Assembly: GCF_900095825.1 (NCBI RefSeq)
Contig: NZ_LT608315.1
Coordinates: forward strand, 2,169,628-2,233,627
Reading direction: 5' to 3'
Source of the DNA: Acidaminococcus massiliensis
GTDB lineage: Bacteria > Bacillota > Negativicutes > Acidaminococcales > Acidaminococcaceae
Length of the DNA: 64,000 nucleotides
Positions 1 through 64,000 of this stretch are shown piece after piece (positions within the stretch are counted from its first letter, which is position 1; every line of letters begins with the position of its first letter). The notes beneath the pieces are model-generated. The model was not told the DNA's origin, did no database searches, and was given only the letters and a program-made list of their open reading frames with translations. A program made the translations under genes and the position numbers.

Positions 1-400
1 GGTCAAGGTAATCTGGGACTGCTGGCCGCAGCACTGAACTGGTGATAAGGACGGTCCCAAAGTCCGCCCTGTGAGGGGCGGACTTGGCCTCCGGCTATGC
101 TGGTACTCTTTGCGGGTATACGTCGATACCCCGGGAGCTGGGAGGGCAGGCCCAGGAGGAGTCGGCGGGATAACATCGACAGTGGTCGTTCCACGGGTGG
201 AGCACGCGGGCGATAGTGTCCGGCTTCCTGGTCCGTAGCCGCTGCCTTTGACCGACAGGGCAAGGCGATAGGCTGTGAGCCTCCCGCCAGGGACGAACGG
301 GTCTGCCCTCCCGGCGGAAAGGTGAGGTGCAGGTCAGTACGGGTATAGGAGGACTTTTTCCCTCTGGGAGGCCGGGACGGGTTTGCCTGCGGCGAACCCC
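1..400. ncRNA. GC-rich structured non-coding region, candidate large structured RNA
   Basis: No convincing protein is encoded here. The stretch is dense in exact inverted repeats: 61-69 with 76-84 (9 bp), 114-119 with 126-131, 182-185 with 191-194, 284-288 with 313-317 (with 289-292/306-309 stacked inside), and 379-386 with 392-399. Such packing suggests a folded RNA, or a cluster of hairpins, entering from outside the window. It lacks the RNase P signature GAGGAAAGUCC, tmRNA ends and the SRP loop. An omegaRNA/HEARO-like or intron-like RNA is possible, but I cannot assign a family. IS110 copy 1 is inserted directly after the last hairpin. The strand is unknown. Confidence 0.35.
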
Positions 401-409
401 TCGTATAAT

Positions 410-647
410 AGAGTTGTACCAGATATTCTCTTTTATAGTGAATTACGGTACGATTAGAATGGAGCTGTGGATTGGTTGCTCGCCCCTACCGCTTGACGGT
501 TTTCGTAGAGTCCGACCACAGACTTCATTCAATTTGTTAATGAGTTGGATACCGCTCGACGGTTCATATCTAGCGAGGATACATTATGATGAAGTCTCTG
601 TGGCTTTGATGCACAGCTGCCAATTCAAAAAAAGGAGGTTGATTTTT
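410..647 (+). ncRNA. Candidate IS110 bridge RNA (left-end leader of copy 1)
   Basis: This long leader lies between the TATAAT at 404-409 and the transposase ribosome site. In the IS110 group this is where the bridge RNA is encoded. CTGTGG (465-470) pairs with CCACAG (516-521) and closes a 45-nt loop. That loop contains a CCCCT guide ending in the core CT (486-487) and a facing GTAG (505-508). A second region has AGTTGG (543-548), matching the right end of the element just before its core, and CGAG (574-577), the complement of the left-end CTCG. This is the left/right guide layout expected of target and donor loops. The assignment is inferred from layout, and the fold was not computed. Confidence 0.6.
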
Positions 648-1817
648 ATGCTTTGTGTCGGAATTGACGTTGCAAAGCGGAAACATGACTGCTGTATCAT
701 TGACTCGGATGCATTGAAAACAGTTGAATCTTTTACATTTCCCAATTCACGGGAAGGCTTTGACATGCTCCTTTCCAAGATTTCTGAACTGGGCATTCCA
801 AAAGATAAAATAAGAGTAGGATTGGAAGCAACCGGTCACTATTCCTCGAATCTCGCCCATTTCATCTCAGAACATGACCTTCCACTGCTCACTTTCAATC
901 CGCTTCTCACGAATAGATACAAGCAAGGATTCAGCCTGCGTAAAACTAAGACTGATAAAGTCGATGCCTGCGCTATTGCACAGATGATTGTGTCAGGGAA
1001 AGGATCCCAAACCTACTCTTCTTCATTGTACCATAACGAGGAAATGAAATCACTCTCTCGTTACAGATCTCAAACCATGCAGAAGTGTTCCAAGCTAAAG
1101 ATATCAGTTTCCCGTCTGGTTACGATTTTATTCCCAGAGCTGGAAGGGCTGACATCTTCCATCCATCTTGCTTCAATCTATGCGCTTCTAAAAGCCTATC
1201 CTGGCCATGAACAGATTGCTCATTGCAGCATGAAGCGGCTGACGCGCCTGTTAAGTGATGCCTCACAGGGGAGATTTGACAAAAGCAAGGCTTTGGAAAT
1301 CCACCAGGCAGCATGCCGTTCTATCGGTAAAGTCTCGCTTTCGGCTTCTATGGAACTCGTCCATACCATTACGGATATTGAAGTGTTGAAGCAGCATATC
1401 GTTGAAATCGATGAGAAGCTTAAGGAAATGGTGGACCAGGAAGAATCTTCGATTATTGACATACCAGGGATCGGTTATACCCTTTGTGCCAGCATTCTGG
1501 GCGAAGTTGGTGATTTCAAGCGTTTTCCGGATGTCGACAAGCTCCTGGCTTACGCAGGGATGTCACCTTCCAAACATGACTCTGGAGACTACCATTCGAA
1601 GCATAACAAGATGGAAAAAAGAGGATCCCCCTATCTGCGAAAGACACTGTACCTTGCCGCCCGCCTGGTTGCACAGAACGTACCGAAATTCAAAGAATAC
1701 CTTGAAAAGAAACTGTCAGAACACAAGCCTTACAAAATCGCTTTGTCCCATGTAGCCAAGAAACTGATCCGATTGATTTACCGGCTTGGTATTAGTGGCT
1801 GCCCTTATTTAGCCTGA
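648..1817 (+). CDS. IS110-family transposase (DEDD/RuvC-like plus IS116/IS110/IS902 C-terminal domain)
   Basis: This 389-residue recombinase moves the element through a circular intermediate. The N-terminus MLCVGIDVAKRKHD carries the first acidic residue of the RuvC-like DEDD fold. The C-terminal half has the helix-hairpin-helix-like DIPGIGYTLCASILGEVGD, followed by AYAGMSPSKHDSGDYHSK, where the family's catalytic serine is expected. The ATG at 648 is preceded by AAAGGAGG at 631-638. Upstream in-frame codons run through the leader RNA and lack a ribosome site, so they are not taken. Copy 2 encodes nearly the same protein (Val4 is Ile there). Confidence 0.93.
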   Translation: MLCVGIDVAKRKHDCCIIDSDALKTVESFTFPNSREGFDMLLSKISELGIPKDKIRVGLEATGHYSSNLAHFISEHDLPLLTFNPLLTNRYKQGFSLRKTKTDKVDACAIAQMIVSGKGSQTYSSSLYHNEEMKSLSRYRSQTMQKCSKLKISVSRLVTILFPELEGLTSSIHLASIYALLKAYPGHEQIAHCSMKRLTRLLSDASQGRFDKSKALEIHQAACRSIGKVSLSASMELVHTITDIEVLKQHIVEIDEKLKEMVDQEESSIIDIPGIGYTLCASILGEVGDFKRFPDVDKLLAYAGMSPSKHDSGDYHSKHNKMEKRGSPYLRKTLYLAARLVAQNVPKFKEYLEKKLSEHKPYKIALSHVAKKLIRLIYRLGISGCPYLA

Positions 1818-1902
1818 TTTTTTTAAGCCCACAAAAGGGGGCTTGGGTAAGTGCGCCCTTTTGCCAAGATCCATAGCAACTGAAATTTATTTTAAAATTG
1901 GC

Positions 1903-1922
1903 TTGACTTTATATAGTTGGTC
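1903..1922 (+). promoter_or_regulatory. Right-end -35 half of a circle-junction promoter (IS110 copy 1)
   Basis: TTGACT at 1903-1908 is followed by 14 bp to the right end of the element. The left end supplies three more bases and then TATAAT at 404-409. Joining the ends in a circle therefore gives TTGACT-17 bp-TATAAT, a near-consensus promoter reading into the bridge RNA and transposase. Copy 2 has the same arrangement (59461-59480 joined to 57959-57967). In the integrated form the two halves are 1.5 kb apart. Confidence 0.7.
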
Positions 1923-1990
1923 TACATCGTTGGGGTCAAAGACTCGTACATCTGGCGAGCCGCCGGTTGTGCGGCCTCTACGGGCCCATG

Positions 1991-2022
1991 CTCTTCACTC
2001 TTCACTCTGCACTCTTCACTTT
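1991..2022. repeat. Short CTCTTCACT-type tandem repeats
   Basis: This is a run of degenerate 7-bp-like units (CTCTTCA, CTCTTCA, CTCTGCA, CTCTTCA). A related run occurs at 47851-47883, also between genes. No coding or promoter role is visible. Confidence 0.6.
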
Positions 2023-2032
2023 CGGACATGAA

Positions 2033-2087
2033 TGAATAACTATACTGTGATGAAGGCTTCACCGAGAACTTGTTGACACATACCGTT
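2033..2087 (+). repeat. 55-bp repeat downstream of IS110 copy 1 (unit A)
   Basis: This stretch is about 90% identical to the minus strand of 63407-63461. The longest shared blocks are TGAATAACTATAC and TTCACCGAGAACTTGTTGAC. In both places it lies some 50-110 bp beyond the right end of an IS110 copy and before a small transcription unit. It contains a TTGACA that could serve as a -35 box. Confidence 0.75.
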
Positions 2088-2150
2088 GTTGCGCGTTCCG
2101 TGCAACAACCCCTTCCAATATGCTATAATAGGACCAAAGAGGTGATTCCC

Positions 2151-2624
2151 ATGAAACAGTCCATCTGGACACGGCTTTTTATGACCATCCTGACCGCTTT
2201 TTCCGTCTGTGGTTCTGCTCTGGCAGCCGGAGCGATCCCGGTGCCCAAACCGGGCCGTATCGGAGCCGCGGTGCCCCGCCCCACTGTGCCCATCGGTGAT
2301 TATCAACGGCGGAATCCCATCCCTACTCCCGTTTACTCCCCTGTGACCCCGTCCCGTCCGGTACAGGTACAGAAGATTCCCCTGCGCCCCATCGTCCAGC
2401 CCATGACGGGAAGCCTGGCTCCTACGGGAGAACAGCTGGAGGTCTTCAAGCCCAACCTGACCCTGTTTTCCTGGGCTGCCCCCCGGGAAATCGGCACCCC
2501 CTTCAGCCAGACCTTCCTGAACAATCCCAGGGAGTCCCTGGTCTGGTGGAAACCCGCCAGCGCCATTACCCAGGGAGATATCTTCCAGAGCCGGCTGGCA
2601 CGGATAGTGGAAGAGGTGAAGTAA
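2151..2624 (+). CDS. Secreted protein of unknown function, proline-rich
   Basis: The product is 157 residues. It has a signal peptide (MKQSIWTRLFMTILTAFSVC with an ALA-AG cleavage region near residue 26), then a proline-rich region (about 28-85) with repeated PxP and TP motifs, and a C-terminal part rich in aromatics. It has no recognisable enzyme domain, so it is probably exported to the periplasm or surface. The start is fixed by AAAGAGGTGATTCCC before the ATG and by the signal peptide. A TATAAT at 2124-2129 lies just upstream. It is convergent with mutS2 and shares a bidirectional terminator with it. I do not recognise a family. Confidence 0.7.
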   Translation: MKQSIWTRLFMTILTAFSVCGSALAAGAIPVPKPGRIGAAVPRPTVPIGDYQRRNPIPTPVYSPVTPSRPVQVQKIPLRPIVQPMTGSLAPTGEQLEVFKPNLTLFSWAAPREIGTPFSQTFLNNPRESLVWWKPASAITQGDIFQSRLARIVEEVK

Positions 2625-2673
2625 AAAAAGGCTGTGAAGAAATGTACGATGCATTTCTTCACAGCCTTTTTTT
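2623..2673. terminator. Bidirectional terminator between the secreted-protein gene and mutS2
   Basis: A 15-bp perfect stem (2630-2644 with 2652-2666) has a 7-nt loop, with A7 on the left and T7 on the right. It can stop transcription in both directions between two convergent genes. Confidence 0.9.
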
Positions 2674-5045
2674 CATTTCACCCACACAATGGTCGCCCCA
2701 AATCCCCCTTCGTTCAAGGGGGCCATTTCTGTTTTCAGCACGTTGGGGTGCTGGTCCAGGTATTCCAGGAGGCCTTTTCGGAGCATGCCGGTGCCCTTTC
2801 CATGGACCAGACGGAATCGATCCATGCCGGCCAAAAGGGCGTCGTCGATGGCCTTGTCCACATAGGGGATGGCTTCGTCCACGGTCTTGCCCCGTACATC
2901 GATCTGCACCGTGGCATCCTGGGCCTTCTTCACAAACAGATTATGGCCCTGGCTGGTGCTCTTTTTCAAGGTCCGGTGGGTGCTCCGGGGCTGGCTGGGG
3001 GCTTCCTTCAGCAGCAGACAGTCCTTCAGCTTCAGGTTCATCTTCATGATCCCGATCCGCACGGTGACTTCCTTGCCGTTCAAGGCCACAATGGTGCCGC
3101 TCTGGCCGATCTTCTTCACATACACCTTCTTGCCCACCGCCGCATTGCCGCTGGTGAGCCCCTGGCCTTCCGGCAGGGGCTTCCCGTCAATGGAGAAGTT
3201 CTTGTTCAGCACCTTCCGGGACAGTTCCGCCAGCTGTTCCACCTTCCGGCTTTCTACCATGTCCTGGTTGGCCCGGAGCTCCTTCAGGATGGAGGTGGAT
3301 TCCCGCCGGGCGTTCCGGTACAGTTCGTCCGCCTGTTCCCGGGCCTTCCGCAAAATGGCGTTCCGGCTCTTTTCCAAGTCTTGTTTCTGGCGGGTCAGTT
3401 CGTTCTTCAGGTATTCCGCTTCCCGCTGGAGGGAAGCGATTTCATCCTTCCGGCTTTCGTATTCCCGGCGCTCTCCTTCCAGATTCTGGAGCACCCGTTC
3501 CATATTGCTGTGGCCTTCCCCGATGAAGGTCTTGGCTTCGTCCAGGATCTCCTGTGGCAGGCCCAGCCGTTTGCTGATATAGAAGGCGTTGGAACTGCCG
3601 GGCACCCCCATGAGCAGCTTGTAAGTGGGCCGGAGGGTTTCCGGATCGAATTCCACGCTGGCGTTTTCCATGCCCTCATGCTCGTAGGCAAAGGTCTTCA
3701 GTTCACTGTAGTGGGTGGTCATGATGGTGAGCACTTTTTTGTTGTACAGGTACTCGATCATGGCCATGGCCAAGGCCGCCCCCTCGGTGGGGTCGGTCCC
3801 CACGCATACTTCATCCACCAGCACCAGATCCCCTTCCCGGACTTCCTCCAGGATGGAGATCATGTTCTTCATGTGGCCGGAGAAGGTGGACAGGCTCTGT
3901 TCGATGCTCTGTTCATCCCCGATATCCGCATAGACGCCCCCGAATACCGGCAGGATGGCTTCTTGGGCTGGGACAAACATCCCAGCCTGGGCCATGAGGG
4001 CGAACACTCCCACGGTCTTCAAGGCCACGGTCTTGCCCCCGGTGTTGGGGCCAGTGATCAAAAGGGTGGTAAAATCATCCCCCAAGTTGATGTCTAAAGG
4101 CACCACCTTTTCCTGGTCCAAGAGAGGATGGCGTCCCTGGGTGATCCGCAGCCGCTGCTGGAGGATCATCATAGGCCGGCAGCAGTGGAGCTTCTGGGCC
4201 AAGGCAGCTTTGGCCCCGATCAGATCCACCTGGGCAGCCACTTCTAGGGAACTGAGGATGTTTTCCGCCTCGCTGCCCACATGGCCGGTCAGGGTCCGGA
4301 GGATCCGCTCTACTTCCGCCTGCTCCTCCAGCCGGTATTTCTTGATGTCGTTGTTCAGGTTCACCACGGCCATGGGTTCCACGAATAGGGTAGCCCCGCT
4401 GGCACTTTGATCATGGACCACCCCGGGGAAGTTCAGCCGGTATTCCTGTTTGATAGGGATCACGTATCGGTCTTCCCGCATGGTCACCAGAGCATCCTGG
4501 AAATATTTCTGGTTGTTGGGATCGTGTAAGATATTGGTAAGCTTGTCCTTGACCCGGTTCTTGGCCGCCAGGATCCCGGTGCGCAGGCCCTGGAGCTTCA
4601 CAGAAGCATTGTCCTTGATGTTGCCTTTTTCATCCAGAGCGCTGGACAGCTGCTTGCTCAGCCGGGTGAAATCTCCCAGCTGGGGGCCGTAGTCCCGGAG
4701 GGCTGGAGCATTTTCCGTGTCTTCCAGCAGGAACTGTTTCAGATGACGGAGCCCATCGATGGTATCTCCGATGGCCTTGAAGTCTTCCGGTTCCAGGATG
4801 CTTCCCACCCGGGTCCGTTTCACCAGGGGGCTGATATCCGTCATGCCCCCCAGGGGCAGCCGCTTCCCTTCGTCCAACAGCTGGACGGCTTCGGCAGTTT
4901 CCTCTTGGGCCAGTTTCACCTGTTCGAACCGGCTGGAGCTCACCAGGTCCAGGGCCAGTCTCCGGCCCAGAGAAGTCCCCGCCTGGTCCGCCAAGAGAAC
5001 CTTCACTTTATCGAATTCCAATGTATTGACAGCAAATTTCGCCAT
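2673..5045 (-). CDS. mutS2: Endonuclease/ATPase MutS2
   Basis: This 790-residue MutS2 has the usual length. An N-terminal core region is followed by the ATPase with Walker A GPNTGGKT at 332-339 and Walker B LVLVDEVCVGTDP near 405-417. A long charged coiled-coil clamp follows (about 515-620), then a KOW-like segment and a C-terminal Smr nuclease domain (about 712-790; VDVRG-like IDVRGKTVDEA and LVHGKGTGMLR). The family acts in ribosome-collision rescue and suppresses recombination. It has no mismatch-recognition domain. It is the second gene after the U32 peptidase, 75 bp downstream on the same strand, and probably shares its transcript. Confidence 0.95.
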   Translation of the reverse strand: MAKFAVNTLEFDKVKVLLADQAGTSLGRRLALDLVSSSRFEQVKLAQEETAEAVQLLDEGKRLPLGGMTDISPLVKRTRVGSILEPEDFKAIGDTIDGLRHLKQFLLEDTENAPALRDYGPQLGDFTRLSKQLSSALDEKGNIKDNASVKLQGLRTGILAAKNRVKDKLTNILHDPNNQKYFQDALVTMREDRYVIPIKQEYRLNFPGVVHDQSASGATLFVEPMAVVNLNNDIKKYRLEEQAEVERILRTLTGHVGSEAENILSSLEVAAQVDLIGAKAALAQKLHCCRPMMILQQRLRITQGRHPLLDQEKVVPLDINLGDDFTTLLITGPNTGGKTVALKTVGVFALMAQAGMFVPAQEAILPVFGGVYADIGDEQSIEQSLSTFSGHMKNMISILEEVREGDLVLVDEVCVGTDPTEGAALAMAMIEYLYNKKVLTIMTTHYSELKTFAYEHEGMENASVEFDPETLRPTYKLLMGVPGSSNAFYISKRLGLPQEILDEAKTFIGEGHSNMERVLQNLEGERREYESRKDEIASLQREAEYLKNELTRQKQDLEKSRNAILRKAREQADELYRNARRESTSILKELRANQDMVESRKVEQLAELSRKVLNKNFSIDGKPLPEGQGLTSGNAAVGKKVYVKKIGQSGTIVALNGKEVTVRIGIMKMNLKLKDCLLLKEAPSQPRSTHRTLKKSTSQGHNLFVKKAQDATVQIDVRGKTVDEAIPYVDKAIDDALLAGMDRFRLVHGKGTGMLRKGLLEYLDQHPNVLKTEMAPLNEGGFGATIVWVK

Positions 5046-5068
5046 AATATCTCCTTTAATATTGAAAA

Positions 5069-5115
5069 GTCAGCAGCCAAAGGCGGGCTTCCGCCGCTGC
5101 CTGTTGACTGCTGAC
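5069..5115. repeat. Hairpin between the U32 peptidase gene and mutS2
   Basis: Outer arms GTCAGCAG (5069-5076) and CTGCTGAC (5108-5115) enclose GGCGG-gctt-CCGCC (5082-5095). It lacks a T-run and so is not an obvious terminator. It may be an RNA-processing or intergenic repeat hairpin inside the transcript. Confidence 0.6.
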
Positions 5116-5120
5116 CGGTT

Positions 5121-7586
5121 TTACAGGACTCCCCGGAAATAATGTCCCCGAGTGGTGTGGGGACGGTTCTCTTCCACTTTGGTGTCCCCATCCAGCACGC
5201 CCCGGTACATAGCCGTCAGTTCACCCAGCTCTTCGGCAGTATAGCCCCGGCCGTCGATCCGCATCCGAGCGATCCCCGCCTTTTCCAGATCCGGCACATT
5301 GGCCAGCATGGAAAGAGGATGGCCGTTGAGCACGTGCATCCGGCCGAATTGGTCCTGCTTCAGGGGGAACCTTTCCTTCTTCCGGTCTTCCAGGAACCCT
5401 TGTTCTTTGCAGTGGAAGCTGCAGGACCCTTTGTGCAGGTTCCCTAAGAAACTCCCTTCCACGCAGTATTCGCTGACCATCATTTCCAGGGCCCCTTCTG
5501 CCAGACATTCGATAGGGAGAGGGCTTTTTTTCACCAGGGCCGCCACCTGCTGGAGGGTCAGTTCCGGAGACAGGGTAATCCCTGCAAAGCCCTGTTCCTG
5601 CCAGAACAGGATGCTCTGGCTGTTGTAGGCGTTCATGTCATAATCCAGCCACAGAGGCAGTCCCAGCTCCCGGGCCATTTCCACCAGCCCGTTGTTGGCA
5701 ATCAGGAACCCGTCCGGTTGGAGGGCCGCCCACTGGGCCAGGGTGTTCCGGAAGTATTTCAGCTGGCCTTCGCTGACGATCCTACTGGTGGCTGCCAGCC
5801 ACTGTTTCCCCCGGGCCCGGGTCCACCCGCTGATGGTCCGGTAATCTTCCAAAGTGAGAAGCGGCAGGGTATAGCTGTCTCCTCCCACCAGCAGCACATC
5901 GGCCCCGGCTTCCAGGGCCACCTTGGCCTTTTCCAGGGTGTCTACCTGGACGCTGAGCTGGCTGTGTTTCCGGGTACCATGGTTTTCCCGCTGCCGGAGC
6001 ACCTCCTTGTGCCACACGGCCCTCTTCCGAGGCGGCAGAAAAGCATCCAACCTCTTCTGGGTCAGTTCTTCCACTGCGGCCCGGCGGGCTTCGTTGATTT
6101 CGCTCATGGGCACCATGACCCCTTCATCCAAATGGCAGACCAATTCTCCCAGGGAGAATTCCGTGGTCCCCAGCCGGTCCAGCTGCTTTTTCACAGCAGC
6201 TTCATCCAGGGCATGCTTCCTGGCCTTTTCCACGATGAACCCGGTTTGGGCAGAGCCGGTATTCCCCTCTTCATCCGTAAGGATTACCTCCATGGGCTGG
6301 CCCAGACGGGCAGTGACTTCCGCGTACAGAGGAATCCTTTTCTTGTGGTCTTCCCCGAAATACTGGGCGGCGTACTGCATCAGTTCATTGTCATAGGTCC
6401 GGAACACCCGGTCATTGAGCCGGATCCCCCGGGGCACGGGAATGGTGACACTGCTGCCGGCCCGGGCCACCGGCACCTGTTTTCCGTTTACGGTCATCTG
6501 TTCCACGGAGGTGCCTACCCGGCCTCCCACGCTGACCCAGAATTCCAGTCCGTCGCCCAGGTGCAGGTCCCGGTCCAGCTTCAAGGTACCGGCCGTATGG
6601 TCCTTGCTGAGGCTCTGGACCCGCCCCAGGAGCACCCCCCGGTTGTTGGGCCGCCGGTCGCTCATCATAGTCCGTCCGGGACGGTTCACCATATAGGCAG
6701 TGGTGAAATCCCGGTTGAAGATCTGCTCGATGTTGTCCCTGTCTTCCTGGGGCACTTCATAATGGCCGGCCAGGTAACTGTCGATGGCCCGGCGGTAAAT
6801 ATCCGTCACTACCGCCACATATTCCGGCCGCTTCATCCGGCCTTCGATTTTAAAGGAATGGATCCCTGTTTCGATCAGCTGAGGCAGCACATCCAGGGTG
6901 TTCAAGTCTTTGGGGGACAGCAGGTAATGGCCGGCATCCACCTTGGCCAGCAGGTCCTTCCCCTCCTTATCCACTAGGGTATAGGGCAGCCGGCAGGGCT
7001 GGGCACACCGGCCCCGGTTGCCGCTGCGGCCCCCGATCAGGCTGCTCATGAGGCACTGGCCGCTGTAGCAAACGCACAGGGCTCCATGCATGAAGCCTTC
7101 GATTTTGCCTGGAGTGGCTGCGCAGATGGTCTTCAAATCTTTCAAAGTGGTTTCCCGGGCCATCACCGCCTGTTCCATGCCATTGTGGTAGGTGAACAAA
7201 GCACCAGCGGAATTGGTCACTGTCATCTGGGTACTGGCGTGGAGAGGCAGTTCCGGAGCCACCTGCCGGGCCACTCGGATCACGCCCAGATCCTGGACGA
7301 TGATCCCGTCCACCCCGATGTTGCTCAAAAAGCACAAATATTCCCCCAAATCGGGCATCTCTCCATCGTCCACCAAAGTATTCACGGTCACATAGATCTT
7401 CACCCGATGAAGATGGGCGAACTGGATGGCCCGAGTCATTTCTTCCGGCCCGAAGTTCTCCGCATAGGCTCGGGCCCCGAAATGGCTGCCTCCCAGGTAC
7501 ACCGCGTCGGCTCCGGCGAAGACAGCGGCCTCCAGGGCAGCCCAGGTCCCGGCCGGGGACAAGAGTTCGATATCTTTTCTTTCCAT
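5121..7586 (-). CDS. U32 family peptidase / RlhA-like RNA hydroxylase-type protein
   Basis: This 821-residue protein starts IELLSPAGTWAALEAAVFAGADAVYLG, the hallmark of the U32 TIM-barrel. A conserved cluster around GALCVCYSGQCLMSSLIGGRSGNRGRCAQPC (about 166-197) carries cysteines typical of the family. The C-terminal half (about 390-800) is a DUF3656-like extension as in long U32 proteins, ending with further cysteines (CSFHCKEQ). Long U32 members include the 23S rRNA C2501 hydroxylase RlhA, and others are called collagenase-like. The exact substrate cannot be told from sequence alone. It is the first gene of a pair with mutS2, and the ATG at 7586 has AAAGGAG-like bases upstream. Confidence 0.85.
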   Translation of the reverse strand: MERKDIELLSPAGTWAALEAAVFAGADAVYLGGSHFGARAYAENFGPEEMTRAIQFAHLHRVKIYVTVNTLVDDGEMPDLGEYLCFLSNIGVDGIIVQDLGVIRVARQVAPELPLHASTQMTVTNSAGALFTYHNGMEQAVMARETTLKDLKTICAATPGKIEGFMHGALCVCYSGQCLMSSLIGGRSGNRGRCAQPCRLPYTLVDKEGKDLLAKVDAGHYLLSPKDLNTLDVLPQLIETGIHSFKIEGRMKRPEYVAVVTDIYRRAIDSYLAGHYEVPQEDRDNIEQIFNRDFTTAYMVNRPGRTMMSDRRPNNRGVLLGRVQSLSKDHTAGTLKLDRDLHLGDGLEFWVSVGGRVGTSVEQMTVNGKQVPVARAGSSVTIPVPRGIRLNDRVFRTYDNELMQYAAQYFGEDHKKRIPLYAEVTARLGQPMEVILTDEEGNTGSAQTGFIVEKARKHALDEAAVKKQLDRLGTTEFSLGELVCHLDEGVMVPMSEINEARRAAVEELTQKRLDAFLPPRKRAVWHKEVLRQRENHGTRKHSQLSVQVDTLEKAKVALEAGADVLLVGGDSYTLPLLTLEDYRTISGWTRARGKQWLAATSRIVSEGQLKYFRNTLAQWAALQPDGFLIANNGLVEMARELGLPLWLDYDMNAYNSQSILFWQEQGFAGITLSPELTLQQVAALVKKSPLPIECLAEGALEMMVSEYCVEGSFLGNLHKGSCSFHCKEQGFLEDRKKERFPLKQDQFGRMHVLNGHPLSMLANVPDLEKAGIARMRIDGRGYTAEELGELTAMYRGVLDGDTKVEENRPHTTRGHYFRGVL

Positions 7587-7709
7587 GATTGCTCCTTCTA
7601 TTCCTTTTCAAAAAGGGAAAACTTCCCGTTCAACACTTCATTCATGACTTTTTATTTTACCATATTCTTCCGGCCCTTGCCAGCTCTCCCCGAGACACAG
7701 GGGCATAAG

Positions 7710-7736
7710 AAAAAGGCTGCTGCATGCGCAACAGCC
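7710..7736 (-). terminator. Terminator of the chagasin-like gene
   Basis: On the minus strand a 9-bp stem (7728-7736 with 7715-7723, one G-T pair) with a 4-nt loop is followed by T5. The stem core, GTTGC facing GCAGC, belongs to the recurrent family of terminator hairpins in this window. Confidence 0.85.
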
Positions 7737-7752
7737 CTTCTCATTCCCTGCT

Positions 7753-8613
7753 CTACCGTACCTTAAACTTGAAAACCCGTTCCCGCAGGGGAGCCGCCAT
7801 GGTCTTGGCATAGACGGCCTTTACTTGGTAATCCCCCGGCTGGGTGAAGCTGGCAAACAAGATGGTCACCCCAGGAGATCCGGCTTGGCCGGTAGGGTTC
7901 AGGAGGGGCAGTGTGAAAGAATGGCCCAGATTGGCAAATCCCGGCTGGCTGCTCTGGTCCACCAGGACCCACTGGTTCCCACTGGTAGGGTTGGCTTCCA
8001 TATAGAGAGCCACCAGTTCCCCAGGTTTCAGGTCCAGTGTCATGTCCTCCGCAGCACTGTCCAGTTTATAGCTGGTCAGCAGACGGGCTCCTTCCGCCAC
8101 ATTGATGGCCTTGACCAACTGGGTATAAGGCACCATGGTGTCCAAAGGTCCTTCCGGAGCCGAAGCTACCCGGATGCCGTTTTCTGCAAACACGTATTCC
8201 TTTCCTTGGAGATACTTGGCATATTCTGCTGAATTGGTATACAGCAAATCCTGATCCTCCAGGGCTTTGCCTCCTGATACGTCCAGGTTCAGCCCGCCAT
8301 AGACAGTCCGGTCCCCTTCCGCCTTCAGGATCACGCTGAACAAAGTGGGCCGGTTCATGGTCACTTCATAAGAAAGGACAGCCTTGCCTCCTGCGGCCTT
8401 GCCCAGGGCATTGGCTTTTTCCTTGATCAAATGGTTCAGGTTGTTCTGCTGATAAGGTTCTTTCAGCCCATCTACAAAAGGGACCTGGCCGGAAGCCTTC
8501 CCTTCGGAATAGTCCTGGCGCAGCAGGGTGGTATGGCCAAACGCGAAAACAGGCAGCGGCAGCGCCAATGTGATGCCCAGTGCCAATGCGGCTGCAGATT
8601 GTTTCAGATGCAT
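7753..8613 (-). CDS. Secreted chagasin-like (I42) protease inhibitor with RsiV/DUF3298-like N-terminal domain
   Basis: The 286-residue precursor has a signal peptide (to about VFAFG, residue 26). The middle (about 30-170) resembles the DUF4163/DUF3298 domains of anti-sigma and cell-wall proteins. The C-terminal about 95 residues match the chagasin/I42 fold: ANPTSGNQW near 208-216 corresponds to the NPTTG-x-W inhibitory loop, and FASFTQPGDYQVKAVYA near 252-268 to the second loop. Chagasin-type proteins inhibit papain-like cysteine proteases in the periplasm or outside the cell. It is transcribed alone between two terminator-like hairpins. The domain calls come from motif inspection only. Confidence 0.7.
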   Translation of the reverse strand: MHLKQSAAALALGITLALPLPVFAFGHTTLLRQDYSEGKASGQVPFVDGLKEPYQQNNLNHLIKEKANALGKAAGGKAVLSYEVTMNRPTLFSVILKAEGDRTVYGGLNLDVSGGKALEDQDLLYTNSAEYAKYLQGKEYVFAENGIRVASAPEGPLDTMVPYTQLVKAINVAEGARLLTSYKLDSAAEDMTLDLKPGELVALYMEANPTSGNQWVLVDQSSQPGFANLGHSFTLPLLNPTGQAGSPGVTILFASFTQPGDYQVKAVYAKTMAAPLRERVFKFKVR

Positions 8614-8641
8614 GGATGGATTCCTCCTTCGATTTGCCCAG

Positions 8642-8668
8642 CTGCTGCAGAGATTTCTTCTGCAGCAG
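8642..8668. repeat. 10-bp palindrome in the leader of the chagasin-like gene
   Basis: CTGCTGCAGA (8642-8651) pairs with TCTGCAGCAG (8659-8668) around a 7-nt loop. It lies between the end of the pilin operon and the inhibitor gene. There is no T-run on the minus strand, so a leader hairpin or operator is as likely as a weak terminator. Confidence 0.6.
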
Positions 8669-8756
8669 GAGCCGGGGCTGGCAGACTGAGCCGCTCCGGT
8701 ATCCTTTCTTTATTGTACACGAAAAAGGAGGACAGAGGGATGAAAATTTGGGGAAC

Positions 8757-9614
8757 TCAAAACACATACCGGGTGCAGAAGGGCTCCAATACGGAGGGAT
8801 CCGGCTGGAAAAGAGCCTTCTCATGGATCTGGATGTCTCTGCGGCAAGCTAGGATACCCTGCACAGCAGCCCCTTCTTCCAAAGTGATGCCGCCCGTTGC
8901 ATACAGGTAAGCCTTATCCAGCCGCACTCCCCTCCCCACCCGCAGTTTTCCGAACACCAGGATCCGGAAATCCCCTTCTGCTGCGAAGGGCCCTTCCAGG
9001 TCTAAGTCCCGGCCGTGGACCAGGACAGCCCGCCCCCGGAGGATACTCTTCCCGCCCCAACGGAGCCGTTCCTTCCCATAACAGAGCTGTCCTGTCAGGG
9101 GCATTTCCATCCTCCGGGCATCCGGCAGGGGCCAGCTCCTGACCCTGGAAAACACCGTTTCTTTCACATACAGGACATGCTCCGCCCAACCGTTGCTCCA
9201 GATTCCTGTTTCCGGAAAGGAGCTACCTTCCTCCGTCCCCGGCATGGAGATTTCATAACGGCTGCCCTGCATCAAGGGTTCTCCTGAACCATGGCGGAGC
9301 TGGAGCCGTTCCTGGCGGAGCAGATCCTTTTTCTTTCCCTTCGTTTCCAGGGTGAGGAATACCTCCGGTGACTGGGGACCGAAAGAAATTCCCGGCAGCT
9401 TCCGTTCCCCAGATACAGTGAAAAACGGTTCCCCTTCCCGAATCCGGGCCAGGCTCTTCCCTAGGATTGCCCACTGCCGGGCCTCCTGCTGGAGCTGCTG
9501 GGTCTTGAGGCTCTGGGCTGCTGTCCGCAGGAAAGCCCAGGAAAAGCTGCCCAGAAGCACCAGCCCTGCCAGCAGCAGAGGAGTAAGCATTCCAGGAGAC
9601 CGCTTACGGTCCAT
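8757..9614 (-). CDS. Pilus-operon membrane-anchored protein with beta-helix-like C-terminus
   Basis: The 285-residue product has one N-terminal membrane segment (about 10-30) after a short charged head, like PilX/GspK-type assembly proteins. Its C-terminal third (about 185-270) shows the short hydrophobic-glycine turns of a polymer-forming (bactofilin-like) beta-helix: ILRGRAVLVHGRDLDLEG, ILVFGKLRVGRGV, AYLYATGGITLEEGA, VQGILACRRDIQI. It is the last gene of the pilin operon, overlapping the previous one by about 11 bp. Its role is inferred from position, and no family is firmly recognised. Confidence 0.6.
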   Translation of the reverse strand: MDRKRSPGMLTPLLLAGLVLLGSFSWAFLRTAAQSLKTQQLQQEARQWAILGKSLARIREGEPFFTVSGERKLPGISFGPQSPEVFLTLETKGKKKDLLRQERLQLRHGSGEPLMQGSRYEISMPGTEEGSSFPETGIWSNGWAEHVLYVKETVFSRVRSWPLPDARRMEMPLTGQLCYGKERLRWGGKSILRGRAVLVHGRDLDLEGPFAAEGDFRILVFGKLRVGRGVRLDKAYLYATGGITLEEGAAVQGILACRRDIQIHEKALFQPDPSVLEPFCTRYVF

Positions 9615-10107
9615 AGGAAAACACCTCCTGAAATTCTTTTTCCACCCCGGTTTTCCGATGGATCAAGGTCATCTTCCAGGAAAGCCGGCCAGGTCCTGCC
9701 AGTTTTGCCGCAAAACCAGTGACTGCCACATGGTCAGGAGAAATGGGGTTGACGCCAGGTTTCTTGGCCTGGGGATTCCAGGTCCGCCGGTACAGGACCG
9801 GACAGCGGGAAGAAGGCGATTCCTTCACATAATAATCCCGCCGGGCAAATCCTGGGCCTCCATAACACCGTACCACCGTCCCTTCCGGCCCCTCTGCCAC
9901 CTGGACCTGTTCCACATCGAACAGGAACCGGGCTTCCAGCCGAGCATGGAGATCCTGCTCCACTCGATCCAGTTCCGCTTGGAGGCAGAGCCGTCCCAGA
10001 GCATGAAGTCCGTGGGGCACTGCCCGAAGCAGCAGTCCCACAAGGAGCATACCCAGAAGAAGGACCAGATATCCTTCAGCCACCAGGCTGCCCTGGCTTT
10101 TTTTCAT
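9604..10107 (-). CDS. Pilin-like protein, probable minor pseudopilin
   Basis: The 167-residue product starts MKKSQGSLVAEGYLVLLLGMLLVGLLL. This is a short basic leader ending in Gly, an acidic residue near mature position 5, then a hydrophobic helix, as in prepilin-peptidase substrates. An ATG nine bases upstream (10116) is an alternative start. The remaining domain is globular with RCYGGPGFARRDYYVKES. It overlaps the upstream gene by about 30 bp, implying translational coupling. The minor-pilin function is inferred from position and N-terminus. Confidence 0.6.
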   Translation of the reverse strand: MKKSQGSLVAEGYLVLLLGMLLVGLLLRAVPHGLHALGRLCLQAELDRVEQDLHARLEARFLFDVEQVQVAEGPEGTVVRCYGGPGFARRDYYVKESPSSRCPVLYRRTWNPQAKKPGVNPISPDHVAVTGFAAKLAGPGRLSWKMTLIHRKTGVEKEFQEVFSYGP

Positions 10108-10420
10108 AGCACCCATAGGTACAGAGGATCCTTTCTCCCTGGCGCAGGGTCACTTTCCGCAAAACCACCCCAGGCAGTCCAGCCACCGTATCCTGCCGGA
10201 TATCCGCCTGGAACTCCTTTTCCCAGCGGGGAGGGAGGGCACCGGTATCCAGCAAATGCACCGCAGCCCGGCTGCTTTCTTCCAGGGTACGGCGGGCCAG
10301 GAAAAGACCCTTTCCGGCCTGGAACACTTCCAGAGCCAGGAGACCTCCAATAAGGACACAGACCCAGGCCCCTAATCCATCCAGCAGCAGGAACCCGGCC
10401 TGTTTCTTAGGGATTCCCAT
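10076..10420 (-). CDS. Small prepilin-like protein
   Basis: The 114-residue product has the prepilin leader MGIPKKQAG cut before FLLLDGLGAWVCVLIGGLLAL. The residue at mature position 5 is Asp instead of the usual Glu. The short C-terminal part carries two cysteines (CTYGC). It overlaps the preceding gene by 14 bp and the following by about 30 bp. It is probably a minor pseudopilin of the same machine, and no named family is recognised. Confidence 0.6.
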   Translation of the reverse strand: MGIPKKQAGFLLLDGLGAWVCVLIGGLLALEVFQAGKGLFLARRTLEESSRAAVHLLDTGALPPRWEKEFQADIRQDTVAGLPGVVLRKVTLRQGERILCTYGCYEKKPGQPGG

Positions 10421-10871
10421 AGCTCATCCTCCCGGTCACCGGTTCAAAGGTCATCTCTCGGCCCAACTCCGGCTGGTTCAGATGCCGCAGTTCCAGGGTC
10501 AGGGGCTCTTCCACATTTCCGCCAGGGGTAAAGCCTCCCCCGGCCCCAGAAAGAGAAATTTCCCCAAGTCCCAGCCGGGGATAATCCAGGATCGTTTTCC
10601 GCCGGGTGCCTGCCACCGCATACAAGCGACTCCCGTCCGGGGTGCAGCGGAACCGGATATCATAATGATGGAGATACTGGGTCCTTTGCTGGAGAGCCGT
10701 CAAGGATCCGGCCAAGGCTCGTTCTGCCAGATCCAGCTGCCCCAGGGAATGCCATTTTTTCCACTGTCCCAGCCAAGGCAGGGTCAGGGCCATCCCCAGA
10801 AGAGATAAGCTCAGCCCCAGCAGGAGATCTGCCAGGAGAAAGCCCGGATGCTTCTTTCTTGCCCTTTTCAT
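10407..10871 (-). CDS. Prepilin-like protein (minor pseudopilin)
   Basis: The 154-residue product begins MKRARKKHPG then FLLADLLLGLSLSLLGMALTL, a type IV prepilin leader and N-terminal helix, again with Asp at mature position 5. The C-terminal domain (about 50-154) looks like the beta-rich head of GspH/FimT-type minor pilins (YDIRFRCTPDGSRLYAVAG). Its start overlaps the stop of the upstream pilin gene by 4 bp. Confidence 0.65.
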   Translation of the reverse strand: MKRARKKHPGFLLADLLLGLSLSLLGMALTLPWLGQWKKWHSLGQLDLAERALAGSLTALQQRTQYLHHYDIRFRCTPDGSRLYAVAGTRRKTILDYPRLGLGEISLSGAGGGFTPGGNVEEPLTLELRHLNQPELGREMTFEPVTGRMSYGNP

Positions 10872-11263
10872 GATTGCTCTCCGGAATTGCCCTCCGGTTT
10901 CTCTCCCAGCTGGTCACTGCGCACGATATTTCCATTGCTCAGTTCAGCCGTAAAGATCACTGGATCGGCGGTTCCATCTTCGATCTGGATGCCCTTATAA
11001 TCCCGGTTGGGCACATACTTCCCATTGACCAGGGCGGCCAGGGTCACTTCCTCCCCGCCTTTTTCCATCCGGTACAGCTGGGCTCCGCTTTCCAGCAAGG
11101 CCATGTCCGAGATCAGCTGGGTATCCTTGGATTTGTTGATGGCATTGCGGATAGAAGGCAGCAGGAAGGCGGCCAAACCGCCGATAATAGCCAGGACTGC
11201 CATCAGTTCGATCAAAGTAAAACCAGGTTTCTTTTTCCGTTGGATCATCTTTTTGCAAGTCAT
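10868..11263 (-). CDS. Type IV prepilin / GspG-like major pseudopilin
   Basis: The 131-residue product has a canonical class III signal: MTCKKMIQRKKKPG, cut before FTLIELMAVLAIIGGLAAFLLPSI, with Glu5 present. It is the only protein of the operon with a fully canonical N-terminus, so it is the likely major subunit. The soluble head is short (about 90 residues) and acidic. The GspF-like gene lies 15 bp upstream. The system may be a competence-like or Gram-positive-type pseudopilus. Confidence 0.85.
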   Translation of the reverse strand: MTCKKMIQRKKKPGFTLIELMAVLAIIGGLAAFLLPSIRNAINKSKDTQLISDMALLESGAQLYRMEKGGEEVTLAALVNGKYVPNRDYKGIQIEDGTADPVIFTAELSNGNIVRSDQLGEKPEGNSGEQS

Positions 11264-11278
11264 GTTCTTCTTCTCCTT

Positions 11279-12472
11279 TCAGGTCAGCAGGGGCAGTCCC
11301 TGCAGCAAATCACACAGAGGGGACAAGAGGAGGGCCATGAGACTGGCGCATCCTCCTGCCAATAAGACCAAGAGGGCCGGTTCCAAGAGGGTCCTGGCAT
11401 TTTTCAGCCAGCTCTGGAAATCCTGGTCCAGGATATGGGCAGCTTCTGTCAAAAGAGCCGGCAGCTGGCCGCTTTCTTCTCCCAAGGCCATGAATTCCAC
11501 TGCAAGGGGACTGAACAGAAAAGGCGTCTCCCGGGCGATGGCCGACAGGGAAGAACCTGCAATCACCGCTCTTTCCAGCCGAGCAGCCTGGAGCCGGAAA
11601 ATCCCGGCTGGAAGGATCCCAGAAGCTTGGGGCAGGGCTTGGTCCAGGGGCAGCCCGCCCCGCAGGAGCAGGGCCAGGAGCCGCAGGAAACGGATTTCCC
11701 AGAAAGATCGGAGCAGCTGGGAAACCAAAGGACAGGACGGCAGCCAGCGGTCTCTCTCTTTCCAAAGGAATACAGGCAGGCTCCCCAGGGCCAGGACCCC
11801 AAGGAGGAGCAGCAGAAGATGGCTCTGGAAAAAATCCTGGCAGGCCAGCAGCACCAGGAATCCCCTGCCCGGCTGCAGCCCTAAAGAAGCATACAGCTCC
11901 CCGAAAAGGGGCACGAGCCACCAGCAGAAACAGGCTCCCATAGCCAAGGCCAAGCAAAGGACCAGGGCCGGGTAGAGACAGGCCTGGAGAACGGTTTTCT
12001 GATTTTCCCGCTTTTTCTGATAAAAAAGAGCCAGCTGCTGGAAGACAAAGGGAAGCTGTCCGCTGTTTTCCCCAGCTTCCGCCAACGAGGCAGCCAACAG
12101 CCCAGCCTGTTTTTTCTGCCGGGCCAGGACTTGGGAAAGGGACATTCCACGCTGGAGCCCCCGCTCCAATTCCCGGCAGAAAGCCCTGAGCCCTGGGGAT
12201 CCATGGCCTTCCAAGGCACGGAGCGCCCGCAGGATGGGAAGCCCCCCCTGGAGCAGAAGTCCCAGTTTTCGGAAAAAAGTTTCCCGGTCCAGATCCGTCA
12301 ACTTCTGCCGGCCCAAAAACAGCCGCTGGAAAGGACTCACTGGCCGGAGCTGCAGGATGTGGGGGAACCGGGCTTCCAGCTCCTTTCCCGCTTCCCTAAG
12401 GCATCCTGCCGCAAGGATTCCCTTACGGACCCGGCCTTCTCCATTCCGTGCTTTCCAGGCATAATAAGGCAT
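11279..12472 (-). CDS. GspF/PilC-family inner-membrane assembly protein
   Basis: The 397-residue product (MPYYAWKARNGEGRVRKG...) has the two tandem T2SSF domains typical of PilC/GspF: ETFFRKLGLLLQGGLPILRAL (about 65-85) and IRFLRLLALLLRGGLPLDQAL (about 270-290), with three hydrophobic segments (about 165-190, 215-235, 370-390). GspF proteins form the platform that the assembly ATPase acts on. The start is chosen from the GAGGTG ribosome site 9 bp before the ATG. A longer frame runs through a terminator and is rejected. No GspE/PilB ATPase gene is adjacent. Confidence 0.85.
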   Translation of the reverse strand: MPYYAWKARNGEGRVRKGILAAGCLREAGKELEARFPHILQLRPVSPFQRLFLGRQKLTDLDRETFFRKLGLLLQGGLPILRALRALEGHGSPGLRAFCRELERGLQRGMSLSQVLARQKKQAGLLAASLAEAGENSGQLPFVFQQLALFYQKKRENQKTVLQACLYPALVLCLALAMGACFCWWLVPLFGELYASLGLQPGRGFLVLLACQDFFQSHLLLLLLGVLALGSLPVFLWKERDRWLPSCPLVSQLLRSFWEIRFLRLLALLLRGGLPLDQALPQASGILPAGIFRLQAARLERAVIAGSSLSAIARETPFLFSPLAVEFMALGEESGQLPALLTEAAHILDQDFQSWLKNARTLLEPALLVLLAGGCASLMALLLSPLCDLLQGLPLLT

Positions 12473-12564
12473 TTGCTTCACCTCCCTTCTCTGTTTCCCT
12501 TTCGGGAAAGAAAAGGAAATCCCTTCCCAGACCGTCATTAAGTGTAAGAAAACCGGCATTTGGT

Positions 12565-12614
12565 AAAAAAAGACTGTGAAAAAATGAAAAATCATTTTTT
12601 CACAGTCCTTTTTT
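12565..12614. terminator. Bidirectional terminator upstream of the pilin operon, ending the dcw cluster
   Basis: A perfect 15-bp stem (12572-12586 with 12593-12607) is flanked by A7 on the left and T6 on the right. On the minus strand it closes the transcript that ends with nrdR, so the pilin operon needs its own promoter. Confidence 0.9.
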
Positions 12615-12633
12615 GTCACGATCTGTGACCAGA

Positions 12634-12664
12634 GGGGGTGCTGCACAGAACGTGCAGCACCCCC
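12634..12664. terminator. Strong GTGCTGCAC hairpin after nrdR
   Basis: A 13-bp perfect stem (12634-12646 with 12652-12664) with a 5-nt loop lies directly after the nrdR stop codon. On the minus strand no T-run follows, so it may act together with the next hairpin or protect the mRNA 3' end. It belongs to the same stem family as hairpins at 29612, 41444 and 50281/51843. Confidence 0.75.
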
Positions 12665-12671
12665 TCTTCTT

Positions 12672-13136
12672 TTATTTCTCTTTCCCTTTATCCAGCATAT
12701 TCTGGATTTCCTGCATGAAACTGTTCACATCGGCAAACTGGCGGTACACAGAAGCAAAACGGACATAAGCGATCTGATCGATCTTTTCCAGATGGGCCAT
12801 GACCACTTCACCGATTTTTGTGGATTTCACCTCGTTTTCTCCAGATGCCCGGATCTCATTCTCGATCTGGTTGGTCAAACTCTAGATCTGTTCGTAAGTG
12901 AAAGGCCGCTTCTCAAAAGCCCGCAGGAGGCCTGCCAAAATCTTCTTGCTGTCGAACATTTCCCGCCGGCCGTCCCGTTTGATGACCAAGAGAGGGATCT
13001 GTTCATATTTCTCGTAAGTCGTGAAACGCCGGCCGCAGCGGGGACACTCCCTCCGACGCCGGATGGACGCCCCCTCTTCAACGGAACGGGAATCGATGAC
13101 ACGGCTATCTTCGCAGCCACAGAATGGACATTTCAT
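12672..13136 (-). pseudogene. nrdR: nrdR, ribonucleotide reductase repressor, interrupted by an in-frame amber codon
   Basis: NrdR represses ribonucleotide reductase genes in response to ATP/dATP. The reading frame starts [17 protein letters not shown] with the CxxC...CPRCG zinc ribbon (residues 3-34). It then enters the ATP-cone (about 49 onward: [25 protein letters not shown]) and reaches a TAG at 12882-12884 after FTYEQI (residue 84). The same frame resumes immediately with [16 protein letters not shown] and runs 67 more residues to a normal end. Together this is 152 residues plus the amber codon, close to the usual NrdR length. One nonsense change, or a sequencing error, explains it. It lies 19 bp after ftsZ. 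Confidence 0.85.
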
Positions 13137-13155
13137 AACCTACACCCCCTGTTCC

Positions 13156-14274
13156 TTATTTGTTGCGGATCCAGGGCGGAATCTCCGAAGTGGGAGAAGT
13201 GAAGCTGCTCACCTTGGAACCGGCAGCTTCTTCGGCAGCCTTGGTGATCCGGCTGGTAGAAGTCTGGGGTTTCACAAAGGAAGCAGGTTTGGGGGTATTG
13301 CCCACGGAAGGTTTCCCTTCATCGATGCCGGTGGCAATGACGGTGACACGGATTTCATCTTCCATGTTCTCATCGATGTTGGCCCCGAAAATGATGATGG
13401 CATCCGGATCCACCACATCGGTGATGATCTTGCTGGCTTCATTCACATCCATCAGGCTCAGGTTGGGACCGCCGGTGATGTTCAGCAGCACACCCTTAGC
13501 GCCTTCGATGGTGGAATCCAGGAGCGGGCTCTTCACGGCATTTTCAGCAGCAGCCGCAGCGCCTTCATCCCCTTTGGCCGTACCGATTCCCATCATGGCA
13601 GAACCGGCATTAGTCATGACAGCCTTCACATCGTTGAAGTCCACGTTGATCAGGCCGGGGACGCTGATCAGGTCAGAGATCCCCTGTACGCCCTGGCGCA
13701 GCACATCATCGGCCAGTTTAAAGGCATCTTTCATAGAAGTCCGTTTATCCACGACCTGGAGCAGACGGTCGTTAGGGATGGTGATCAGGGCATCCACCTT
13801 GGCTTTCAGGTTAGCGATTCCCTGTTCAGCCACGTTGAAACGGCGGCGTCCTTCAAAGGAGAACGGTTTCGTCACCACACCCACGGTCAGTGCGCCGGCC
13901 TGTTTGGCCATTTCAGCCACCACATGGGCAGCTCCGGTACCGGTACCGCCGCCCATACCGGCGGTGATGAAGACCATGTCGGCACCTTTTACGCACTCTG
14001 CCAGTACATCTTTGGATTCTTCTGCAGATTTTTCCCCTACTTCCGGGTTGGCCCCTGCACCCAGGCCTCTAGTTTCGTCCTCACCGATCTGGATCTTGGT
14101 GGGGGCGCTGGATTTCTTCAGCTGCTGTGCATCGCAGTTCACAGCGATGAATTCCACACCCTGCAGTCCGGCTTCGATCATGCGGTCCACAGCGTTGTTG
14201 CCGCCGCCGCCGACGCCGATGACTTTGATTTTTTCCAGGGGCTGATCCATCGTATCTTTGTCTGCCTCAAACAT
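13156..14274 (-). CDS. ftsZ: Cell division protein FtsZ
   Basis: This 372-residue tubulin-like GTPase forms the Z ring. It shows [15 protein letters not shown] (about 19-33), the tubulin signature GGGTGTGAA (about 108-116), the T7 loop region [14 protein letters not shown] (about 207-220), a variable linker (about 318-362) and the conserved C-terminal tail EIPPWIRNK that binds FtsA/SepF/ZipA-type partners. No ftsA lies beside it. An extended -10 (TGGTATACT, complement at 14336-14344) in the 142-bp gap upstream suggests a dedicated promoter in addition to operon read-through. Confidence 0.97.
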
Positions 14275-14335
14275 GTTTCATGGTCCTCCTCATCTATTGT
14301 GTGATAAGATACTTGTTTCTTCGTACACTATATCT

Positions 14336-14344
14336 AGTATACCA
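14336..14344 (-). promoter_or_regulatory. Extended -10 promoter candidate for ftsZ
   Basis: On the minus strand TGGTATACT is an extended -10 element about 65 bp before the ftsZ start. No good -35 box is seen, which is tolerated for extended -10 promoters. Confidence 0.45.
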
Positions 14345-14416
14345 TTTAACAGATAATATTTCATCCCCATTTTGGGGAAAATTTTGCCTTCTTTGGTGGA
14401 GATTGTTCACCGCCTC

Positions 14417-14743
14417 TCAGTCCCCCATCAGCAGCCGCCGGATAATGGCGATGTTGTTGAAGATCCGGAGACCGAAGGCGATTAGGGCCACATAATACAG
14501 GTCGATGCCCAGCCGGTAGCCGAAATAACACAGGAACACGGCAAAGATCCCGTTGGCAAAAAAGCCGCTGAGAAAGATCCGGTGGTTGAAATGCCCTTCC
14601 AAAGAAGACCGGTAGCCCCCGAAAGCCGCATCCAGACAGCCCATGAAGGCCACCGCCACCAGCTTGCTGTACATGGGCGGCACCACAGGGAAATAAGCTC
14701 CCAAGGCAATCCCTGCCGCCAGCCCCAACAATGCGTAGATCAT
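14417..14743 (-). CDS. sbp: Small basic protein Sbp (DUF1290)
   Basis: This 108-residue membrane protein has about three hydrophobic segments (2-22, 27-47 and 56-80 region) and FGLRIFNNIAIIRR near the end, matching the Sbp/DUF1290 family found next to ftsZ in Firmicutes. Its function is unknown but tied to the division cluster. It overlaps the DUF881 gene by 4 bp (ATGA), so it is translationally coupled. Confidence 0.85.
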   Translation of the reverse strand: MIYALLGLAAGIALGAYFPVVPPMYSKLVAVAFMGCLDAAFGGYRSSLEGHFNHRIFLSGFFANGIFAVFLCYFGYRLGIDLYYVALIAFGLRIFNNIAIIRRLLMGD

Positions 14744-15432
14744 CCTTTGCCCCCTTCCTCCGGCCGGGCATATTCAAAGTGCCGGGTCCCTTTGTAAGCC
14801 GGGATCACCAGATTGTCCTTTTTCTTCACATCTACGGTGATGCCCCAGAATTTCAGGTTCTCCACCACTCCGCCCCGGAGCCGCAGAGCGCTTTCCAAGG
14901 TCTTAGGGTCACCGATGGCCCGGATCTCGTAAGGAGGACTGAACCGGGTATTGTTCACGGAGACCGTGGGACCGGCACACCGCACTTCAGAAATATCCAG
15001 CAGCCGTTCCTGATTGATGGAAAGGGCTTCCGCCCCGGCTGCCCGGAGTTCGTTCAGGAGCCGGAGCAGGTCATCATCATGGATCACATACAGATTGGGA
15101 TTTTCCCCGGCTTTGGGAGTCACCTTGCTGTCATTGACCACCACCAGGACCCCGGGGCCATGGAGAGGGACTTCCCCCGCCTTGATTTTCAGGTCGTTCA
15201 GGACTTTCCGGTCTCCGCCGGCTCCCTGGGTCTCCATTTCTTCCAGTTTGGCGGACAATTCCTTATTTTCTTTCTCCGCATTCTTCAGTTTTTCCACCAG
15301 ATCTTCCGCCCGCTGCTGGTTCACAGACTGCTTGGCCTGTTCAGCGCTGCGGAACTGGGTGGAAATCATCGCTCCTACGATCAAACACACCAGGAACACG
15401 AAGAATTTCTCTCTTGGACTGTGCGCAGCCAT
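14740..15432 (-). CDS. DUF881 family division-cluster protein
   Basis: This 230-residue protein has an N-terminal membrane anchor (about 9-25), a coiled coil (about 36-68) and the DUF881 domain: GPGVLVVVNDSK (about 92-103), DLLRLLNELRAAGAEALSINQERL (about 120-143) and the FWGITVDV end. The family occurs between divIB/ftsQ and ftsZ in Firmicutes. Its job is unresolved. It sits 13 bp after ftsQ and overlaps sbp. Confidence 0.85.
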   Translation of the reverse strand: MAAHSPREKFFVFLVCLIVGAMISTQFRSAEQAKQSVNQQRAEDLVEKLKNAEKENKELSAKLEEMETQGAGGDRKVLNDLKIKAGEVPLHGPGVLVVVNDSKVTPKAGENPNLYVIHDDDLLRLLNELRAAGAEALSINQERLLDISEVRCAGPTVSVNNTRFSPPYEIRAIGDPKTLESALRLRGGVVENLKFWGITVDVKKKDNLVIPAYKGTRHFEYARPEEGGKG

Positions 15433-15445
15433 GCCATTCTCCTAA

Positions 15446-16630
15446 CTACAGTTTGATATAGGGTTTCTCGTACGTCAGATCGATATACTGTGCCTTGATT
15501 TTCTTGGCTTCCAGCTCCTGGCAGATGGACTTGAAGGTTTCCAGCTTCTGGATTCCGTTCTCCCAGGTCCCCAGGATGATGGGGATCCCGTTGTGGAGGT
15601 AGATCTTGAGGCTTTTGTTTTCGCCCACATGGATTTCCATGATCCGGTCCCGCAGGTCCGGATCCAGTTTCCCCAAAAAGCCCAAGATTCCTTGGATTTC
15701 CTCATCCTCCGTCACATCTCCCAAATCTGCTGCAGCGATATGCCAACCGGAAACAAAGGGAGCCTCCCCGCCGGTGACCCCATCCGCTACGCCGATGATA
15801 TGGCCGGTGGGATCCACTTGGGCATACTGTTTCCCTTCCATGGCCACATACAGAGCCGGCTTCCGGTCCGTGATCACCACTTTCAGCACATTGGGCCAGC
15901 CCAGAGCCAGCTCCGCCTTCTCCACTCGGTAATCGCTCCGGAGGCTGGCAAGGAGTTTCTGTCGGTTGATGTTGAAGATATTCAGAGGTTCCCCTGCATC
16001 CCCCATCTCCCGGACTTCCTCCAAGGTTACCGCCGTATCCCCCACCACCTGCAGCTGCCCAAAGGCCAGCCAAGGCTGATGGAGCAGCACATAAGAAGCG
16101 ATGAGCAGCAGGAGGGAACACAGGAAGAGCGCGGCCCGGGCCTTGTTCAACCGGCGCCGGGGCTTCCTCTTGCTCATTTTCTCTCCAGAGTCCGGTGGTT
16201 TCCGTCCCTTTCTCCGCCTGCTTTTTTCAGGAGGGGTTCCCTGCTGTTCTTGCTGTCCCTGCCGGGACCGGAATGTCTCCCGTCCCGCAGCCCGGTCTTC
16301 CAGGGCCTGGGCTTCCTGGGCCTCGGTCCGGCCATAGATGTAAGCTTGGGCCTCCTGCCGGATCTTTTCCCGTTCCTGGGCGTTCACTTCTGCCTGTTTC
16401 CGGGCTTTTTCCTGGCGCAGCCGGGCCGCCCGCATCTCCTGGCGGAAGCTGCTGGTCCTGGGCTGCGTGTCCCCGGCTCTTCCCTGCCGACCGTCTGCCG
16501 GTTTTTCCTGGGGACCACCCTGGTCAGGCTGGTCCTTCCGGACCTCTACCTGCCGGTTTTTCCGAAGGTCCTCCCCGTTTCCCCGGTGCCCCCGCCCGAT
16601 CCGGGGCTGGAGCCATTTGGGCCTCATCAT
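15446..16630 (-). CDS. ftsQ: Cell division protein FtsQ/DivIB, with long charged N-terminal extension
   Basis: The C-terminal 240 residues are a typical DivIB/FtsQ: a basic stop-transfer segment, a membrane helix (about 165-185, AALFLCSLLLLIASYVLL), a POTRA domain (about 190-255; LAFGQLQVVGDTAVTLEEV) and a beta domain ending KIKAQYIDLTYEKPYIKL. Ahead lie about 150 residues rich in Arg, Gln, Glu and Lys, predicted to be cytoplasmic and coiled. A second start at Met152 (near 16177) with GGAG upstream would give a normal 243-residue protein. The long form is kept because its start sits 1 bp after the ddl stop. Confidence 0.85.
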   Translation of the reverse strand: MMRPKWLQPRIGRGHRGNGEDLRKNRQVEVRKDQPDQGGPQEKPADGRQGRAGDTQPRTSSFRQEMRAARLRQEKARKQAEVNAQEREKIRQEAQAYIYGRTEAQEAQALEDRAAGRETFRSRQGQQEQQGTPPEKSRRRKGRKPPDSGEKMSKRKPRRRLNKARAALFLCSLLLLIASYVLLHQPWLAFGQLQVVGDTAVTLEEVREMGDAGEPLNIFNINRQKLLASLRSDYRVEKAELALGWPNVLKVVITDRKPALYVAMEGKQYAQVDPTGHIIGVADGVTGGEAPFVSGWHIAAADLGDVTEDEEIQGILGFLGKLDPDLRDRIMEIHVGENKSLKIYLHNGIPIILGTWENGIQKLETFKSICQELEAKKIKAQYIDLTYEKPYIKL

Positions 16631-16631
16631 C

Positions 16632-17564
16632 TCAATGGGCCGTCTTCAGGATCTTCTCACACAGATCCGGGAAGGAAATACCCATGGCCGCTGCCGCTTT
16701 GGGAATCAGGCTGGTAGCCGTCATCCCTGGGATGGTGTTGACTTCCAGGGCGATGCAGTCCCCGTTGTCCGCCAGCATCAGGTCCGTCCGTGCCACCCCG
16801 CTGCAGCCCAGGGCTTCATAAGCCGCCACAGCGATTTTCTGGAGCCGCTGGGTAGTCGCTGCATCAAAAGGAGCCGGGCAGGTATAGGTGGTAGCCCCTT
16901 TGGTATATTTGTTGTGGAAATCATAGAAATTCACATGAGGTTCGATGAGCACCAGAGGCATGGGAATGGCCCGTCCGTCTTCCCCCATCATTACGCCGGC
17001 AGCTACTTCCTTGCCGGTGAAGAAAGCTTCGCACAGCACATGGTCGCCGTACTTGAAAGCTTCGTCCAGGGCCCCGTCCAGCTGGCTTTCGTCTTTGACG
17101 ATCACTACGCCGATGCTGGAGCCCTGGGTGGCCGGTTTCACCACACAGGGGATCCCGATTTCCTTCAGGATCCGGACCTTGGGTTCCTTATCTATTTTTT
17201 TGTCCAGGAAGATACATTTAGCGGTGGGTACATGGTTGTTCTGGAACAGGTGCTTGGTATAGACCTTGTCCATGGCCAGGGCACTGGCCAGGACGCCGCT
17301 GCCCGTATAGGGGATGCCCAGCATTTCCAGGATGCCCTGGAGCCGGCCGTCTTCCCCGTAGAGCCCGTGGACCGCATTGAACACAACCTTGGCCCCGGAT
17401 TCCTTCAGCTGGTCCACGATGTGATGGGGATCTAGGTCGATGGCCACGGCGTCATACCCTTTTCCTTTCAAGGCATTCAGGATAGCGTTCCCGGTATTCA
17501 AGGAGACTTCCCGTTCCTTGGAAGGGCCTCCCATGACGACTGCGATACGATCTTTTTTATCCAT
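16632..17564 (-). CDS. ddl: D-alanine-D-alanine ligase
   Basis: This 310-residue ATP-grasp enzyme joins two D-Ala for the peptidoglycan stem. It shows IAVVMGGPSKEREVSLNTG at the N-terminus (Glu15 region binds the first D-Ala), VFNAVHGLYGEDGRLQG (about 60-76), VVKPATQGSSIGV (about 141-153) and the metal-binding EVNTIPGMT near 273-281. The length is normal. It sits 2 bp after murC and 1 bp before ftsQ, so it is in one operon. Confidence 0.96.
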   Translation of the reverse strand: MDKKDRIAVVMGGPSKEREVSLNTGNAILNALKGKGYDAVAIDLDPHHIVDQLKESGAKVVFNAVHGLYGEDGRLQGILEMLGIPYTGSGVLASALAMDKVYTKHLFQNNHVPTAKCIFLDKKIDKEPKVRILKEIGIPCVVKPATQGSSIGVVIVKDESQLDGALDEAFKYGDHVLCEAFFTGKEVAAGVMMGEDGRAIPMPLVLIEPHVNFYDFHNKYTKGATTYTCPAPFDAATTQRLQKIAVAAYEALGCSGVARTDLMLADNGDCIALEVNTIPGMTATSLIPKAAAAMGISFPDLCEKILKTAH

Positions 17565-17566
17565 TG

Positions 17567-18952
17567 TCAGTTCCTCCGTTCCAGTGCCTGTACCAGATGT
17601 TCACCCAGTTTGTAGATATCGCCGGCCCCGATGGTCATGATCAAATCTCCGCTCTGGGCCTCCTCTTTCAGGCGGTCCAGGATGGCCGGCTGGTCCGGCA
17701 GATAAGTCACTTCTTGGCCGGTGGTGGCCCGCACTTTATCCGCCAGCAGTTCGCCGGTGACTCCGGGGATGGGGTCTTCGCTGGCTGCATAGATATCCGT
17801 TACGATCAGCTGGTCCGCATCTTTGAAAGCCACGGCGAATTCATCCAGGAGCAGCTGGGTCCGGGTATACCGGTGAGGCTGGAACACCACGATCAGCCGC
17901 TGCGGATGGGTCTGCCGGGCTGCTTTCAAAGTCGCCTCGATTTCCGTGGGATGATGGGCATAATCGTCCACCACCCAAATACCGTCCACTTTTCCTTTGG
18001 TCTCGAACCGGCGCTTGGCCCCGCTGAATTTTTCCAAGGAAGCCAGGATCCCGTCCAGGGGAAGGCCCAATTCCCGGGCTGCTGCAATGGCTCCCAAGGA
18101 ATTGAGCACATTGTGCCGGCCAGGGATGATCAGATGGCCTCGGCCGATGATCTCTCCTTTGTAGACCACATCATAATGGGTGCCATCCGTGCCATAGACG
18201 ATGTCCTTGGCCTGGTAATCCGCATCCGTGCTGTCGATGCCGTAGCTGATCACCCGTTTGTCCGTATGTTCCCCGATGGTCCGCACCTTGGCGTTGTCAT
18301 AGCAGAGGACGGCGCAGCCCTCTTCCTTGATCTGGGAGACAAACTGGGCAAAGGCCTTTTGGATGTTTTCTTCGCTGCCGTAATGGTCAAGATGGTCATC
18401 CTCGATGTTGGTGACCACGGCGATGTACGGCCGGAATTTCAGGAATGAACCGTCGCTTTCATCCGCTTCCGCCACCACATAGTCACTTTTCCCATTGGCC
18501 GCATTGGACCCTAGGTTGTTTACGATGCCCCCCACTACGATGGTGGGATCCAGGCCGCAGTCATAAGTGATGCAGCTGAGCATGGAACTGGTGGTGGTCT
18601 TCCCGTGGGCACCAGCCACGGCAATGCCCTTGTGCTTGTTCATCAGGTAGGCCAGCACATCGCTCCGGTGGATCACCGGCACTTGGCGCCGATGGGCTTC
18701 CACCAGTTCTGGATTGTCCGGATGGATGGCAGTGGAAACCACCACCACTTCCGCCCGTTCGATCTGGCAGGCCGCATGGCCGATGAATACCAGAGCCCCT
18801 TCTTTGGCCAATTTGGTAGCCATATAGCCGGGTTTGGCGTCGGAGCCGGACACATGATAGCCCCGTTTGATCATCACATAGGCCAGGGCGCTCATGCCGG
18901 CCCCTCCGATACCGATGAAATGTATGTTTTTAATCGTATCCAAATCAACCAA
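17567..18952 (-). CDS. murC: UDP-N-acetylmuramate-L-alanine ligase
   Basis: This 461-residue Mur ligase adds the first L-Ala to UDP-MurNAc in the cytoplasm. The N-terminal HFIGIGGAGMSALA (11-24) is the UDP-binding loop, and AGAHGKTTTSSML (113-125) is the ATP P-loop. VVAEADESDGSFL (about 155-167) and the C-terminal VVDDYAHHPTEIEATL (about 323-338) are also present. The start lies 12 bp after murG. All key motifs are intact. Confidence 0.97.
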   Translation of the reverse strand: MVDLDTIKNIHFIGIGGAGMSALAYVMIKRGYHVSGSDAKPGYMATKLAKEGALVFIGHAACQIERAEVVVVSTAIHPDNPELVEAHRRQVPVIHRSDVLAYLMNKHKGIAVAGAHGKTTTSSMLSCITYDCGLDPTIVVGGIVNNLGSNAANGKSDYVVAEADESDGSFLKFRPYIAVVTNIEDDHLDHYGSEENIQKAFAQFVSQIKEEGCAVLCYDNAKVRTIGEHTDKRVISYGIDSTDADYQAKDIVYGTDGTHYDVVYKGEIIGRGHLIIPGRHNVLNSLGAIAAARELGLPLDGILASLEKFSGAKRRFETKGKVDGIWVVDDYAHHPTEIEATLKAARQTHPQRLIVVFQPHRYTRTQLLLDEFAVAFKDADQLIVTDIYAASEDPIPGVTGELLADKVRATTGQEVTYLPDQPAILDRLKEEAQSGDLIMTIGAGDIYKLGEHLVQALERRN

Positions 18953-18964
18953 TGGTCGTTCCTC

Positions 18965-20074
18965 CTATTTGTTCCGTTCTGCCAGTTCCATGGCAGCCTC
19001 TGCAATGGCATCCGCCGCCTGGGGCATGGCTGCCCGCAAGGCACTGCGGTGCATGGTTTCCAGCCGTTCCGGTTCCCGGAGCAGTTTTTCTACTTTTTCC
19101 AGGAGCCAGTCCCCTGTCAGGTCTTTGTCCAGCGCCACCAGGGCCGCTCCCTGGGCTGCCAGGGCCCGGGCATTGTATTCCTGGTGGTTGGCGGTAGCAT
19201 AGGGATAGGGGACCAGGATGGACGGGATCCCCTTCACCATCAGTTCCGCCAGTCCGATGGCGCCGGCCCGGGAAACGGCCAAATCTGCCGCAGCCAGGGC
19301 CAGGGGCATATCGTGGAGATAGGGCACCACATGGATGTTCCCCGCATGGAGCACCTTGTCCCCCAAGGCTTCTGCATGTTTTTCATAGCCGGCGGTCCCG
19401 GTGGCATGGAGGATCTGGATCCGTGGATTCCCCGCCAGTTTCTGTTCCACCGTCACCATGGCCTGGTTGATGGTCCGGGCTCCCCGGCTGCCCCCAAAGG
19501 CCAGCAGGGTCGTCTTTTCTGGATCCAGGCCGAATTTTGCCAGACCTTCTTCCCGTCTGGCTTCCAGGATCTCCTGGCGGACCGGGTTCCCAGTATAGAC
19601 TTTTTTGGCATGGGAGGCAAAGTATCGGCCCCCTTCCTTATAGCCCAGGAACACTTCATCCACGAACCGGGACAAGATCTTGTTGGTGACCCCGGGCATG
19701 GCATTCTGTTCCTGGATGCAGGTGGGCACCCGTTTCATGGCCGCCCAGAACAGGATGGGCCCGCACACATACCCCCCCGTGCCGATCACCAGGTCCGGAT
19801 CCAGTTGGTTCAGCAGGCTGTAGGCTTCCTTCATACCCAACACCAGCTCACAGGCACTTTTCAGAGTGCCCAGGCCCAAGTGCCGTTCAAAGCCAGCCAC
19901 CTGGATGAATTTCAGGGGATAGCCGTACCGAGGGATGATGTCCTTTTCCAATCCCTTCCGGGTCCCCACAAAAGTGATTTCACAGTCAGGGTCCAGCCGC
20001 CGCAGGGCACCGGCAATGGTCAGTGCCGGATAGATGTGGCCGCCGGTTCCCCCGCCGGACAGTACAACTTTCAC
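18965..20074 (-). CDS. murG: UDP-N-acetylglucosamine-undecaprenyl-PP-MurNAc-pentapeptide transferase
   Basis: This 369-residue GT28 glycosyltransferase makes lipid II at the inner membrane face. The first G-loop is SGGGTGGHIYPAL (6-18), the second is FGGSRGARTINQ (about 192-203), and the donor-site IPYPYATANHQEYNA-like segment (VPYPYATANHQEYNA, about 288-302) binds UDP-GlcNAc. The start overlaps the murD stop by 4 bp. In most dcw clusters ftsW sits at this joint, but here there is no room for it. Confidence 0.97.
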   Translation of the reverse strand: MKVVLSGGGTGGHIYPALTIAGALRRLDPDCEITFVGTRKGLEKDIIPRYGYPLKFIQVAGFERHLGLGTLKSACELVLGMKEAYSLLNQLDPDLVIGTGGYVCGPILFWAAMKRVPTCIQEQNAMPGVTNKILSRFVDEVFLGYKEGGRYFASHAKKVYTGNPVRQEILEARREEGLAKFGLDPEKTTLLAFGGSRGARTINQAMVTVEQKLAGNPRIQILHATGTAGYEKHAEALGDKVLHAGNIHVVPYLHDMPLALAAADLAVSRAGAIGLAELMVKGIPSILVPYPYATANHQEYNARALAAQGAALVALDKDLTGDWLLEKVEKLLREPERLETMHRSALRAAMPQAADAIAEAAMELAERNK

Positions 20075-21444
20075 GCTTCTGCCTCCTTGGCCAGATCATG
20101 GACGATCTGCTTGAACACCCGGCCCCGTTCTGGGAAATTGGCGAACATGTCATAGGAAGAACAGGCCGGGGAAAGGAGCACCACCTGAGGTGCCCGGGCC
20201 AGGCTGTAGGCTTTCCGCACGGCGTCTTCGAAGGTACCGTCGATCATGATGATGTGCTGCACCCCGTGTTTTTGTGCTGCTTCATAGAACCGCTGCCGAG
20301 CTTCTCCCAAAAGGATCAGGGCATCGGTCTTGGCCTTAATCGTTTCCATCAGATCATCCAGGCCGGTCATCTTATCGTGGCCTCCTGCCAGGAGGATCAC
20401 ATGGCCGTCCTTGAAGGCTTCCAGGGCCTTGATGGCAGAATCCGTATTGGTGGCCTTGGAATCGTTGTAGTATTTCACTCCGTTGATGGTGGTCACATAT
20501 TCCAGCCGGTGTTCAACGCCCCGGAAATCTTTCAGTACCCGGGCCATGTTGACCGCAGTGACGCCAGCAAAATGGGCGGAGAGGCAGGCAGCCAATACAT
20601 CTTGTTCATTGTGGGCCCCGAAGATCTGGAGGTCGGCCACTTGGCAGATCTTTTCCGTCTTCCCGTCCAGGGCCAGGGTGAACCATCCGTCTTGGATGAA
20701 GCCCCCTTCCGGCAGCACTTTCTGGGTGCTGAACCAGATCACCCGGCTTTTGGCCTTATCTCCCAGTTTGCTGGAAACCGGGTCGTCAGCATTGAGGATC
20801 AGGATCTGATCCGGAGTCTGGAAGGCAAAGATCTTGGATTTGGCAGCCACATAGCCGGCCATGTCCCCGTGCCGTTCAAAATGGTCGGGGGTGATATTTA
20901 CGATGCAGGCCACGTCCGGTGCCAGACTGGTGGTCCCTTCCAGCTGGAAGCTGGAGAGTTCGGCGGCCACCCAGGAATCAGCGTCCAATTCCTGGAGCTC
21001 CTTGCTCAAGGCAAAACCGATGTTCCCGGCCACGGTGGTCTTCACCGGCAAGGTAGCCAGCATCCGGCCCAAAAGAGTAGTGGTAGTGGTCTTGCCGTTG
21101 CTGCCGGTCACGGCGCACCAGTGGCCTTTGTAGAGCCGGCTGGCTTCTTCCGCTTCAGCAATGATCTCCATCCCCAGTTTCCGGGCCTTTTTCACCGTTT
21201 CCGTGGTGAAGGGGATCCCGGGAGAGATGATGAAGAGACGGCACTGTTCCAGATAAGGTTCTGGATCTTCCCCGCAGACGTAGATCCCTCCCTTTTCCTG
21301 GAAAGCCTGCAGCCAGGCCGGATCCAGATCTTTTTTATCATCATTGTACAGGATCACCCCAGCACCTTTTTGGGCCAAGACTTCTGAAACGCCCTGGCCG
21401 CTGATGCCGGCCCCGTACACAAAGATTTTCTTCTTGTCATCCAT
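20071..21444 (-). CDS. murD: UDP-N-acetylmuramoylalanine-D-glutamate ligase
   Basis: This 457-residue Mur ligase adds D-Glu. The Rossmann N-domain has FVYGAGISGQGVSEVL (8-23), the ATP site has VTGSNGKTTTTTLLG (112-126), and the central lysine/histidine region has NITPDHFERHG (about 183-193) and YYNDSKATNTDSAIKAL (about 328-344). It overlaps murG by 4 bp. A 258-bp gap with nested inverted repeats separates it from mraY upstream. Confidence 0.97.
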   Translation of the reverse strand: MDDKKKIFVYGAGISGQGVSEVLAQKGAGVILYNDDKKDLDPAWLQAFQEKGGIYVCGEDPEPYLEQCRLFIISPGIPFTTETVKKARKLGMEIIAEAEEASRLYKGHWCAVTGSNGKTTTTTLLGRMLATLPVKTTVAGNIGFALSKELQELDADSWVAAELSSFQLEGTTSLAPDVACIVNITPDHFERHGDMAGYVAAKSKIFAFQTPDQILILNADDPVSSKLGDKAKSRVIWFSTQKVLPEGGFIQDGWFTLALDGKTEKICQVADLQIFGAHNEQDVLAACLSAHFAGVTAVNMARVLKDFRGVEHRLEYVTTINGVKYYNDSKATNTDSAIKALEAFKDGHVILLAGGHDKMTGLDDLMETIKAKTDALILLGEARQRFYEAAQKHGVQHIIMIDGTFEDAVRKAYSLARAPQVVLLSPACSSYDMFANFPERGRVFKQIVHDLAKEAEA

Positions 21445-21495
21445 GAATGATGCCCCCCAAGTTTATGTTTATCGTCCATCGTGAATCGTTTATTG

Positions 21496-21674
21496 AGTCG
21501 GAAGTCAGAAGTCGGAAGCCCCGGGATGAATTTGCAAAGCAAATTCTTTGAATATGTATAACCTTTGTACGAAATGGTCATCATGAGAATTTCTTTACTG
21601 GTTCTACATATTCAGTAGAATCCGTCCAGCCAGACGGATTCTGTCCTAAGGCTTCTGACTCCAGACTTCCGACT
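21496..21674. repeat. 179-bp element of nested inverted repeats between mraY and murD
   Basis: Outer 25-bp arms 21496-21520 and 21650-21674 are inverted repeats (22 of 25 match). Inside are GAATTTGC-aaa-GCAAATTC (21528-21546), a 14-bp pair 21550-21563 with 21600-21613 (13 match), and AGAATCCGTC-cagcca-GACGGATTCT (21617-21642). No coding frame or T-run terminator is present. The AT-rich interior differs from the GC-rich neighbours. It could be a MITE-like insertion, an RNA-processing structure, or the scar of a lost gene. Confidence 0.75.
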
Positions 21675-21702
21675 GCGGGCTATTGTTCAATCAGCAGCCC
21701 TA

Positions 21703-22665
21703 TTACTTCATCAGATACATCCCCACACCCAAGAGGGAGAACAGGCAGCTGGCCAGGAAGAACCGCTTCACTACAATGACTTCTTTCCAGCCTCCCAGTT
21801 CGAAATGGTGGTGGAGAGGTGCCATCCGGAAGATCCGCTTCCCGTGGGTCATTTTGAAATACCCCACTTGGAGCATCACGGACAGAGCTTCCAGTACGTA
21901 GATGCCCCCGATCACCACCAAGAGCAGTTCCGTATGGGTCCCGATGGCTACCGCGGCCACCGCCCCGCCCAGTGCCAGAGAGCCGGTATCCCCCATGAAG
22001 CACTTGGCCGGATGATGGTTGTAGATGAGGAAACCCAGGCAGCAGCCCACGATGGAAAGGGCGAACAGGGCTTCCGGCAGGAGACCGCTGGCAAAACCGA
22101 TATAGGCAAAAACCAGCATCACCGGGATGGTCACGCTGGAAGCCAGCCCGTCCAGTCCGTCGGTCAGGTTCACCGCATTGGTGGTGCCCACCAAAAGCAG
22201 CAGCAGGAAGAGATAATATCCGGTGCCCAGGTCCACCGTGGTGTTCACCAGGGGGACCCAGATCCGGGTGCTGTACACAGTCACGTCCCCAGGATAGAAC
22301 AGGTAGACAGCCGCCACCAGGATCTGGAGGGCCATCTTCTGTTTGGACGTAAGGCCTAGGTTCCGCTTGAAGAAGATCTTCAGGCCGTCATCGATGAATC
22401 CGATGAGCCCATAGCCTACAAAGAGCCACAGAGCCACGATGGTCCGGGAGTCCAAGGGGATCCACAAAAGGGACGCCGCAATGGCCGCAGCGATCATCAT
22501 CAGGCCTCCCATAGTGGGAGTGCCGCTTTTCTTCAGATGTTCTTTGGGGCCGCATTCCCGGATGCTCTGGCCGAAATGCCATTTGTGGAGCAGGGGCAGC
22601 AGGAACCGGCCGAACAGGGCCGTCAGGACAAAGGAAGTGACCAGGATGCCCACGCCGCTCAGCAT
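21703..22665 (-). CDS. mraY: Phospho-N-acetylmuramoyl-pentapeptide transferase
   Basis: This 320-residue polytopic enzyme of about ten membrane helices transfers phospho-MurNAc-pentapeptide to undecaprenyl phosphate, making lipid I. Signature regions seen are GTPTMGGLMMI (about 48-58), FIDDGLKIFFKRNLGLTSKQK (about 89-109, catalytic Asp pair), NLTDGLDGLA (about 165-174) and APLHHHFELGGW (about 281-292). Its start overlaps the murF end by 7 bp. Confidence 0.97.
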   Translation of the reverse strand: MLSGVGILVTSFVLTALFGRFLLPLLHKWHFGQSIRECGPKEHLKKSGTPTMGGLMMIAAAIAASLLWIPLDSRTIVALWLFVGYGLIGFIDDGLKIFFKRNLGLTSKQKMALQILVAAVYLFYPGDVTVYSTRIWVPLVNTTVDLGTGYYLFLLLLLVGTTNAVNLTDGLDGLASSVTIPVMLVFAYIGFASGLLPEALFALSIVGCCLGFLIYNHHPAKCFMGDTGSLALGGAVAAVAIGTHTELLLVVIGGIYVLEALSVMLQVGYFKMTHGKRIFRMAPLHHHFELGGWKEVIVVKRFFLASCLFSLLGVGMYLMK

Positions 22666-24041
22666 GTCTTGGCCCCCTTCCGGAACACCGTATCGATCAA
22701 AGAATAGACTTCCATCCCATGGGAGCCTTTCAGCAGCACCACATCATCAGGCCGGACCAGCCGTTCCAGCACTGGAGCTGCCGCTTCCTTATTTTCCACA
22801 TAGTGGACAGGGACACCGGCTTTTTCTGCCGCTTCCGCCGTATACCGGCTTTCCGGCCCATAGCAGATGAGGGCATCCACTCCGTATTTGCCGCACCATT
22901 CTCCCACCTGGGTATGGCCGCTGCGGGAATGGGCTCCCAATTCCAGCATATCTGCCAACACGGCGATGGCCCGCCCTTTCCCCTGGTCCTTTACTACATC
23001 TCCCAGGGTCTTGAGGGCTGCTTCCATAGAAGCTGGACTGGCATTGTAGGCATCGTTGATCACCGTCACCGGTCCGAAATGGAGGATTTCCTGGCGCATG
23101 CCGGTCATCTTCAGGTTTTCCAGACCCTGGGCGATGGCTTCGTCAGGGACGCCGTACACTTCCCCCACTGCCACCGCAGCCAGGGCGTTCATTACATTGT
23201 GCCGACCTAAAAGAGGCAGCTTCACTGCCTGTGTGTTCCCTGTGATCCGGCTCCGATACACGAATCGGGTGGCCAGTCCGTCGGCAGTGATTTCTACTGC
23301 CTTTACATCGGCGTCGCTGTCGATGCCATAGGTATGGACCGTAGCTCCGGTTTCCATGACGCTGACCCGAGGATCATCCCCGTTCAGGAAAGCATGGTTC
23401 TTAGGGGTGAAATCTTCCAAGATCTCACTTTTGGCCTTGGCGATGTTTTCCAGGGACCCCAGCAGTTCCAGATGGGTATCCCCTACATTGGTGATCACGG
23501 CGGCATCCGGGAACGCAATGTGCTTCATGGCCCGGATCTGTCCCAGGCCCCGCATGCCCATTTCCACCACGGCCATTTCCGTATCCTCCCGGATGGTCAG
23601 GAGGGTCTTGGGCAGGCCGATTTCATTGTTGAAATTGGCCTGGGTCTTGATCACCCTATATTTTTCTCCCAATACAGCAGCGATGCAGTCCTTGGTAGAA
23701 GTCTTGCCGTTGCTGCCGGTGATGGCGATCACTGTCAGTCCCTTTTGTTTCAGCCGCCAGCAGCTGGCGATCTTCTGGTAGGCTTCCAGAGTATCGTCCA
23801 CCTGGATGCACCGGTCCGCTGGTACCCCTTCCGGCACTTCTGAGACCACCGCTGCCCGGGCTCCCTCCTGGAGGGCCTGGGCCACGAACCGGTGGCCGTC
23901 GAACCGTTCTCCCTTCAGAGCCACAAACAGGCACCCGGGCACAATGGCCCGGGAATCGGTGGTGACATCCGTAAACTCTTCCAAATCCCCCAGGGCCATA
24001 GGCACCTGGAGTGCTTCCTTCAATAAAGCAACATCAAGCAT
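22659..24041 (-). CDS. murF: UDP-MurNAc-tripeptide-D-alanyl-D-alanine ligase
   Basis: This 460-residue Mur ligase adds D-Ala-D-Ala to finish the cytoplasmic precursor. The P-loop is ITGSNGKTSTKD at 107-118, followed by TQANFNNEIGLPKTLL (about 135-150), AVVEMGMRGLGQI (about 160-172) and NDAYNASPASMEAAL (about 318-332). The ATG at 24041 overlaps the murE stop by 8 bp (ATGCTTGA). A 15-codon longer start inside murE is not preferred because the murE-coupled start gives the normal N-terminus. Confidence 0.96.
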   Translation of the reverse strand: MLDVALLKEALQVPMALGDLEEFTDVTTDSRAIVPGCLFVALKGERFDGHRFVAQALQEGARAAVVSEVPEGVPADRCIQVDDTLEAYQKIASCWRLKQKGLTVIAITGSNGKTSTKDCIAAVLGEKYRVIKTQANFNNEIGLPKTLLTIREDTEMAVVEMGMRGLGQIRAMKHIAFPDAAVITNVGDTHLELLGSLENIAKAKSEILEDFTPKNHAFLNGDDPRVSVMETGATVHTYGIDSDADVKAVEITADGLATRFVYRSRITGNTQAVKLPLLGRHNVMNALAAVAVGEVYGVPDEAIAQGLENLKMTGMRQEILHFGPVTVINDAYNASPASMEAALKTLGDVVKDQGKGRAIAVLADMLELGAHSRSGHTQVGEWCGKYGVDALICYGPESRYTAEAAEKAGVPVHYVENKEAAAPVLERLVRPDDVVLLKGSHGMEVYSLIDTVFRKGAKTC

Positions 24042-25527
24042 TGGTCTTCCCCTTCTGGAAAAAGTCACGGACCACTTCTCCATCATCGAAATGGATGGTC
24101 CGGTCCTTCAGGACCTGGTAGTTTTCGTGGCCTTTTCCCGCTATCATGACAACATCTTCCGGTTTGGCATGGGCCATGGCATAGTCGATGGCTTCCCGCC
24201 GGTCGGTGATCTTGTGGATTTCTTTTCCTTCCGGATTCTCTTTCAATCCTTCTTCGATATCCCGGATGATGGCTTCCGGATCCTCGGTCCGGGGATTGTC
24301 GCTGGTGACGATGACGATGTCCGCCAAATCAAGGGCAATCTGCCCCATGATGGGCCGTTTCTTCCGGTCCCGGTCTCCTCCGGCCCCGAAGATCACCCAC
24401 AGTTTCCCTTTCGTGATCTGCCGGGCCGTCTTCAGCACGTTTTCCAGACCGTCCGGAGTATGGGCATAGTCCACCACCACCGTAAAAGGCTGGCCTGCAT
24501 GGATCAGCTGGAACCGGCCAGGCACCCCAGCGAAATCGTCCAGTCCCCGGATGATATCTTCCCGGGACAGGCCTTCTGCGATGGCGGCACAGATGGACCC
24601 CATCACATTGTATACATTGAATTCCCCGGTGATGTGGAGTTTCAGATCCATTTCCCCCACAGGGGTATGGAGATTCAGTTCCATATGGGTGGCAGCCACG
24701 TGGAAGGTGAGGGGATACACATCGTTTTCCTTCCCCTTTCCATAGGTCATGATCTTCGTCTTCACCCGAGGCATGATCAGGGCCGAACTGGGATCATCGC
24801 TGTTGAACACCGCCGTCTTATTGGGTTTCACCCCTTCATGGAGACGGGTGAACAGCAAAGCTTTGGCTTCCCGATAGTTTTCCATGGTCTTGTGGAAATC
24901 CAGATGGTCCTGGGTGATATTGGTAAGGACCGCCGTATCGTATTCGATGCCGGCCACCCGGTCCAGGGCCAGGGCATGGGAAGAGACTTCCATGACACAG
25001 GTGTCACAGTGGTCTTCCACCATCTCATAGAGCATCTTCTGGAGGTCCACCACGTCCGGGGTGGTATTGTGGCTGGTGCGGACTTTTTCCCCGATCATCA
25101 CATTGATGGTGCCGATGAGACCCACCTTGTGGCCGGTCCGGGTCAGGAGGGTCCGGAGGATATTGGTGGTGGTGGTCTTGCCGTTGGTGCCGGTGACCCC
25201 GATCATCCGCATTTTCCGGGCTGGCCAATCGTAGAACCAAGGTGCCAGGGTCTTCACCGCTTCCTGGGTGCTGGGGACCCGGATCACCGTCATCCCTTCC
25301 GGTGCTTCCGTTTCTTCTTCCGTCAGGGCAGCTGCAGCTCCCTGGGCTGCGGCCTTTCCGATGTATTTGTGGCCATCCGTATTGGCCCCTTTGATGCATA
25401 TAAAAAGGCTGCCAGGGCCGGCGGTCCGGGAATCGATGGTCAAATCGCTGACAATCTGATCCGCTCCATTCCCTGTAACCACGGCACCAGGCAGCTGGCT
25501 GATTACATCCTGCAGTTTCCTTTCCAT
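24034..25527 (-). CDS. murE: UDP-MurNAc-dipeptide-meso-diaminopimelate ligase
   Basis: This 497-residue Mur ligase adds the third stem residue. It shows SDLTIDSRTAGPGSLFICIKG (27-47), the P-loop VTGTNGKTTTTNIL (111-124), carbamylated-lysine region YREAKALLFTRL (about 215-226), and TSDNPRTEDPEAII (about 400-413). The DNPR motif is that of enzymes using meso-diaminopimelate, so the wall is of the DAP type. The start is fixed by AGGGGGATCAAC before the ATG. In most clusters a division PBP gene lies just upstream, but here only a 144-bp structured gap does. Confidence 0.96.
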   Translation of the reverse strand: MERKLQDVISQLPGAVVTGNGADQIVSDLTIDSRTAGPGSLFICIKGANTDGHKYIGKAAAQGAAAALTEEETEAPEGMTVIRVPSTQEAVKTLAPWFYDWPARKMRMIGVTGTNGKTTTTNILRTLLTRTGHKVGLIGTINVMIGEKVRTSHNTTPDVVDLQKMLYEMVEDHCDTCVMEVSSHALALDRVAGIEYDTAVLTNITQDHLDFHKTMENYREAKALLFTRLHEGVKPNKTAVFNSDDPSSALIMPRVKTKIMTYGKGKENDVYPLTFHVAATHMELNLHTPVGEMDLKLHITGEFNVYNVMGSICAAIAEGLSREDIIRGLDDFAGVPGRFQLIHAGQPFTVVVDYAHTPDGLENVLKTARQITKGKLWVIFGAGGDRDRKKRPIMGQIALDLADIVIVTSDNPRTEDPEAIIRDIEEGLKENPEGKEIHKITDRREAIDYAMAHAKPEDVVMIAGKGHENYQVLKDRTIHFDDGEVVRDFFQKGKTNA

Positions 25528-25543
25528 GTTGATCCCCCTTATG

Positions 25544-25621
25544 ATTGGCAGACAACTGGAAAACAGGCTGTCTGCCAATGGCTATGTGGGCCTTTCGGGC
25601 CCGGTCTCGCGTCTCGAGACC
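25544..25621. repeat. Hairpin cluster in the ftsL-murE gap
   Basis: Three inverted repeats lie in 78 bp: ATTGGCAGACA (25544-25554) with TGTCTGCCAAT (25569-25579), GGGCC (25588-25592) with GGCCC (25598-25602), and GGTCTC (25603-25608) with GAGACC (25616-25621). None is followed by a T-run on the minus strand, so mRNA processing or partial attenuation fits better than full termination. This gap is where ftsI/spoVD is usually found. Confidence 0.6.
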
Positions 25622-25671
25622 CGTGACCGCTTTGGACAGGATACTGCCCAAAGCACAGGCAGCTCCGCTGC

Positions 25672-26079
25672 CTACTCTCTTACATAAATATTGCTCCGGG
25701 CAGTCTGCATCCCCAGTTTCTTTTCGGCGATGCTGGTGATCCGCTCCGGGCTCCGCAGCCGTTCCACGTCGATTTTCAATGTCTCATTTTCATCCAAGCA
25801 TTTGGCCTCTTCGCTTTTCAGCTGGACCAATGCCTGGGAACGGGTATAATACAGGGCACTCAGGGCAATATTCACGAATACTAATGATAATACCAAACAC
25901 ACCAAAAATGCAACCCGACGAAGCACAATATTTTGCTCCTTTACGGCTTTTTTCGGCCTCACCGGACGGGAAGGCCGGTCATGCCCGGGAACAGGTTCTT
26001 CCTGGACAGCCGCGGAGCCATAACTATATGGATGATGAGACGGCCACTCCATGGGTCGACTGGATTTCCTGGTAACCAT
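25672..26079 (-). CDS. ftsL: Cell division protein FtsL
   Basis: This 135-residue bitopic protein has a basic cytoplasmic tail (1-52), one membrane helix (about 55-77, RVAFLVCLVLSLVFVNIALSAL-like) and a coiled coil with leucine spacing (about 82-115) ending in RITSIAEKKLGMQ, the conserved end of FtsL/DivIC proteins. FtsL bridges FtsQ and FtsB in the divisome. The start follows GGAGAGGCAGC, 34 bp after rsmH. Confidence 0.85.
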   Translation of the reverse strand: MVTRKSSRPMEWPSHHPYSYGSAAVQEEPVPGHDRPSRPVRPKKAVKEQNIVLRRVAFLVCLVLSLVFVNIALSALYYTRSQALVQLKSEEAKCLDENETLKIDVERLRSPERITSIAEKKLGMQTARSNIYVRE

Positions 26080-26113
26080 GCTGCCTCTCCTTCGTTGTTG
26101 GATGGATATCTTC

Positions 26114-27043
26114 CTAGATTTTTACGGCTCCCCGCAGCCTGGCACTCCTGGCTCTGGGATTCTCAGTCAGTTCGGCTTCACTGGGGGTGAACTCCTTCAG
26201 TTTCTTCAGTTCCGGCTTCCGGCCGCAGACACATACCGGCAGTTCCGGCGGACAGATGCAGCCCCTCTGGAGCCGTTTGAAAGCCTGTTTGATGATCCGG
26301 TCTTCCAAGGAATGGAAAGTGATCACTCCGATATGGCCTCCGCTCTTCAGATGATGGACCGCTGCCTCCATGGTGGCATCCAGGATCTTCAGTTCGTCAT
26401 TCACTTCGATCCGGATGGCCTGGAAGGTCCGTTTGGCCGGATGGGGACCGTCCTGGCGAGCCCCCTTGGGGATGGCCGCCTTGATGATGTGCACCAGTTC
26501 CCCGGTGGTACGGATGGGATGTTCCTTCCGAGCCGCCGCAATGAACTGGGCGATCCGTTTGGCCCACCGTTCTTCTCCGTATTTGTAGATGATCCCGGCC
26601 AGGTCGTCTTCCTTATACCGGTTCACCACCTGTTCCGCCGTCAGGCTGGCTTCCTGATCCATGCGCATGTCCAAAGGACCGTCATGCATGTAGGAAAAGC
26701 CCCGTTCCGGAGTATCCAGCTGGTAGGAGGATACTCCCAGGTCGAAAAGGATCCCATCCACTTGGGAGATCCCCAGGTTTTCCAGGATCCGATCCAGGTT
26801 CCGGAAATTGTCATGGACGATCTTCACTTGGCACCGGGCGTCTTTCAGCCGCTGGGTAGCTGCCGCAATGGCATCCTCATCCTGATCGATGCCGATGAGC
26901 AGCCCTTCCGGGTCCAAAAGTTCCGTCATCCGATGGGAATGGCCCGCCCCGCCCAGGGTGCAGTCCACATAGATCCCCTTGGGATCCGTGACCACCCACT
27001 GGACACTTTCTTCCAATAATACACTTTTATGGACAAATTCCAT
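26114..27043 (-). CDS. rsmH: 16S rRNA (cytosine1402-N4)-methyltransferase RsmH (MraW)
   Basis: This 309-residue SAM-dependent methyltransferase modifies C1402 of 16S rRNA. The N-terminus [16 protein letters not shown] is typical, followed by the SAM loop [14 protein letters not shown] (about 25-38), [20 protein letters not shown] (about 98-117), and [13 protein letters not shown] (about 245-257). The ATG at 27043 is favoured over one 12 bases upstream because a GGGG motif is then correctly spaced. Confidence 0.95.
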
Positions 27044-27196
27044 GTCAAACCCCATTCTATCCGAAAGGCCGCACCGCAGCCTATTTTATCTTGCAGTCAC
27101 TTTCTCTATCCGCCCTTTTCCAAGGGCGGGGGCCCAGCCGCCAGGCTGGTGGTGGGTTAGCCACGCCCGCTCCGTTTCCAATCAGGCCGAACGCCT

Positions 27197-27622
27197 TTAC
27201 TCAAAATCCAATTCTTCGATCAGTTCTGCCACATCGCTTTCCACGGCTTTGGTATATTCCGCATAGCGCTGGGCATCCCAGATTTCTGCCTTGTTCCCCA
27301 CTCCCACGATCAGGGCCGTTTCCCCAATCTGGGCATAGGTCCGCAGATTGGCCGGCAAGAGGATCCTCCCCTGTTTATCCGGTTCTGCTTCACAGGCGCC
27401 GCCGAAAATGAACCGGGACACGTCCCGCATTTTCTGCTTGGGCATCATTTTCTGTGCAAAGCTATTTTTCAGTTTTTCCCAGGCTTCCATGGGATACACA
27501 TCCAGACAGCCATCCACTCCTTTGGTCACAACAAATGGTGTTCCCAGGCTTTCCCGCATTTTGGCCGGGACGAACAAACGGCCCTTGCTGTCCAGGGCAT
27601 GTTCAAATTCACCCATCAACAT
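27197..27622 (-). CDS. mraZ: Transcriptional regulator MraZ
   Basis: This 141-residue AbrB-like protein has two SpoVT-AbrB half-domains (GEFEHALDSKGRLFVPAKMRE at about 3-23 and FGGACEAEPDKQGRILLPANL at about 76-96). MraZ binds direct repeats in front of its own gene and controls the dcw cluster. The start at 27622 follows GGAGGGACGGCTT. The upstream repeats and promoter fit autoregulation. It is the first gene of the cluster, and rsmH follows after a 153-bp gap with no further gene. Confidence 0.95.
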   Translation of the reverse strand: MLMGEFEHALDSKGRLFVPAKMRESLGTPFVVTKGVDGCLDVYPMEAWEKLKNSFAQKMMPKQKMRDVSRFIFGGACEAEPDKQGRILLPANLRTYAQIGETALIVGVGNKAEIWDAQRYAEYTKAVESDVAELIEELDFE

Positions 27623-27653
27623 AAGCCGTCCCTCCTGACCTTGAGAAAAATTC

Positions 27654-27682
27654 GCCACTTTTCACCACTTTTCACCATTATA
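27654..27682 (-). promoter_or_regulatory. MraZ operator, three direct repeats
   Basis: Read on the minus strand just after the -10 box, TGGTGAAAAG, TGGTGAAAAG and TGGCGAATTT follow one another in 10-bp register. This is the known pattern of MraZ boxes (TGG-containing repeats on one helix face) and lies about 30-55 bp before the mraZ start. Confidence 0.8.
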
Positions 27683-27705
27683 GAATGTTTTTAGGGAAAA
27701 ATCAA
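27677..27705 (-). promoter_or_regulatory. Promoter of the mraZ/dcw cluster
   Basis: Minus strand: TTGATT (27700-27705) - 17 bp - TATAAT (27677-27682). The MraZ boxes start at the -10 box. Confidence 0.85.
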
Positions 27706-27757
27706 TGAAAAATCGGACAAGACAACGGTAAACTTAGATTACAGGGTTGACAAAATA

Positions 27758-27766
27758 TGATATAAT
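27758..27766 (+). promoter_or_regulatory. Extended -10 promoter of the DUF1858 gene
   Basis: TGATATAAT (TG-N-TATAAT) lies 38 bp before the start codon. A TTGACA at 27747-27752 is only 8 bp away and so is not its -35 box. Confidence 0.6.
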
Positions 27767-27804
27767 GATTGCATACCCATTAAATGTAATCGAGGAGGAT
27801 TCAG

Positions 27805-28026
27805 ATGGAAAAAGTAACTGCTGATTCCAGCATTATCGAAACGGTGCAGATGCACCCTGAAATCGTCAATATCTTCATGCAGTATGGTTTGGGCTGCATC
27901 GGCTGCATGGCCGCCAACTTCGAAACCATCGGCCAAGGCGCTGCTGCCCACGGCATCGACGTGGATGCCCTGATTGCCGACATCAACGACTGCATTGCAG
28001 AGGTTGAAGGAGAAGAAAAGAAATAA
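27805..28026 (+). CDS. DUF1858 protein (hybrid-cluster-protein-associated redox disulfide domain)
   Basis: This 73-residue protein is a single DUF1858/TIGR03980 domain. It has SIIETVQMHPEIVNIFMQYGLGCIGCMAANFETIGQGAAAHG with the CIGC pair (residues 32-35), resembling the ScdA N-terminal domain. The family is linked to di-iron and hybrid-cluster proteins in nitrosative or oxidative stress, but biochemistry is scarce. AGGAGG precedes the ATG. Its terminator is split by the IS3 element immediately downstream. A paralogue is at 60754-60966. Confidence 0.85.
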   Translation: MEKVTADSSIIETVQMHPEIVNIFMQYGLGCIGCMAANFETIGQGAAAHGIDVDALIADINDCIAEVEGEEKK

Positions 28027-28030
28027 AAAA

Positions 28031-28039
28031 CAGGCTGTC
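28031..28039 (+). terminator. Left arm of the DUF1858 terminator, split by IS3 copy 1
   Basis: CAGGCTGTC here and GACAGCCTG with T6 at 29586-29600 form a 9-bp stem with loop ACTGC once the element and one GTC are removed. An A-run precedes the left arm. The element therefore sits at the top of an intrinsic terminator. Confidence 0.85.
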
Positions 28040-28043
28040 TGAG

Positions 28044-28094
28044 CTGACCCCCAATTGTTAGACCAAAAATCTAACAATTGGGGGTCAGTTTTTT
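28044..28094 (+). terminator. Left-end inward terminator of IS3 that also masks the orfA ribosome site
   Basis: A perfect 19-bp stem (28044-28062 with 28070-28088) is followed by T6 directly before the orfA ATG. Transcripts entering from the host stop here. If they continue, the GGGGG that could bind ribosomes is buried in the stem. The reverse complement is at 51785-51835 in copy 2. Confidence 0.85.
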
Positions 28095-28673
28095 ATGGCA
28101 AAACACAGCTATGAATTTAAGAAAAAAATAGTACTGGAATATTTGAACAGTGACGAAGGGTGTATTTCTATTTCACGTAAATATGGGATGGCAAGTAGCA
28201 GCCAGCTGCTAAAGTGGGTTGCTGCTTACAAGGCATTTGGTGATGATGGACTGAAAAGATCCCGCTCTCAAAAAATATACTCTTTCAAAGAAAAACTTTC
28301 TGTGGTAGAGTCTTACTTAACAAATGAAATCTCATATCAGGAACTAGCAATTCAAGTAGGGATCAACAACCCATCAATGATTGCCAGATGGGTCAATGAA
28401 TTTAGAATTGCGGGACCAGATGCTTTACGGTCACATAAAAAAGGCAGGAAGAGAACTTTGAACAAATCTCAAACCAAAAAAACAGATACCCAGGTTCAGC
28501 AGCCGATGGTCGACATCAGTGTGGAACATGTCAAGGAGTTAGAGGATGAAAATCTTAAACTCCGTATAGAGAATGCTTTTTTAAAAGAACTGAGGAGACT
28601 GCGTTTAGAGGACGAAGCAAAAATGAGAGAGTTGCGAAAATCATCTCCAGTCTCCGAAGATCATTCAAATTGA
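28095..28673 (+). CDS. IS3 OrfA, helix-turn-helix protein
   Basis: The 192-residue product has two HTH units (about 8-55: FKKKIVLEYLNSDEGCISISRKYG; about 62-110: KLSVVESYLTNEISYQELAIQVG), as in the InsE/InsJ-type OrfA of IS150-like elements, plus a C-terminal leucine-zipper-like coiled coil (about 145-175). It binds the element ends. The orfB frame stays open well upstream of the orfA stop, so an OrfAB fusion by -1 frameshift is expected. Confidence 0.92.
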   Translation: MAKHSYEFKKKIVLEYLNSDEGCISISRKYGMASSSQLLKWVAAYKAFGDDGLKRSRSQKIYSFKEKLSVVESYLTNEISYQELAIQVGINNPSMIARWVNEFRIAGPDALRSHKKGRKRTLNKSQTKKTDTQVQQPMVDISVEHVKELEDENLKLRIENAFLKELRRLRLEDEAKMRELRKSSPVSEDHSN

Positions 28674-29515
28674 AAGACCTTCTCTCCTATACTCAAATGC
28701 CCAAAGCGACCTATATGTACTGGCAGAAACGGTTTGACCGCGTGAATCCAGACCAGGAAGTAGAGGACAAAATACAGGAAATCCGCAGCCAGCATAAAGA
28801 TTATGGATATCGGCGCATGACCGGTGAGCTGAAGAATCAAGGGATTTGCGTGAACAAGAAGAAAGTTCAACGTATCATGCAGAAACTGAGCCTTCAGGTA
28901 ACATCCTTTACCCGGAAAAGCCGTAAATACAGTTCCTATAAGGGTAAGGTAGGGACCATTGCTCCGAATAGAATACATCGTCGTTTTGAGACGAATATCC
29001 CACATCAGAAGATTACGACCGATACTTCAGAATTCAAATATTATGAAGTAGATACACAGGGACATCTGACCCTGCACAAGCTTTATCTGGATCCTTTCCT
29101 GGACATGTTCGATGATGAAATCATCAGCTATGGAATAGCCAAACGTCCTTCGGCTGAAAGCATACTGGAAGCTCAAGCTGAAGCAATCGAAATTACTGCT
29201 GATTGTCCATATCGAAGAACGTTTCACTCCGATCAGGGCTGGGCATACCAAATGAAGGCCTATACCAGGAAACTAAAAAAAGAACGAATTTTTCAGAGCA
29301 TGTCTCGAAAGGGTAACTGTCATGATAACGCTGTAATGGAAAACTTTTTCGGCTTAATGAAACAGGAAATGTATTATGGAGTGATCTACTACAGCTACGA
29401 AGAACTAAAAGCCGCTATCGAACGATACATCAAATACTATAACGAACAAAGGATCAAGGAAAAACTGGGCTGGAAAAGTCCTGTTCAATACAGGCTTTCT
29501 TTGCTGGCAGCATAA
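28670..29515 (+). CDS. IS3 OrfB, DDE transposase (rve integrase core)
   Basis: The product is 281 residues if started at the TTG overlapping the orfA stop. The same frame continues upstream through VAKIISSLRRSFKLKD, the normal beginning of the OrfB part in an OrfAB fusion. HTH_21-like KDYGYRRMTGELKNQG (about 43-58) precedes the integrase core with TTDTSEFKY (first Asp about 118), SDQGWAY (second Asp about 187) and NAVMENFFGLMKQEMYY (Glu about 223). All three catalytic residues are present. Confidence 0.93.
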   Translation: MKDLLSYTQMPKATYMYWQKRFDRVNPDQEVEDKIQEIRSQHKDYGYRRMTGELKNQGICVNKKKVQRIMQKLSLQVTSFTRKSRKYSSYKGKVGTIAPNRIHRRFETNIPHQKITTDTSEFKYYEVDTQGHLTLHKLYLDPFLDMFDDEIISYGIAKRPSAESILEAQAEAIEITADCPYRRTFHSDQGWAYQMKAYTRKLKKERIFQSMSRKGNCHDNAVMENFFGLMKQEMYYGVIYYSYEELKAAIERYIKYYNEQRIKEKLGWKSPVQYRLSLLAA

Positions 29516-29518
29516 AAA

Positions 29519-29551
29519 AGTAACGAGACAGTAAAAACCATCTCGTTACTA
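29519..29551 (-). terminator. Right-end inward terminator of IS3 (minus-strand reading)
   Basis: A 10-bp inverted repeat AGTAACGAGA / TCTCGTTACT has a T6 run on the minus strand. It stops antisense transcripts entering the element from its right side. Confidence 0.75.
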
Positions 29552-29611
29552 AGGTCTAACTTTTTGGGGTCACATCAGTCACTGCGACAGCCTGTTTTTT
29601 GTCAATTGACA

Positions 29612-29642
29612 GGGGGTGTTGCACGTTACGTGCAACACCCCC
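29612..29642. terminator. GTTGCACG hairpin after pyrE
   Basis: A 15-bp perfect stem (29612-29626 with 29628-29642) lies 5 bp beyond the pyrE stop. T-rich sequence follows on the plus strand only. On the minus strand it is the 3' end structure of the pyrimidine operon. Confidence 0.75.
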
Positions 29643-29647
29643 CTCTT

Positions 29648-30220
29648 TTATTTCCCCGTCCGTCCCCGCTGGGTCAAGGGTACACCCTGTTTGCACAGGG
29701 GGCAGTCTTCGGGTTTATAGGCTTCTACGTCCAGGCGCAGCAGAGGTTCGGTGCGGACGCCGAAATCCACTTTGCCGCCGCTCCGGTCTACCAAAAGGCC
29801 CACCCCGATGGGTACGCCGCCTTCGCCTTTCACCACGTCCAGCACTTCCCGTACGCTGCCGCCGGTGGTGACGATGTCTTCCACGATCAGTACCCGGGTG
29901 CCCGGTTCGATGTGGAACCCTCTCTTGAATGTCATCTTCCCATTCACCCGTTCCGTGAAGAAGAACCGGGTGCCCAGGTTCTTGGCCACTTCATAGGCCA
30001 GCAGGATGCCGCCGGTCATAGGGCCCACCACCAGTTCCACGTTGTCGTTGACGAACCGGGCGGCGATTTCCTTGCACAGTGCTTCCGTGTACCGGGGCTG
30101 CTGCAGTACATTGAATTTTTCCACATAAGTAGGGCTGTGCAGGCCGCTGGTCAGCAGAAAATGACCATGCATCACCGCGTTGGTTTCTTCCAGCATATGC
30201 AGTACCGTTGTATCGTTCAT
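29648..30220 (-). CDS. pyrE: Orotate phosphoribosyltransferase
   Basis: This 190-residue type I phosphoribosyltransferase converts orotate and PRPP to OMP. It shows HGHFLLTSGLHSPTYVEKF (about 17-35), GPMTGGILLAYEVAK (about 66-80), FFTERVNGKMTFKRGF (about 88-103) and the PRPP loop VLIVEDIVTTGGSVREV (about 112-128). The C-terminal CPLCKQG is a small extra. The start (ATG 30220) lies 2 bp after pyrF. A longer frame overlapping pyrF is rejected. It is the last gene of the operon. Confidence 0.95.
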   Translation of the reverse strand: MNDTTVLHMLEETNAVMHGHFLLTSGLHSPTYVEKFNVLQQPRYTEALCKEIAARFVNDNVELVVGPMTGGILLAYEVAKNLGTRFFFTERVNGKMTFKRGFHIEPGTRVLIVEDIVTTGGSVREVLDVVKGEGGVPIGVGLLVDRSGGKVDFGVRTEPLLRLDVEAYKPEDCPLCKQGVPLTQRGRTGK

Positions 30221-30222
30221 TA

Positions 30223-30942
30223 TCAAAAGGCTCCTTCCATTTCTTCCAGGATTTTCCGTACAGCTTCCTGTTTGTCTTTTGCTTGGGTGATGGGCCGTCC
30301 CACCACCAGATGGGTGGACCCGTTGCCGATGGCTGCCGCCGGAGTGGCGATCCGGCTCTGGTCGTTGGCAGCCGCCCAAGCCGGACGCACTCCCGGGGTC
30401 ACGATGAGAAAATCTTTTCCGCATCTTTCCCGGATCCCGGCCGCTTCCCGGGGGGAAGCTACGACCCCGTCCAGGCCGCTTTCCTTGGTAAGGGCCGCCA
30501 GGTCCAGCACCTCTTCCCCGATGGGTTTGGCATAGTTCAGGGGTTTCCACTGGGCTTCATCCATACTGGTAAGCACGGTGACGGCAATCAGCTTAGGGGC
30601 GGGCCGGCCCATTTCCGCTGCAGCTTCCTGCACCGCCTTCATGCCTTCCGCCATCATCTTGGGGCCGCCCACCGCGTGGACGTTCATGATATCAGCCCCC
30701 AGCCGGGTCAGTACCGCCAGGCTGTGAGCCACCGTATTGGGGATGTCCTGGAGTTTCAGATCCAGGAATACCTTTTTGTCTTTATCTTTCAGATAGCGGA
30801 TGATATCCGGTCCTGCTCCGTAGAACAGTTCCATCCCCACTTTATAGAAGGTCACTGCATCCCCCAGTTCCTCCACCAGGGCTTTGGCCCGGTCGAAGGT
30901 GGGGAAATCTAGGGCCGTGATCAGTCTGTCTCTTGCATCCAT
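30223..30942 (-). CDS. pyrF: Orotidine 5'-phosphate decarboxylase
   Basis: This 239-residue TIM-barrel enzyme makes UMP from OMP. ITALDFPTFDRAKALVEELG (about 8-27) is followed by the catalytic FLDLKLQDIPNTVAHSL (about 58-74, DxKxxD tetrad), and IVTPGVRPAW (about 179-188) binds phosphate. The ATG at 30942 has GAGGAG eight bases upstream. A GTG nine bases earlier is less well placed. Confidence 0.95.
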   Translation of the reverse strand: MDARDRLITALDFPTFDRAKALVEELGDAVTFYKVGMELFYGAGPDIIRYLKDKDKKVFLDLKLQDIPNTVAHSLAVLTRLGADIMNVHAVGGPKMMAEGMKAVQEAAAEMGRPAPKLIAVTVLTSMDEAQWKPLNYAKPIGEEVLDLAALTKESGLDGVVASPREAAGIRERCGKDFLIVTPGVRPAWAAANDQSRIATPAAAIGNGSTHLVVGRPITQAKDKQEAVRKILEEMEGAF

Positions 30943-30954
30943 GGATTCCACTCC

Positions 30955-31893
30955 TCAGTTCCGTCCCGGCAGGGCCTGTCCCCGGAGTTCCTCCAGAGAA
31001 GCCGCCCCGCTGGCGTCCAGATAGTCCTGGATCCCCTGGCTGATGGTTTCCGCCAGGCTGGGATCCGTAAAGCTGCAGGTGCCCACAGCCACTGCCGTGG
31101 CCCCGGCCAGGATGAATTCCACTGCATCCTGCCAGCAGCTGATGCCCCCCATGCCGATGAGAGGCACCTTTACCGCCTGGGCCACCTGATACACCATGCG
31201 CACCGCCACCGGGTGCACCGCCGGGCCTGAAAGGCCTCCCACGATGTTCCCCAGCACCGGCCGCTTCTTCTGGATGTCGATCTTCATCCCCACCAGGGTG
31301 TTGATGAGAGAAATGGCATCGGTTCCGGCGGCTTCCACCGCCCGGGCGATTTCCGTGATGTCCGTCACATTGGGAGACAATTTGGTGATCACCGGTTTAT
31401 GGGTGCGGGGCTTGGCCGCTTTCACCACTTCTCCTGCCGCATGGCAGTCAGTGCCGAAAGCCAGGCCCCCCTGGGCCACATTGGGACAAGAGATATTCAG
31501 CTCGATGGCGTCCACCCCGTCCACATCCAGCAGCTCTGCCAGAGTGCCGTAGTCTTCCGCACTGTCCCCGTCGATGTTCACGATCACCGGAGTCTTGGTC
31601 ACCTGCCGCAGATGAGGCAGGGTTTCCTTGAGGAAGAATTCCACCCCGGGGTTTTCCAGCCCCACACAGTTCAGCACCCCTGCCGGGGTTTCCACCAGAC
31701 GCTGGCCCTTGTTCCCGGGCCGGGGCTTCAGGGTGGTCCCCTTCACGGTAATGGCACCGATATGGTCCAGGTTGAGGAAATCGGTGAATTCCAGACCGAA
31801 CCCGAAGGTGCCAGAAGCAGTGGTCACCGGTGTCTTCATGGTCACCCCCGCCAGGTCCACCTGCATCCGGGGATCTTCATAAGGCTTCACCAT
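30955..31893 (-). CDS. pyrD: Dihydroorotate dehydrogenase, catalytic subunit (class 1B)
   Basis: This 312-residue FMN protein oxidises dihydroorotate. It shows [15 protein letters not shown] (about 18-32), [20 protein letters not shown] (about 51-70), [11 protein letters not shown] (about 134-144, catalytic Cys/Ser loop), [11 protein letters not shown] (about 167-177) and [18 protein letters not shown] (about 251-268). The class 1B assignment, with NAD+ as electron acceptor, follows from the pyrK gene overlapping it by 7 bp. Confidence 0.96.
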
Positions 31894-32654
31894 TCCACCA
31901 CCTCCTGGCTCCAGAACACTGGGCCGTCCTTACAGATCTTCATCCGCCTGCCGCCTTTGCCCTCACAGGAACAGGACAGGCAGGCTCCCAGGCCGCAGCC
32001 CATGTATTTTTCCAGGGATACCTGGCAGGGCACCCCGTACTGGTCCACCACTTCCACCACAGCCTTCATCATGGGGCTGGGGCCGCACACATACACGCAG
32101 TCGTACTGTCCCGTGGCCAAAAGTCCCGGCAGTACCGCATTCACCGTGCCCTTCACCCCATATGAGCCGTCATCGGTGGTTTCATACTGCTTGGCGGTCT
32201 TATCCTTGAACAGATCTGCCCAGAACACTTCCGCTTTGGTCCGGCCCCCTACGATCACTTCCATTTTGTGGTCCGGGTCTGCTTGAGCCAGAAAGTGCAG
32301 AGGTGCCAGGCCCATGCCGCCGCCTACCAAAAGGCCCCGTTTGGCTCCCAGATGGAACCCGTGGCCCAAAGGCCCCACCACGCTGATGGGTTCCCCGGCC
32401 TCCATGTCATCCATGAGCTCCGTGGTCTCTCCCACGATCCGGTACATCAGGGAAAAAGTCCCGGCAGCCCGGTCTGCCCCGGCTACCCCGAAAGGCCGCC
32501 GAAGCAGGGGCTGGTGGAGTTTGTTCACCCGTACTGTCACAAACTGTCCCGGCTGGGCCGATTCCGCCACCTCTGGGCAGCGGATCTCCATGAGCCGGAT
32601 ATCCGGGGAGAGTTTCTCCTGCCGGACAATGGTTCCTTCTAAATATACTGCCAT
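31887..32654 (-). CDS. pyrK: Dihydroorotate dehydrogenase electron transfer subunit
   Basis: This 255-residue FAD/[2Fe-2S] protein carries electrons from PyrD to NAD+. RRPFGVAG (about 52-59) binds [20 protein letters not shown] (about 107-123) binds NAD, and the cysteine cluster in [18 protein letters not shown] (about 215-232) with a following KICKDGPVF ligates the iron-sulfur centre. It sits 3 bp after carB. Confidence 0.96.
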
Positions 32655-32657
32655 GGC

Positions 32658-35600
32658 TCACTCCGTTTTCAGATCCTGGAGGGCCACCACACTCACCACA
32701 TGGCGCCGGCGCATGGCTCCCATGGCCTTGTACAGGGCCCGTGCGGTATCCAGGCTGGTCAGGCAGGGAATGGCATGTTCCACCGTAGAGCGGCGGATCT
32801 TGAAGCCGTCCCGGGTGGCATCGGAGCCGTGGGTCAGGGTATTGATCACCATGCAGATCCGGCCTTCCTTGATGTCATCCAGCAGGTTGGGGGTCCCGGC
32901 GCTGGCCTTTTCCACCCGGCCTACATGGATGCCCTTTTCTTCCAGGAACTTGGCTGTCCCGGCAGTAGCCACCAGTTCATAGCCCAGGTCTTCGAAGCCT
33001 TCTGCAATGGGCACTACTTCGTCTTTGTCCTGGTCCGCCACGGTGATCAGGATGGCCCCGCTCTTGGGGATATGGGTGCCGGCAGCGATGCATGCCTTAT
33101 ACAGGGCTCTGGGGAACTGGGCGTCGATGCACATCACTTCCCCGGTGGATTTCATTTCCGGCCCCAGGGTGATATCCACATCGGTCATCTTGTTGAAGGA
33201 GAAGACCGGTGCCTTCACCGCATAGTAATCCGGGAAGAGCTTCAGGCCCGGTTCCAGTCCCTGCTCCCGGATGGATACGCCCATGGCGCATTTGGTGGCC
33301 ACATCCACCATGGAGATGCCGGTGACCTTGCTCAGGAAGGGCACCGTCCGGCTGGACCGAGGGTTCACTTCGATCACATACAGCTTTTCGTCCCGGACGA
33401 TGTACTGGATGTTGATCATCCCATGGACTTCCAGACCCAGGGCCAGCTTGTTGGTATAGTCGATGATCTGTTCGATCACGTGCTCGCTGAGGGTCCGGGG
33501 CGGATATACCGCAATGGAATCCCCAGAATGGACCCCAGCCCGTTCGATATGTTCCATGATCCCGGGCATCAGCACGTCTTTGCCGTCGCAGATGGCATCC
33601 ACTTCCACTTCCGTGCCCATCAGGTAGTGATCCACCAGCACCGGATGTTCCTGGGACGCCTTCACGGCGTTGTTCATATAGTATTTCAGTTCATCATCGT
33701 TGTAGACGATTTCCATGGCCCGGCCGCCCAGCACATAGGAAGGACGCACCATCACAGGGTAGCCCACATCGTTGGCCGCCTTCAGGGCTCCTTCGATGTC
33801 GAATACCGTATGGCCTTTGGGACGGGGGATCCCTACGCTGGTCAGCAGTTCGTCGAACCGTTCCCGGTCTTCTGCCCGGTCGATGCTGTCCACAGAAGAC
33901 CCCAGGATCTTCACCCCGCAGTCGTTCAGAGGCCCCGCCAGGTTGATAGCCGTCTGGCCGCCAAATTGGACGATGACCCCTTCCGGTTTTTCCCGGTCGA
34001 TCACGTTCAGCACGTCTTCCAGGGTCAGGGGTTCGAAATACAGCCGGTCAGCCGTATCGAAATCCGTGGAAACCGTTTCCGGGTTGTTGTTCACGATGAT
34101 GGTTTCGTAGCCCAGTTCCTTCAGGGCCCAGACAGAATGGACGGAGCAGTAGTCGAATTCCACCCCCTGGCCGATCCGGATGGGGCCGGAGCCCAGCACC
34201 AGCACCTTCTTGTTGGGGGTATCTTCCACTTCGTCTTCCACCCCATAAGTGGAGTAGTAGTATGGAGTTTCTGCGTCGAATTCCGCCGCACAGGTATCCA
34301 CCATCTTATACACCGGCAGGATCTTCCATTCCTTCCGCAGGGCCCGGATCTCCAGGCCGGTCTTCCCCACCAGCTTCCCAATGGTCACATCGGCAAAGCC
34401 CCGTTCCTTCACTTCCCGGAGGAGTTCCGGCGTCAGTTCCTCGCTCTTCAGCCGCACTTCCAGTTCCACGATGTGGCGGATCTTCCGCAGGAAGAATTCG
34501 TCGATCTTGGTGATGGCGTGGGCTTGGTCCACGGTCATCCCTCTCCGGAAGGCTTCCGCGATGGTAAAGAGCCGTTCATCGTCCACTTTCCGGACTTTGT
34601 CGAACACTTCTTGGTCCGTCAGCTTGTGGAGTTCCGGCATATCCATATGGATCAAGCCGATTTCCAGGCAGCGGACTGCCTTCAGCAGGCCGGCTTCAAT
34701 GTTCCGTTCGATGGCCATCACTTCCCCGGTGGCCTTCATCTGGGTCCCCAGGGTATGGTCGGCATTGACGAATTTGTCAAAGGGCCAGCGGGGGATCTTG
34801 ATCACGCAGTAGTCCAAGGTGGGTTCGAAGCAGGCGGAAGTCTTCTTGGTCACCGCGTTCTCGATTTCATCCAGGGTGTACCCGGCGGCGATCTTGGCGG
34901 CCACTTTGGCGATGGGATAGCCCGTCGCCTTTGAAGCCAGAGCAGAAGACCGGCTCACCCGGGGATTCACTTCGATGACGATGTATTCTTCGCTGTCCGG
35001 ATTCAGGGCATACTGCACATTGCAGGCCCCTTCCACGCCCAGTTCCCGGACGATGTCGATGGCAGCGGTCCGGAGCATCTGGACTTCCCGGTCGGTCAGG
35101 GTCTGACAGGGCGCCACCACGATGGAATCCCCAGTATGGACCCCCACCGGATCGATGTTTTCCATGTTGCAGACAGTGATGCAGTTGTCTTCATGGTCCC
35201 GGACCACTTCGTATTCGATTTCCTTCCAGCCGGCCACGGACCGTTCGATCAGGGCCTGGCCGATCAGGGAGTACATGAGCCCTTTGGTGGTGATGTCATC
35301 CAGCTGGTCCATGTTGTGGGCAATGCCGCCCCCGGTGCCGCCCAAGGTATAGGCCGGCCGCACGATCAGGGGGAAGCCCACCTTCTTGGCGAATTCTTTG
35401 GCCGCATCCACGCTTTCCACGATGGTGCTCTGGGGAATGGGCTGGTGGAGTTTTTCCATGGTTTCCTTGAACAGTTCCCGGTCTTCCGCCTTCATGATGC
35501 TGGCGATCTGAGTGCCCAGGAGCTGTACATTGTATTTCTTCAGGATGCCCTTCTTATCCAGTTCGATGGCCAGGTTCAGGCCGATCTGCCCACCCAGGGT

Positions 35601-35864
35601 GGCCAAGAGAGAATCCGGCCGTTCCTTGGCGATGATGGCTTCCAGGAACTCCACGTCCAACGGTTCCACATAGACCCGGTCCGCAATGTGCACATCGGTC
35701 ATGATGGTGGCCGGGTTGGAATTCACCAGCACCACTTCCAGCCCTTCTTCCTTCAGGGCCCGGCAGGCCTGGGTGCCGGAATAGTCGAATTCAGCCGCCT
35801 GACCGATGATGATCGGGCCGGAACCGATGACCATGACTTTTTTCACATTCTCTTTTTTTGGCAT
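32658..35864 (-). CDS. carB: Carbamoyl-phosphate synthase large subunit
   Basis: This 1068-residue enzyme is a tandem duplication of two ATP-grasp halves. The first starts [21 protein letters not shown] (about 10-30) and the second repeats [19 protein letters not shown] (about 555-573). Each has an ATP-grasp core ([14 protein letters not shown] about 168-181; [14 protein letters not shown] about 708-721). The C-terminal about 140 residues form the allosteric MGS-like domain. The length and all motifs are normal, and carA lies 1 bp upstream. Confidence 0.97.
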
Positions 35865-35865
35865 A

Positions 35866-36942
35866 TCAGTGCCCTCCCATCATTTTGATAAACCGGTCGA
35901 ACAGATAGGCGTTGCCGCTGGGACCGGGGGAAGCTTCCGGATGGTACTGCACTGTAAAAGTAGGATGGTCCAGATAGCGCAGGCCTTCGATGGTATTGTC
36001 GTTCAGGGAACGGTTGATCACTTCGATGGGCAGGCCCTTCAGGGAATCCTCGTCCACCATGTAGCCGTGGTTCTGGGACGTGATGCAGATCTTGTGATCC
36101 ACCAGATCCCGGACCGGCTGGTTGATGCCCCGGTGGCCGAAGAGCATCTTCTTGGTCTTGGCCCCGTTGGCCAGTGCCATCACCTGATGCCCCATGCAGA
36201 TGCCAAAGATGGGCTTCTTGCCGATCATCTTCTTGATGTTCTCGATTTCCGGCTTCAAGTCCGCCGGGTCCCCAGGGCCGTTGCTCAGGAAGATCCCATC
36301 CGGATCGATGGCCAGCACCTCTTCTGCCGGAGTTTCTGCCGGGAACACCGTCAGTTTGCAGCCTTTTTCCACCAGGCATTCCAGGATGTGCCGCTTCACC
36401 CCGTAGTCCATGACGGCTACGGAGTATTTGGCATCCTCCGGCCCCATGGTATATACCTTCTTGGTGGTCACCTGGGCCACCTGGTCATGTTCTTCCGGGG
36501 TAGCCAGGAGAGCCTGGATTTCGTCATCGGGAGTATCCGCCGGCACCAACACCCCCTGGAGAGTCCCGTAGGACCGGATCCGCCGGGTGATGGCCCGGGT
36601 ATCCACTCCCGTGAGCACTGGGATATCGTTCTTTTCCAAGAATTCCATCACCGTGCCCTCATCCCGCCAGCTGGAAGGTTCATCGCACAGTTCGCTGACG
36701 ATCAGCCCTTTATAACAGCAGCCTTCGCTCTGGTTGAAAAGATCATTGCAGCCGTAGTTGCCGATCTGGGGATAGGTGAAGATGACGATCTGCCCGCAGA
36801 AAGAGGGGTCCGTCAAAGTCTCCTGATAGCCGGACATGCCGGTGGTGAACACCACTTCCCCCACTGCTTTGTGGGTGCTGTAGAGGGTTCCCTCATAGAC
36901 GCTTCCGTCCTTCAATACCAATTTGCCTTTTACTTTTTGCAT
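35866..36942 (-). CDS. carA: Carbamoyl-phosphate synthase small subunit
   Basis: This 358-residue glutaminase supplies ammonia to CarB. Its N-terminal domain ([25 protein letters not shown]) is typical. The class I amidotransferase domain has [11 protein letters not shown] (about 218-228), the nucleophile in [14 protein letters not shown] (about 245-258) and YHPEASPGP (about 334-342) with the catalytic His-Glu. It overlaps pyrC by 13 bp. Confidence 0.96.
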
Positions 36943-38222
36943 ACCACACCGTCTTTCATCACAAACCGGCCATCGACCATGGTCGCCACTGCCATGCCTT
37001 TGCAGTGCTTTCCGTCAAAGGGTGTCACTTTGCCCCGGGTATAGAATTTTTCACTGTCCACCGTCCATTCCCGGTCCAGATCCAGGATGGTGATATCCGC
37101 ATTCCGGCCCACTTTCAAGCTGCCAGCGTCCAGATCCATGATCCGGGCGGGGCTGGTGCTCATTTTATCTACGATTTCATTGATGGAGAATTCTCCCGTA
37201 TGGTACAGGTCCGTCAGGACCACCCCCACAGAAGTCTCCAGACCGCAGAACCCGTTGGGGGCATACCGGAATTCCACATCCTTTTCTTCCGGTGCATGGG
37301 GCGCATGGTCCGTGACGATGGCATCGATGGTGCCGTCCTTCAGACCTTTCCGCAGGGCTTCCACATGGTCCCAGCTCCGCAAAGGCGGGGAAACCCGGGT
37401 GGCCGTATTGTAGCCGGCACAGGCTTCGTCGGTCAAGGTCAGGTGGTGCACCGTCGCTTCGCAGGTGATGTTCACCCCTCGGGCCTTGGCCTGCCGGACA
37501 ATGTCCACTGCCCCTTTGCTGGCGATGTGGGCAATGTGGATGTGGGCCCCGGTGTATTCCGCAATGGCCGCATCCCGGGCCACACAGATGTCTTCGGCGA
37601 TGGAAGGGATGCCGGGCACCCCCAGCCGGGCAGAGACGGCCCCTTCGTGCATGAACCCTTCGTGGTTCATTTCTTCATCGATGTCGTGGCAAATGAGGGG
37701 CTTATCGAAAGCGCTTACATACTGGGCCGCCAGGTTCATCACATAGGCGCTGGACACATAGTGGCCGTCATCGGAGAAGCCCATGACCCCGTGCTGGGCC
37801 ATGTCCCCCATTTCAGACAGTTCCTTGCCTTTTTCCCCTTTGGTGATGGCCCCGATCACTTCCACATGGACGTACCCTTCTTTCTGGGCCCGTTCCTGGA
37901 TGCCGCTGACCACAATGGAGCTGTCGATCACGGGTTTGGTATTGGGCATGCAGGCCACCCGGGTGATGCCCCCGTGGGCTGCTGCCATGGTGCCGGTGAC
38001 CAAATCTTCCTTGGCTTCCAGCCCCGGTTCCCGGAGATGGGTGTGGAGGTCGATGAAGCCGGGAGCCACCACAAGGCCCGTTGCGTCAAATACTTCATCC
38101 GCCGCTGCATCGATGTGAGGCGCCGCTTGGGCGATTTTCCCGTCTTCCACCAGAAGGTCCATCACCTGGTCCAGCTGCTGGCTGGGATCTACGATCCGTC
38201 CGTTCTTAATTAGCGTTTTCAA
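36930..38222 (-). CDS. pyrC: Dihydroorotase (class I)
   Basis: This 430-residue amidohydrolase cyclises carbamoyl-aspartate. Metal ligands are in DLHTHLREPGLEAKEDLVTG (about 58-77) and HIAHIASKGAVDIVRQAK (about 232-249), with the catalytic Asp in AIVTDHAPHAPEEKD (about 302-316). LKVGRNADITILDLDREW closes the metal-dependent fold. Overlaps with pyrB (17 bp) and carA (13 bp) indicate tight coupling. Confidence 0.96.
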   Translation of the reverse strand: MKTLIKNGRIVDPSQQLDQVMDLLVEDGKIAQAAPHIDAAADEVFDATGLVVAPGFIDLHTHLREPGLEAKEDLVTGTMAAAHGGITRVACMPNTKPVIDSSIVVSGIQERAQKEGYVHVEVIGAITKGEKGKELSEMGDMAQHGVMGFSDDGHYVSSAYVMNLAAQYVSAFDKPLICHDIDEEMNHEGFMHEGAVSARLGVPGIPSIAEDICVARDAAIAEYTGAHIHIAHIASKGAVDIVRQAKARGVNITCEATVHHLTLTDEACAGYNTATRVSPPLRSWDHVEALRKGLKDGTIDAIVTDHAPHAPEEKDVEFRYAPNGFCGLETSVGVVLTDLYHTGEFSINEIVDKMSTSPARIMDLDAGSLKVGRNADITILDLDREWTVDSEKFYTRGKVTPFDGKHCKGMAVATMVDGRFVMKDGVVCKK

Positions 38223-39162
38223 CTGGCTTTCCTCCCATAATCGTCAAGAATAACACGGCCATCCGCACCGCGACCCCGTTGGTCACCTGTTCCCGGATCA
38301 CCGCCTGGTCGCTGTAGCCCGTATCCCAGGAAATTTCCAGGCCTCGGTTCATGGGGCCCGGATGCATCACCAGGCAGTCCGGTTTGGCCAGTTTCATCCG
38401 TTCTTCGTTGACTCCGTAGATCCGGGCGTATTCCCGAGGCGTAGGGAACATGGCTTTATCCTGGCGTTCCAGCTGGATCCGCAGCACATCCACCACATCC
38501 GCCCCTTCGATGGCGTCTTCCACCCTTTTGTGTACCGTGACCCCCAGTTCCTGGATGTCGTGGGGGATCAGGGTCATGGGCCCTGCCACATGGACATCCG
38601 CTCCCAGTTTGGTCCAGGCCGCAATGTTGCTCCGGGCCACTCGGCTGTAGAGGATATCCCCGATGATGGCCATTTTCAGGCCCTTGAACTGTTTTCCGTG
38701 TTCCAGGATGGTGAACATGTCCAGGAGACCCTGGGTGGGATGGGCATGAGCCCCGTCCCCCGCATTGATCACAATGGGGGCAGCGATATCCGCTGCATAT
38801 TTGGCAGCTCCTTCCACCGGGTGCCGCATGACGATGGCATCGCAGGCCATGGACTGCATGGTCAGGATGGTGTCCTTCAGGCATTCCCCCTTCTTCACAC
38901 TGGAAGTCCCGGTGCTCAAATTGATCACATCGGCTCCCAAGTACTTCCCAGCCAGTTCGAAAGAACTCCGGGTCCGGGTGCTGTTTTCATAGAACAGGTT
39001 CACAATGGATTTGCCCCGCAGAGAAGGGAGCTTCTTGATGTCCCGTTTCATGACCTTTTTCATCTCTGCTGCCGTTCGCATGATCAGATCGTACTCTTCC
39101 ACGGACAGGGAGGAAAGATCCAGGATATCCCGTCCGGACAGGCTGACTGCCGCCTTTGTCAT
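38206..39162 (-). CDS. pyrB: Aspartate carbamoyltransferase catalytic subunit
   Basis: The 318-residue enzyme commits carbamoyl phosphate to pyrimidines. FYENSTRTRSSFELAGKYLG (about 52-71) binds carbamoyl phosphate, with VMRHPVEGAAKYAA (about 107-120), GDGAHAHPTQGLLDMFTI (about 131-148) and CLVMHPGPMNRGLEI (about 257-271) following. The ATG at 39162 has AGGAGG seven bases upstream. An upstream in-frame start lies in the attenuator and is rejected. No pyrI regulatory gene is present, as usual for Firmicutes. Confidence 0.96.
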   Translation of the reverse strand: MTKAAVSLSGRDILDLSSLSVEEYDLIMRTAAEMKKVMKRDIKKLPSLRGKSIVNLFYENSTRTRSSFELAGKYLGADVINLSTGTSSVKKGECLKDTILTMQSMACDAIVMRHPVEGAAKYAADIAAPIVINAGDGAHAHPTQGLLDMFTILEHGKQFKGLKMAIIGDILYSRVARSNIAAWTKLGADVHVAGPMTLIPHDIQELGVTVHKRVEDAIEGADVVDVLRIQLERQDKAMFPTPREYARIYGVNEERMKLAKPDCLVMHPGPMNRGLEISWDTGYSDQAVIREQVTNGVAVRMAVLFLTIMGGKPVENAN

Positions 39163-39228
39163 GTTGTAGCCTCCTATTGTTACAGTTCGCTGGAATAAGG
39201 ACCGGGCCAGTGCCCCATCCTGTTTCAT

Positions 39229-39264
39229 AAAAATAAGCCTTCTCGTCCTAAGACAAGAAGGCTT
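39229..39264 (-). terminator. Attenuator terminator of the pyrimidine operon
   Basis: On the minus strand a 13-bp stem with one mismatch (39252-39264 with 39235-39247) and a 4-nt loop is followed by T5. It lies in the pyrB leader, about 75 nt after the predicted transcript start. Confidence 0.85.
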
Positions 39265-39340
39265 CTAATTAAATGCTTCTGGATAAAAGTCCCTTTCTTA
39301 GTCTCACAGGACTAGGTTAAAAGGTAGTACTTTTGAAGTT
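39265..39340 (-). promoter_or_regulatory. PyrR-type binding loop / anti-antiterminator in the pyr leader
   Basis: The minus-strand leader contains AGTCCTGTGAGACT (39300-39313) within a stem-loop flanked by CCTTTT and AAAGGG. This matches the PyrR RNA-binding consensus (ARUCCNGNGAGGYU). When UMP/UTP is high, PyrR would hold this hairpin, prevent the antiterminator and let the downstream terminator form. No pyrR gene lies in the window. Confidence 0.8.
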
Positions 39341-39346
39341 TGTTCT

Positions 39347-39375
39347 AGTGTAGCACGGGGGGGAGGAAAAGTCAA
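39347..39375 (-). promoter_or_regulatory. Promoter of the pyrimidine operon
   Basis: Minus strand: TTGACT (39370-39375) - 17 bp with a C7 run - TACACT (39347-39352). The -35 box overlaps the last codon of the upstream HD gene. Confidence 0.8.
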
Positions 39376-39800
39376 GGCATCAGGATGCTGTAAGCTATCC
39401 GGTACTTTTCCACCCGCTTCCGGTCCTTTTCCGTCACTTCCGGCAGCCGGGTCAGGTCCATGTTGTTCCGCAAGTCCGCCTTTTTCACCGCGATGGCATA
39501 GGGATTCCCGCTTGCCTTGATGTTCCGCACATAGTCCAGATAGGGGATCTTTTTGTCGTGGGTCAAAAGGGCCACCGCCTCCGCCACGGTCTTCCCGAAT
39601 AATTTTTCCAGGGTTTCCCGGTCCATGGCCGTATCTTCCAGGGTGTCATGGAGCATCCCCACCAGGGCATATGTCTCTCCCAAGGAGAGCACCTGGTCCG
39701 ATACGAACTTCACATGATGGATATAGTCTTTTCCTGCCCGGTCCTTCTGTCCCGCATGATATTTCTTTGCCACCTCATAGGCCAATGTCAGTTTCTCCAT
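39372..39800 (-). CDS. RSH-like HD hydrolase (possible small alarmone hydrolase)
   Basis: This 142-residue HD-domain protein has KKYHAGQKDRAGKDYIHHVKFV (about 12-33) and LVGMLHDTLEDTAMDRETLEKLFG (about 45-68). The HDxxED arrangement is that of the (p)ppGpp hydrolase half of RelA/SpoT and of the stand-alone MESH1/SAH proteins. No synthetase domain follows. It may degrade alarmones or another nucleotide. The ATG at 39800 has GGAG eight bases ahead, and it overlaps or abuts the preceding gene. Function is inferred from motif only. Confidence 0.7.
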   Translation of the reverse strand: MEKLTLAYEVAKKYHAGQKDRAGKDYIHHVKFVSDQVLSLGETYALVGMLHDTLEDTAMDRETLEKLFGKTVAEAVALLTHDKKIPYLDYVRNIKASGNPYAIAVKKADLRNNMDLTRLPEVTEKDRKRVEKYRIAYSILMP

Positions 39801-39802
39801 TT

Positions 39803-40330
39803 TCACCGCTCCTTACTCTCCTCTGGATCTTCCAATGCATCCACGAACCGCACATCCCAGTCTTCATATTTCACCATCATTTCATGGATATGCTGGGCAA
39901 TCATGATCGCCGGTGCCCCTGTATTCACATGATACATGAATCGGAACTCCTGGAAATGGAACGGTTCCCCCAAAAGGCCGCTGTAGAACCGGTCCAGTAC
40001 CTGAGGAGTCAGCGGCCCCAGGGCTTTGCCCGGGCCTCCTTTTTGAGAAAATTCCCAGGCCTGGCCATTTTCATCGACAAAAAGGTATCCCTTCTGCCCG
40101 AACCGCCGGCTCATGGCAGGCCCCAGGCGTTCCAATTCCGGCCGGTACAGCACATTCATATGGACCAGCACCTGGCAGCAGGGCTGCCGGCCGCCCCATA
40201 CCCATTCACAGTGGAAATCCACCAGGCGCAGCCATTGCTGCAGGGCTTCCAGATCCTTGGGCTTCGCCGAAAGAAACACCCCGCAGCGCTGCCGTCCGAA
40301 CTGCTCCAATAATGGTTTTTCCATATCCAT
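39803..40330 (-). CDS. Conserved-looking protein of unknown function
   Basis: This 175-residue cytoplasmic protein is rich in Trp, Phe and His (LRLVDFHCEWVWGG about 35-48; QAWEFSQKGGPGKALG about 88-103; QHIHEMMVKYEDWDVRFVDALED near the end). No signal peptide or membrane segment is seen. It is followed after 2 bp by the HD gene and probably shares its transcript. I do not recognise the family. Two close starts (40330, 40324) are possible, both near GAAGGGGG. Confidence 0.6.
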   Translation of the reverse strand: MDMEKPLLEQFGRQRCGVFLSAKPKDLEALQQWLRLVDFHCEWVWGGRQPCCQVLVHMNVLYRPELERLGPAMSRRFGQKGYLFVDENGQAWEFSQKGGPGKALGPLTPQVLDRFYSGLLGEPFHFQEFRFMYHVNTGAPAIMIAQHIHEMMVKYEDWDVRFVDALEDPEESKER

Positions 40331-40509
40331 TCCCCCTTCCGCACTTTCATTGTAGCAGAAAAAGTGGGAAAAATGGGGGACAAATGGGAAGGACGTCAGA
40401 CCGGTCCTTGATAAGAAGACAGGGCCGTGTCTGCCTTCTTTTCTCTCTTACAACACTTTTTTCCACTTAATGACGGTATTTTTCCACCCAGGAAGGAAGT
40501 TCTTGTTTC

Positions 40510-40538
40510 TTGACGAATGGTATCACTATACCTATTCT
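40510..40538 (+). promoter_or_regulatory. Promoter of the Rpn-type gene
   Basis: TTGACG (40510-40515) - 17 bp - TATTCT (40533-40538), with AAGGAGG at 40541-40547 then serving the ATG at 40555. Confidence 0.75.
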
Positions 40539-40554
40539 ATAAGGAGGCAGAACT

Positions 40555-41433
40555 ATGGAAAAAATCAAGACCTTTGACGAACTCACTATCCGGGATAATT
40601 TTCTCTTCCAGCATGTCATGCGCAATGAACGGCTTTGCACCCATCTCATCGAAAAAATCTTGAATATCAAAGTCCGTTCCCTCCACTACCTGGATTTCGA
40701 AAAGACCATCGACCTCCGTCTGGACGGCAAAAGCATCCGTTTGGATGTCTATGTAGAAGACGAAGAAGGCCGGGTCTACGATATCGAGATGCAATGCTCC
40801 AACTCCCCCAGGAACGACTTAGCCAAACGCAGCCGTTTCTACCAAAGTATGATCGATGGAGAACTGCTGGACAATGGCAAACCGTATGAAGAACTGAATC
40901 CCTCTTATGTAATCTTCATTTGTACATTTGACTCTTTCCACAAAGGACTTCCCATATACACATTTACCCATTGCTGTAAAGAGGATTACAAGGTACAATT
41001 AAAAGACGAAGAGACCCGGATGTTTCTCAACAGCAAGGGCAGTGAAAATGCAACAGATCCTGATATCGCTGCTTTTCTCCGGTATGTGGACGGAAAAGCT
41101 GCTAAGGGGAATTTCGTAGAAAGATTGGATCAGGAAGTCCATTTTGTTAAAAGTATAGATAAAGTGAGGCGAGAGTATATGATTTTAAGCGATGAAATCA
41201 GGAGACGCCAAAGAGAAGCCGCAGAAGAAGGCATGAAAAAAGGATTAGAACAGGGATTAGAACAAGGATTGGAGCAAGGCCGCCTGGAAGGGAAACGGGA
41301 AGGCAGTGAAAACGAACGCCGCCAGTTGCTGATGAACCTTTTGGACAGCGGTATGCAGGCGGAACAAATCGCAGCCGGAACCAAAGTTCCAGTAGAATAC
41401 GTACGGAAACTGGCTGAAGAAATGAAAAATTAA
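40555..41433 (+). CDS. Rpn family PD-(D/E)XK nuclease / putative recombination-promoting transposase
   Basis: The 292-residue protein begins TFDELTIRDNFLFQHVM, typical of Rpn/transposase_31 proteins. The nuclease core is IRLDVYVEDEEGRVYDIEMQ (about 61-80), giving the D...E-x-Q motif. The C-terminus (about 205-260) is a charged helix with tetrapeptide repeats KGLEQ-GLEQ-GLEQ-G encoded by a 12-bp DNA repeat (41246-41278), then a short regulatory tail. Rpn proteins cut DNA and promote RecA-independent recombination. Neighbouring restriction-like genes suggest a defence or mobile context. Confidence 0.85.
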   Translation: MEKIKTFDELTIRDNFLFQHVMRNERLCTHLIEKILNIKVRSLHYLDFEKTIDLRLDGKSIRLDVYVEDEEGRVYDIEMQCSNSPRNDLAKRSRFYQSMIDGELLDNGKPYEELNPSYVIFICTFDSFHKGLPIYTFTHCCKEDYKVQLKDEETRMFLNSKGSENATDPDIAAFLRYVDGKAAKGNFVERLDQEVHFVKSIDKVRREYMILSDEIRRRQREAAEEGMKKGLEQGLEQGLEQGRLEGKREGSENERRQLLMNLLDSGMQAEQIAAGTKVPVEYVRKLAEEMKN

Positions 41434-41439
41434 TATTTC

Positions 41440-41489
41440 AAAAGGGGCTGCTGCACGTGTGATTTTCACACGTGCAGCAGCCCCTTCTT
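41440..41489. terminator. Bidirectional terminator between the Rpn gene and the McrC-like gene
   Basis: A 19-bp perfect stem (41444-41462 with 41466-41484) has a 3-nt loop, A4 before and TTCTTC after. It carries the CTGCTGCACGTG core of the recurrent hairpin family and separates convergent genes. Confidence 0.85.
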
Positions 41490-43294
41490 CACTCCCTCAG
41501 CTCCCGCAAAAGTTCCTGGAGATTCTTCTGCTGGTTCTCTTCGCTGACTTCTTCGGAAGAGGGAATCACATTGGCCGCCGGGCGGATCTGGTTCCCTTCC
41601 AGCCGGCAGTTGTAGAAAGATTCCAGTTCCTGGTCTCCGTTGGTGAGCCCGTAGAGGATCTCCAGCCCCCGGATGGAAACGTCCACTTCTTCCCCTTCTT
41701 CCTCATAGGGCATGGGGCTCAGGGAAAGGAGATATTTATAGGCCATCTCCGGCATCAGCTCTTGGAGGACTTTTTTCTTATAGCTGTATTTGGCATCCAG
41801 GATCAAGTAAGTCTCCCGCCCTCTTCCCCGCCATTTCAGCAAATAGTCCGGGGTGTAATAATGGCCTTCCTCCAGGGCCTTGAAGGCATAGGTGGTATTC
41901 CGGTAGAGGTGGATGCCCCTTTCGGCGTTTTCCGCCTGGTCCGTGATCACCGGCTGGAAATACAGGGTCAGGCTCTCTTCTCCCTTGTGGAAGTGGAACA
42001 CATTCTGGTAACCGGAAGGGTCGTACAGGTTCCGTGCCCCCTGGCTGTAGCGCTGCCGGCGGCGGCTGTCCAGGATGTAGCCGGCTCCCTGGAGCTGGCA
42101 AATCAGTTTGGCCAAGCAGTACACTTCGAATACGAAGGTGTTTTCATACAGGTTCAGCAGCATCTGCTCCCGGGGGAAGTGGTGGCAGGTATTCTGGATC
42201 CACTGGTGGATGCACAGGTAGATCCGGTGATACTGAGGAATCCGGAAAAAGGGTTCCGTGGGCACCGGCAACTGGAGGCCATCCAACAAGGTCACTGGAA
42301 GGATCTGCTGGTAGGAGACGAACATCTCCTGGAGCCGCTCTTCCACCTCTTCGCACCGTCCCAGGAAGCTCCGGAGCATCCGGGCCGCATTTTCATAGAG
42401 CACCTGGGAAGACAGGATATAGCCGTTTTCCAGGGCATCCGGCAGTTCCAGCCCTTGGAGCTGGTCCTGGATTTCCTTCCGTCCTTCCCCGATGTCGTAG
42501 AGCATCCGTTTGAGGAAGCTGAGGACCACCTGGTTCTCATAGACATCCCGGCTCATCTTATCCTGGGTCATCAGGAGCTTTTCGGGCAGGCAGTGCCGGT
42601 CCCCAACCTGGATCCCAGCAGGAGACTCCTTCAGATATTCCGGATGGCGGACCAGATACTGGAGGGTATGGGAATTCACCGTCTGGACTTTTTCCGTCCA
42701 GTCCACCACCTCGGCGGTTTCCAAGGTGTGGCGGCAGTTGGCCTTGAAATACCCATAGCTTTCTTCATAGACCTGGAGGATCTCATCGGCCAGGGTCAGT
42801 TGGGAAAGGAAATCCTGGAAATCGCTCCGTTCCCCCTGGACCAGGCCCCCGGTCTTTTCCCGGAGCAAGGGCTTCTGGTGGGCATAGATGAATTCCAGCA
42901 TGGCTTTCAGGTTCTGCTGCTGGGGAGAAGGCTGGATCAGCACCGGCAGAAGGTCGGTATACCAGGTGCTGTCAGTGCCGTCTTCCTGCTGGAGGGTGAT
43001 TTCCAGTTCCACCAGGCCCATATGGTAGGCAAAGATATTGTTGGGGAACAGGACGGTGCCGTGGCGCCGGTCGTACATACTGTTCAGCGGCTTTCCGTTC
43101 AGCGCCACCGCTACGGAAGCACAGTCCCAACCGGCAGGGAGCTCCAGGTCGTAGTGGAGGTTTTCCCGCACCCCCGGATGCCCCGCTGCCGCCAGGACCC
43201 GTTCTGCCGAATAGGGACGGGCCTGATCGGTCACCGGCAGCAGCAGTCCTGGCCCGTTCTGTTCCAGGAGACGGATGGTGTTTTCCATGGCCAT
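41489..43294 (-). CDS. McrC-like DUF2357 / PD-(D/E)XK nuclease of a McrBC-type system
   Basis: This 601-residue protein has an N-terminal beta-rich DUF2357 region (about 20-230), a helical middle (about 240-400) and a PD-(D/E)XK nuclease at the C-terminus: YYTPDYLLKWRGRGRETYLI (about 494-513) then LDAKYSYKKK (about 514-523), giving PD...DAK. In McrBC systems the McrC partner is the endonuclease activated by the McrB NTPase. The gene lies 1 bp after the AAA+ gene. The target (modified DNA or other nucleic acid) cannot be read from sequence. Confidence 0.8.
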   Translation of the reverse strand: MAMENTIRLLEQNGPGLLLPVTDQARPYSAERVLAAAGHPGVRENLHYDLELPAGWDCASVAVALNGKPLNSMYDRRHGTVLFPNNIFAYHMGLVELEITLQQEDGTDSTWYTDLLPVLIQPSPQQQNLKAMLEFIYAHQKPLLREKTGGLVQGERSDFQDFLSQLTLADEILQVYEESYGYFKANCRHTLETAEVVDWTEKVQTVNSHTLQYLVRHPEYLKESPAGIQVGDRHCLPEKLLMTQDKMSRDVYENQVVLSFLKRMLYDIGEGRKEIQDQLQGLELPDALENGYILSSQVLYENAARMLRSFLGRCEEVEERLQEMFVSYQQILPVTLLDGLQLPVPTEPFFRIPQYHRIYLCIHQWIQNTCHHFPREQMLLNLYENTFVFEVYCLAKLICQLQGAGYILDSRRRQRYSQGARNLYDPSGYQNVFHFHKGEESLTLYFQPVITDQAENAERGIHLYRNTTYAFKALEEGHYYTPDYLLKWRGRGRETYLILDAKYSYKKKVLQELMPEMAYKYLLSLSPMPYEEEGEEVDVSIRGLEILYGLTNGDQELESFYNCRLEGNQIRPAANVIPSSEEVSEENQQKNLQELLRELRE

Positions 43295-43295
43295 C

Positions 43296-46200
43296 TCAGT
43301 GGAAGAACTGGAAGAACTTCATCCGCCGGTTCCCCCACTCCAGGATCTGATCCAACAGCGCCGCGCTCTGGACCATCCGGTTGCTGGCACAGTCATCCCG
43401 GAACTGGATCAGCCATTTTTCGAATTCTGCCCCATTGCCGCTGAGTTTGGGCAGGACTTTCTGGGCCACGGCATAGTCCAGGGCGATGACCCCGGGGCGG
43501 ATGTGGTCTTCCGGTTCCATGAGACGGGAAGCCACCCGCCAGTACCGGTGCAGGGCCAGTTCAATCCGCATGCTCAGATAGATATTCTGTTCCGCCAGCC
43601 GGGCTTTCACCCGGTCATAGACATTCTGCTCCACGCTGGTCAGCTGGCAGCTTTCCCGGGGAGCCACATCGAAGAGGCTCTTCAGCTGCTGCCAGGAGAC
43701 CTGCTGGATTTCCCCATTGCCCAATCCCCCGTCTACTTCTGGGACGAACTCCGTATGGGGCAGGGTGACGATCCAGGCCCGGTCGATCAGCCGGGGAGAA
43801 AGTGTCTCCGTGGTGTGGTCGTTGTTGATGGTAGCTAGGAAATGGAGGGTCTCCGGCAGCTGGAACCGATGGTTGTGGCCCAGGTTGATGGTGTGCTCCT
43901 CATTCCAATCATCGCATACATTCATGAAATCTGCCCAGTAGTATTCCATGGGGGAAAGGTTGGCTTCATCCAGGAGGATGTAATAGGGATACTGCCGGAT
44001 TCCATGACGTTTTTCCCAATCCAGCAGCCGCAGCCCGTCATAGACATCCCGGTTGCTTTCTTCGAAGGCCTTGGTGAGGGGATTGTAATAGCCGATCAGA
44101 TCCCGTTTGGAAGTCCAGCCCCGCTCCACGGAAACAGGGATATACCGATTGGTGGTGCTCATGAAATCCTGGGGCCCGATTTTCCGTTCGAACTGGGTCA
44201 GTCCCAGCACCTTGCCCAGAAGGTTGCAGAAAGAAGTCTTGCCGCTGCCGGGAGAGCCGGAAAACACCGTCAAAAAGCCCTGGGTAGCGCAGATCAAGAG
44301 ATCCAGGATCAGGTTCCGGCTGTATTGGGGCCGTTCTTTCTGGATGGAAGTGATCAAGTATTCCAGGCATTTCCGATTGTTGCTGCTGGAAGCTGGGATC
44401 CCGTTGATCCGTTCTGCCAGCTCTTCTTCCGTCTGGGGCGGAGCCTGGCGGGTCTGTCTTTCCTGGACCAGGGCCAAGGCTTTCCGGTTCCGGGCGGATA
44501 CACCCTTGGCGTTTCCCAGTTCCTGCCAGATATCCGGATACCGTTCCAAGAGGGCGGAGATGAAATCCTGTCCCCACCGTTTGTTCACATTGTCCAGGAG
44601 ATGCTGGTACAGGAAGTCCCCCACCTCTTCATAGCCTTCCCGGGCCGCCTTATCCCCTTCCAAGATGGCTTCCAGCCGCTGGATCCGCTGCTGCCGGATG
44701 GCGGAGGGAAGATTGCTGAACAGCTGGTCCTGTTCCCGTTCCAGGAAGTTTTTCAAGGTTTCCGGCTTTACCATGTCGCCGGAATCCACCTGGGCGCTTT
44801 TCACCAGGCTCTGGAGCAGTACTTCATCCGGGGCCATATCCACCAGCTGGGAAGCCGTGCCCGGCAGACGATGGTAAAAGGTCCACTCTGTCTTTTCCTG
44901 CCGGCTGGCCCAGGTCCCTTCGGCCGGGGAGAAGACCACTTTCTGCCAGGTTTCCGGCGGGCAGGCAGTCAAGAGATACTGGTTGGCAGGCACTTCGCTT
45001 TCCACAAAGAAACCGAACCGGTTGTTCTTCTGGACTTCATAAGGGCCGGCGATCCAGCCATTTTCCAGCTGGATCAGGATCTGCTCTCCGGCAAAGAGAT
45101 CCTCTTCCTGGAGCCGCAGCACCGTATCTTTAGAAATGGGATCCAGGAGCCTTTTTTCCGGCACCACCGTATACAGTCCCTTTTCAAAGGGATACTGCAG
45201 GTGCCCTTCCTTCAGGGCATCGATGCAGAACACCCGATAAGCGGTGGACCGGAGGTTCCCCTGGTTGTCTTTGTTTTCCACCAGGGTTTCCGGGCTGATT
45301 TCCAGGAAGATGATGTCATTCTCATGGAAATGGTCTTCCATATATTTCTGGTCGCTGTGGAGGCTGTACCACAGGTTGATGTTCTTGTACTGTTCTGCCC
45401 GGGGGATCAGGGCATCGATTTCTTCTCCCGAAAGGGCCCGGTAGGCTTCATCCTGCCAGATCCCCATGGGCGTGAAATTGTAAAAGCTGTCCACGATGTT
45501 GATCCGGCCCACATAGGTGGTGAAGTTCTTTTCTTCCGAGGCTTCCTGTCCGTCGTCGGCGCTTTCCGGAGCGGAGGCGGGCCCTGCAGGCACCATTGCC
45601 GCTTCCGGGGCCTGGGCAGGATCCAAGGCAGCAGAAACGGCCTGAGGTTCCGAGGTGGCCGGTGCCATGGTCTCCGCCGGAACTTCTTCCGGGGCCGGTT
45701 CCAGGACGGCATTCTTCTTTGCCCGGCCGTTCCGGTTCCGGACAGCCTTATCCCGCATCCGGCTGTCCCGGTTCTTCCGGGCAGCAGGCTCTTCCGGGTT
45801 TTCTTCTGCAGAGACTTCTGGTTCCCGGTTCTCTTTGGCTTCCCGGTCTCCCTTGGTCCCTTTGCCGTTTTTGGTCTCTTTGGTCTCTTTGGTTTCCCTG
45901 GCTTCCCGGGCCTCTTTTTCTTTCTTCTTCAGCAGGGCTTCTGCCTGGTGCTGCTTCCCTTCCGGATATGGCATTTCGGCCATTTCCAGCACCATCCACA
46001 GGGCGTTGGGCCGAAAAGGCTCTTTTTTCTTCTGGCAGATCCGTCCATATTTCAGCAGCAGGTCCGCCATGGCATCCGGGCTGTATTTGCTGATTTTTTT
46101 CATGTTCTCCGGATCTTTCCCCACGATCTGCTGCAAGTTCCGGCACACCTGGCCCAGGAAGGCTTGGAAGGTATAGGCGGCAATATCCTGGTAGATCCGG

Positions 46201-46460
46201 TCCCCTTCCTGGTACAGCTCGACGGCAAAGGGAACGATTTTCTCCCTCACCCGGGGGGACCGTTTGTCCAGTTTTCCCAGTTGGATGATGTATTTCCGGT
46301 ATTTCCGGCTGTTCCCCTTCATGGGCTTCAGCAGTTCCTCCACTGGGGTGGTTTCAAACAGCATCTGCAGATAATGTTCCTGGACCTTGTCCGCAGTGCT
46401 GCTACTGAGATCGACGGGCAGGGCAGCCTCTTGTTTTTTTGGTAATTTCTGGGGTTTCAT
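43296..46460 (-). CDS. McrB-like AAA+ NTPase with large N-terminal sensor region
   Basis: The 1054-residue protein has a helical N-domain (1-180) and a long low-complexity linker rich in Lys, Glu, Ala and Pro (about 180-300). A possible beta-rich recognition domain spans about 305-540, followed by a helical stretch (about 545-700). The McrB-type AAA+ has Walker A FSGSPGSGKTSFCN (about 740-753), Walker B YYILLDEANLSPMEYYW (about 824-840) and ATINNDHTTE (about 877-886), the place of the McrB NTxxD signature. The start is taken at 46460 from GGAGG spacing. It pairs with the nuclease gene 1 bp downstream, and is probably antiviral. Confidence 0.8.
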   Translation of the reverse strand: MKPQKLPKKQEAALPVDLSSSTADKVQEHYLQMLFETTPVEELLKPMKGNSRKYRKYIIQLGKLDKRSPRVREKIVPFAVELYQEGDRIYQDIAAYTFQAFLGQVCRNLQQIVGKDPENMKKISKYSPDAMADLLLKYGRICQKKKEPFRPNALWMVLEMAEMPYPEGKQHQAEALLKKKEKEAREARETKETKETKNGKGTKGDREAKENREPEVSAEENPEEPAARKNRDSRMRDKAVRNRNGRAKKNAVLEPAPEEVPAETMAPATSEPQAVSAALDPAQAPEAAMVPAGPASAPESADDGQEASEEKNFTTYVGRINIVDSFYNFTPMGIWQDEAYRALSGEEIDALIPRAEQYKNINLWYSLHSDQKYMEDHFHENDIIFLEISPETLVENKDNQGNLRSTAYRVFCIDALKEGHLQYPFEKGLYTVVPEKRLLDPISKDTVLRLQEEDLFAGEQILIQLENGWIAGPYEVQKNNRFGFFVESEVPANQYLLTACPPETWQKVVFSPAEGTWASRQEKTEWTFYHRLPGTASQLVDMAPDEVLLQSLVKSAQVDSGDMVKPETLKNFLEREQDQLFSNLPSAIRQQRIQRLEAILEGDKAAREGYEEVGDFLYQHLLDNVNKRWGQDFISALLERYPDIWQELGNAKGVSARNRKALALVQERQTRQAPPQTEEELAERINGIPASSSNNRKCLEYLITSIQKERPQYSRNLILDLLICATQGFLTVFSGSPGSGKTSFCNLLGKVLGLTQFERKIGPQDFMSTTNRYIPVSVERGWTSKRDLIGYYNPLTKAFEESNRDVYDGLRLLDWEKRHGIRQYPYYILLDEANLSPMEYYWADFMNVCDDWNEEHTINLGHNHRFQLPETLHFLATINNDHTTETLSPRLIDRAWIVTLPHTEFVPEVDGGLGNGEIQQVSWQQLKSLFDVAPRESCQLTSVEQNVYDRVKARLAEQNIYLSMRIELALHRYWRVASRLMEPEDHIRPGVIALDYAVAQKVLPKLSGNGAEFEKWLIQFRDDCASNRMVQSAALLDQILEWGNRRMKFFQFFH

Positions 46461-46502
46461 CATGGCCTCCGACACATAGGATATAAGAGTAATTTGACAA
46501 AT

Positions 46503-46538
46503 AAAAAGAAAAGCCGACGCCTCTCCCAGCGCGGCTCT
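46503..46538 (-). terminator. Terminator of the GH18 gene
   Basis: On the minus strand GCCG-CGC pairs with GCG-CGGC around an 8-nt loop, followed by TTTTCTTTTT. A TATAAT (complement 46543-46548) just upstream could start the McrBC-like transcript. Confidence 0.6.
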
Positions 46539-46559
46539 TCCTATTATACCCAATTTGGG

Positions 46560-47648
46560 TCATTTTTTCCACTTTTCCATGGTGCTCCACACGTCCGGCT
46601 CTTCCAGACCCTTCCGCCAGTAGGCGCTGCCAGCTAAGTCGTACCGGCTGATCAGGGCATTCTTCAGAGCCAGGCTCCGAGACTCTTCCTGCCACACCCG
46701 ATGGAGCACCCCCTGTTCCCGGTATTCGAAATAATATTGGCCTTCTTCGCTGCGCCAAGCCGGCACCATCCCTTTTTCAGCGATCAGCTTCCGGGCACCT
46801 TCCATGGAAAGGGTCTTGGCGCTGACCTTTCCCTCTTCTTCCTTCCAGTCCCGCATGTAGAGGGGCATCCCCAGCACCAGTTTTTCTGCCGGGACTTCCT
46901 GTAACGTATTCCGGATGCCTTTTTCCACCCAGGGCAGGCTGGCTACGGAGCCGGCCCGGGGAGACAGCCGGGAATGCTCATCGTAGGCCATGAGCATCAC
47001 ATAGTCCACCTTCCCCGCCAGGGCCTTCCGGTCGTAGCAGCGGGACCAGTTGCTGTTGTCCGAGGGAACTGTCACATCGATGGAGACGGTATACCCTTCC
47101 TGCTGCAGGGGGCCGGCGATCTCTCCCACGAACTCCGTCAGCCGGTCGCTGTCTTCCGCCCGGATGTTTTCGAAATCCAGGTTGATCCCATCCAGCTGGT
47201 ACTGTTTCGCCAGGGACAGGATCCCCTCCACCGCATTCTTCCGGCCGGCTGGATTGTCCAAGAGGCCATGGGTCCGGTCCGGGTCGAAGCCGTTGGTGAT
47301 GAGCGCCCACACTTTATACCCCTGGGCATGGGCCTGGGGCGCATAGTCCAGGGACGCATGCTTCACCTGGATGTTCCCCTCTGTATCCCCGATCACGAAC
47401 CAGCTGGGAGAAAGGACATTGATCCCCGGCAGCTTCTTTTCCCGGGAAAGCCGGGAAGCGTTTTCTCCGGGAGCCTGCCAGTCCCACACCAGCCCCACCG
47501 GACCCTCCACCTTCTGGGGACGGTAGGGTTCCTGGACCGGAGGCTGCTTCTCCTTTCCCGGCCCAATGCTTCCAGGGGTCCGGGCACAGGCCGTGCCGGT
47601 GAGGGCCATCAGGCAAAGGCAGAAAACGGGTATCCATCGTTTGTTCAT
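46560..47648 (-). CDS. GH18-family glycosidase, SleL/YaaH-like, exported
   Basis: The 362-residue precursor has a signal sequence with Cys21 (LTGTAC), possibly a lipoprotein with a non-canonical lipobox. The catalytic GH18 motif is LDGINLDFENI (about 156-166), matching the DGxNxDFE form of YaaH/SleL enzymes that hydrolyse N-acetylglucosamine linkages in peptidoglycan. VDYVMLMAYDEHS (about 214-226) and LVLGMPLYMRDW (about 257-268) are further barrel strands. No LysM repeat is visible. It probably acts in the envelope on the wall, but other glycans remain possible. Confidence 0.85.
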   Translation of the reverse strand: MNKRWIPVFCLCLMALTGTACARTPGSIGPGKEKQPPVQEPYRPQKVEGPVGLVWDWQAPGENASRLSREKKLPGINVLSPSWFVIGDTEGNIQVKHASLDYAPQAHAQGYKVWALITNGFDPDRTHGLLDNPAGRKNAVEGILSLAKQYQLDGINLDFENIRAEDSDRLTEFVGEIAGPLQQEGYTVSIDVTVPSDNSNWSRCYDRKALAGKVDYVMLMAYDEHSRLSPRAGSVASLPWVEKGIRNTLQEVPAEKLVLGMPLYMRDWKEEEGKVSAKTLSMEGARKLIAEKGMVPAWRSEEGQYYFEYREQGVLHRVWQEESRSLALKNALISRYDLAGSAYWRKGLEEPDVWSTMEKWKK

Positions 47649-47669
47649 GAAAGTCCTCCTGTCGTGCTT

Positions 47670-47834
47670 TTACTCTTTCAGTTCTTTTTCCTTTTCTTCC
47701 AAAAATTGTTCCACACAAGCGGCAAAATCCAGATCCTGCCGCTGGGACAGTACCGCCAGCCACCAGACGCACTCTCCGATTTTTGCAGCCAGCCTGTCCT
47801 TTTCCTCACTGGGCCAACGGCCCTGGGCAGCCAT
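47670..47834 (-). pseudogene. Possible MazG-like C-terminal fragment (54 codons)
   Basis: The frame reads MAAQGRWPSEEKDRLAAKIGECVWWLAVLSQRQDLDFAACVEQF and on to KELKE. The GECVWWLAVL-x-LDF pattern resembles the last helices of MazG-like nucleotide pyrophosphohydrolases, but the N-terminal catalytic half (ExxE) is missing. A weak AGGGACGG precedes the ATG. It is either a truncated remnant or a small independent protein. It lies 21 bp ahead of the GH18 gene. Confidence 0.4.
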
Positions 47835-47850
47835 GGTCAGCCGTCCCTAT

Positions 47851-47883
47851 TCTTCACGCTCTACTCTGTACTCTTCACTCTGC
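47851..47883. repeat. Short CTCTTCACT-type tandem repeats, second site
   Basis: Degenerate units TCTTCACG, CTCTACTC, TGTACTCTTCACTC resemble the run at 1991-2022. The stretch is intergenic, ahead of the MazG-like fragment. Confidence 0.55.
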
Positions 47884-47890
47884 CCTGTTC

Positions 47891-48484
47891 TTACGGCTTC
47901 AAGTTCCCTTTTGCCACATTCCGGTCGATGATGGCCTGGACGGCCTGGCCGATCTTTTCGCTGCCTTCACCGGTATGGGCGTTCCGTTTTTCCACCTGCA
48001 GCCGGCCTACCTGGTGGAGCCGCCAGTCTTTTCCGTCATTGGCATCGTTCAGCAGGATGGGCTGGAAATTGTCCAGGGCATGGGCGTACCGGGCTTCCGG
48101 CGTATCTCCCCGATCGAATTCTTCAAAAAGATCCCGGAATTCCCGCGCCTGGTCTTCCGGCAGCAGTCCAAAGATCCGGTCCGCCGCCTTTTCCTCCCGT
48201 TCCCGCTGGGTCTTCACCCCTTCCGGGTCGTAGGCATAGGTATCCCCTGCATCGATTTCCACCACATCGTGAAGGAGGATCATCAAAAGGGTCCGGGCCA
48301 GATCGATCGGTTCGTTGGCATATTCCTGCAAAAGACAGGCCATCACCGCCATGTGCCAGGCGTGCTCCGCATCGTTTTCCTGCCGGCGGTATCCGGTGAG
48401 ATGGGTCTGGCGGAGAATGGTCTTTTCCTTATCCAGTTCCAGGATGAACTGGAGCTGTTTGGCAAAACGTGGATCGTCTGTCAT
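47891..48484 (-). CDS. HD-domain 5'-deoxynucleotidase-like protein (YfbR/HDDC2 type)
   Basis: This 197-residue metal-dependent phosphohydrolase has RRQENDAEHAWHMAVMACLL (about 33-52), LLMILLHDVVEIDAGDTYAYD (about 66-86) and a conserved middle Asp (ALDNFQPILLND, about 136-147). This is the H...HD...D pattern of YfbR/HDDC2, which remove phosphate from deoxynucleoside monophosphates. It is divergent from the pyruvate-kinase-like gene. Confidence 0.8.
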   Translation of the reverse strand: MTDDPRFAKQLQFILELDKEKTILRQTHLTGYRRQENDAEHAWHMAVMACLLQEYANEPIDLARTLLMILLHDVVEIDAGDTYAYDPEGVKTQREREEKAADRIFGLLPEDQAREFRDLFEEFDRGDTPEARYAHALDNFQPILLNDANDGKDWRLHQVGRLQVEKRNAHTGEGSEKIGQAVQAIIDRNVAKGNLKP

Positions 48485-48587
48485 TTGTACTGCCTCCTGT
48501 TTCGTTCATTACAGGTTCCATTATACCATGGAAAAAGAGACTGTGCCCGCCGTCCTGTTCTGCAAGCCTTCCTCCGTACTTGATCCT

Positions 48588-48636
48588 CTGTAAAATTTCT
48601 GTAAAATCTGACGAGTTCTGTAAAACCTGGGTAAAA
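48588..48636 (+). promoter_or_regulatory. Four GTAAAA direct repeats, Pho-box-like operator
   Basis: CTGTAAAA at 48588-48595, 48599-48606 and 48618-48625, and GGGTAAAA at 48629-48636. The GTAAAA steps are 11, 19 and 11 bp, i.e. two pairs of 11-bp-spaced direct repeats. This is the geometry of OmpR/PhoB-family response-regulator sites (Pho box CTGTCAT repeats). It lies 100-150 bp before the pyruvate-kinase-like gene and next to the HD gene promoter region. Confidence 0.6.
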
Positions 48637-48734
48637 TCTCCTCTTTCCGGCACTGTGCCAGTACGGAGGTGGTTTATACTAAAAGCAAGACAAGGAAAAT
48701 CCAATGCTTTTTGTATCAATCGGGGTGTTTGACC

Positions 48735-50273
48735 ATGAAAAATCAACTGTACAAATCACCGGAAGCGCTTTATCAGGGACTGAGCCGGCTGCGCCAGGAT
48801 GTGCTGGTGAAGGGGGAAGCTCTGTATCGATCCTGGCGTCCCCAGATCCAGCGGACCCATTTCCTGAACAGCGCCTTGAACATGGCTTTTTATCTGGCTC
48901 TGCGTTCCCACGACCTGCGGAAGATCCAGCATTCTCTCCTGCCCCTGGGCCTTTCTTCCCTGGGCCGGGGCGAAGCCCGGACCATCACCAACCTGGATGC
49001 GGTGATGGCTTCTCTGGGACGGATCTGCCAGGTGCCCGAAGCCCAGCAGATTCCCTATCCGGATCCCAAACGGTTCTTTTCCGGGGATACCCTGCTCTCC
49101 TACAATACAGGGCGTCTCTTCGGCCGGGAAAAAAGCGGTACCCGGATCATGGTGACCCTGCCCACCGATGCAGCCCTGGACGGCGGGAAGCTGATCCGGG
49201 AACTGGTGGCTGCCGGCATGGACAGTGCCCGGATCAACTGTGCCCACGATACCCAGGCCGAATGGGAAAAGATGATCGGATACATCCGTCAGGCAGAACA
49301 AAAGACCGGCCGCCGCTGCCGGGTCCATATGGATCTGGCAGGGCCCAAGGTGCGGATCGATCATCTCCTGCTGCTTTCCCTGGATGCCCGGGTATTTCCG
49401 GGCGATTCCCTGTTCCTGGTCCGGGACAGCATCGCCGCCTGGGACCCGGCCTACCAAGGAGGGATCGTGATTTCCTGCAGCATCCCGGAAATCTTCCAGC
49501 ACCTGAAAGCGGGAGACCCGGTGCTCATCGATGACGGGAAGATCCGGGCGGAAGTAGAAAAGATCGTCCCCCAGGGAGCTTGGCTAAAGATCCTTTACGC
49601 CCGTCCCGGGGGAAGCAAACTCAAGAACCAGAAAAGCCTGAACTTCCCCCAGACTCCGCTGGATATCTCCCCCCTCACCTCCAAAGACCTGGAGGACCTG
49701 GACTTTGTGGCAGCCCAGGCAGATTCCATCGGCTATTCCTTCGTGAAATCCGCAGAGGATATGGCCCGGCTCCAGCAGGAACTGCGCCGGAGATTGGGCC
49801 GGCAGTACCGGAAGAAGGCCATCATCGCCAAGATCGAGACCCGGGAAGCGGTCCACCACCTGCCGGACATCATCGTCCAAGCCGCCTCCCGGCAGCCCTT
49901 GGGCATCATGATCGCCCGGGGTGACTTGGCTGTGGAAGTGGGCTGGCAGCGCTTGGCAGAACTCCAGGAAGAGATCCTGTGGATCTGTGAAGCAGCCCAT
50001 GTGCCGGTGATCTGGGCCACCCAAGTGCTGGAGAACCTGGTGCGGACAGGCCTCCCCTCCCGAGCAGAGATTACCGATGCGGCCATGGGGGAACGGGCGG
50101 AATGCGTCATGCTGAACAAAGGTCCCTACATCGTGGAAGGGGTCTCCGTCCTGAACAACATCCTGAAACGGATGGAATCCCACCAGTATAAAAAATCTCC
50201 GGAACTCCGTGCCCTGAGCCTGGCCAAGGAAGAATTCCAGCGGCTCAAGACAGCGGCAGGAGGGAAGAAATAA
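48735..50273 (+). CDS. Pyruvate-kinase-like protein with N-terminal extension and no C-terminal domain
   Basis: The 512-residue protein has about 135 extra N-terminal residues of unknown fold (helical, basic). The pyruvate-kinase barrel then shows TRIMVTLPTDAALDGGKLI (about 136-154), SARINCAHDT (place of RxNFSHG), HMDLAGPKVRID (place of DxxGPxIR), IIAKIETREAV (about 368-378, catalytic Lys), IMIARGDLAVEVG (about 394-406) and PVIWATQVLENL (about 428-439). The allosteric C-terminal domain is absent. The Asn-Phe-Ser-His-Gly loop is changed to Asn-Cys-Ala-His-Asp, so classical activity is doubtful. Confidence 0.75.
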   Translation: MKNQLYKSPEALYQGLSRLRQDVLVKGEALYRSWRPQIQRTHFLNSALNMAFYLALRSHDLRKIQHSLLPLGLSSLGRGEARTITNLDAVMASLGRICQVPEAQQIPYPDPKRFFSGDTLLSYNTGRLFGREKSGTRIMVTLPTDAALDGGKLIRELVAAGMDSARINCAHDTQAEWEKMIGYIRQAEQKTGRRCRVHMDLAGPKVRIDHLLLLSLDARVFPGDSLFLVRDSIAAWDPAYQGGIVISCSIPEIFQHLKAGDPVLIDDGKIRAEVEKIVPQGAWLKILYARPGGSKLKNQKSLNFPQTPLDISPLTSKDLEDLDFVAAQADSIGYSFVKSAEDMARLQQELRRRLGRQYRKKAIIAKIETREAVHHLPDIIVQAASRQPLGIMIARGDLAVEVGWQRLAELQEEILWICEAAHVPVIWATQVLENLVRTGLPSRAEITDAAMGERAECVMLNKGPYIVEGVSVLNNILKRMESHQYKKSPELRALSLAKEEFQRLKTAAGGKK

Positions 50274-50279
50274 GGAAAG

Positions 50280-50301
50280 AGGGTGTTGCACAAAACATGC
50301 A
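50280..50301 (+). terminator. Left arm of the pyruvate-kinase-like gene terminator, split by IS3 copy 2
   Basis: GGGTGTTGCA (50281-50290) pairs with TGCAGCACCC, reconstructed from 50298-50301 and 51843 onward, once the element and one GCA are removed. The rejoined hairpin has a 10-bp stem and is followed by TCTTCTTTT. Confidence 0.8.
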
Positions 50302-50363
50302 TGATGTGACCCCAAAAAGTTAGACCTTAGTAACGAGATGGTTTTTACTGTCTCGTTACTTTT

Positions 50364-51209
50364 TTATGCTGCCAGCAAAGAAAGCCTGTATTGAACAGGA
50401 CTTTTCCAGCCCAGTTTTTCCTTGATCCTTTGTTCGTTATAGTATTTGATGTATCGTTCGATAGCGGCTTTTAGTTCTTCGTAGCTGTAGTAGATCACTC
50501 CATAATACATTTCCTGTTTCATTAAGCCGAAAAAGTTTTCCATTACAGCGTTATCATGACAGTTACCCTTTCGAGACATGCTCTGAAAAATTCGTTCTTT
50601 TTTTAGTTTCCTGGTATAGGCCTTCATTTGGTATGCCCAGCCCTGATCGGAGTGAAACGTTCTTCGATATGGACAATCAGCAGTAATTTCGATTGCTTCA
50701 GCTTGAGCTTCCAGTATGCTTTCAGCCGAAGGACGTTTGGCTATTCCATAGCTGATGATTTCATCATCGAACATGTCCAGGAAAGGATCCAGATAAAGCT
50801 TGTGCAGGGTCAGATGTCCCTGTGTATCTACTTCATAATATTTGAATTCTGAAGTATCGGTCGTAATCTTCTGATGTGGGATATTCGTCTCAAAACGACG
50901 ATGTATTCTATTCGGAGCAATGGTCCCTACCTTACCCTTATAGGAACTGTATTTACGGCTTTTCCGGGTAAAGGATGTTACCTGAAGGCTCAGTTTCTGC
51001 ATGATACGTTGAACTTTCTTCTTGTTCACGCAAATCCCTTGATTCTTCAGCTCACCGGTCATGCGCCGATATCCATAATCTTTATGCTGGCTGCGGATTT
51101 CCTGTATTTTGTCCTCTACTTCCTGGTCTGGATTCACGCGGTCAAACCGTTTCTGCCAGTACATATAGGTCGCTTTGGGCATTTGAGTATAGGAGAGAAG
51201 GTCTTTCAA
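50364..51209 (-). CDS. IS3 OrfB, DDE transposase (copy 2)
   Basis: The 281-residue product is identical to OrfB of copy 1, with the same TTG start overlapping the orfA stop and an open frame continuing upstream for an OrfAB fusion. The catalytic D, D and E (TTDTSEF, SDQGWAY, NAVMENFFG) are intact, so the copy is potentially active. Confidence 0.93.
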   Translation of the reverse strand: MKDLLSYTQMPKATYMYWQKRFDRVNPDQEVEDKIQEIRSQHKDYGYRRMTGELKNQGICVNKKKVQRIMQKLSLQVTSFTRKSRKYSSYKGKVGTIAPNRIHRRFETNIPHQKITTDTSEFKYYEVDTQGHLTLHKLYLDPFLDMFDDEIISYGIAKRPSAESILEAQAEAIEITADCPYRRTFHSDQGWAYQMKAYTRKLKKERIFQSMSRKGNCHDNAVMENFFGLMKQEMYYGVIYYSYEELKAAIERYIKYYNEQRIKEKLGWKSPVQYRLSLLAA

Positions 51210-51784
51210 TTTGAATGATCTTCGGAGACTGGAGATGATTTTCGCAACTCTCTCATTTTTGCTTCGTCCTCTAAACGCAGTCTCCTCAGTTCTTTTAAAA
51301 AAGCATTCTCTATACGGAGTTTAAGATTTTCATCCTCTAACTCCTTGACATGTTCCACACTGATGTCGACCATCGGCTGCTGAACCTGGGTATCTGTTTT
51401 TTTGGTTTGAGATTTGTTCAAAGTTCTCTTCCTGCCTTTTTTATGTGACCGTAAAGCATCTGGTCCCGCAATTCTAAATTCATTGACCCATCTGGCAATC
51501 ATTGATGGGTTGTTGATCCCTACTTGAATTGCTAGTTCCTGATATGAGATTTCATTTGTTAAGTAAGACTCTACCACAGAAAGTTTTTCTTTGAAAGAGT
51601 ATATTTTTTGAGAGCGGGATCTTTTCAGTCCATCATCACCAAATGCCTTGTAAGCAGCAACCCACTTTAGCAGCTGGCTGCTACTTGCCATCCCATATTT
51701 ACGTGAAATAGAAATACACCCTTCGTCACTGTTCAAATATTCCAGTACTATTTTTTTCTTAAATTCATAGCTGTGTTTTGCCAT
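51206..51784 (-). CDS. IS3 OrfA, helix-turn-helix protein (copy 2)
   Basis: The 192-residue product is identical to OrfA of copy 1: two HTH units and a C-terminal coiled coil. Its ATG follows directly after the T6 of the left-end terminator (minus strand), which hides the ribosome site. Confidence 0.92.
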   Translation of the reverse strand: MAKHSYEFKKKIVLEYLNSDEGCISISRKYGMASSSQLLKWVAAYKAFGDDGLKRSRSQKIYSFKEKLSVVESYLTNEISYQELAIQVGINNPSMIARWVNEFRIAGPDALRSHKKGRKRTLNKSQTKKTDTQVQQPMVDISVEHVKELEDENLKLRIENAFLKELRRLRLEDEAKMRELRKSSPVSEDHSN

Positions 51785-51856
51785 AAAAAACTGACCCCCA
51801 ATTGTTAGATTTTTGGTCTAACAATTGGGGGTCAGCTCAGCAGCACCCTCTTCTTT

Positions 51857-54800
51857 TCACCCTATTTTCTCTTGAAAGGCCCGTTCTACGGCCTCTTTTT
51901 CTTCGTATCCTTCTTCCAGGTATTTCCGGATCAGCTGCTGCATCTCTTCATAATCCCGAGGAATGACCCGGGTGAAGCGCTGGACCGTATGTTCCCAATC
52001 TGCCAGCAGTTCTCTGGAAAGGGGACTGCCCGTCATGATTCCATGGCGGACCAGGATATCCCGGAGCTTTTCCTGTTCGGCCGGTTCCGCCACCGCCTCC
52101 AGGTTCACCATCCCCTGGTTGCAGCAGGCTTCGTCCAGATCCAACACATAGGCCGTACCTCCGGACATGCCGGCGGCGAAATTCTGGCCCACAGGCCCCA
52201 GGATCACCGCCGTCCCGCCGGTCATGTATTCACAGCCGTGGTTGCCGATGCCCTCCACCACCGCTGTTGCACCGCTGTTGCGGACGCAGAACCGTTCACC
52301 GGCCCGGCCGTTGATATAAACTTCTCCGCTGGTAGCGCCGAAGCAGGCCACATTGCCGATGATCACATTCTCTGAAGGAGCAAAATCTGCTGCTGCCGGC
52401 GGGAACACGGCGATCTTTCCGCCGGAGAGGCCCTTCCCCAGATAATCATTGGCATCCCCTTCCAGGCGCAGGGTCAGCCCCTGGGGAATGAAGGCCCCGA
52501 AGCTCTGGCCGGCACTGCCTACAAAGGAGAGCTGGATGGTATCGGCCGGCAGCCCTTCTTCCCCGTACCGGCGGAAGATCTCGCTGCCCAAAAGGGTCCC
52601 GGTGACCCGATTGGTGTTGTCGATCCGGAGCCGGGCCCGGATGGGTTTCTTCTCTTCCAGGGCCGGACGGCACATCCGCACCAGTTTGCCCTGGTCCAAG
52701 GTCTGTTCGATCTGGTGGTCCTGGGGCACCGCAAAATGATGGGCCTGGGCAGGATCCGTGTGAGGCCGGAACAGGAGTTTTTCCAGGCTCACCGTAGCTG
52801 CTTTCCAGTTGGCGATGTTCTCCTTCTGCTTCAGCCGGTCATAGCGTCCCACCATCTCTTCCACCGTATGGAAGCCCAGACGGGCCATGATTTCCCGCAG
52901 GTCCTGGGCCACGAATTCCATATAGTTGATGATGTGTTCCGGTTTGCCGGCAAAATTTTTCCGCAGTTCCGGCTTCTGGGTGCAGATGCCATAGGGACAG
53001 GTATTCAGGTTGCAGACCCGGATCATCCGGCAGCCCAGGGCGATGAGGGGCCCGGTGCAGAAGTCGAAGTTCTCCGCTCCGAACAGGGCGGCGATGGCCA
53101 CATCATGGCCGGTGAGCAGCTTGCCGTCCACGGACAGTTTCACCCGATCCCGGAGCCGGTTCATCAGCAGGGTCTGCTGGACTTCGGAAAGGCCCATTTC
53201 CCAAGGCAGGCCCGTATGGCGCATGCTGGTCCGGGGTGCTGCCCCCGTGCCGCCCCCGTGGCCGCAGATGGTGATGCTGTCGGCTTTGGTCTTCACCACA
53301 CCGGCGGCAATGGTCCCTACCCCGGAGCAGGAAGCCAGCTTCACGCTGATTTCTGCCTTCTTATTGATGTTCTTCAAATCGTAGATCAGCTCGGCCAGAT
53401 CTTCGATGGAATAGATATCATGATGGGGAGGAGGAGAGATCAGGGAAACCCCCGGCGTGGAATGACGGGTGTAAGCGATGGCGGGATCCACCTTGCTGCC
53501 CGGAAGATTCCCTCCCTGTCCCGGCTTAGCGCCCTGGGCGAATTTGATCTGCAGTTCGTCGGCGTTCACCAGATAATTCCCCGTCACCCCGAAGCGGGCA
53601 GTGGAGACCTGTTTGATGGCATCGCTGGGATTGCTGCCATCCGGCCGCAGGGTGAACCGTTCAGAGTCTTCGCCTCCCTCGCCGGTATTGCTCCGGCCGC
53701 CCAGGCGGTTCATGGCAATGGCGATGCATTCGTGGGCTTCCTTGCTGAGAGCCCCATAGCTCATGGCCCCGGTGCGGAACCGCTTGACGATGGATGCTAC
53801 TGGCTCCACTTCTTCCACCGGGATGCTGCAGCCGTCCGGGTAGTCGAATTCCAACAGATCCCGGAGGCGGAACAGGGCGCCGCTGTTGACTCTGTCCGCA
53901 AACTGCCGGTAAGCATCCCGGTCCCCTGTCCAGCACGCTTTCTGGAGCAGAGCGATGGCCTCCGGATCCAAGATATGGGGTTCAGGCCCGTTTTTCTTAT
54001 AGGCATAGATGTCCCCATCGGACAGCCCCTGCTTTCCCTGGAACGCCTGACTGTGGCGCATTTCCGTTTCTCGGGCGATTTCTTCCAGACCCAGTCCTTC
54101 AATCCGGGAAGGAGTATGGACGAAATACTTGTTGATCACATCCTTGTTGATGCCCACGGCTTCGAAGATCTGAGCCCCGTGATAGCTGCGGACGGTGCAG
54201 ATCCCCATTTTCGACATGACGGTCTGGATGCCGGCAACAGCGGCCTTCAGGTAGTTTTCCTGGGCTTCTTCCCCGGTGACGCCGGCCATCTTGTGGCCTT
54301 CTGCCAGCGCTTTCAGGGTATCCAGGGCCAAGTAGGGATTGACGGCGGTGATGCCGTACCCGATCAGGGTGCAGAAATGGTGGATTTCCCGAGGTTCCCC
54401 GGATTCCAGGATCAGCCCCACATCGGACCGGACGGTCTCTTTGATGAGGAAGTTGTGGACCGCAGCCGTAGCCAGAAGGGCCGGGATGGCAGCCAGATAC
54501 GGGCTTATCCCACGGTCGGAGAGGACCAGGATGTTGGCGCCGCCCTGGACGGCCTGGAGGGCATCTTTGCACAGCCCATCGATGGCTTTTTCCATGGCCT
54601 GGGCTCCCTCGCTGACAGGATACAAGAGGGACAGGGTGACGGTGCGGAGCTTCTCGTTTTTCTGGCTCTTGATCACCGCCATCTCTTCATTGGTCAAAAG
54701 GGGCCGATCCACCGCCAAGGCATAGGTCCCTTTTTCATCAGGATCCATGATATTGGCTACGTTGCCGATCATCACGGAAGTGGAGGTGACGATGCTTTCC

Positions 54801-56422
54801 CGAAGGGCATCCATGGGCGGGTTGGTGACCTGGGCAAAGTTCTGCTGGAAATAATCGTAGAGCATCTGGGGCTGTTCGGAAAGCACCGGCAGCGGACAGT
54901 CCACCCCCATGGCGCCCACCGGCTCCTTCCCAGTCCGGGCCATGGGCACCAGGATCTGGGCCAGATCTTCTTTGGTATAGCCGAAAGCCTGCTGCTGTTC
55001 CAAGAGGGCATCCGGCTTCGGTTTTTCCAGACTGGCATCCCCCGCTTCCTCCATCAGGTCCGGCAGATCCACCAGGTGTTCCTGGCACCACTGGCCATAA
55101 GGATGGGCAGAAGCCATGATATGCTTCACTTCCGCATCCGGGACGATCCGTTTCTGCTCCGTATCGATGAGCAACATCTTGCCCGGTTCCAAGCGGCCCT
55201 TGGAAAGCACCTCCTTGGGATCCAGGCGGACAGCCCCCACTTCCGAAGTCAGGACCACCCGTCCGTCTTTGGTGATGCAGTACCGGGCCGGGCGCAGACC
55301 GTTCCGGTCCAGCATGCCGCCGATCCGGGTGCCGTCGCAGAAACAGATGGCCGCCGGACCGTCCCAGGGTTCCATCATGAAGCTCTGGTAGCGGTAGTAA
55401 TCCCGTTTTTCCTGGCTCATGAGCGGATCCTTTTCCCAAGGTTCTGGGATCATGGTCATCATGGCATGGGCCAGGGAATGGCCGGACATGTACAGGTATT
55501 CCAGGCAGTTGTCGAACATAGAAGAATCACTGCCGGTGGCATCCACCACCGGAAACGCCTTATCCAGTTCCGGATATTTCAGAGAATGGGCCTTGCCTTC
55601 CCGGGCGTTCAGCCAATTGGTATTGCCCCGGATGGTGTTGATTTCCCCGTTGTGGATCATGTACCGGTTGGGATGGGCCCTTGCCCAGCTGGGGAAGGTA
55701 TTGGTACTGAACCGGGAATGGACCAGGGCCATGGCACTGGTGAAATCCAGATCGGAAAGATCCAGGTAGAAATGGCGGATCTGGGTGGCCGTCAGCATCC
55801 CTTTAGAGACGATGGTATGGCTGGAAAGGCTGGCAATGTAGAAATCCGACCCCATTTTCTTGCTGGCCGGGGTGATTTTCTTTTCCGCCAGGCGCCGGAT
55901 CACATAGAGTTTCCGTTCGAAATCCATGGGGTCCTGGAGATCCCGGCTGCGCCCGATGAACACCTGGACGATCCGGGGCCGGACAGAAGCTGCCGTTTCT
56001 CCGATGCAGGTATCATCCACAGGCACTTCCCGCCAACCCAGGACGGTCTGGCCTTCTTCCCGGACAATCTGTTCAAAGGCTTCTTTCTGTTTCTCCAAGA
56101 AAGCATCGTATCGATGGGCAAAGATCATCCCTACCCCATACTGGCCTTCCGGCGGCAGTTGGAATCCCAGCACAGCACATTCCCGGCTCAGGAAGGCATG
56201 GGGGATCTGGACCATGATCCCGGCCCCGTCCCCGCTTTTATGGTCGGCGCCTTCGCCGCCCCGGTGCTTCAGGTTCTCCAGGATGTCCAGGGCATCGTAG
56301 ACGATGTCATAGGACCGTTCTCCCTTGATGTTGACGATGAAACCCACCCCGCAGGCATCGTGTTCGTTGACCGGGTCATACATGCCCTGCCGCTGCGGCA
56401 GGTCCCGCAAATTTTCTTCCAT
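51857..56422 (-). CDS. gltB: Glutamate synthase (NADPH/ferredoxin) large subunit
   Basis: The 1521-residue enzyme makes two glutamates from glutamine and 2-oxoglutarate. A 23-residue propeptide precedes the N-terminal nucleophile in ACGVGFIVN (Cys24 of the precursor; class II amidotransferase, to about 430). The central domain is followed by the FMN barrel (about 830-1230) with SAKPGQGGNLPG-like GAKPGQGGNLPGSKV and the 3Fe-4S cysteines in CRMIRVCNLNTCPYGICTQ (about 1147-1165). The GXGXG beta-helix closes the protein. No gltD neighbour exists, so the small subunit must be elsewhere or ferredoxin is the donor. Confidence 0.95.
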   Translation of the reverse strand: MEENLRDLPQRQGMYDPVNEHDACGVGFIVNIKGERSYDIVYDALDILENLKHRGGEGADHKSGDGAGIMVQIPHAFLSRECAVLGFQLPPEGQYGVGMIFAHRYDAFLEKQKEAFEQIVREEGQTVLGWREVPVDDTCIGETAASVRPRIVQVFIGRSRDLQDPMDFERKLYVIRRLAEKKITPASKKMGSDFYIASLSSHTIVSKGMLTATQIRHFYLDLSDLDFTSAMALVHSRFSTNTFPSWARAHPNRYMIHNGEINTIRGNTNWLNAREGKAHSLKYPELDKAFPVVDATGSDSSMFDNCLEYLYMSGHSLAHAMMTMIPEPWEKDPLMSQEKRDYYRYQSFMMEPWDGPAAICFCDGTRIGGMLDRNGLRPARYCITKDGRVVLTSEVGAVRLDPKEVLSKGRLEPGKMLLIDTEQKRIVPDAEVKHIMASAHPYGQWCQEHLVDLPDLMEEAGDASLEKPKPDALLEQQQAFGYTKEDLAQILVPMARTGKEPVGAMGVDCPLPVLSEQPQMLYDYFQQNFAQVTNPPMDALRESIVTSTSVMIGNVANIMDPDEKGTYALAVDRPLLTNEEMAVIKSQKNEKLRTVTLSLLYPVSEGAQAMEKAIDGLCKDALQAVQGGANILVLSDRGISPYLAAIPALLATAAVHNFLIKETVRSDVGLILESGEPREIHHFCTLIGYGITAVNPYLALDTLKALAEGHKMAGVTGEEAQENYLKAAVAGIQTVMSKMGICTVRSYHGAQIFEAVGINKDVINKYFVHTPSRIEGLGLEEIARETEMRHSQAFQGKQGLSDGDIYAYKKNGPEPHILDPEAIALLQKACWTGDRDAYRQFADRVNSGALFRLRDLLEFDYPDGCSIPVEEVEPVASIVKRFRTGAMSYGALSKEAHECIAIAMNRLGGRSNTGEGGEDSERFTLRPDGSNPSDAIKQVSTARFGVTGNYLVNADELQIKFAQGAKPGQGGNLPGSKVDPAIAYTRHSTPGVSLISPPPHHDIYSIEDLAELIYDLKNINKKAEISVKLASCSGVGTIAAGVVKTKADSITICGHGGGTGAAPRTSMRHTGLPWEMGLSEVQQTLLMNRLRDRVKLSVDGKLLTGHDVAIAALFGAENFDFCTGPLIALGCRMIRVCNLNTCPYGICTQKPELRKNFAGKPEHIINYMEFVAQDLREIMARLGFHTVEEMVGRYDRLKQKENIANWKAATVSLEKLLFRPHTDPAQAHHFAVPQDHQIEQTLDQGKLVRMCRPALEEKKPIRARLRIDNTNRVTGTLLGSEIFRRYGEEGLPADTIQLSFVGSAGQSFGAFIPQGLTLRLEGDANDYLGKGLSGGKIAVFPPAAADFAPSENVIIGNVACFGATSGEVYINGRAGERFCVRNSGATAVVEGIGNHGCEYMTGGTAVILGPVGQNFAAGMSGGTAYVLDLDEACCNQGMVNLEAVAEPAEQEKLRDILVRHGIMTGSPLSRELLADWEHTVQRFTRVIPRDYEEMQQLIRKYLEEGYEEKEAVERAFQEKIG

Positions 56423-56568
56423 TGTGCAGCCCCCCAAAAATATAGAAATAGATCTCTGATACGTCCTCAGAAGAAAGTTTGTGGATCCGTCCAACGCCGC
56501 TTGCTGCAGCCAAGGTTTTGTCCTCTGGAAACGTTCTTTCTTCCGTAAAACAGTAGAGTATGTGCATA

Positions 56569-56597
56569 AGTTTACTATTATTTTTCAACTCTGTCAA
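56569..56597 (-). promoter_or_regulatory. Promoter of gltB
   Basis: Minus strand: TTGACA (56592-56597) - 17 bp - TAAACT (56569-56574), about 140 bp before the gltB start. The leader between has no T-box or riboswitch that I can recognise. Confidence 0.75.
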
Positions 56598-56614
56598 ACG
56601 ATTTTATACACAAA

Positions 56615-56652
56615 GTCCGTATTTAAGATACTTTTGTATCTTAAATACGGAC
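56615..56652. repeat. 17-bp perfect palindrome upstream of the gltB promoter
   Basis: Arms 56615-56631 and 56636-56652 are exact inverted repeats around TTTT, AT-rich. It lies about 18 bp upstream of the gltB -35 box and 35 bp after the preceding gene. It lacks a T-run on the minus strand. It could be a regulator site for gltB or a factor-independent stop for the upstream gene. Confidence 0.7.
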
Positions 56653-56686
56653 AAATTAGAAAGAATACAGTATTCTTTTATTTTCT

Positions 56687-57436
56687 TCAATTGTTATACG
56701 TATTCAGCTGGATGCTCCTGGGGTAGTCGTCGAACCAGAGATATTCCCCGTGGCCGATGGCGTAGGCGGCGAACTGGCCGGCTTTGGGAACATTCCGGAA
56801 TCCGTAAGAAGCCGCATAGTCTTCCAGGCTGCTGGCACAGCCCAGGCCCGACCGGTCGAACTTCCGGTCCCCTTTCCGGTAGATCCGGATGCGGCGGACC
56901 GTTTGATTTTCCAGGAATAGTTCCAGACCCAGCCGGGTGTACTTCCATTTTTCAGCCACCACATGGCCGTTCCGGTCCTGGACCCGCTCCAGCCGGTCCG
57001 GGATGCCATAGGCGGCTTCCACGGCCCCTGCAGGGGTATCCAGCCCGATGCCTCCCACCGATTCATAATGCAGGGGTTCTGGGGTCCGGCTCAGGAGACG
57101 GCCCTTCTCTCCCCGATGGGGATCCCCGCCCAGGAACACATGGGCATGCCAGCTATCCTTCTGGAGGCTTTCACAGACAAGGGGCAGTTCCCGGAGCCCT
57201 GCCGCTTCCCGGATCTTCACCCGGCAGCTGAAATCGCTGCTGCCGCCGGCCAGTCCGGCCACTTCTTCCACCGGGCAGCCGTTGACCGTATCTTCTCGGA
57301 TATCCAGCACCACCTGGCCAGAAGCATCATACCATTTGCCCAATACCTTGGCAGGCAGCCCCATGGCCAGCGCCTCTGCCGCCATCGATAGAGAAAGCCC
57401 CGTCACCAGGGTCAGCAGAACCTTTTTTCCATCCAT
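56687..57436 (-). CDS. Secreted protein of unknown function
   Basis: The 249-residue precursor starts MDGKKVLLTLVTGLSLSMAAEALAM, a signal peptide cut near residue 25. The mature part is beta-rich with LGKWYDASGQVVLDIREDTVNG (about 32-53), DTPAGAVEAAYGIPDRLERV (about 131-150) and LFLENQTVRRIRIYRKGD (about 170-187). The last pieces resemble the SmpA/OmlA- or BamE-like pattern of small periplasmic proteins, but I cannot assign a family. GGAAGG precedes the ATG at 57436. Confidence 0.65.
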   Translation of the reverse strand: MDGKKVLLTLVTGLSLSMAAEALAMGLPAKVLGKWYDASGQVVLDIREDTVNGCPVEEVAGLAGGSSDFSCRVKIREAAGLRELPLVCESLQKDSWHAHVFLGGDPHRGEKGRLLSRTPEPLHYESVGGIGLDTPAGAVEAAYGIPDRLERVQDRNGHVVAEKWKYTRLGLELFLENQTVRRIRIYRKGDRKFDRSGLGCASSLEDYAASYGFRNVPKAGQFAAYAIGHGEYLWFDDYPRSIQLNTYNN

Positions 57437-57550
57437 GATCCTTCCCCCCGTTTCTGCAAGAAATTCCAAATCCATTATAACACGGAAAGGAAAGAATTTT
57501 CTGGATTCTCTTTCATTCTACCGGGATCCGGATCTCGGTGGATGATTCCC

Positions 57551-57871
57551 TCAGATTCCTTCTGGAGCCTGCCTCCTCAGTTTCTTGTAGAGCACCAGGC
57601 AGATCCCTACGGAGACCAGGGATCCGCCGGCCGTGGCCAGGCCCATGGGCAGCAAGGTAGCGGGAAAGGCCTTGCTGGCAGCGTAGACCAGAGGGATCCG
57701 GGCCAGGACAATGGAAATCACATTATGGAAAAAGGAAAATTCCGAACGGCCGCAGGCACAGAAAAATCCACTGAAGCTGAAATGGATCCCTGCGAAAAGG
57801 GTATCCCACGATATAGCCCCTGAGATAGGGGGCTCCGGCGCCGATCACCTCTGGATCCGCGGTGAAAGCCC
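57551..57871 (-). pseudogene. C-terminal remnant of a MATE-family efflux transporter
   Basis: On the minus strand the frame reads ADPEVIGAGAPYLRGY, shifts by one base near 57800, then continues DTLFAGIHFSFSGFFCACG, ISIVLARIPLVYAASKAFP, LPMGLATAGGSLVSVG and stops after KKLRRQAPEGI. This is the last 100 or so residues of a MATE drug/sodium antiporter. The 5' part is missing at the IS110 boundary (57872), and an extra G breaks the frame. The N-terminal part is not on the other side of the element, so a rearrangement or deletion accompanied the insertion. Confidence 0.75.
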
Positions 57872-57872
57872 C

Positions 57873-57958
57873 TCGTATAATAGAGTTGTACCAGATATTC
57901 TCTTTTATAGTGAATTACGGTACGATTAGAATGGAGCTGTGGATTGGTTGCGAACCCC
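57873..57958 (+). repeat. 86-bp direct repeat: left-end remnant of an IS110 element
   Basis: 57873-57958 repeats 57959-58044 with one mismatch (57945 T against 58031 C). It begins exactly at the element's left end and ends inside the target-guide loop, at the CT core of the guide. The most economical reading is a left-end stub of an older element into whose guide loop copy 2 inserted. Confidence 0.75.
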
Positions 57959-57967
57959 TCGTATAAT

Positions 57968-58205
57968 AGAGTTGTACCAGATATTCTCTTTTATAGTGAA
58001 TTACGGTACGATTAGAATGGAGCTGTGGATCGGTTGCGAACCCCTACCGCTTGACGGTTTTCGTAGAGTCCGACCACAGACTTCATTCAATTTGTTAATG
58101 AGTTGGATACCGCTCGACGGTTCATATCTAGCGAGGATACATTATGATGAAGTCTCTGTGGCTTTGATGCACAGCTGCCAATTCAAAAAAAGGAGGTTGA
58201 TTTTT
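57968..58205 (+). ncRNA. Candidate IS110 bridge RNA (copy 2)
   Basis: It is organised as in copy 1: target loop closed by CTGTGG (58023-58028) and CCACAG (58074-58079), left guide GTTGCGAACCCCT, right guide containing GTAG, and donor guides AGTTGG and CGAG further on. The left guide matches the genomic bases flanking copy 1 on its left (GCGAACCCCT, 392-401). Confidence 0.6.
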
Positions 58206-59375
58206 ATGCTTTGTATCGGAATTGACGTTGCAAAGCGGAAACATGACTGCTGTATCATTGACTCGGATGCATTGAAAACAGTTGAATCTTTTACATTTCC
58301 CAATTCACGGGAAGGCTTTGACATGCTCCTTTCCAAGATTTCTGAACTGGGCATTCCAAAAGATAAAATAAGAGTAGGATTGGAAGCAACCGGTCACTAT
58401 TCCTCGAATCTCGCCCATTTCATCTCAGAACATGACCTTCCACTGCTCACTTTCAATCCGCTTCTCACGAATAGATACAAGCAAGGATTCAGCCTGCGTA
58501 AAACCAAGACTGATAAAGTCGATGCCTGCGCTATTGCACAGATGATTGTGTCAGGGAAAGGATCCCAAACCTACTCTTCTTCATTGTACCATAACGAGGA
58601 AATGAAATCACTCTCTCGTTACAGATCTCAAACCATGCAGAAGTGTTCCAAGCTAAAGATATCAGTTTCCCGTCTGGTTACGATTTTATTCCCAGAGCTG
58701 GAAGGGCTGACATCTTCCATCCATCTTGCTTCAATCTATGCGCTTCTAAAAGCCTATCCTGGCCATGAACAGATTGCTCATTGCAGCATGAAGCGGCTGA
58801 CGCGCCTGTTAAGTGATGCCTCACAGGGGAGATTTGACAAAAGCAAGGCTTTGGAAATCCACCAGGCAGCATGCCGTTCTATCGGTAAAGTCTCGCTTTC
58901 GGCTTCTATGGAACTCGTCCATACCATTACGGATATTGAAGTGTTGAAGCAGCATATCGTTGAAATCGATGAGAAGCTTAAGGAAATGGTGGACCAGGAA
59001 GAATCTTCGATTATTGACATACCAGGGATCGGTTATACCCTTTGTGCCAGCATTCTGGGCGAAGTTGGTGATTTCAAGCGTTTTCCGGATGTCGACAAGC
59101 TCCTTGCTTACGCAGGGATGTCACCTTCCAAACATGACTCTGGAGACTACCATTCGAAGCATAACAAGATGGAAAAAAGAGGATCCCCCTATCTGCGAAA
59201 GACACTGTACCTTGCCGCCCGCCTGGTTGCACAGAACGTACCGAAATTCAAAGAATACCTTGAAAAGAAACTGTCAGAACACAAGCCTTACAAAATCGCT
59301 TTGTCCCATGTAGCCAAGAAACTGATCCGATTGATTTACCGGCTTGGTATTAGTGGCTGCCCTTATTTAGCCTGA
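58206..59375 (+). CDS. IS110-family transposase (copy 2)
   Basis: The 389-residue product is almost identical to that of copy 1 (Ile4 for Val4), with the RuvC-like N-terminus GIDVAKRKHDCCIID and the C-terminal AYAGMSPSKHDSGDYHSK region intact. Ribosome site AAAGGAGG precedes the ATG. In-frame codons upstream run through the leader RNA and are not used. It is potentially active. Confidence 0.93.
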   Translation: MLCIGIDVAKRKHDCCIIDSDALKTVESFTFPNSREGFDMLLSKISELGIPKDKIRVGLEATGHYSSNLAHFISEHDLPLLTFNPLLTNRYKQGFSLRKTKTDKVDACAIAQMIVSGKGSQTYSSSLYHNEEMKSLSRYRSQTMQKCSKLKISVSRLVTILFPELEGLTSSIHLASIYALLKAYPGHEQIAHCSMKRLTRLLSDASQGRFDKSKALEIHQAACRSIGKVSLSASMELVHTITDIEVLKQHIVEIDEKLKEMVDQEESSIIDIPGIGYTLCASILGEVGDFKRFPDVDKLLAYAGMSPSKHDSGDYHSKHNKMEKRGSPYLRKTLYLAARLVAQNVPKFKEYLEKKLSEHKPYKIALSHVAKKLIRLIYRLGISGCPYLA

Positions 59376-59501
59376 TTTTTTTAAGCCCACAAAAGGGGGC
59401 TTGGGTAAGTGCGCCCTTTTGCCAAGATCCATAGCAACTGAAATTTATTTTAAAATTGGCTTGACTTTATATAGTTGGTCTATAACGGTTGTAGAGTCAA
59501 G

Positions 59502-59549
59502 AAAAAAAGGCTGTTGTATGCGTATGATTTTCACGCATGCAACAGCCTC
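59502..59549 (-). terminator. Terminator of the hemerythrin operon
   Basis: On the minus strand a 15-bp stem (59533-59547 with 59509-59523, one G-T pair) is followed by T7. It contains the CTGTTGCATGCGT core of the recurrent hairpin family. Confidence 0.85.
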
Positions 59550-59558
59550 TCCTATCTG

Positions 59559-60119
59559 TCACAGATACTTCTTCTCTAATTTTTCCAAAATGGCCAGGTA
59601 ATGATCCTGGACCCCTTTGGCACTTTCTTCTTCTTCGAATTTCCGGCTCCGGGCATCGATGGCGGTCATGTCTTCCGGCGGCAGTTGATTCTCAGCAAAG
59701 GTGTACACCACATTGTTTTCCTTTTCAACATGGCGTTTCAGCAGCCGGGCATACCCCATGGTTTCCGTCAAGATATCCAGCTTATATTCGGTCTTAGGTT
59801 CCTTTTCGTACTGGTCCAGTGCCGTAGCCAGGCTCATCACATGGTCCCGTCCCAGGTCGTGCTCCACCAGCATCCCATGGGTTACCAAGTTATCCGCCAC
59901 CCGGCCCAATTTGGCCACCATCACCGGGAACAGAAACTTTTCTTCCTTCCCATGATGGTGTTTGTCCGCATAGTTCCGGATGAAATCCACCATCTCCCGG
60001 AAATCCCCCAGATCCACCGGCGCTCCTTCCAAGATCCCGATGCAGACCTGACGGATCACTTCCAGCATCCGGCTGATGTTGTGATGTTCTTCTTTCATCA
60101 ACTCAATACTGTAAGTCAT
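59559..60119 (-). CDS. Hemerythrin-domain protein
   Basis: This 186-residue four-helix protein carries the di-iron ligands: MKEEHHNISRMLEVI (about 9-23), ADKHHHGKEEKFLFPVM (about 51-67), HDLGRDHVMSLA (about 87-98) and RLLKRHVEKENNVVYTFAENQL (about 128-149). This H-HxxxE-HxxxH pattern binds O2 or NO at a di-iron site. The domain is like that of RIC/YtfE-type and DUF438-associated proteins in iron-sulfur repair. It is the third gene of an operon with an unknown protein and a DUF1858 protein, fitting oxygen or nitric oxide stress in an anaerobe. Confidence 0.9.
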   Translation of the reverse strand: MTYSIELMKEEHHNISRMLEVIRQVCIGILEGAPVDLGDFREMVDFIRNYADKHHHGKEEKFLFPVMVAKLGRVADNLVTHGMLVEHDLGRDHVMSLATALDQYEKEPKTEYKLDILTETMGYARLLKRHVEKENNVVYTFAENQLPPEDMTAIDARSRKFEEEESAKGVQDHYLAILEKLEKKYL

Positions 60120-60130
60120 ATTTTCCTCCT

Positions 60131-60739
60131 TCAGGCGGCTTTGGGGCGGAGCACGTAATGGGTATGGTCTTCCTGTTCCAGAGTATAGCCGGTCTGTTCC
60201 AGCATCCCTTCCATCATGGCATCCCGCAGGATATAGTACACCCGAGGGTCCACATCTGCCTCCTGCCAGTAAGCCCCATGGAGATCATCGGTCTGGTCCC
60301 AGGCAAAAGCATCGGGGTCCTGGTCGGTGACCTGGTTCACCCGGTCGCAGGGCATGCCATTGAGGAACGCGTCTTCGAAAGCCCGGTAGATGGCAGAAGC
60401 ATCGGCATCTGCTCCCAGAGCCCGGTCCCGGCCCACTTCCCTGGCCAGTTTTTCCAGTTCTGGCAGCAGGTCATCGTTGTGGTGGAGCAGGGCTGAAACC
60501 AGCTGGGCATAGCGGCCTTCCGCATCGTGGATCCGGCTCTGGAGCCAGCCATGGATATTCATGGTATCGATCAGTTCGTCCAGGGGACGGGTTTCTTCCT
60601 TTACATAGTCGGCAGCCGGCTTATCTCCGGTGCCCCAGCCCTGGGCTTCCGCTTCTGCCGCGATCCGGGCGATGATGGCCTCCTGGAGCTGGATCTTGCC
60701 GTACAGCCAATGATGGATGGGTCCCAAAAATGCGCTCAT
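60131..60739 (-). CDS. Conserved-looking acidic protein of unknown function in the hemerythrin operon
   Basis: This 202-residue soluble, mainly helical acidic protein starts SAFLGPIHHWLYGKIQLQEAIIARI. Other notable segments are TMNIHGWLQSRIHDAEGRYAQLV (about 60-82) and VTDQDPDAFAWDQTDDLHGAYWQEADVD (about 138-165). The histidines in the first segments could bind metal, but no known motif fits. It sits 14 bp after the DUF1858 gene and 11 bp before the hemerythrin gene, so a role in the same stress response is inferred. Confidence 0.65.
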   Translation of the reverse strand: MSAFLGPIHHWLYGKIQLQEAIIARIAAEAEAQGWGTGDKPAADYVKEETRPLDELIDTMNIHGWLQSRIHDAEGRYAQLVSALLHHNDDLLPELEKLAREVGRDRALGADADASAIYRAFEDAFLNGMPCDRVNQVTDQDPDAFAWDQTDDLHGAYWQEADVDPRVYYILRDAMMEGMLEQTGYTLEQEDHTHYVLRPKAA

Positions 60740-60753
60740 GGTCTCCCCTCCCC

Positions 60754-60966
60754 TCAGTCTTCCGCCAAAGCGGCGTTCACAGCATCAACCACCTTTTGCG
60801 GGTCCAGCCCATGGACAAAGGCAGCGTCATTCAGAGATTCCATCTGGGAAGAGGGGCAGCCCAGGCAATGCATCCCCACAGCCTGGAGAGCCGGGATGGC
60901 TTCCGGATATTCCGCACAGATCTTGCCGACCAACATTTCGCCCGTGATTTTTTTTGCAGTTTCCAT
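60754..60966 (-). CDS. DUF1858 protein (hybrid-cluster-protein-associated redox disulfide domain)
   Basis: This 70-residue single-domain protein has ITGEMLVGKICAEYPEAIPALQAVGMHCLGCPSSQMESL with the CLGC pair (about 33-36), a paralogue of 27805-28026. The start is at 60966, eight bases after GGAGG. It heads the operon with the unknown protein and hemerythrin. The family goes with hybrid cluster and di-iron proteins in anaerobes. Confidence 0.85.
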   Translation of the reverse strand: METAKKITGEMLVGKICAEYPEAIPALQAVGMHCLGCPSSQMESLNDAAFVHGLDPQKVVDAVNAALAED

Positions 60967-61081
60967 AATTGTTTCCTCCATTGTATGATGATTTTTTATT
61001 TTTCCCAATCAACAGAACCTGGCCTTGGGACAGGTCTTTTCCATCAGCCATTGACCTTTGACCGATTTTGTTCGTTGTTTC

Positions 61082-61099
61082 CTTACAGCTGTAAGTATA
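61082..61099 (-). promoter_or_regulatory. Operator-like palindrome overlapping a -10 box
   Basis: CTTACAGCTGTAAG (61082-61095) is a 14-bp perfect palindrome overlapping the minus-strand TATACT (complement 61094-61099). It lies about 120 bp before the DUF1858 start. A repressor there would block the DUF1858-hemerythrin operon. The regulator is unknown. Confidence 0.55.
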
Positions 61100-61110
61100 C
61101 CGGAGGAAAG

Positions 61111-61142
61111 AAAAAAGATATGTTGTTTAAACAACATATCTT
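61111..61142 (-). terminator. Terminator of the HydE-like gene
   Basis: A 28-bp perfect palindrome (61115-61142, centre TTTAAA) is followed on the minus strand by a T-run (61111-61116). Confidence 0.75.
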
Positions 61143-61153
61143 ACTTTTCTTTT

Positions 61154-62263
61154 TCAATTGTTTTCAGTGGGTTCCGTTTCTTCCGAAACAGCCGGATCCT
61201 GTTCTGCCGGCTGGGGATCTTCCACTCGGTTCTCATAGAGGAGGGAGTCGCCCCGGCCCGGGGTCAGGGAATACCCATAATTCTTCAAGTATCGGTACAT
61301 GACCTCCACGGTGTGGAGCATTTTCTTTTTGGAACTGTGGTCCAAATCCTCGGGATCGGCCGGAGGCGCCATGGGCATCCGCAGTACATTGGCTCCACTC
61401 TGGACGCTGAGGATCTGCCCGTGGGCGTGGATCCGCCGGAGGGACCAGGGCGCCACGATATTGGCCCGAGGAAACAGGATCCGCAGCACCGCTGTCAGCC
61501 GCAGGTATTCTTCCAGGGCCATCCGGTCCTGTTGGCGGAAAGGCGTCCCGTCTTCCGGCAGGAAGGGAGTCAGCGTGATGGAATGAGGAGCCAATTCCTG
61601 GAGCAGGGTAAGATCCCGGACCAGATATTCCGTCTGTTCATAGGGAGCCCCCACCAAGAAGCCGGTATCCGTTTCGTATCCCAGTTCCTTCAGGTCGTTC
61701 ACACAGGCGATCTTGGTGGACAGGGCATGGGTGGGCGGATGGAGGCGAGAAAAATGCAGGGGATCCGCCGTCTGGAAGCTGAGGAAGTACCGCTGGGCAC
61801 CAGCCTGGTGGAGCCGATGGTAGGACTGCCGGCTCCGTTCCCCGATAGAAAGCCCCAGGGCGCAGTCCGGGAACTGCTTTTTCAGGTTCTGCAGCAGGTT
61901 GCACATGATCATATCCGTGTAGTAATGATCTTCTCCGCCCTGGAGGAGGAAGGACCGGATGCCCAGTTCGTACCCCAGGCCGCAGGCTCCCCGGATCTGT
62001 TCCCAGTTCAGACGGAACCGGGCCAGGTCGTTGTTTTCTGCCCGGCGCTGGCAGAACAGGCAGTTCTGGGGACAGTGGTTTGTGAATTCCAGGACCCCCT
62101 GGAAATACACTTTTCGATGAAAGACGAAATTCATGGCCTCCTGGGCCCCTCGGAACAGCTTGGCCCGGAGCAGAGGATCTTCTGTCAGCAGAAGTTCCTT
62201 ATATTCCTCCTCCGTCAGAACGGAATATTCCTTCAGCTTATCCACCAGATCCACGATTGCCAC
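61154..62263 (-). CDS. hydE: HydE-like radical SAM protein
   Basis: This 369-residue radical SAM enzyme has the CxxxCxxC cluster in FTNHCPQNCLFCQRR (about 60-74), GIRSFLLQGGEDHYYTD (about 101-117), SIGERSRQSYHRLHQAGAQRYFLSFQTADP (about 139-168) and LGYETDTGFLVGAPYEQ (about 193-209). These features match HydE of [FeFe]-hydrogenase maturation more than BioB or PylB. The last about 20 residues are an acidic Pro/Glu tail. hydF, hydG and the hydrogenase are not in the window. It starts with GTG, and its ribosome site is weak. Confidence 0.75.
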   Translation of the reverse strand: MAIVDLVDKLKEYSVLTEEEYKELLLTEDPLLRAKLFRGAQEAMNFVFHRKVYFQGVLEFTNHCPQNCLFCQRRAENNDLARFRLNWEQIRGACGLGYELGIRSFLLQGGEDHYYTDMIMCNLLQNLKKQFPDCALGLSIGERSRQSYHRLHQAGAQRYFLSFQTADPLHFSRLHPPTHALSTKIACVNDLKELGYETDTGFLVGAPYEQTEYLVRDLTLLQELAPHSITLTPFLPEDGTPFRQQDRMALEEYLRLTAVLRILFPRANIVAPWSLRRIHAHGQILSVQSGANVLRMPMAPPADPEDLDHSSKKKMLHTVEVMYRYLKNYGYSLTPGRGDSLLYENRVEDPQPAEQDPAVSEETEPTENN

Positions 62264-62296
62264 CTGCTCTTTCTTTCGATTTTTCCTATCGCTTTA

Positions 62297-62818
62297 TTAT
62301 AATGCCTGCTGGGCCTCATTGTCCACCAAAGCCATGGCCGCCACATGGACGGTGGTCCCTTTCTTTTCCAAAAGCCGCAGCAAATCCCTTGCCGCCAGAT
62401 AGACTGTAGCCGTGTTCTCGTTGGGATGGATCCCGATCCGGCCCGCCCCTTCCAAGAACCGCCGGTCCAGGAAGAATTCTACCCTGTGCCCAGCATCGTT
62501 GAGCAGCCCGAAAGGCGTCACCGATCCAGGAGCCAGCTGCAGGAAGGAGGCCAAATCTGCTGGAGAAGCCAAGGAAAGCCGCCGGGTCCCCTGTTCCTTC
62601 TGGAAAGCCTTCAGATCCAGCCGGCCCTCCCCTTTCACCGTGATCAGTCCGTAAAACCTTTTTTTATCGTCCCGCACAAATAGATTGCAAGCCAGATCTT
62701 CCGGATACGGCAGCACAAGGGAATGGGTCCCTTCCATAGTAAAGACCGGAGGGTGTTCTGTCACGGCAAAAGGGATCCCCTCTTCTTCCAGCAGCCGGTA
62801 AATCGCCTCTTTTTCCAT
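62297..62818 (-). CDS. Prolyl-tRNA deacylase-like protein (YbaK/ProX family)
   Basis: This 173-residue protein clears mischarged aminoacyl-tRNA (typically Ala-tRNAPro). The N-terminus YRLLEEEGIPFAVTEHPPVFTM is the ProX/PrdX signature. KNLFVRDDKKRFYGLITVKGEGRLDL-like NLFVRDDKKRFYGLITVKG (about 46-64), RLSLASPADLASFLQLAPGSVTPFGLLND (about 79-107) and GIHPNENTATVYLAARDLLRLL (about 133-154) follow. The length is normal. Confidence 0.88.
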   Translation of the reverse strand: MEKEAIYRLLEEEGIPFAVTEHPPVFTMEGTHSLVLPYPEDLACNLFVRDDKKRFYGLITVKGEGRLDLKAFQKEQGTRRLSLASPADLASFLQLAPGSVTPFGLLNDAGHRVEFFLDRRFLEGAGRIGIHPNENTATVYLAARDLLRLLEKKGTTVHVAAMALVDNEAQQAL

Positions 62819-62839
62819 CCTGGCCCCTTCCTTTCAGAA

Positions 62840-62985
62840 AAAGAAAAAAGGCTGTCCGCTAAGACAGCCCTTCGGTTATGGCGGAAAGGTGGGAAAAGCC
62901 TTTACCATAGCCGTTTTAAAGGCTGAATAACAGAAAGTGCGCAAAAAGTGCGCAACCACTGAATTTTAATCTTCATTGCACCCCT
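62840..62985 (-). ncRNA. Candidate small RNA or tiny-peptide transcript
   Basis: A minus-strand TATAAT (complement 62989-62994) and the terminator at 62841-62870 bracket about 145 nt. It contains a 24-codon frame (MKIKIQWLRTFCALSVIQPL...) with poor ribosome-site spacing, a repeated GTGCGCA motif, and a hairpin formed by GGTTATGG (62874-62881) with CCATAGCC (62906-62913). The -35 box is weak. The case rests on a promoter-like box and an orphan terminator. Confidence 0.35.
62841..62870 (-). terminator. Terminator on the minus strand upstream of the deacylase gene
   Basis: GGCTGTC (62850-62856) and GACAGCC (62863-62869) form a 7-bp stem, followed on the minus strand by T6. It ends a transcript that must start to the right, where no protein gene on this strand is convincing. 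Confidence 0.75.
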
Positions 62986-62999
62986 GTAATTATAACAAG

Positions 63000-63033
63000 G
63001 CTCCTGGATTCCTTCCAGGGGCTCTTTATTTTG
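63000..63033 (+). terminator. Terminator-like hairpin upstream of the toxin gene
   Basis: GCTCCTGGA (63000-63008) pairs with TCCAGGGGC (63014-63022), followed by TCTTTATTTT. It would shield the toxin promoter from plus-strand read-through. Confidence 0.6.
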
Positions 63034-63110
63034 TCTGATATATAGGCAACCACATTCCCATTCTGGGAATCTGCTTCCAGGGGCTTTTTTGTCTTGTCTG
63101 ATATATTGGC
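63012..63110. repeat. Two imperfect 36-bp direct repeats upstream of the toxin gene
   Basis: 63012-63047 and 63074-63110 both read CTTCCAGGGGCT, a T-rich block, then TTGTCTGATATAT and GGC. They are separated by a small CATTCCC/GGGAATC-type inverted repeat. They may be the remains of a duplicated regulatory unit. Confidence 0.6.
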
Positions 63111-63116
63111 CCGTGT

Positions 63117-63144
63117 TTGTTATCACGGATTACTATGATATAAT
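63117..63144 (+). promoter_or_regulatory. Toxin promoter
   Basis: TTGTTA (63117-63122) - 16 bp - TATAAT (63139-63144), about 45 bp before the toxin start codon. Confidence 0.65.
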
Positions 63145-63190
63145 GGTTTCGTTGTCGTCCCCATTCTGGCAACAGAAGGGGGGTGTAAGT

Positions 63191-63289
63191 ATGAATCACC
63201 TTTTGTCCTTCCTGGTGTCCGTTGCGGCTAGTGTAGTTGGCTACTACATTCGCAAATGGTTAGACGGGCACGATAAAGACGGCAACTAG
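63191..63289 (+). CDS. Fst/Ldr-like small membrane toxin (type I toxin-antitoxin)
   Basis: The 32-residue peptide starts MNHLLSFLVSVAASVVGYY. A single hydrophobic helix (about 3-19) is followed by the charged tail YIRKWLDGHDKDGN, whose K-W-L-D resembles the WLD signature after the membrane segment of Fst-family toxins. AAGGGGGG lies seven bases before the ATG. Its start region is repeated at 63332-63357, within a convergent antisense RNA gene. Such peptides damage membranes when the antisense RNA is lost. An upstream in-frame ATG exists but has no ribosome site. Confidence 0.75.
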   Translation: MNHLLSFLVSVAASVVGYYIRKWLDGHDKDGN

Positions 63290-63291
63290 CC

Positions 63292-63359
63292 AAAAAATAC
63301 CCCCGGGCTAGACCCCCGGGGGTATTCGTGCAAGTATGCACCTTTTGTCCTTCTGGCTG
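63292..63359 (-). ncRNA. Antisense antitoxin RNA of the Fst-like locus
   Basis: A near-consensus minus-strand promoter (TTGACT-17-TATAAT, 63365-63393) starts an RNA near 63358. It first copies the complement of the direct repeat shared with the toxin start region, then reaches the hairpin 63296-63326 with T6. Its 5' part can pair with the toxin mRNA over the start codon (63187-63215), and its 3' part with the toxin terminator. This is the par/RNAII layout. Confidence 0.7.
63296..63326. terminator. Shared terminator of toxin and antitoxin RNAs
   Basis: A 12-bp perfect stem (63296-63307 with 63315-63326) with a 7-nt loop lies between the convergent transcripts. T6 follows on the minus strand, so termination is strongest for the antitoxin. 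Confidence 0.85.
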
Positions 63360-63364
63360 ATTCC

Positions 63365-63393
63365 ATTATAGGCCAGCCAGACAAGAAAGTCAA
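63365..63393 (-). promoter_or_regulatory. Antitoxin RNA promoter
   Basis: Minus strand: TTGACT (63388-63393) - 17 bp - TATAAT (63365-63370). It is much stronger than the toxin promoter by consensus, as expected for an antisense regulator. Confidence 0.85.
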
Positions 63394-63406
63394 TCATTGG
63401 ACAACG

Positions 63407-63461
63407 AACGGTATGTGTCAACAAGTTCTCGGTGAAACCTTCATTGCCGTATAGTTATTCA
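63407..63461 (-). repeat. 55-bp repeat near IS110 copy 3 (unit B)
   Basis: The minus strand matches 2033-2087 at about 90%. It lies 49 bp beyond the right end of IS110 copy 3, as unit A lies beyond copy 1, in the same orientation relative to the element. The bases between it and the element (63462-63510) show nothing recognisable. Confidence 0.75.
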
Positions 63462-63510
63462 GAAATAGGGTCAAAAATTTTTTATCGTTGCTTCGAGGTC
63501 GACGACGTAG

Positions 63511-64000
63511 ACCAACTATATAAAGTCAAGCCAATTTTAAAATAAATTTCAGTTGCTATGGATCTTGGCAAAAGGGCGCACTTACCCAAGCCCCCTCTTG
63601 TGGGCTTAAAAAAATCAGGCTAAATAAGGGCAGCCACTAATACCCAGCCGGTAAATCAATCGGATCAGTTTCTTGGCTACATGGGACAAAGCGATTTTGT
63701 AAGGCTTGTGTTCTGACAGTTTCTTTTCAAGGTATTCTTTGAATCTCGGTACGTTCTGTGCAACCAGGCGGGCGGCAAGGTACAGTGTCTTTCGCAGATA
63801 GGGGGATCCTCTTTTTTCCATCTTGTTATGCTTCGAATGGTAGTCTCCAGAGTCATGTTTGGAAGGTGACATCCCTGCGTAAGCCAGGAGCTTGTCGACA
63901 TCCGGAAAACGCTTGAAATCACCAACTTCGCCCAGAATGCTGGCACAAAGGGTATAACCGATCCCTGGTATGTCAATAATCGAAGATTCTTCCTGGTCCA
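63511..64000 (-). mobile_element. IS110-family insertion sequence, copy 3 (right part, cut by the window end)
   Basis: The right end and the last third of the transposase match copies 1 and 2. The end is marked by the CT core (complement AG at 63509-63510). The TTGACT of the circle-junction promoter is present (complement at 63525-63530). It is inverted relative to copies 1 and 2. Confidence 0.9.
63615..64000 (-). CDS. IS110-family transposase (copy 3, C-terminal part)
   Basis: About 129 C-terminal residues lie in the window. They include the HhH-like DIPGIGYTLC, AYAGMSPSKHDSGDYHSK with the expected catalytic serine, and the same C-terminus GISGCPYLA. One difference seen is VPRFKEY for VPKFKEY. 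The N-terminal part lies beyond the window. Confidence 0.9.
   Translation of the reverse strand, partial: DQEESSIIDIPGIGYTLCASILGEVGDFKRFPDVDKLLAYAGMSPSKHDSGDYHSKHNKMEKRGSPYLRKTLYLAARLVAQNVPRFKEYLEKKLSEHKPYKIALSHVAKKLIRLIYRLGISGCPYLA

What the first reader, a model, noticed from the sequence alone, without database searches (positions are those of the whole stretch)
40555..46460. Putative defence module: McrB-like NTPase, DUF2357 nuclease and a convergent Rpn nuclease
The 1054-residue AAA+ protein has a very large N-terminal part with a Lys/Glu/Pro-rich linker, unlike classical McrB, and its partner has an intact PD-(D/E)XK site. McrBC-like systems with unusual sensor domains are diverse, and several recognise features other than methylated DNA. 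The adjacent Rpn nuclease shares only a terminator with it and may be a separate mobile gene.
Basis: partly seen in the sequence, partly recalled or inferred. Interest (0 to 1): 0.65.

Follow-up and report, generated by a model that had tools for sequence, protein, structure and literature searches.

The report
Mobile McrBC-like NTPase–nuclease pair
A gut bacterium (Acidaminococcus) carries a two-gene machine, an NTP-driven motor plus a nuclease, that looks like a mobile, shortened variant of the McrBC restriction systems with an exchangeable front domain on a floppy tether; its neighbour, an Rpn nuclease, is a separate gene.

Summary
Confirmed: a two-gene operon (NTPase 43296-46460, DUF2357 nuclease 41489-43294) and a convergent Rpn gene (40555-41433) that shares only a hairpin with it. 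Sequence and predicted structure make the pair a McrBC homologue. The nuclease's best solved-structure matches are the non-McrB chains of McrBC entries. The NTPase core matches McrB, level with other AAA+ proteins, and carries the short NxD form of the McrB signature. The PD-(D/E)xK residues are invariant in 39 of 39 partners. The pair is patchy (4 of 9 Acidaminococcus genomes), sits at different chromosomal sites, and recurs as an adjacent pair in several phyla, on plasmids and on viral-labelled contigs. Rpn does not travel with it. The large N-terminal part is an add-on (2 to 783 residues in relatives, of several unrelated kinds). The Acidaminococcus proteins lack about 100 residues of a helical, often coiled-coil-like segment present in all 37 other aligned relatives. 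Best reading: a shortened NxD McrBC-type restriction module, probably anti-phage or anti-plasmid; target unknown, nothing tested at the bench. Rpn is probably a separate RpnL/RpnS-type gene. New variant of a known kind.

The parts
43296..46460 (-). McrB-like NTPase (A), 1054 aa: helical N-domain, disordered linker, beta-domain, short helical segment, NxD-type AAA+ core
45870..46460 (-). A residues 1-197: helical N-terminal domain (helices from residue 22); 73-78% identical in G006/G007, 40% in G004; distant homologue in L004 (Lachnospiraceae)
45525..45869 (-). A residues 198-312: disordered Lys/Glu/Pro-rich linker
   Evidence: (pLDDT 31-38)
44838..45524 (-). A residues 313-541: conserved beta-domain; first half has an OB-like order of predicted strands and helix (my reading of the DSSP line); no sequence-level match to a known family
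44379..44837 (-). A residues 542-694: helical segment; the region 542-709 is 168 aa here against 240-310 in the 37 non-Acidaminococcus rows; no heptad signal by a home-made score
43299..44378 (-). A residues 695-1054: AAA+ core; VIA Z 14.6 to E. coli McrB 6ut6_D (tied with MoxR-like 2r44, Z 14.7)
44232..44258 (-). Walker A, GSPGSGKTS (residues 735-743)
43818..43826 (-). NxD signature, N879-N880-D881
41489..43294 (-). McrC-like partner (B), 601 aa, DUF2357 plus PD-(D/E)xK nuclease
42932..43294 (-). B residues 1-121: Ig-like beta-sandwich, RhoGDI-like by fold (weak, Z about 6)
42143..42931 (-). B residues 122-384: DUF2357 helical part with a long helix hairpin (H252-282, H301-331)
41645..42142 (-). 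B residues 385-550: PD-(D/E)xK nuclease; E390, P482-D483, D500-x-K502 invariant
46543..46571 (-). sigma-70-like promoter (TGGAAA-17-TATAAT) upstream of A; a terminator-like site (46506-46527) lies between it and the start of A
   Evidence: consensus matches only; 7 promoter-like sites found, 3.1 expected
41442..41486 (.). hairpin, probably a shared terminator, between the convergent nuclease and Rpn genes (21-nt perfect arms); one of 5 genome sites with this arm motif, so not part of the module
40555..41433 (+). Rpn-family nuclease gene; separate from the pair
41179..41433 (+). candidate internal RpnS antitoxin (in-frame ATG with GAGG 9 nt upstream) holding GLEQ four-residue repeats (12-bp tandem repeat 41240-41279)
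   Evidence: compared with PMC10327210 passages

Best explanation
The two minus-strand genes form a mobile McrBC-type restriction module of the NxD branch. Shown here by sequence and prediction: an AAA+ NTPase with the shortened McrB signature, an adjacent McrC-type protein with a DUF2357 helical stalk and an intact PD-(D/E)xK site, near-constant pairing, purifying selection, and presence at different genomic sites. Inferred by homology: the NTPase forms a hexamer, the nuclease's stalk inserts in it and stimulates NTP (probably GTP) hydrolysis, and binding of a target by the N-terminal helical domain and/or the beta-domain triggers translocation and nucleic-acid cutting. The likely target is foreign (phage or plasmid) nucleic acid; its nature (modified DNA, or RNA as predicted for CoCoNuTs) is unknown. 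Within this branch the Acidaminococcus version has a helical segment about 100 residues shorter than its relatives and no coiled-coil signal there. The convergent Rpn gene is a separate element, probably an RpnL/RpnS toxin-antitoxin-type defence gene.
For: B: Foldseek's only hits at E <= 0.001 are 6hz4_M (4.6e-7) and 6ut6_G (1.9e-4), chains of McrBC entries other than the McrB chains; the VIA top five rows are all such chains, Z 9.6-10.5. A: VIA 6ut6_D Z 14.6 and 6hz4_A Z 14.0 are among the top three, tied with MoxR-like 2r44 Z 14.7. Of the 60 (of 237) rows shown in a PDB profile search, only the three E. coli McrB rows have a best stretch that runs from the P-loop to the NxD motif (6hz4_A E 0.002). 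N-x-D in 43 of 45 rows, Q-x-D in 2. Nuclease residues invariant in 39 of 39. B-like sequence at 41 of 42 genome-contig loci, the exception being a contig that ends 130 bp after A; A-stop to B-start gap -65 to +42 nt in the 39 of 42 where both frames were picked; B-like sequence at 5 of 5 viral-labelled loci; a partner-sized gene directly downstream in 4 of 4 plasmid regions opened, annotated DUF2357 in 2 and hypothetical in 2 (profile match tested for one). Patchy in the genus, 4 of 9; the conserved block ends at the B stop and about 90 bp upstream of A; G000 has the G007 left flank 254 kb away from its own pair and only one NTPase match. dN/dS 0.05-0.20 in the core, 0.19-0.32 in B (some dS near saturation). 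RhoGDI-like N-domain on B, as PMC11090510 states for Type I-B/I-C CnuC (section read). 41 of 41 NTPases match the PADLOC candidate model PDC-M26A.
Against: No experiment shows defence by this family. Window context is housekeeping genes and IS elements. Among 129 neighbouring ORFs of relatives each PADLOC family shown had a single member, and no control was run. In Ruminococcus the pair is followed by a stress-gene cluster. The nucleotide is unknown; Foldseek's own ranking for the NTPase lists Lon, MCM, RavA, BrxL and dynein and no McrB in its 50 rows, and VIA ties McrB with MoxR-like and dynein domains. The beta-domain has no match to CSD or YTH by sequence. B itself has no PADLOC or NCBIfam hit at 0.1. 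Against 285 plasmid records that match the NTPase core, only 14 match B at the same cut-off, so many of the 285 may be other AAA+ systems.
Confidence: 0.78

Rival explanations
1. The pair is a stress-response or nucleic-acid quality-control machine rather than an anti-phage system, as suggested for Pseudo-Type I-B CoCoNuTs; defence would be secondary or absent.
For: In Ruminococcus locus L018 the pair is preceded by a trypsin-PDZ (HtrA-like, my label) protease and followed by rhomboid, YceG, TelA and TerD x3; ten further loci show a similar run of ORF sizes (only L018 was annotated). PMC11090510 proposes a stress role for Pseudo-Type I-B (section read).
Against: Patchy in Acidaminococcus (4 of 9) and at different sites; relatives on plasmids and on viral-labelled contigs; TerY-P, another tellurite-linked module, is tied to CoCoNuTs and defence in PMC11090510 (passages).
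Confidence: 0.2
2. It is a Type I-C or Pseudo-Type I-B CoCoNuT and nothing more unusual.
For: NxD motif, RhoGDI-like domain on the partner, two-gene layout, intact PD-(D/E)xK, heptad-rich segment in about half of the relatives, in line with the description of Type I in PMC11090510.
Against: The window protein lacks the coiled-coil-like segment, CSD and YTH could not be shown, and no reference CoCoNuT sequence was available here for a tree.
Confidence: 0.35
3. NTPase, nuclease and Rpn form one three-gene defence module.
For: Adjacent in the window; Rpn genes are reported to cluster with defence genes (PMC10327210, passages).
Against: Convergent, with a hairpin between; no Rpn-like sequence (E <= 1e-3) at the pair loci scanned, nor (E <= 1e-10) in the 19-kb regions around the pair in G004, G006, G007; 7 of 9 genus genomes have Rpn matches, elsewhere than beside the pair in the three other carriers.
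Confidence: 0.03

Closest known systems
E. coli K-12 McrBC (Type IV restriction)
   Same: AAA+ McrB-like NTPase upstream of a DUF2357/PD-(D/E)xK partner; best structural matches for the partner and among the best VIA matches for the NTPase.
   Different: NxD instead of NxxD signature; no DUF3578 (ADAM) by Pfam; Ig-like domain on the partner, which PMC11090510 says E. coli McrC lacks; long N-terminal add-on and beta-domain on the NTPase.
CoCoNuT Type I-B / I-C and Pseudo-Type I-B (Bell et al. 2024, PMC11090510)
   Same: NxD signature, RhoGDI-like domain on the McrC homologue, intact nuclease, two-gene core; about half of the relatives of this family show heptad stretches before the AAA+ core.
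   Different: The Acidaminococcus version lacks about 100 aa of the helical segment and its heptads; CSD-like and YTH-like domains not shown; residue after NxD is mostly H or Q, where E or D is usual.
PADLOC candidate PDC-M26
   Same: All 41 NTPases of alignment A1 match model PDC-M26A, best E 5.6e-32.
   Different: For the window the match covers 262-440 of 724 model positions; partner not matched; none of the 15 papers listed (of 1,561) held the term PDC-M26.
AAA+ / DUF2357 bipartite restriction enzyme with methyltransferase of Pca (PMC8989522)
   Same: AAA+ GTPase-domain subunit plus DUF2357 subunit (one passage seen).
   Different: That system has a methyltransferase; none was recognised among the window neighbours tested.
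Rpn toxin / intragenic antitoxin (Zhong et al. 2023, PMC10327210)
   Same: Neighbour gene 40555-41433: Rpn family, four-residue repeats, in-frame internal start.
   Different: Not part of the pair.

Membership tests
McrBC family (McrB-like NTPase plus McrC) | AAA+ core with Walker A and B like McrB | tested here: met
   fold alone is shared with MoxR-like and dynein AAA domains
McrBC family (McrB-like NTPase plus McrC) | N(x)xD signature | tested here: met
   NxD form in 43 of 45 rows, QxD in 2; NxD and NxxD defined in PMC11090510
McrBC family (McrB-like NTPase plus McrC) | adjacent DUF2357 partner with PD-(D/E)xK | tested here: met
McrBC family (McrB-like NTPase plus McrC) | GTP-dependent hydrolysis stimulated by the partner; translocation and cleavage | not testable with these tools
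   needs biochemistry
Classical E. coli-type McrBC | N-terminal DUF3578/ADAM domain on McrB | tested here: not met
   no Pfam match of residues 1-197, 305-545 or 540-700 at E 0.1; sequence level only
Classical E. coli-type McrBC | NxxD signature | tested here: not met
   NxD
CoCoNuT Type I | NxD signature | tested here: met
CoCoNuT Type I | coiled coil fused to the NTPase (I-A, I-C) or encoded separately (I-B) | tested here: not met
   window segment 168 aa, heptad score 0.00 by a home-made test that skips windows with proline or more than one glycine; the gene upstream of A is GH18. 18 of 37 non-Acidaminococcus rows beat all 40 shuffles, 19 do not
CoCoNuT Type I | CSD-like OB fold and, in I-B/I-C, YTH-like domain in the NTPase | tested here: inconclusive
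   OB-like order of predicted strands, but no sequence match; domain not folded alone
CoCoNuT Type I | Ig-like, RhoGDI-like N-terminal domain on the McrC homologue | tested here: met
   2ji0 Z 6.4, rmsd 4.0, 106 aligned, plus many other RhoGDI rows; Z under 8, so weak; PMC11090510 says such a domain also occurs outside CoCoNuTs
CoCoNuT Type I | place in the published GTPase tree | not tested
   no reference sequences at hand
Rpn toxin-antitoxin (gene 40555-41433 only) | Rpn nuclease family and variable four-residue repeats shortly after an internal start | tested here: met
   the repeats begin about 20 residues after the candidate start, the upper end of the published 8-20
Rpn toxin-antitoxin (gene 40555-41433 only) | toxicity blocked by separately translated RpnS | not testable with these tools
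   needs expression assay

The most novel reading that the evidence does not exclude
In this branch of NxD McrBC systems the N-terminal domain is an exchangeable recognition module and the coiled coil is dispensable: at least three unrelated N-terminal domain families sit on the same beta-domain/AAA+ chassis, the Acidaminococcus proteins have dropped about 100 residues of the coiled-coil-like segment while keeping an N-domain on a ~115-residue disordered tether, and between sister proteins the motor stays nearly constant while the N-domain differs (G004: AAA+ 91% but N-domain 40% identical to the window). It would be a natural coil-free CoCoNuT relative with modular target recognition.
Probability: 0.4. 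Interest if true: 0.55.

Novelty: new variant of a known kind. Interest (0 to 1): 0.42.

Why it matters
PMC11090510 states that no NxD-motif McrB GTPase had been characterised. A compact two-gene example without the coiled coil, with an intact nuclease and with natural variants that differ mainly in the N-terminal domain, is a convenient test case for what these systems recognise (modified DNA or RNA) and for the role of the coiled coil. The Ruminococcus arrangement next to TelA/TerD/YceG genes adds a possible link between McrBC-type motors and ter stress genes that deserves a survey.

Tried and rejected
Rejected: Rpn as part of the module. Rejected: the large N-terminus as the defining feature. 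Rejected: classical McrBC with DUF3578. The N-domain has a distant homologue in L004 (Lachnospiraceae P6A3; HMM E 2.9e-12), whose middle segment is long (275 aa), so the N-domain came first. Considered, not settled: CoCoNuT Type I membership.

Led nowhere: whole-length profile of A against PDB sequences gave P-loop and coiled-coil matches; profile of B gave an uncharacterised protein and keratins; beta-domain against PDB, Pfam and a cold-shock protein of the same genome gave nothing convincing. Foldseek for A listed no McrB in 50 rows. PADLOC and Pfam scans of 129 of 155 listed neighbours (from 28 of 42 loci) gave no recurrent defence family among the rows shown and had no control; ten single proteins rechecked gave one Cas10 (L009). 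No clean empty site could be shown for the window's own location, as its flanks lie apart in G006/G007. Phage records: one partial NTPase match, none for B. tRNA scan of the window: none. Literature: McrB with TerD and tellurite, 0 papers; Acidaminococcus with McrB, 3 papers seen in the listing only; CoCoNuT with McrBC and phage, 4 papers, of which only PMC11090510 was opened; PMC11514479, passages only, names no PDC-M system.

Dropped before counts: from A1 (41 rows) L001 (the window itself), L002 (apparently the same record as G006/L046), L008, L011, L017, L043 (broken frames), L047-L049 (weak or partial); from A2 (39 rows) L001, L005, L013, L020, L043 and the truncated copies L044-L046; from A4 (40 rows) also L038; from A5 (35 rows) L018, L020, L023, L025, L031, L032, L035, L045, L046 were left out of the A1 set and three plasmid proteins added. 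The 45 rows hold the A. fermentans protein twice (L002, L046). The heptad score is home-made, not a published coiled-coil predictor.

Full report
Observation. The finding holds at its coordinates. On the minus strand a 1054-aa NTPase gene (43296-46460) is followed 1 bp later by a 601-aa gene (41489-43294); convergent to them lies a 292-aa Rpn gene (40555-41433). Rpn matches TIGR01784 (E 9.6e-36), the partner matches DUF2357 (E 7.5e-6), and the NTPase matches no Pfam family at 1e-3. A hairpin with perfect 21-nt arms lies between the convergent genes; its arm motif occurs at 5 sites in the genome, 0 for the reversed control pattern, so it is probably a generic terminator. A promoter-like site with TATAAT precedes the NTPase, but a terminator-like site lies between it and the start codon, and both are mere consensus matches.

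Organism and distribution. The NTPase is present at full length in 4 of 9 genus genomes (G000, G004, G006, G007) and, weakly, in 1 more of the 61 genomes searched. In genome contigs 42 loci were found. A B-like sequence is present at 41 of 42; the exception is a contig that ends 130 bp after A. In the 39 of 42 where both frames were picked, the gap from A stop to B start is -65 to +42 nt. Labels of the loci are Bacillota, Pseudomonadota (Sutterellaceae), Deferribacterota (Mucispirillum) and one Bacteroidota MAG; many are MAG contigs and labels may be wrong.

The partner. The predicted structure (mean pLDDT 85.4) has a beta-sandwich (1-121), a helical DUF2357 part with a long helix hairpin, and a PD-(D/E)xK domain. 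Foldseek's only hits at E <= 0.001 are 6hz4_M and 6ut6_G. VIA lists five McrBC entries first (Z 9.6-10.5), then PD-(D/E)xK nucleases. The matched chains are not the McrB chains (E. coli ones named), so I take them as McrC. The N-terminal domain is matched by many RhoGDI structures (2ji0 Z 6.4, rmsd 4.0, 106 aligned), a middling score. E390, P482, D483, D500 and K502 are invariant in 39 of 39.

The NTPase. The model (mean pLDDT 77.7) shows a helical domain (22-197), a disordered linker (pLDDT 31-38), a beta-domain (313-541), helices (545-690) and an AAA+ core. Foldseek ranks Lon, MCM, RavA, BrxL and dynein for this model, with no McrB in the 50 rows shown. VIA puts MoxR-like 2r44 (Z 14.7; the MoxR label is mine) and E. 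coli McrB (6ut6_D 14.6, 6hz4_A 14.0) first, with dynein close behind. Fold alone therefore does not single out McrB. In a profile search of PDB sequences, midasin, Lon and others score better than McrB but on the P-loop (midasin with further weak pieces); of the 60 rows shown of 237, only the three McrB rows have a best stretch over positions 35-183, from P-loop to signature motif (6hz4_A E 0.002). The signature reads N-x-D in 43 of 45 rows and Q-x-D in 2 Erysipelotrichaceae rows. PMC11090510 (sections 7 and 8 read, other passages) defines the NxD branch by a deletion in NxxD, states that none had been characterised, and reports RhoGDI-resembling domains on the McrC partners of Type I-B and I-C CoCoNuTs and Ig-like domains on other NxD partners.

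What is unusual. The N-terminal extension varies from 2 to 783 residues among 41 aligned proteins. Of the 30 with at least 40 residues, BLAST groups 5 (4 Acidaminococcus and L004), 14 (Ruminococcus-type) and 2 (Parasutterella), and 9 stand alone. The segment between beta-domain and AAA+ core is 168 residues in all 4 Acidaminococcus proteins and 240-310 in the other 37. A home-made heptad score is 0.00-0.14 in the 4 and 0.34-0.88 in the other 37, of which 18 beat all 40 shuffles and 19 do not; weak SMC-type PDB matches and a few LmuB and MukB-like PADLOC matches point the same way. In a tree of the core the Acidaminococcus proteins (100/100) nest next to L003 Pseudobutyrivibrio (99/94) and L004 and L005 Lachnospiraceae (100/97), which have the longer segment, so the shortening looks derived and the gene probably came from a Lachnospiraceae-like source (inference). 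The N-domain was there before the shortening, as L004 has a homologue. The AAA+ core of G004 is 91% identical to the window but its N-domain only 40%, whereas G006/G007 are 87% in the core and 78% and 73% in the N-domain: exchange or fast divergence. dN/dS is 0.05-0.20 in the core, 0.13-0.20 in the beta-domain, 0.26-0.51 in the helical segment, 0.33-0.65 in the N-domain and 0.19-0.32 in B; no stop inside; several dS values are near saturation.

Mobility and context. The block shared with G007 and G006 runs from the B stop codon to about 90 bp upstream of A. In G006 and G007 the pair lies in a shared site; the flanks are mostly 92-93% identical, with one 1.4-kb stretch at 73%. G000 has the left flank of that site at C4:2465060-2467072 (92%), 254 kb from its pair, and only one NTPase match. 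In the window and G004 the pair follows a GH18 gene. Four plasmid regions of Citrobacter, Acinetobacter and Klebsiella have an NTPase relative with a partner-sized gene directly downstream, annotated DUF2357 in 2; one is near a restriction-methylation gene set. In all, 285 plasmid records match the NTPase core and 14 match B, so many of the 285 may be other AAA+ systems. L009 is close to a Cas10 gene. In L018 (Ruminococcus) the pair is followed by rhomboid, YceG, TelA and three TerD genes. The window's neighbours are pyrimidine biosynthesis genes (by Pfam for the dihydroorotate dehydrogenase pair; carAB, pyrB, pyrC and glutamate synthase by my reading of the translations) and IS elements.

Rpn. 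Seven of 9 genus genomes have Rpn matches; G000 has 8, some partial or broken; none lies in the 19-kb regions around the pair in G004, G006 or G007. The gene has 3.3 copies of a 12-bp repeat giving GLEQ units, other copies have different units and numbers, and an in-frame ATG with GAGG upstream lies about 20 residues before the repeats. This fits the RpnL/RpnS scheme of PMC10327210 (abstract and passages seen).

Verdict. A McrBC-type two-gene module of the NxD branch, mobile, with a derived, shortened architecture; anti-phage or anti-plasmid function is likely but untested. PADLOC already lists the NTPase family as candidate PDC-M26A (41 of 41 match). I do not file it as a CoCoNuT, because the coiled coil was tested and not met in this protein, though it may work like one.

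Noticed in passing
L018:1946-14311 (and loci L016, L017, L019, L021, L023-L025, L030-L032 by ORF sizes): In Ruminococcus-type loci the NTPase-nuclease pair sits between a trypsin-PDZ protease gene and a rhomboid-YceG-TelA-TerD x3 stress cluster.
   Followed up: partly
window 40555-41433 (41240-41279): Rpn gene with GLEQ four-residue repeats and a candidate internal RpnS start at 41179; repeat unit and number differ among the genus copies.
   Followed up: partly
L033 and L034, signature motif: Two Erysipelotrichaceae relatives have Q instead of N in the NxD motif, which should impair NTP hydrolysis by the known role of the Asn.
   Followed up: no
window 41442-41486 and G000:C4:623938, 792313, 1486960, 1784897: A near-identical GGGCTGCTGCAC hairpin recurs 5 times in the genome.
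   Followed up: partly
window 50364-51784 and 57939-59375: A transposase gene pair with an rve integrase core (IS3-like by my label) and an IS110-family transposase near the module.
   Followed up: no
window 48738-50273: 511-aa protein with a pyruvate-kinase barrel match (150-460) and a long non-matching N-terminal part.
   Followed up: no
L012, L014, L036, partner gene: These McrC-like partners carry a C-terminal extension of 100 or more residues ending in a shared, probably helical domain.
   Followed up: no
L078, Acinetobacter plasmid pA52-1: A 110,713-bp plasmid whose NTPase has a long heptad-rich segment; an IMG/VR contig of the same length carries the pair too, so it may be a phage-plasmid.
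   Followed up: no
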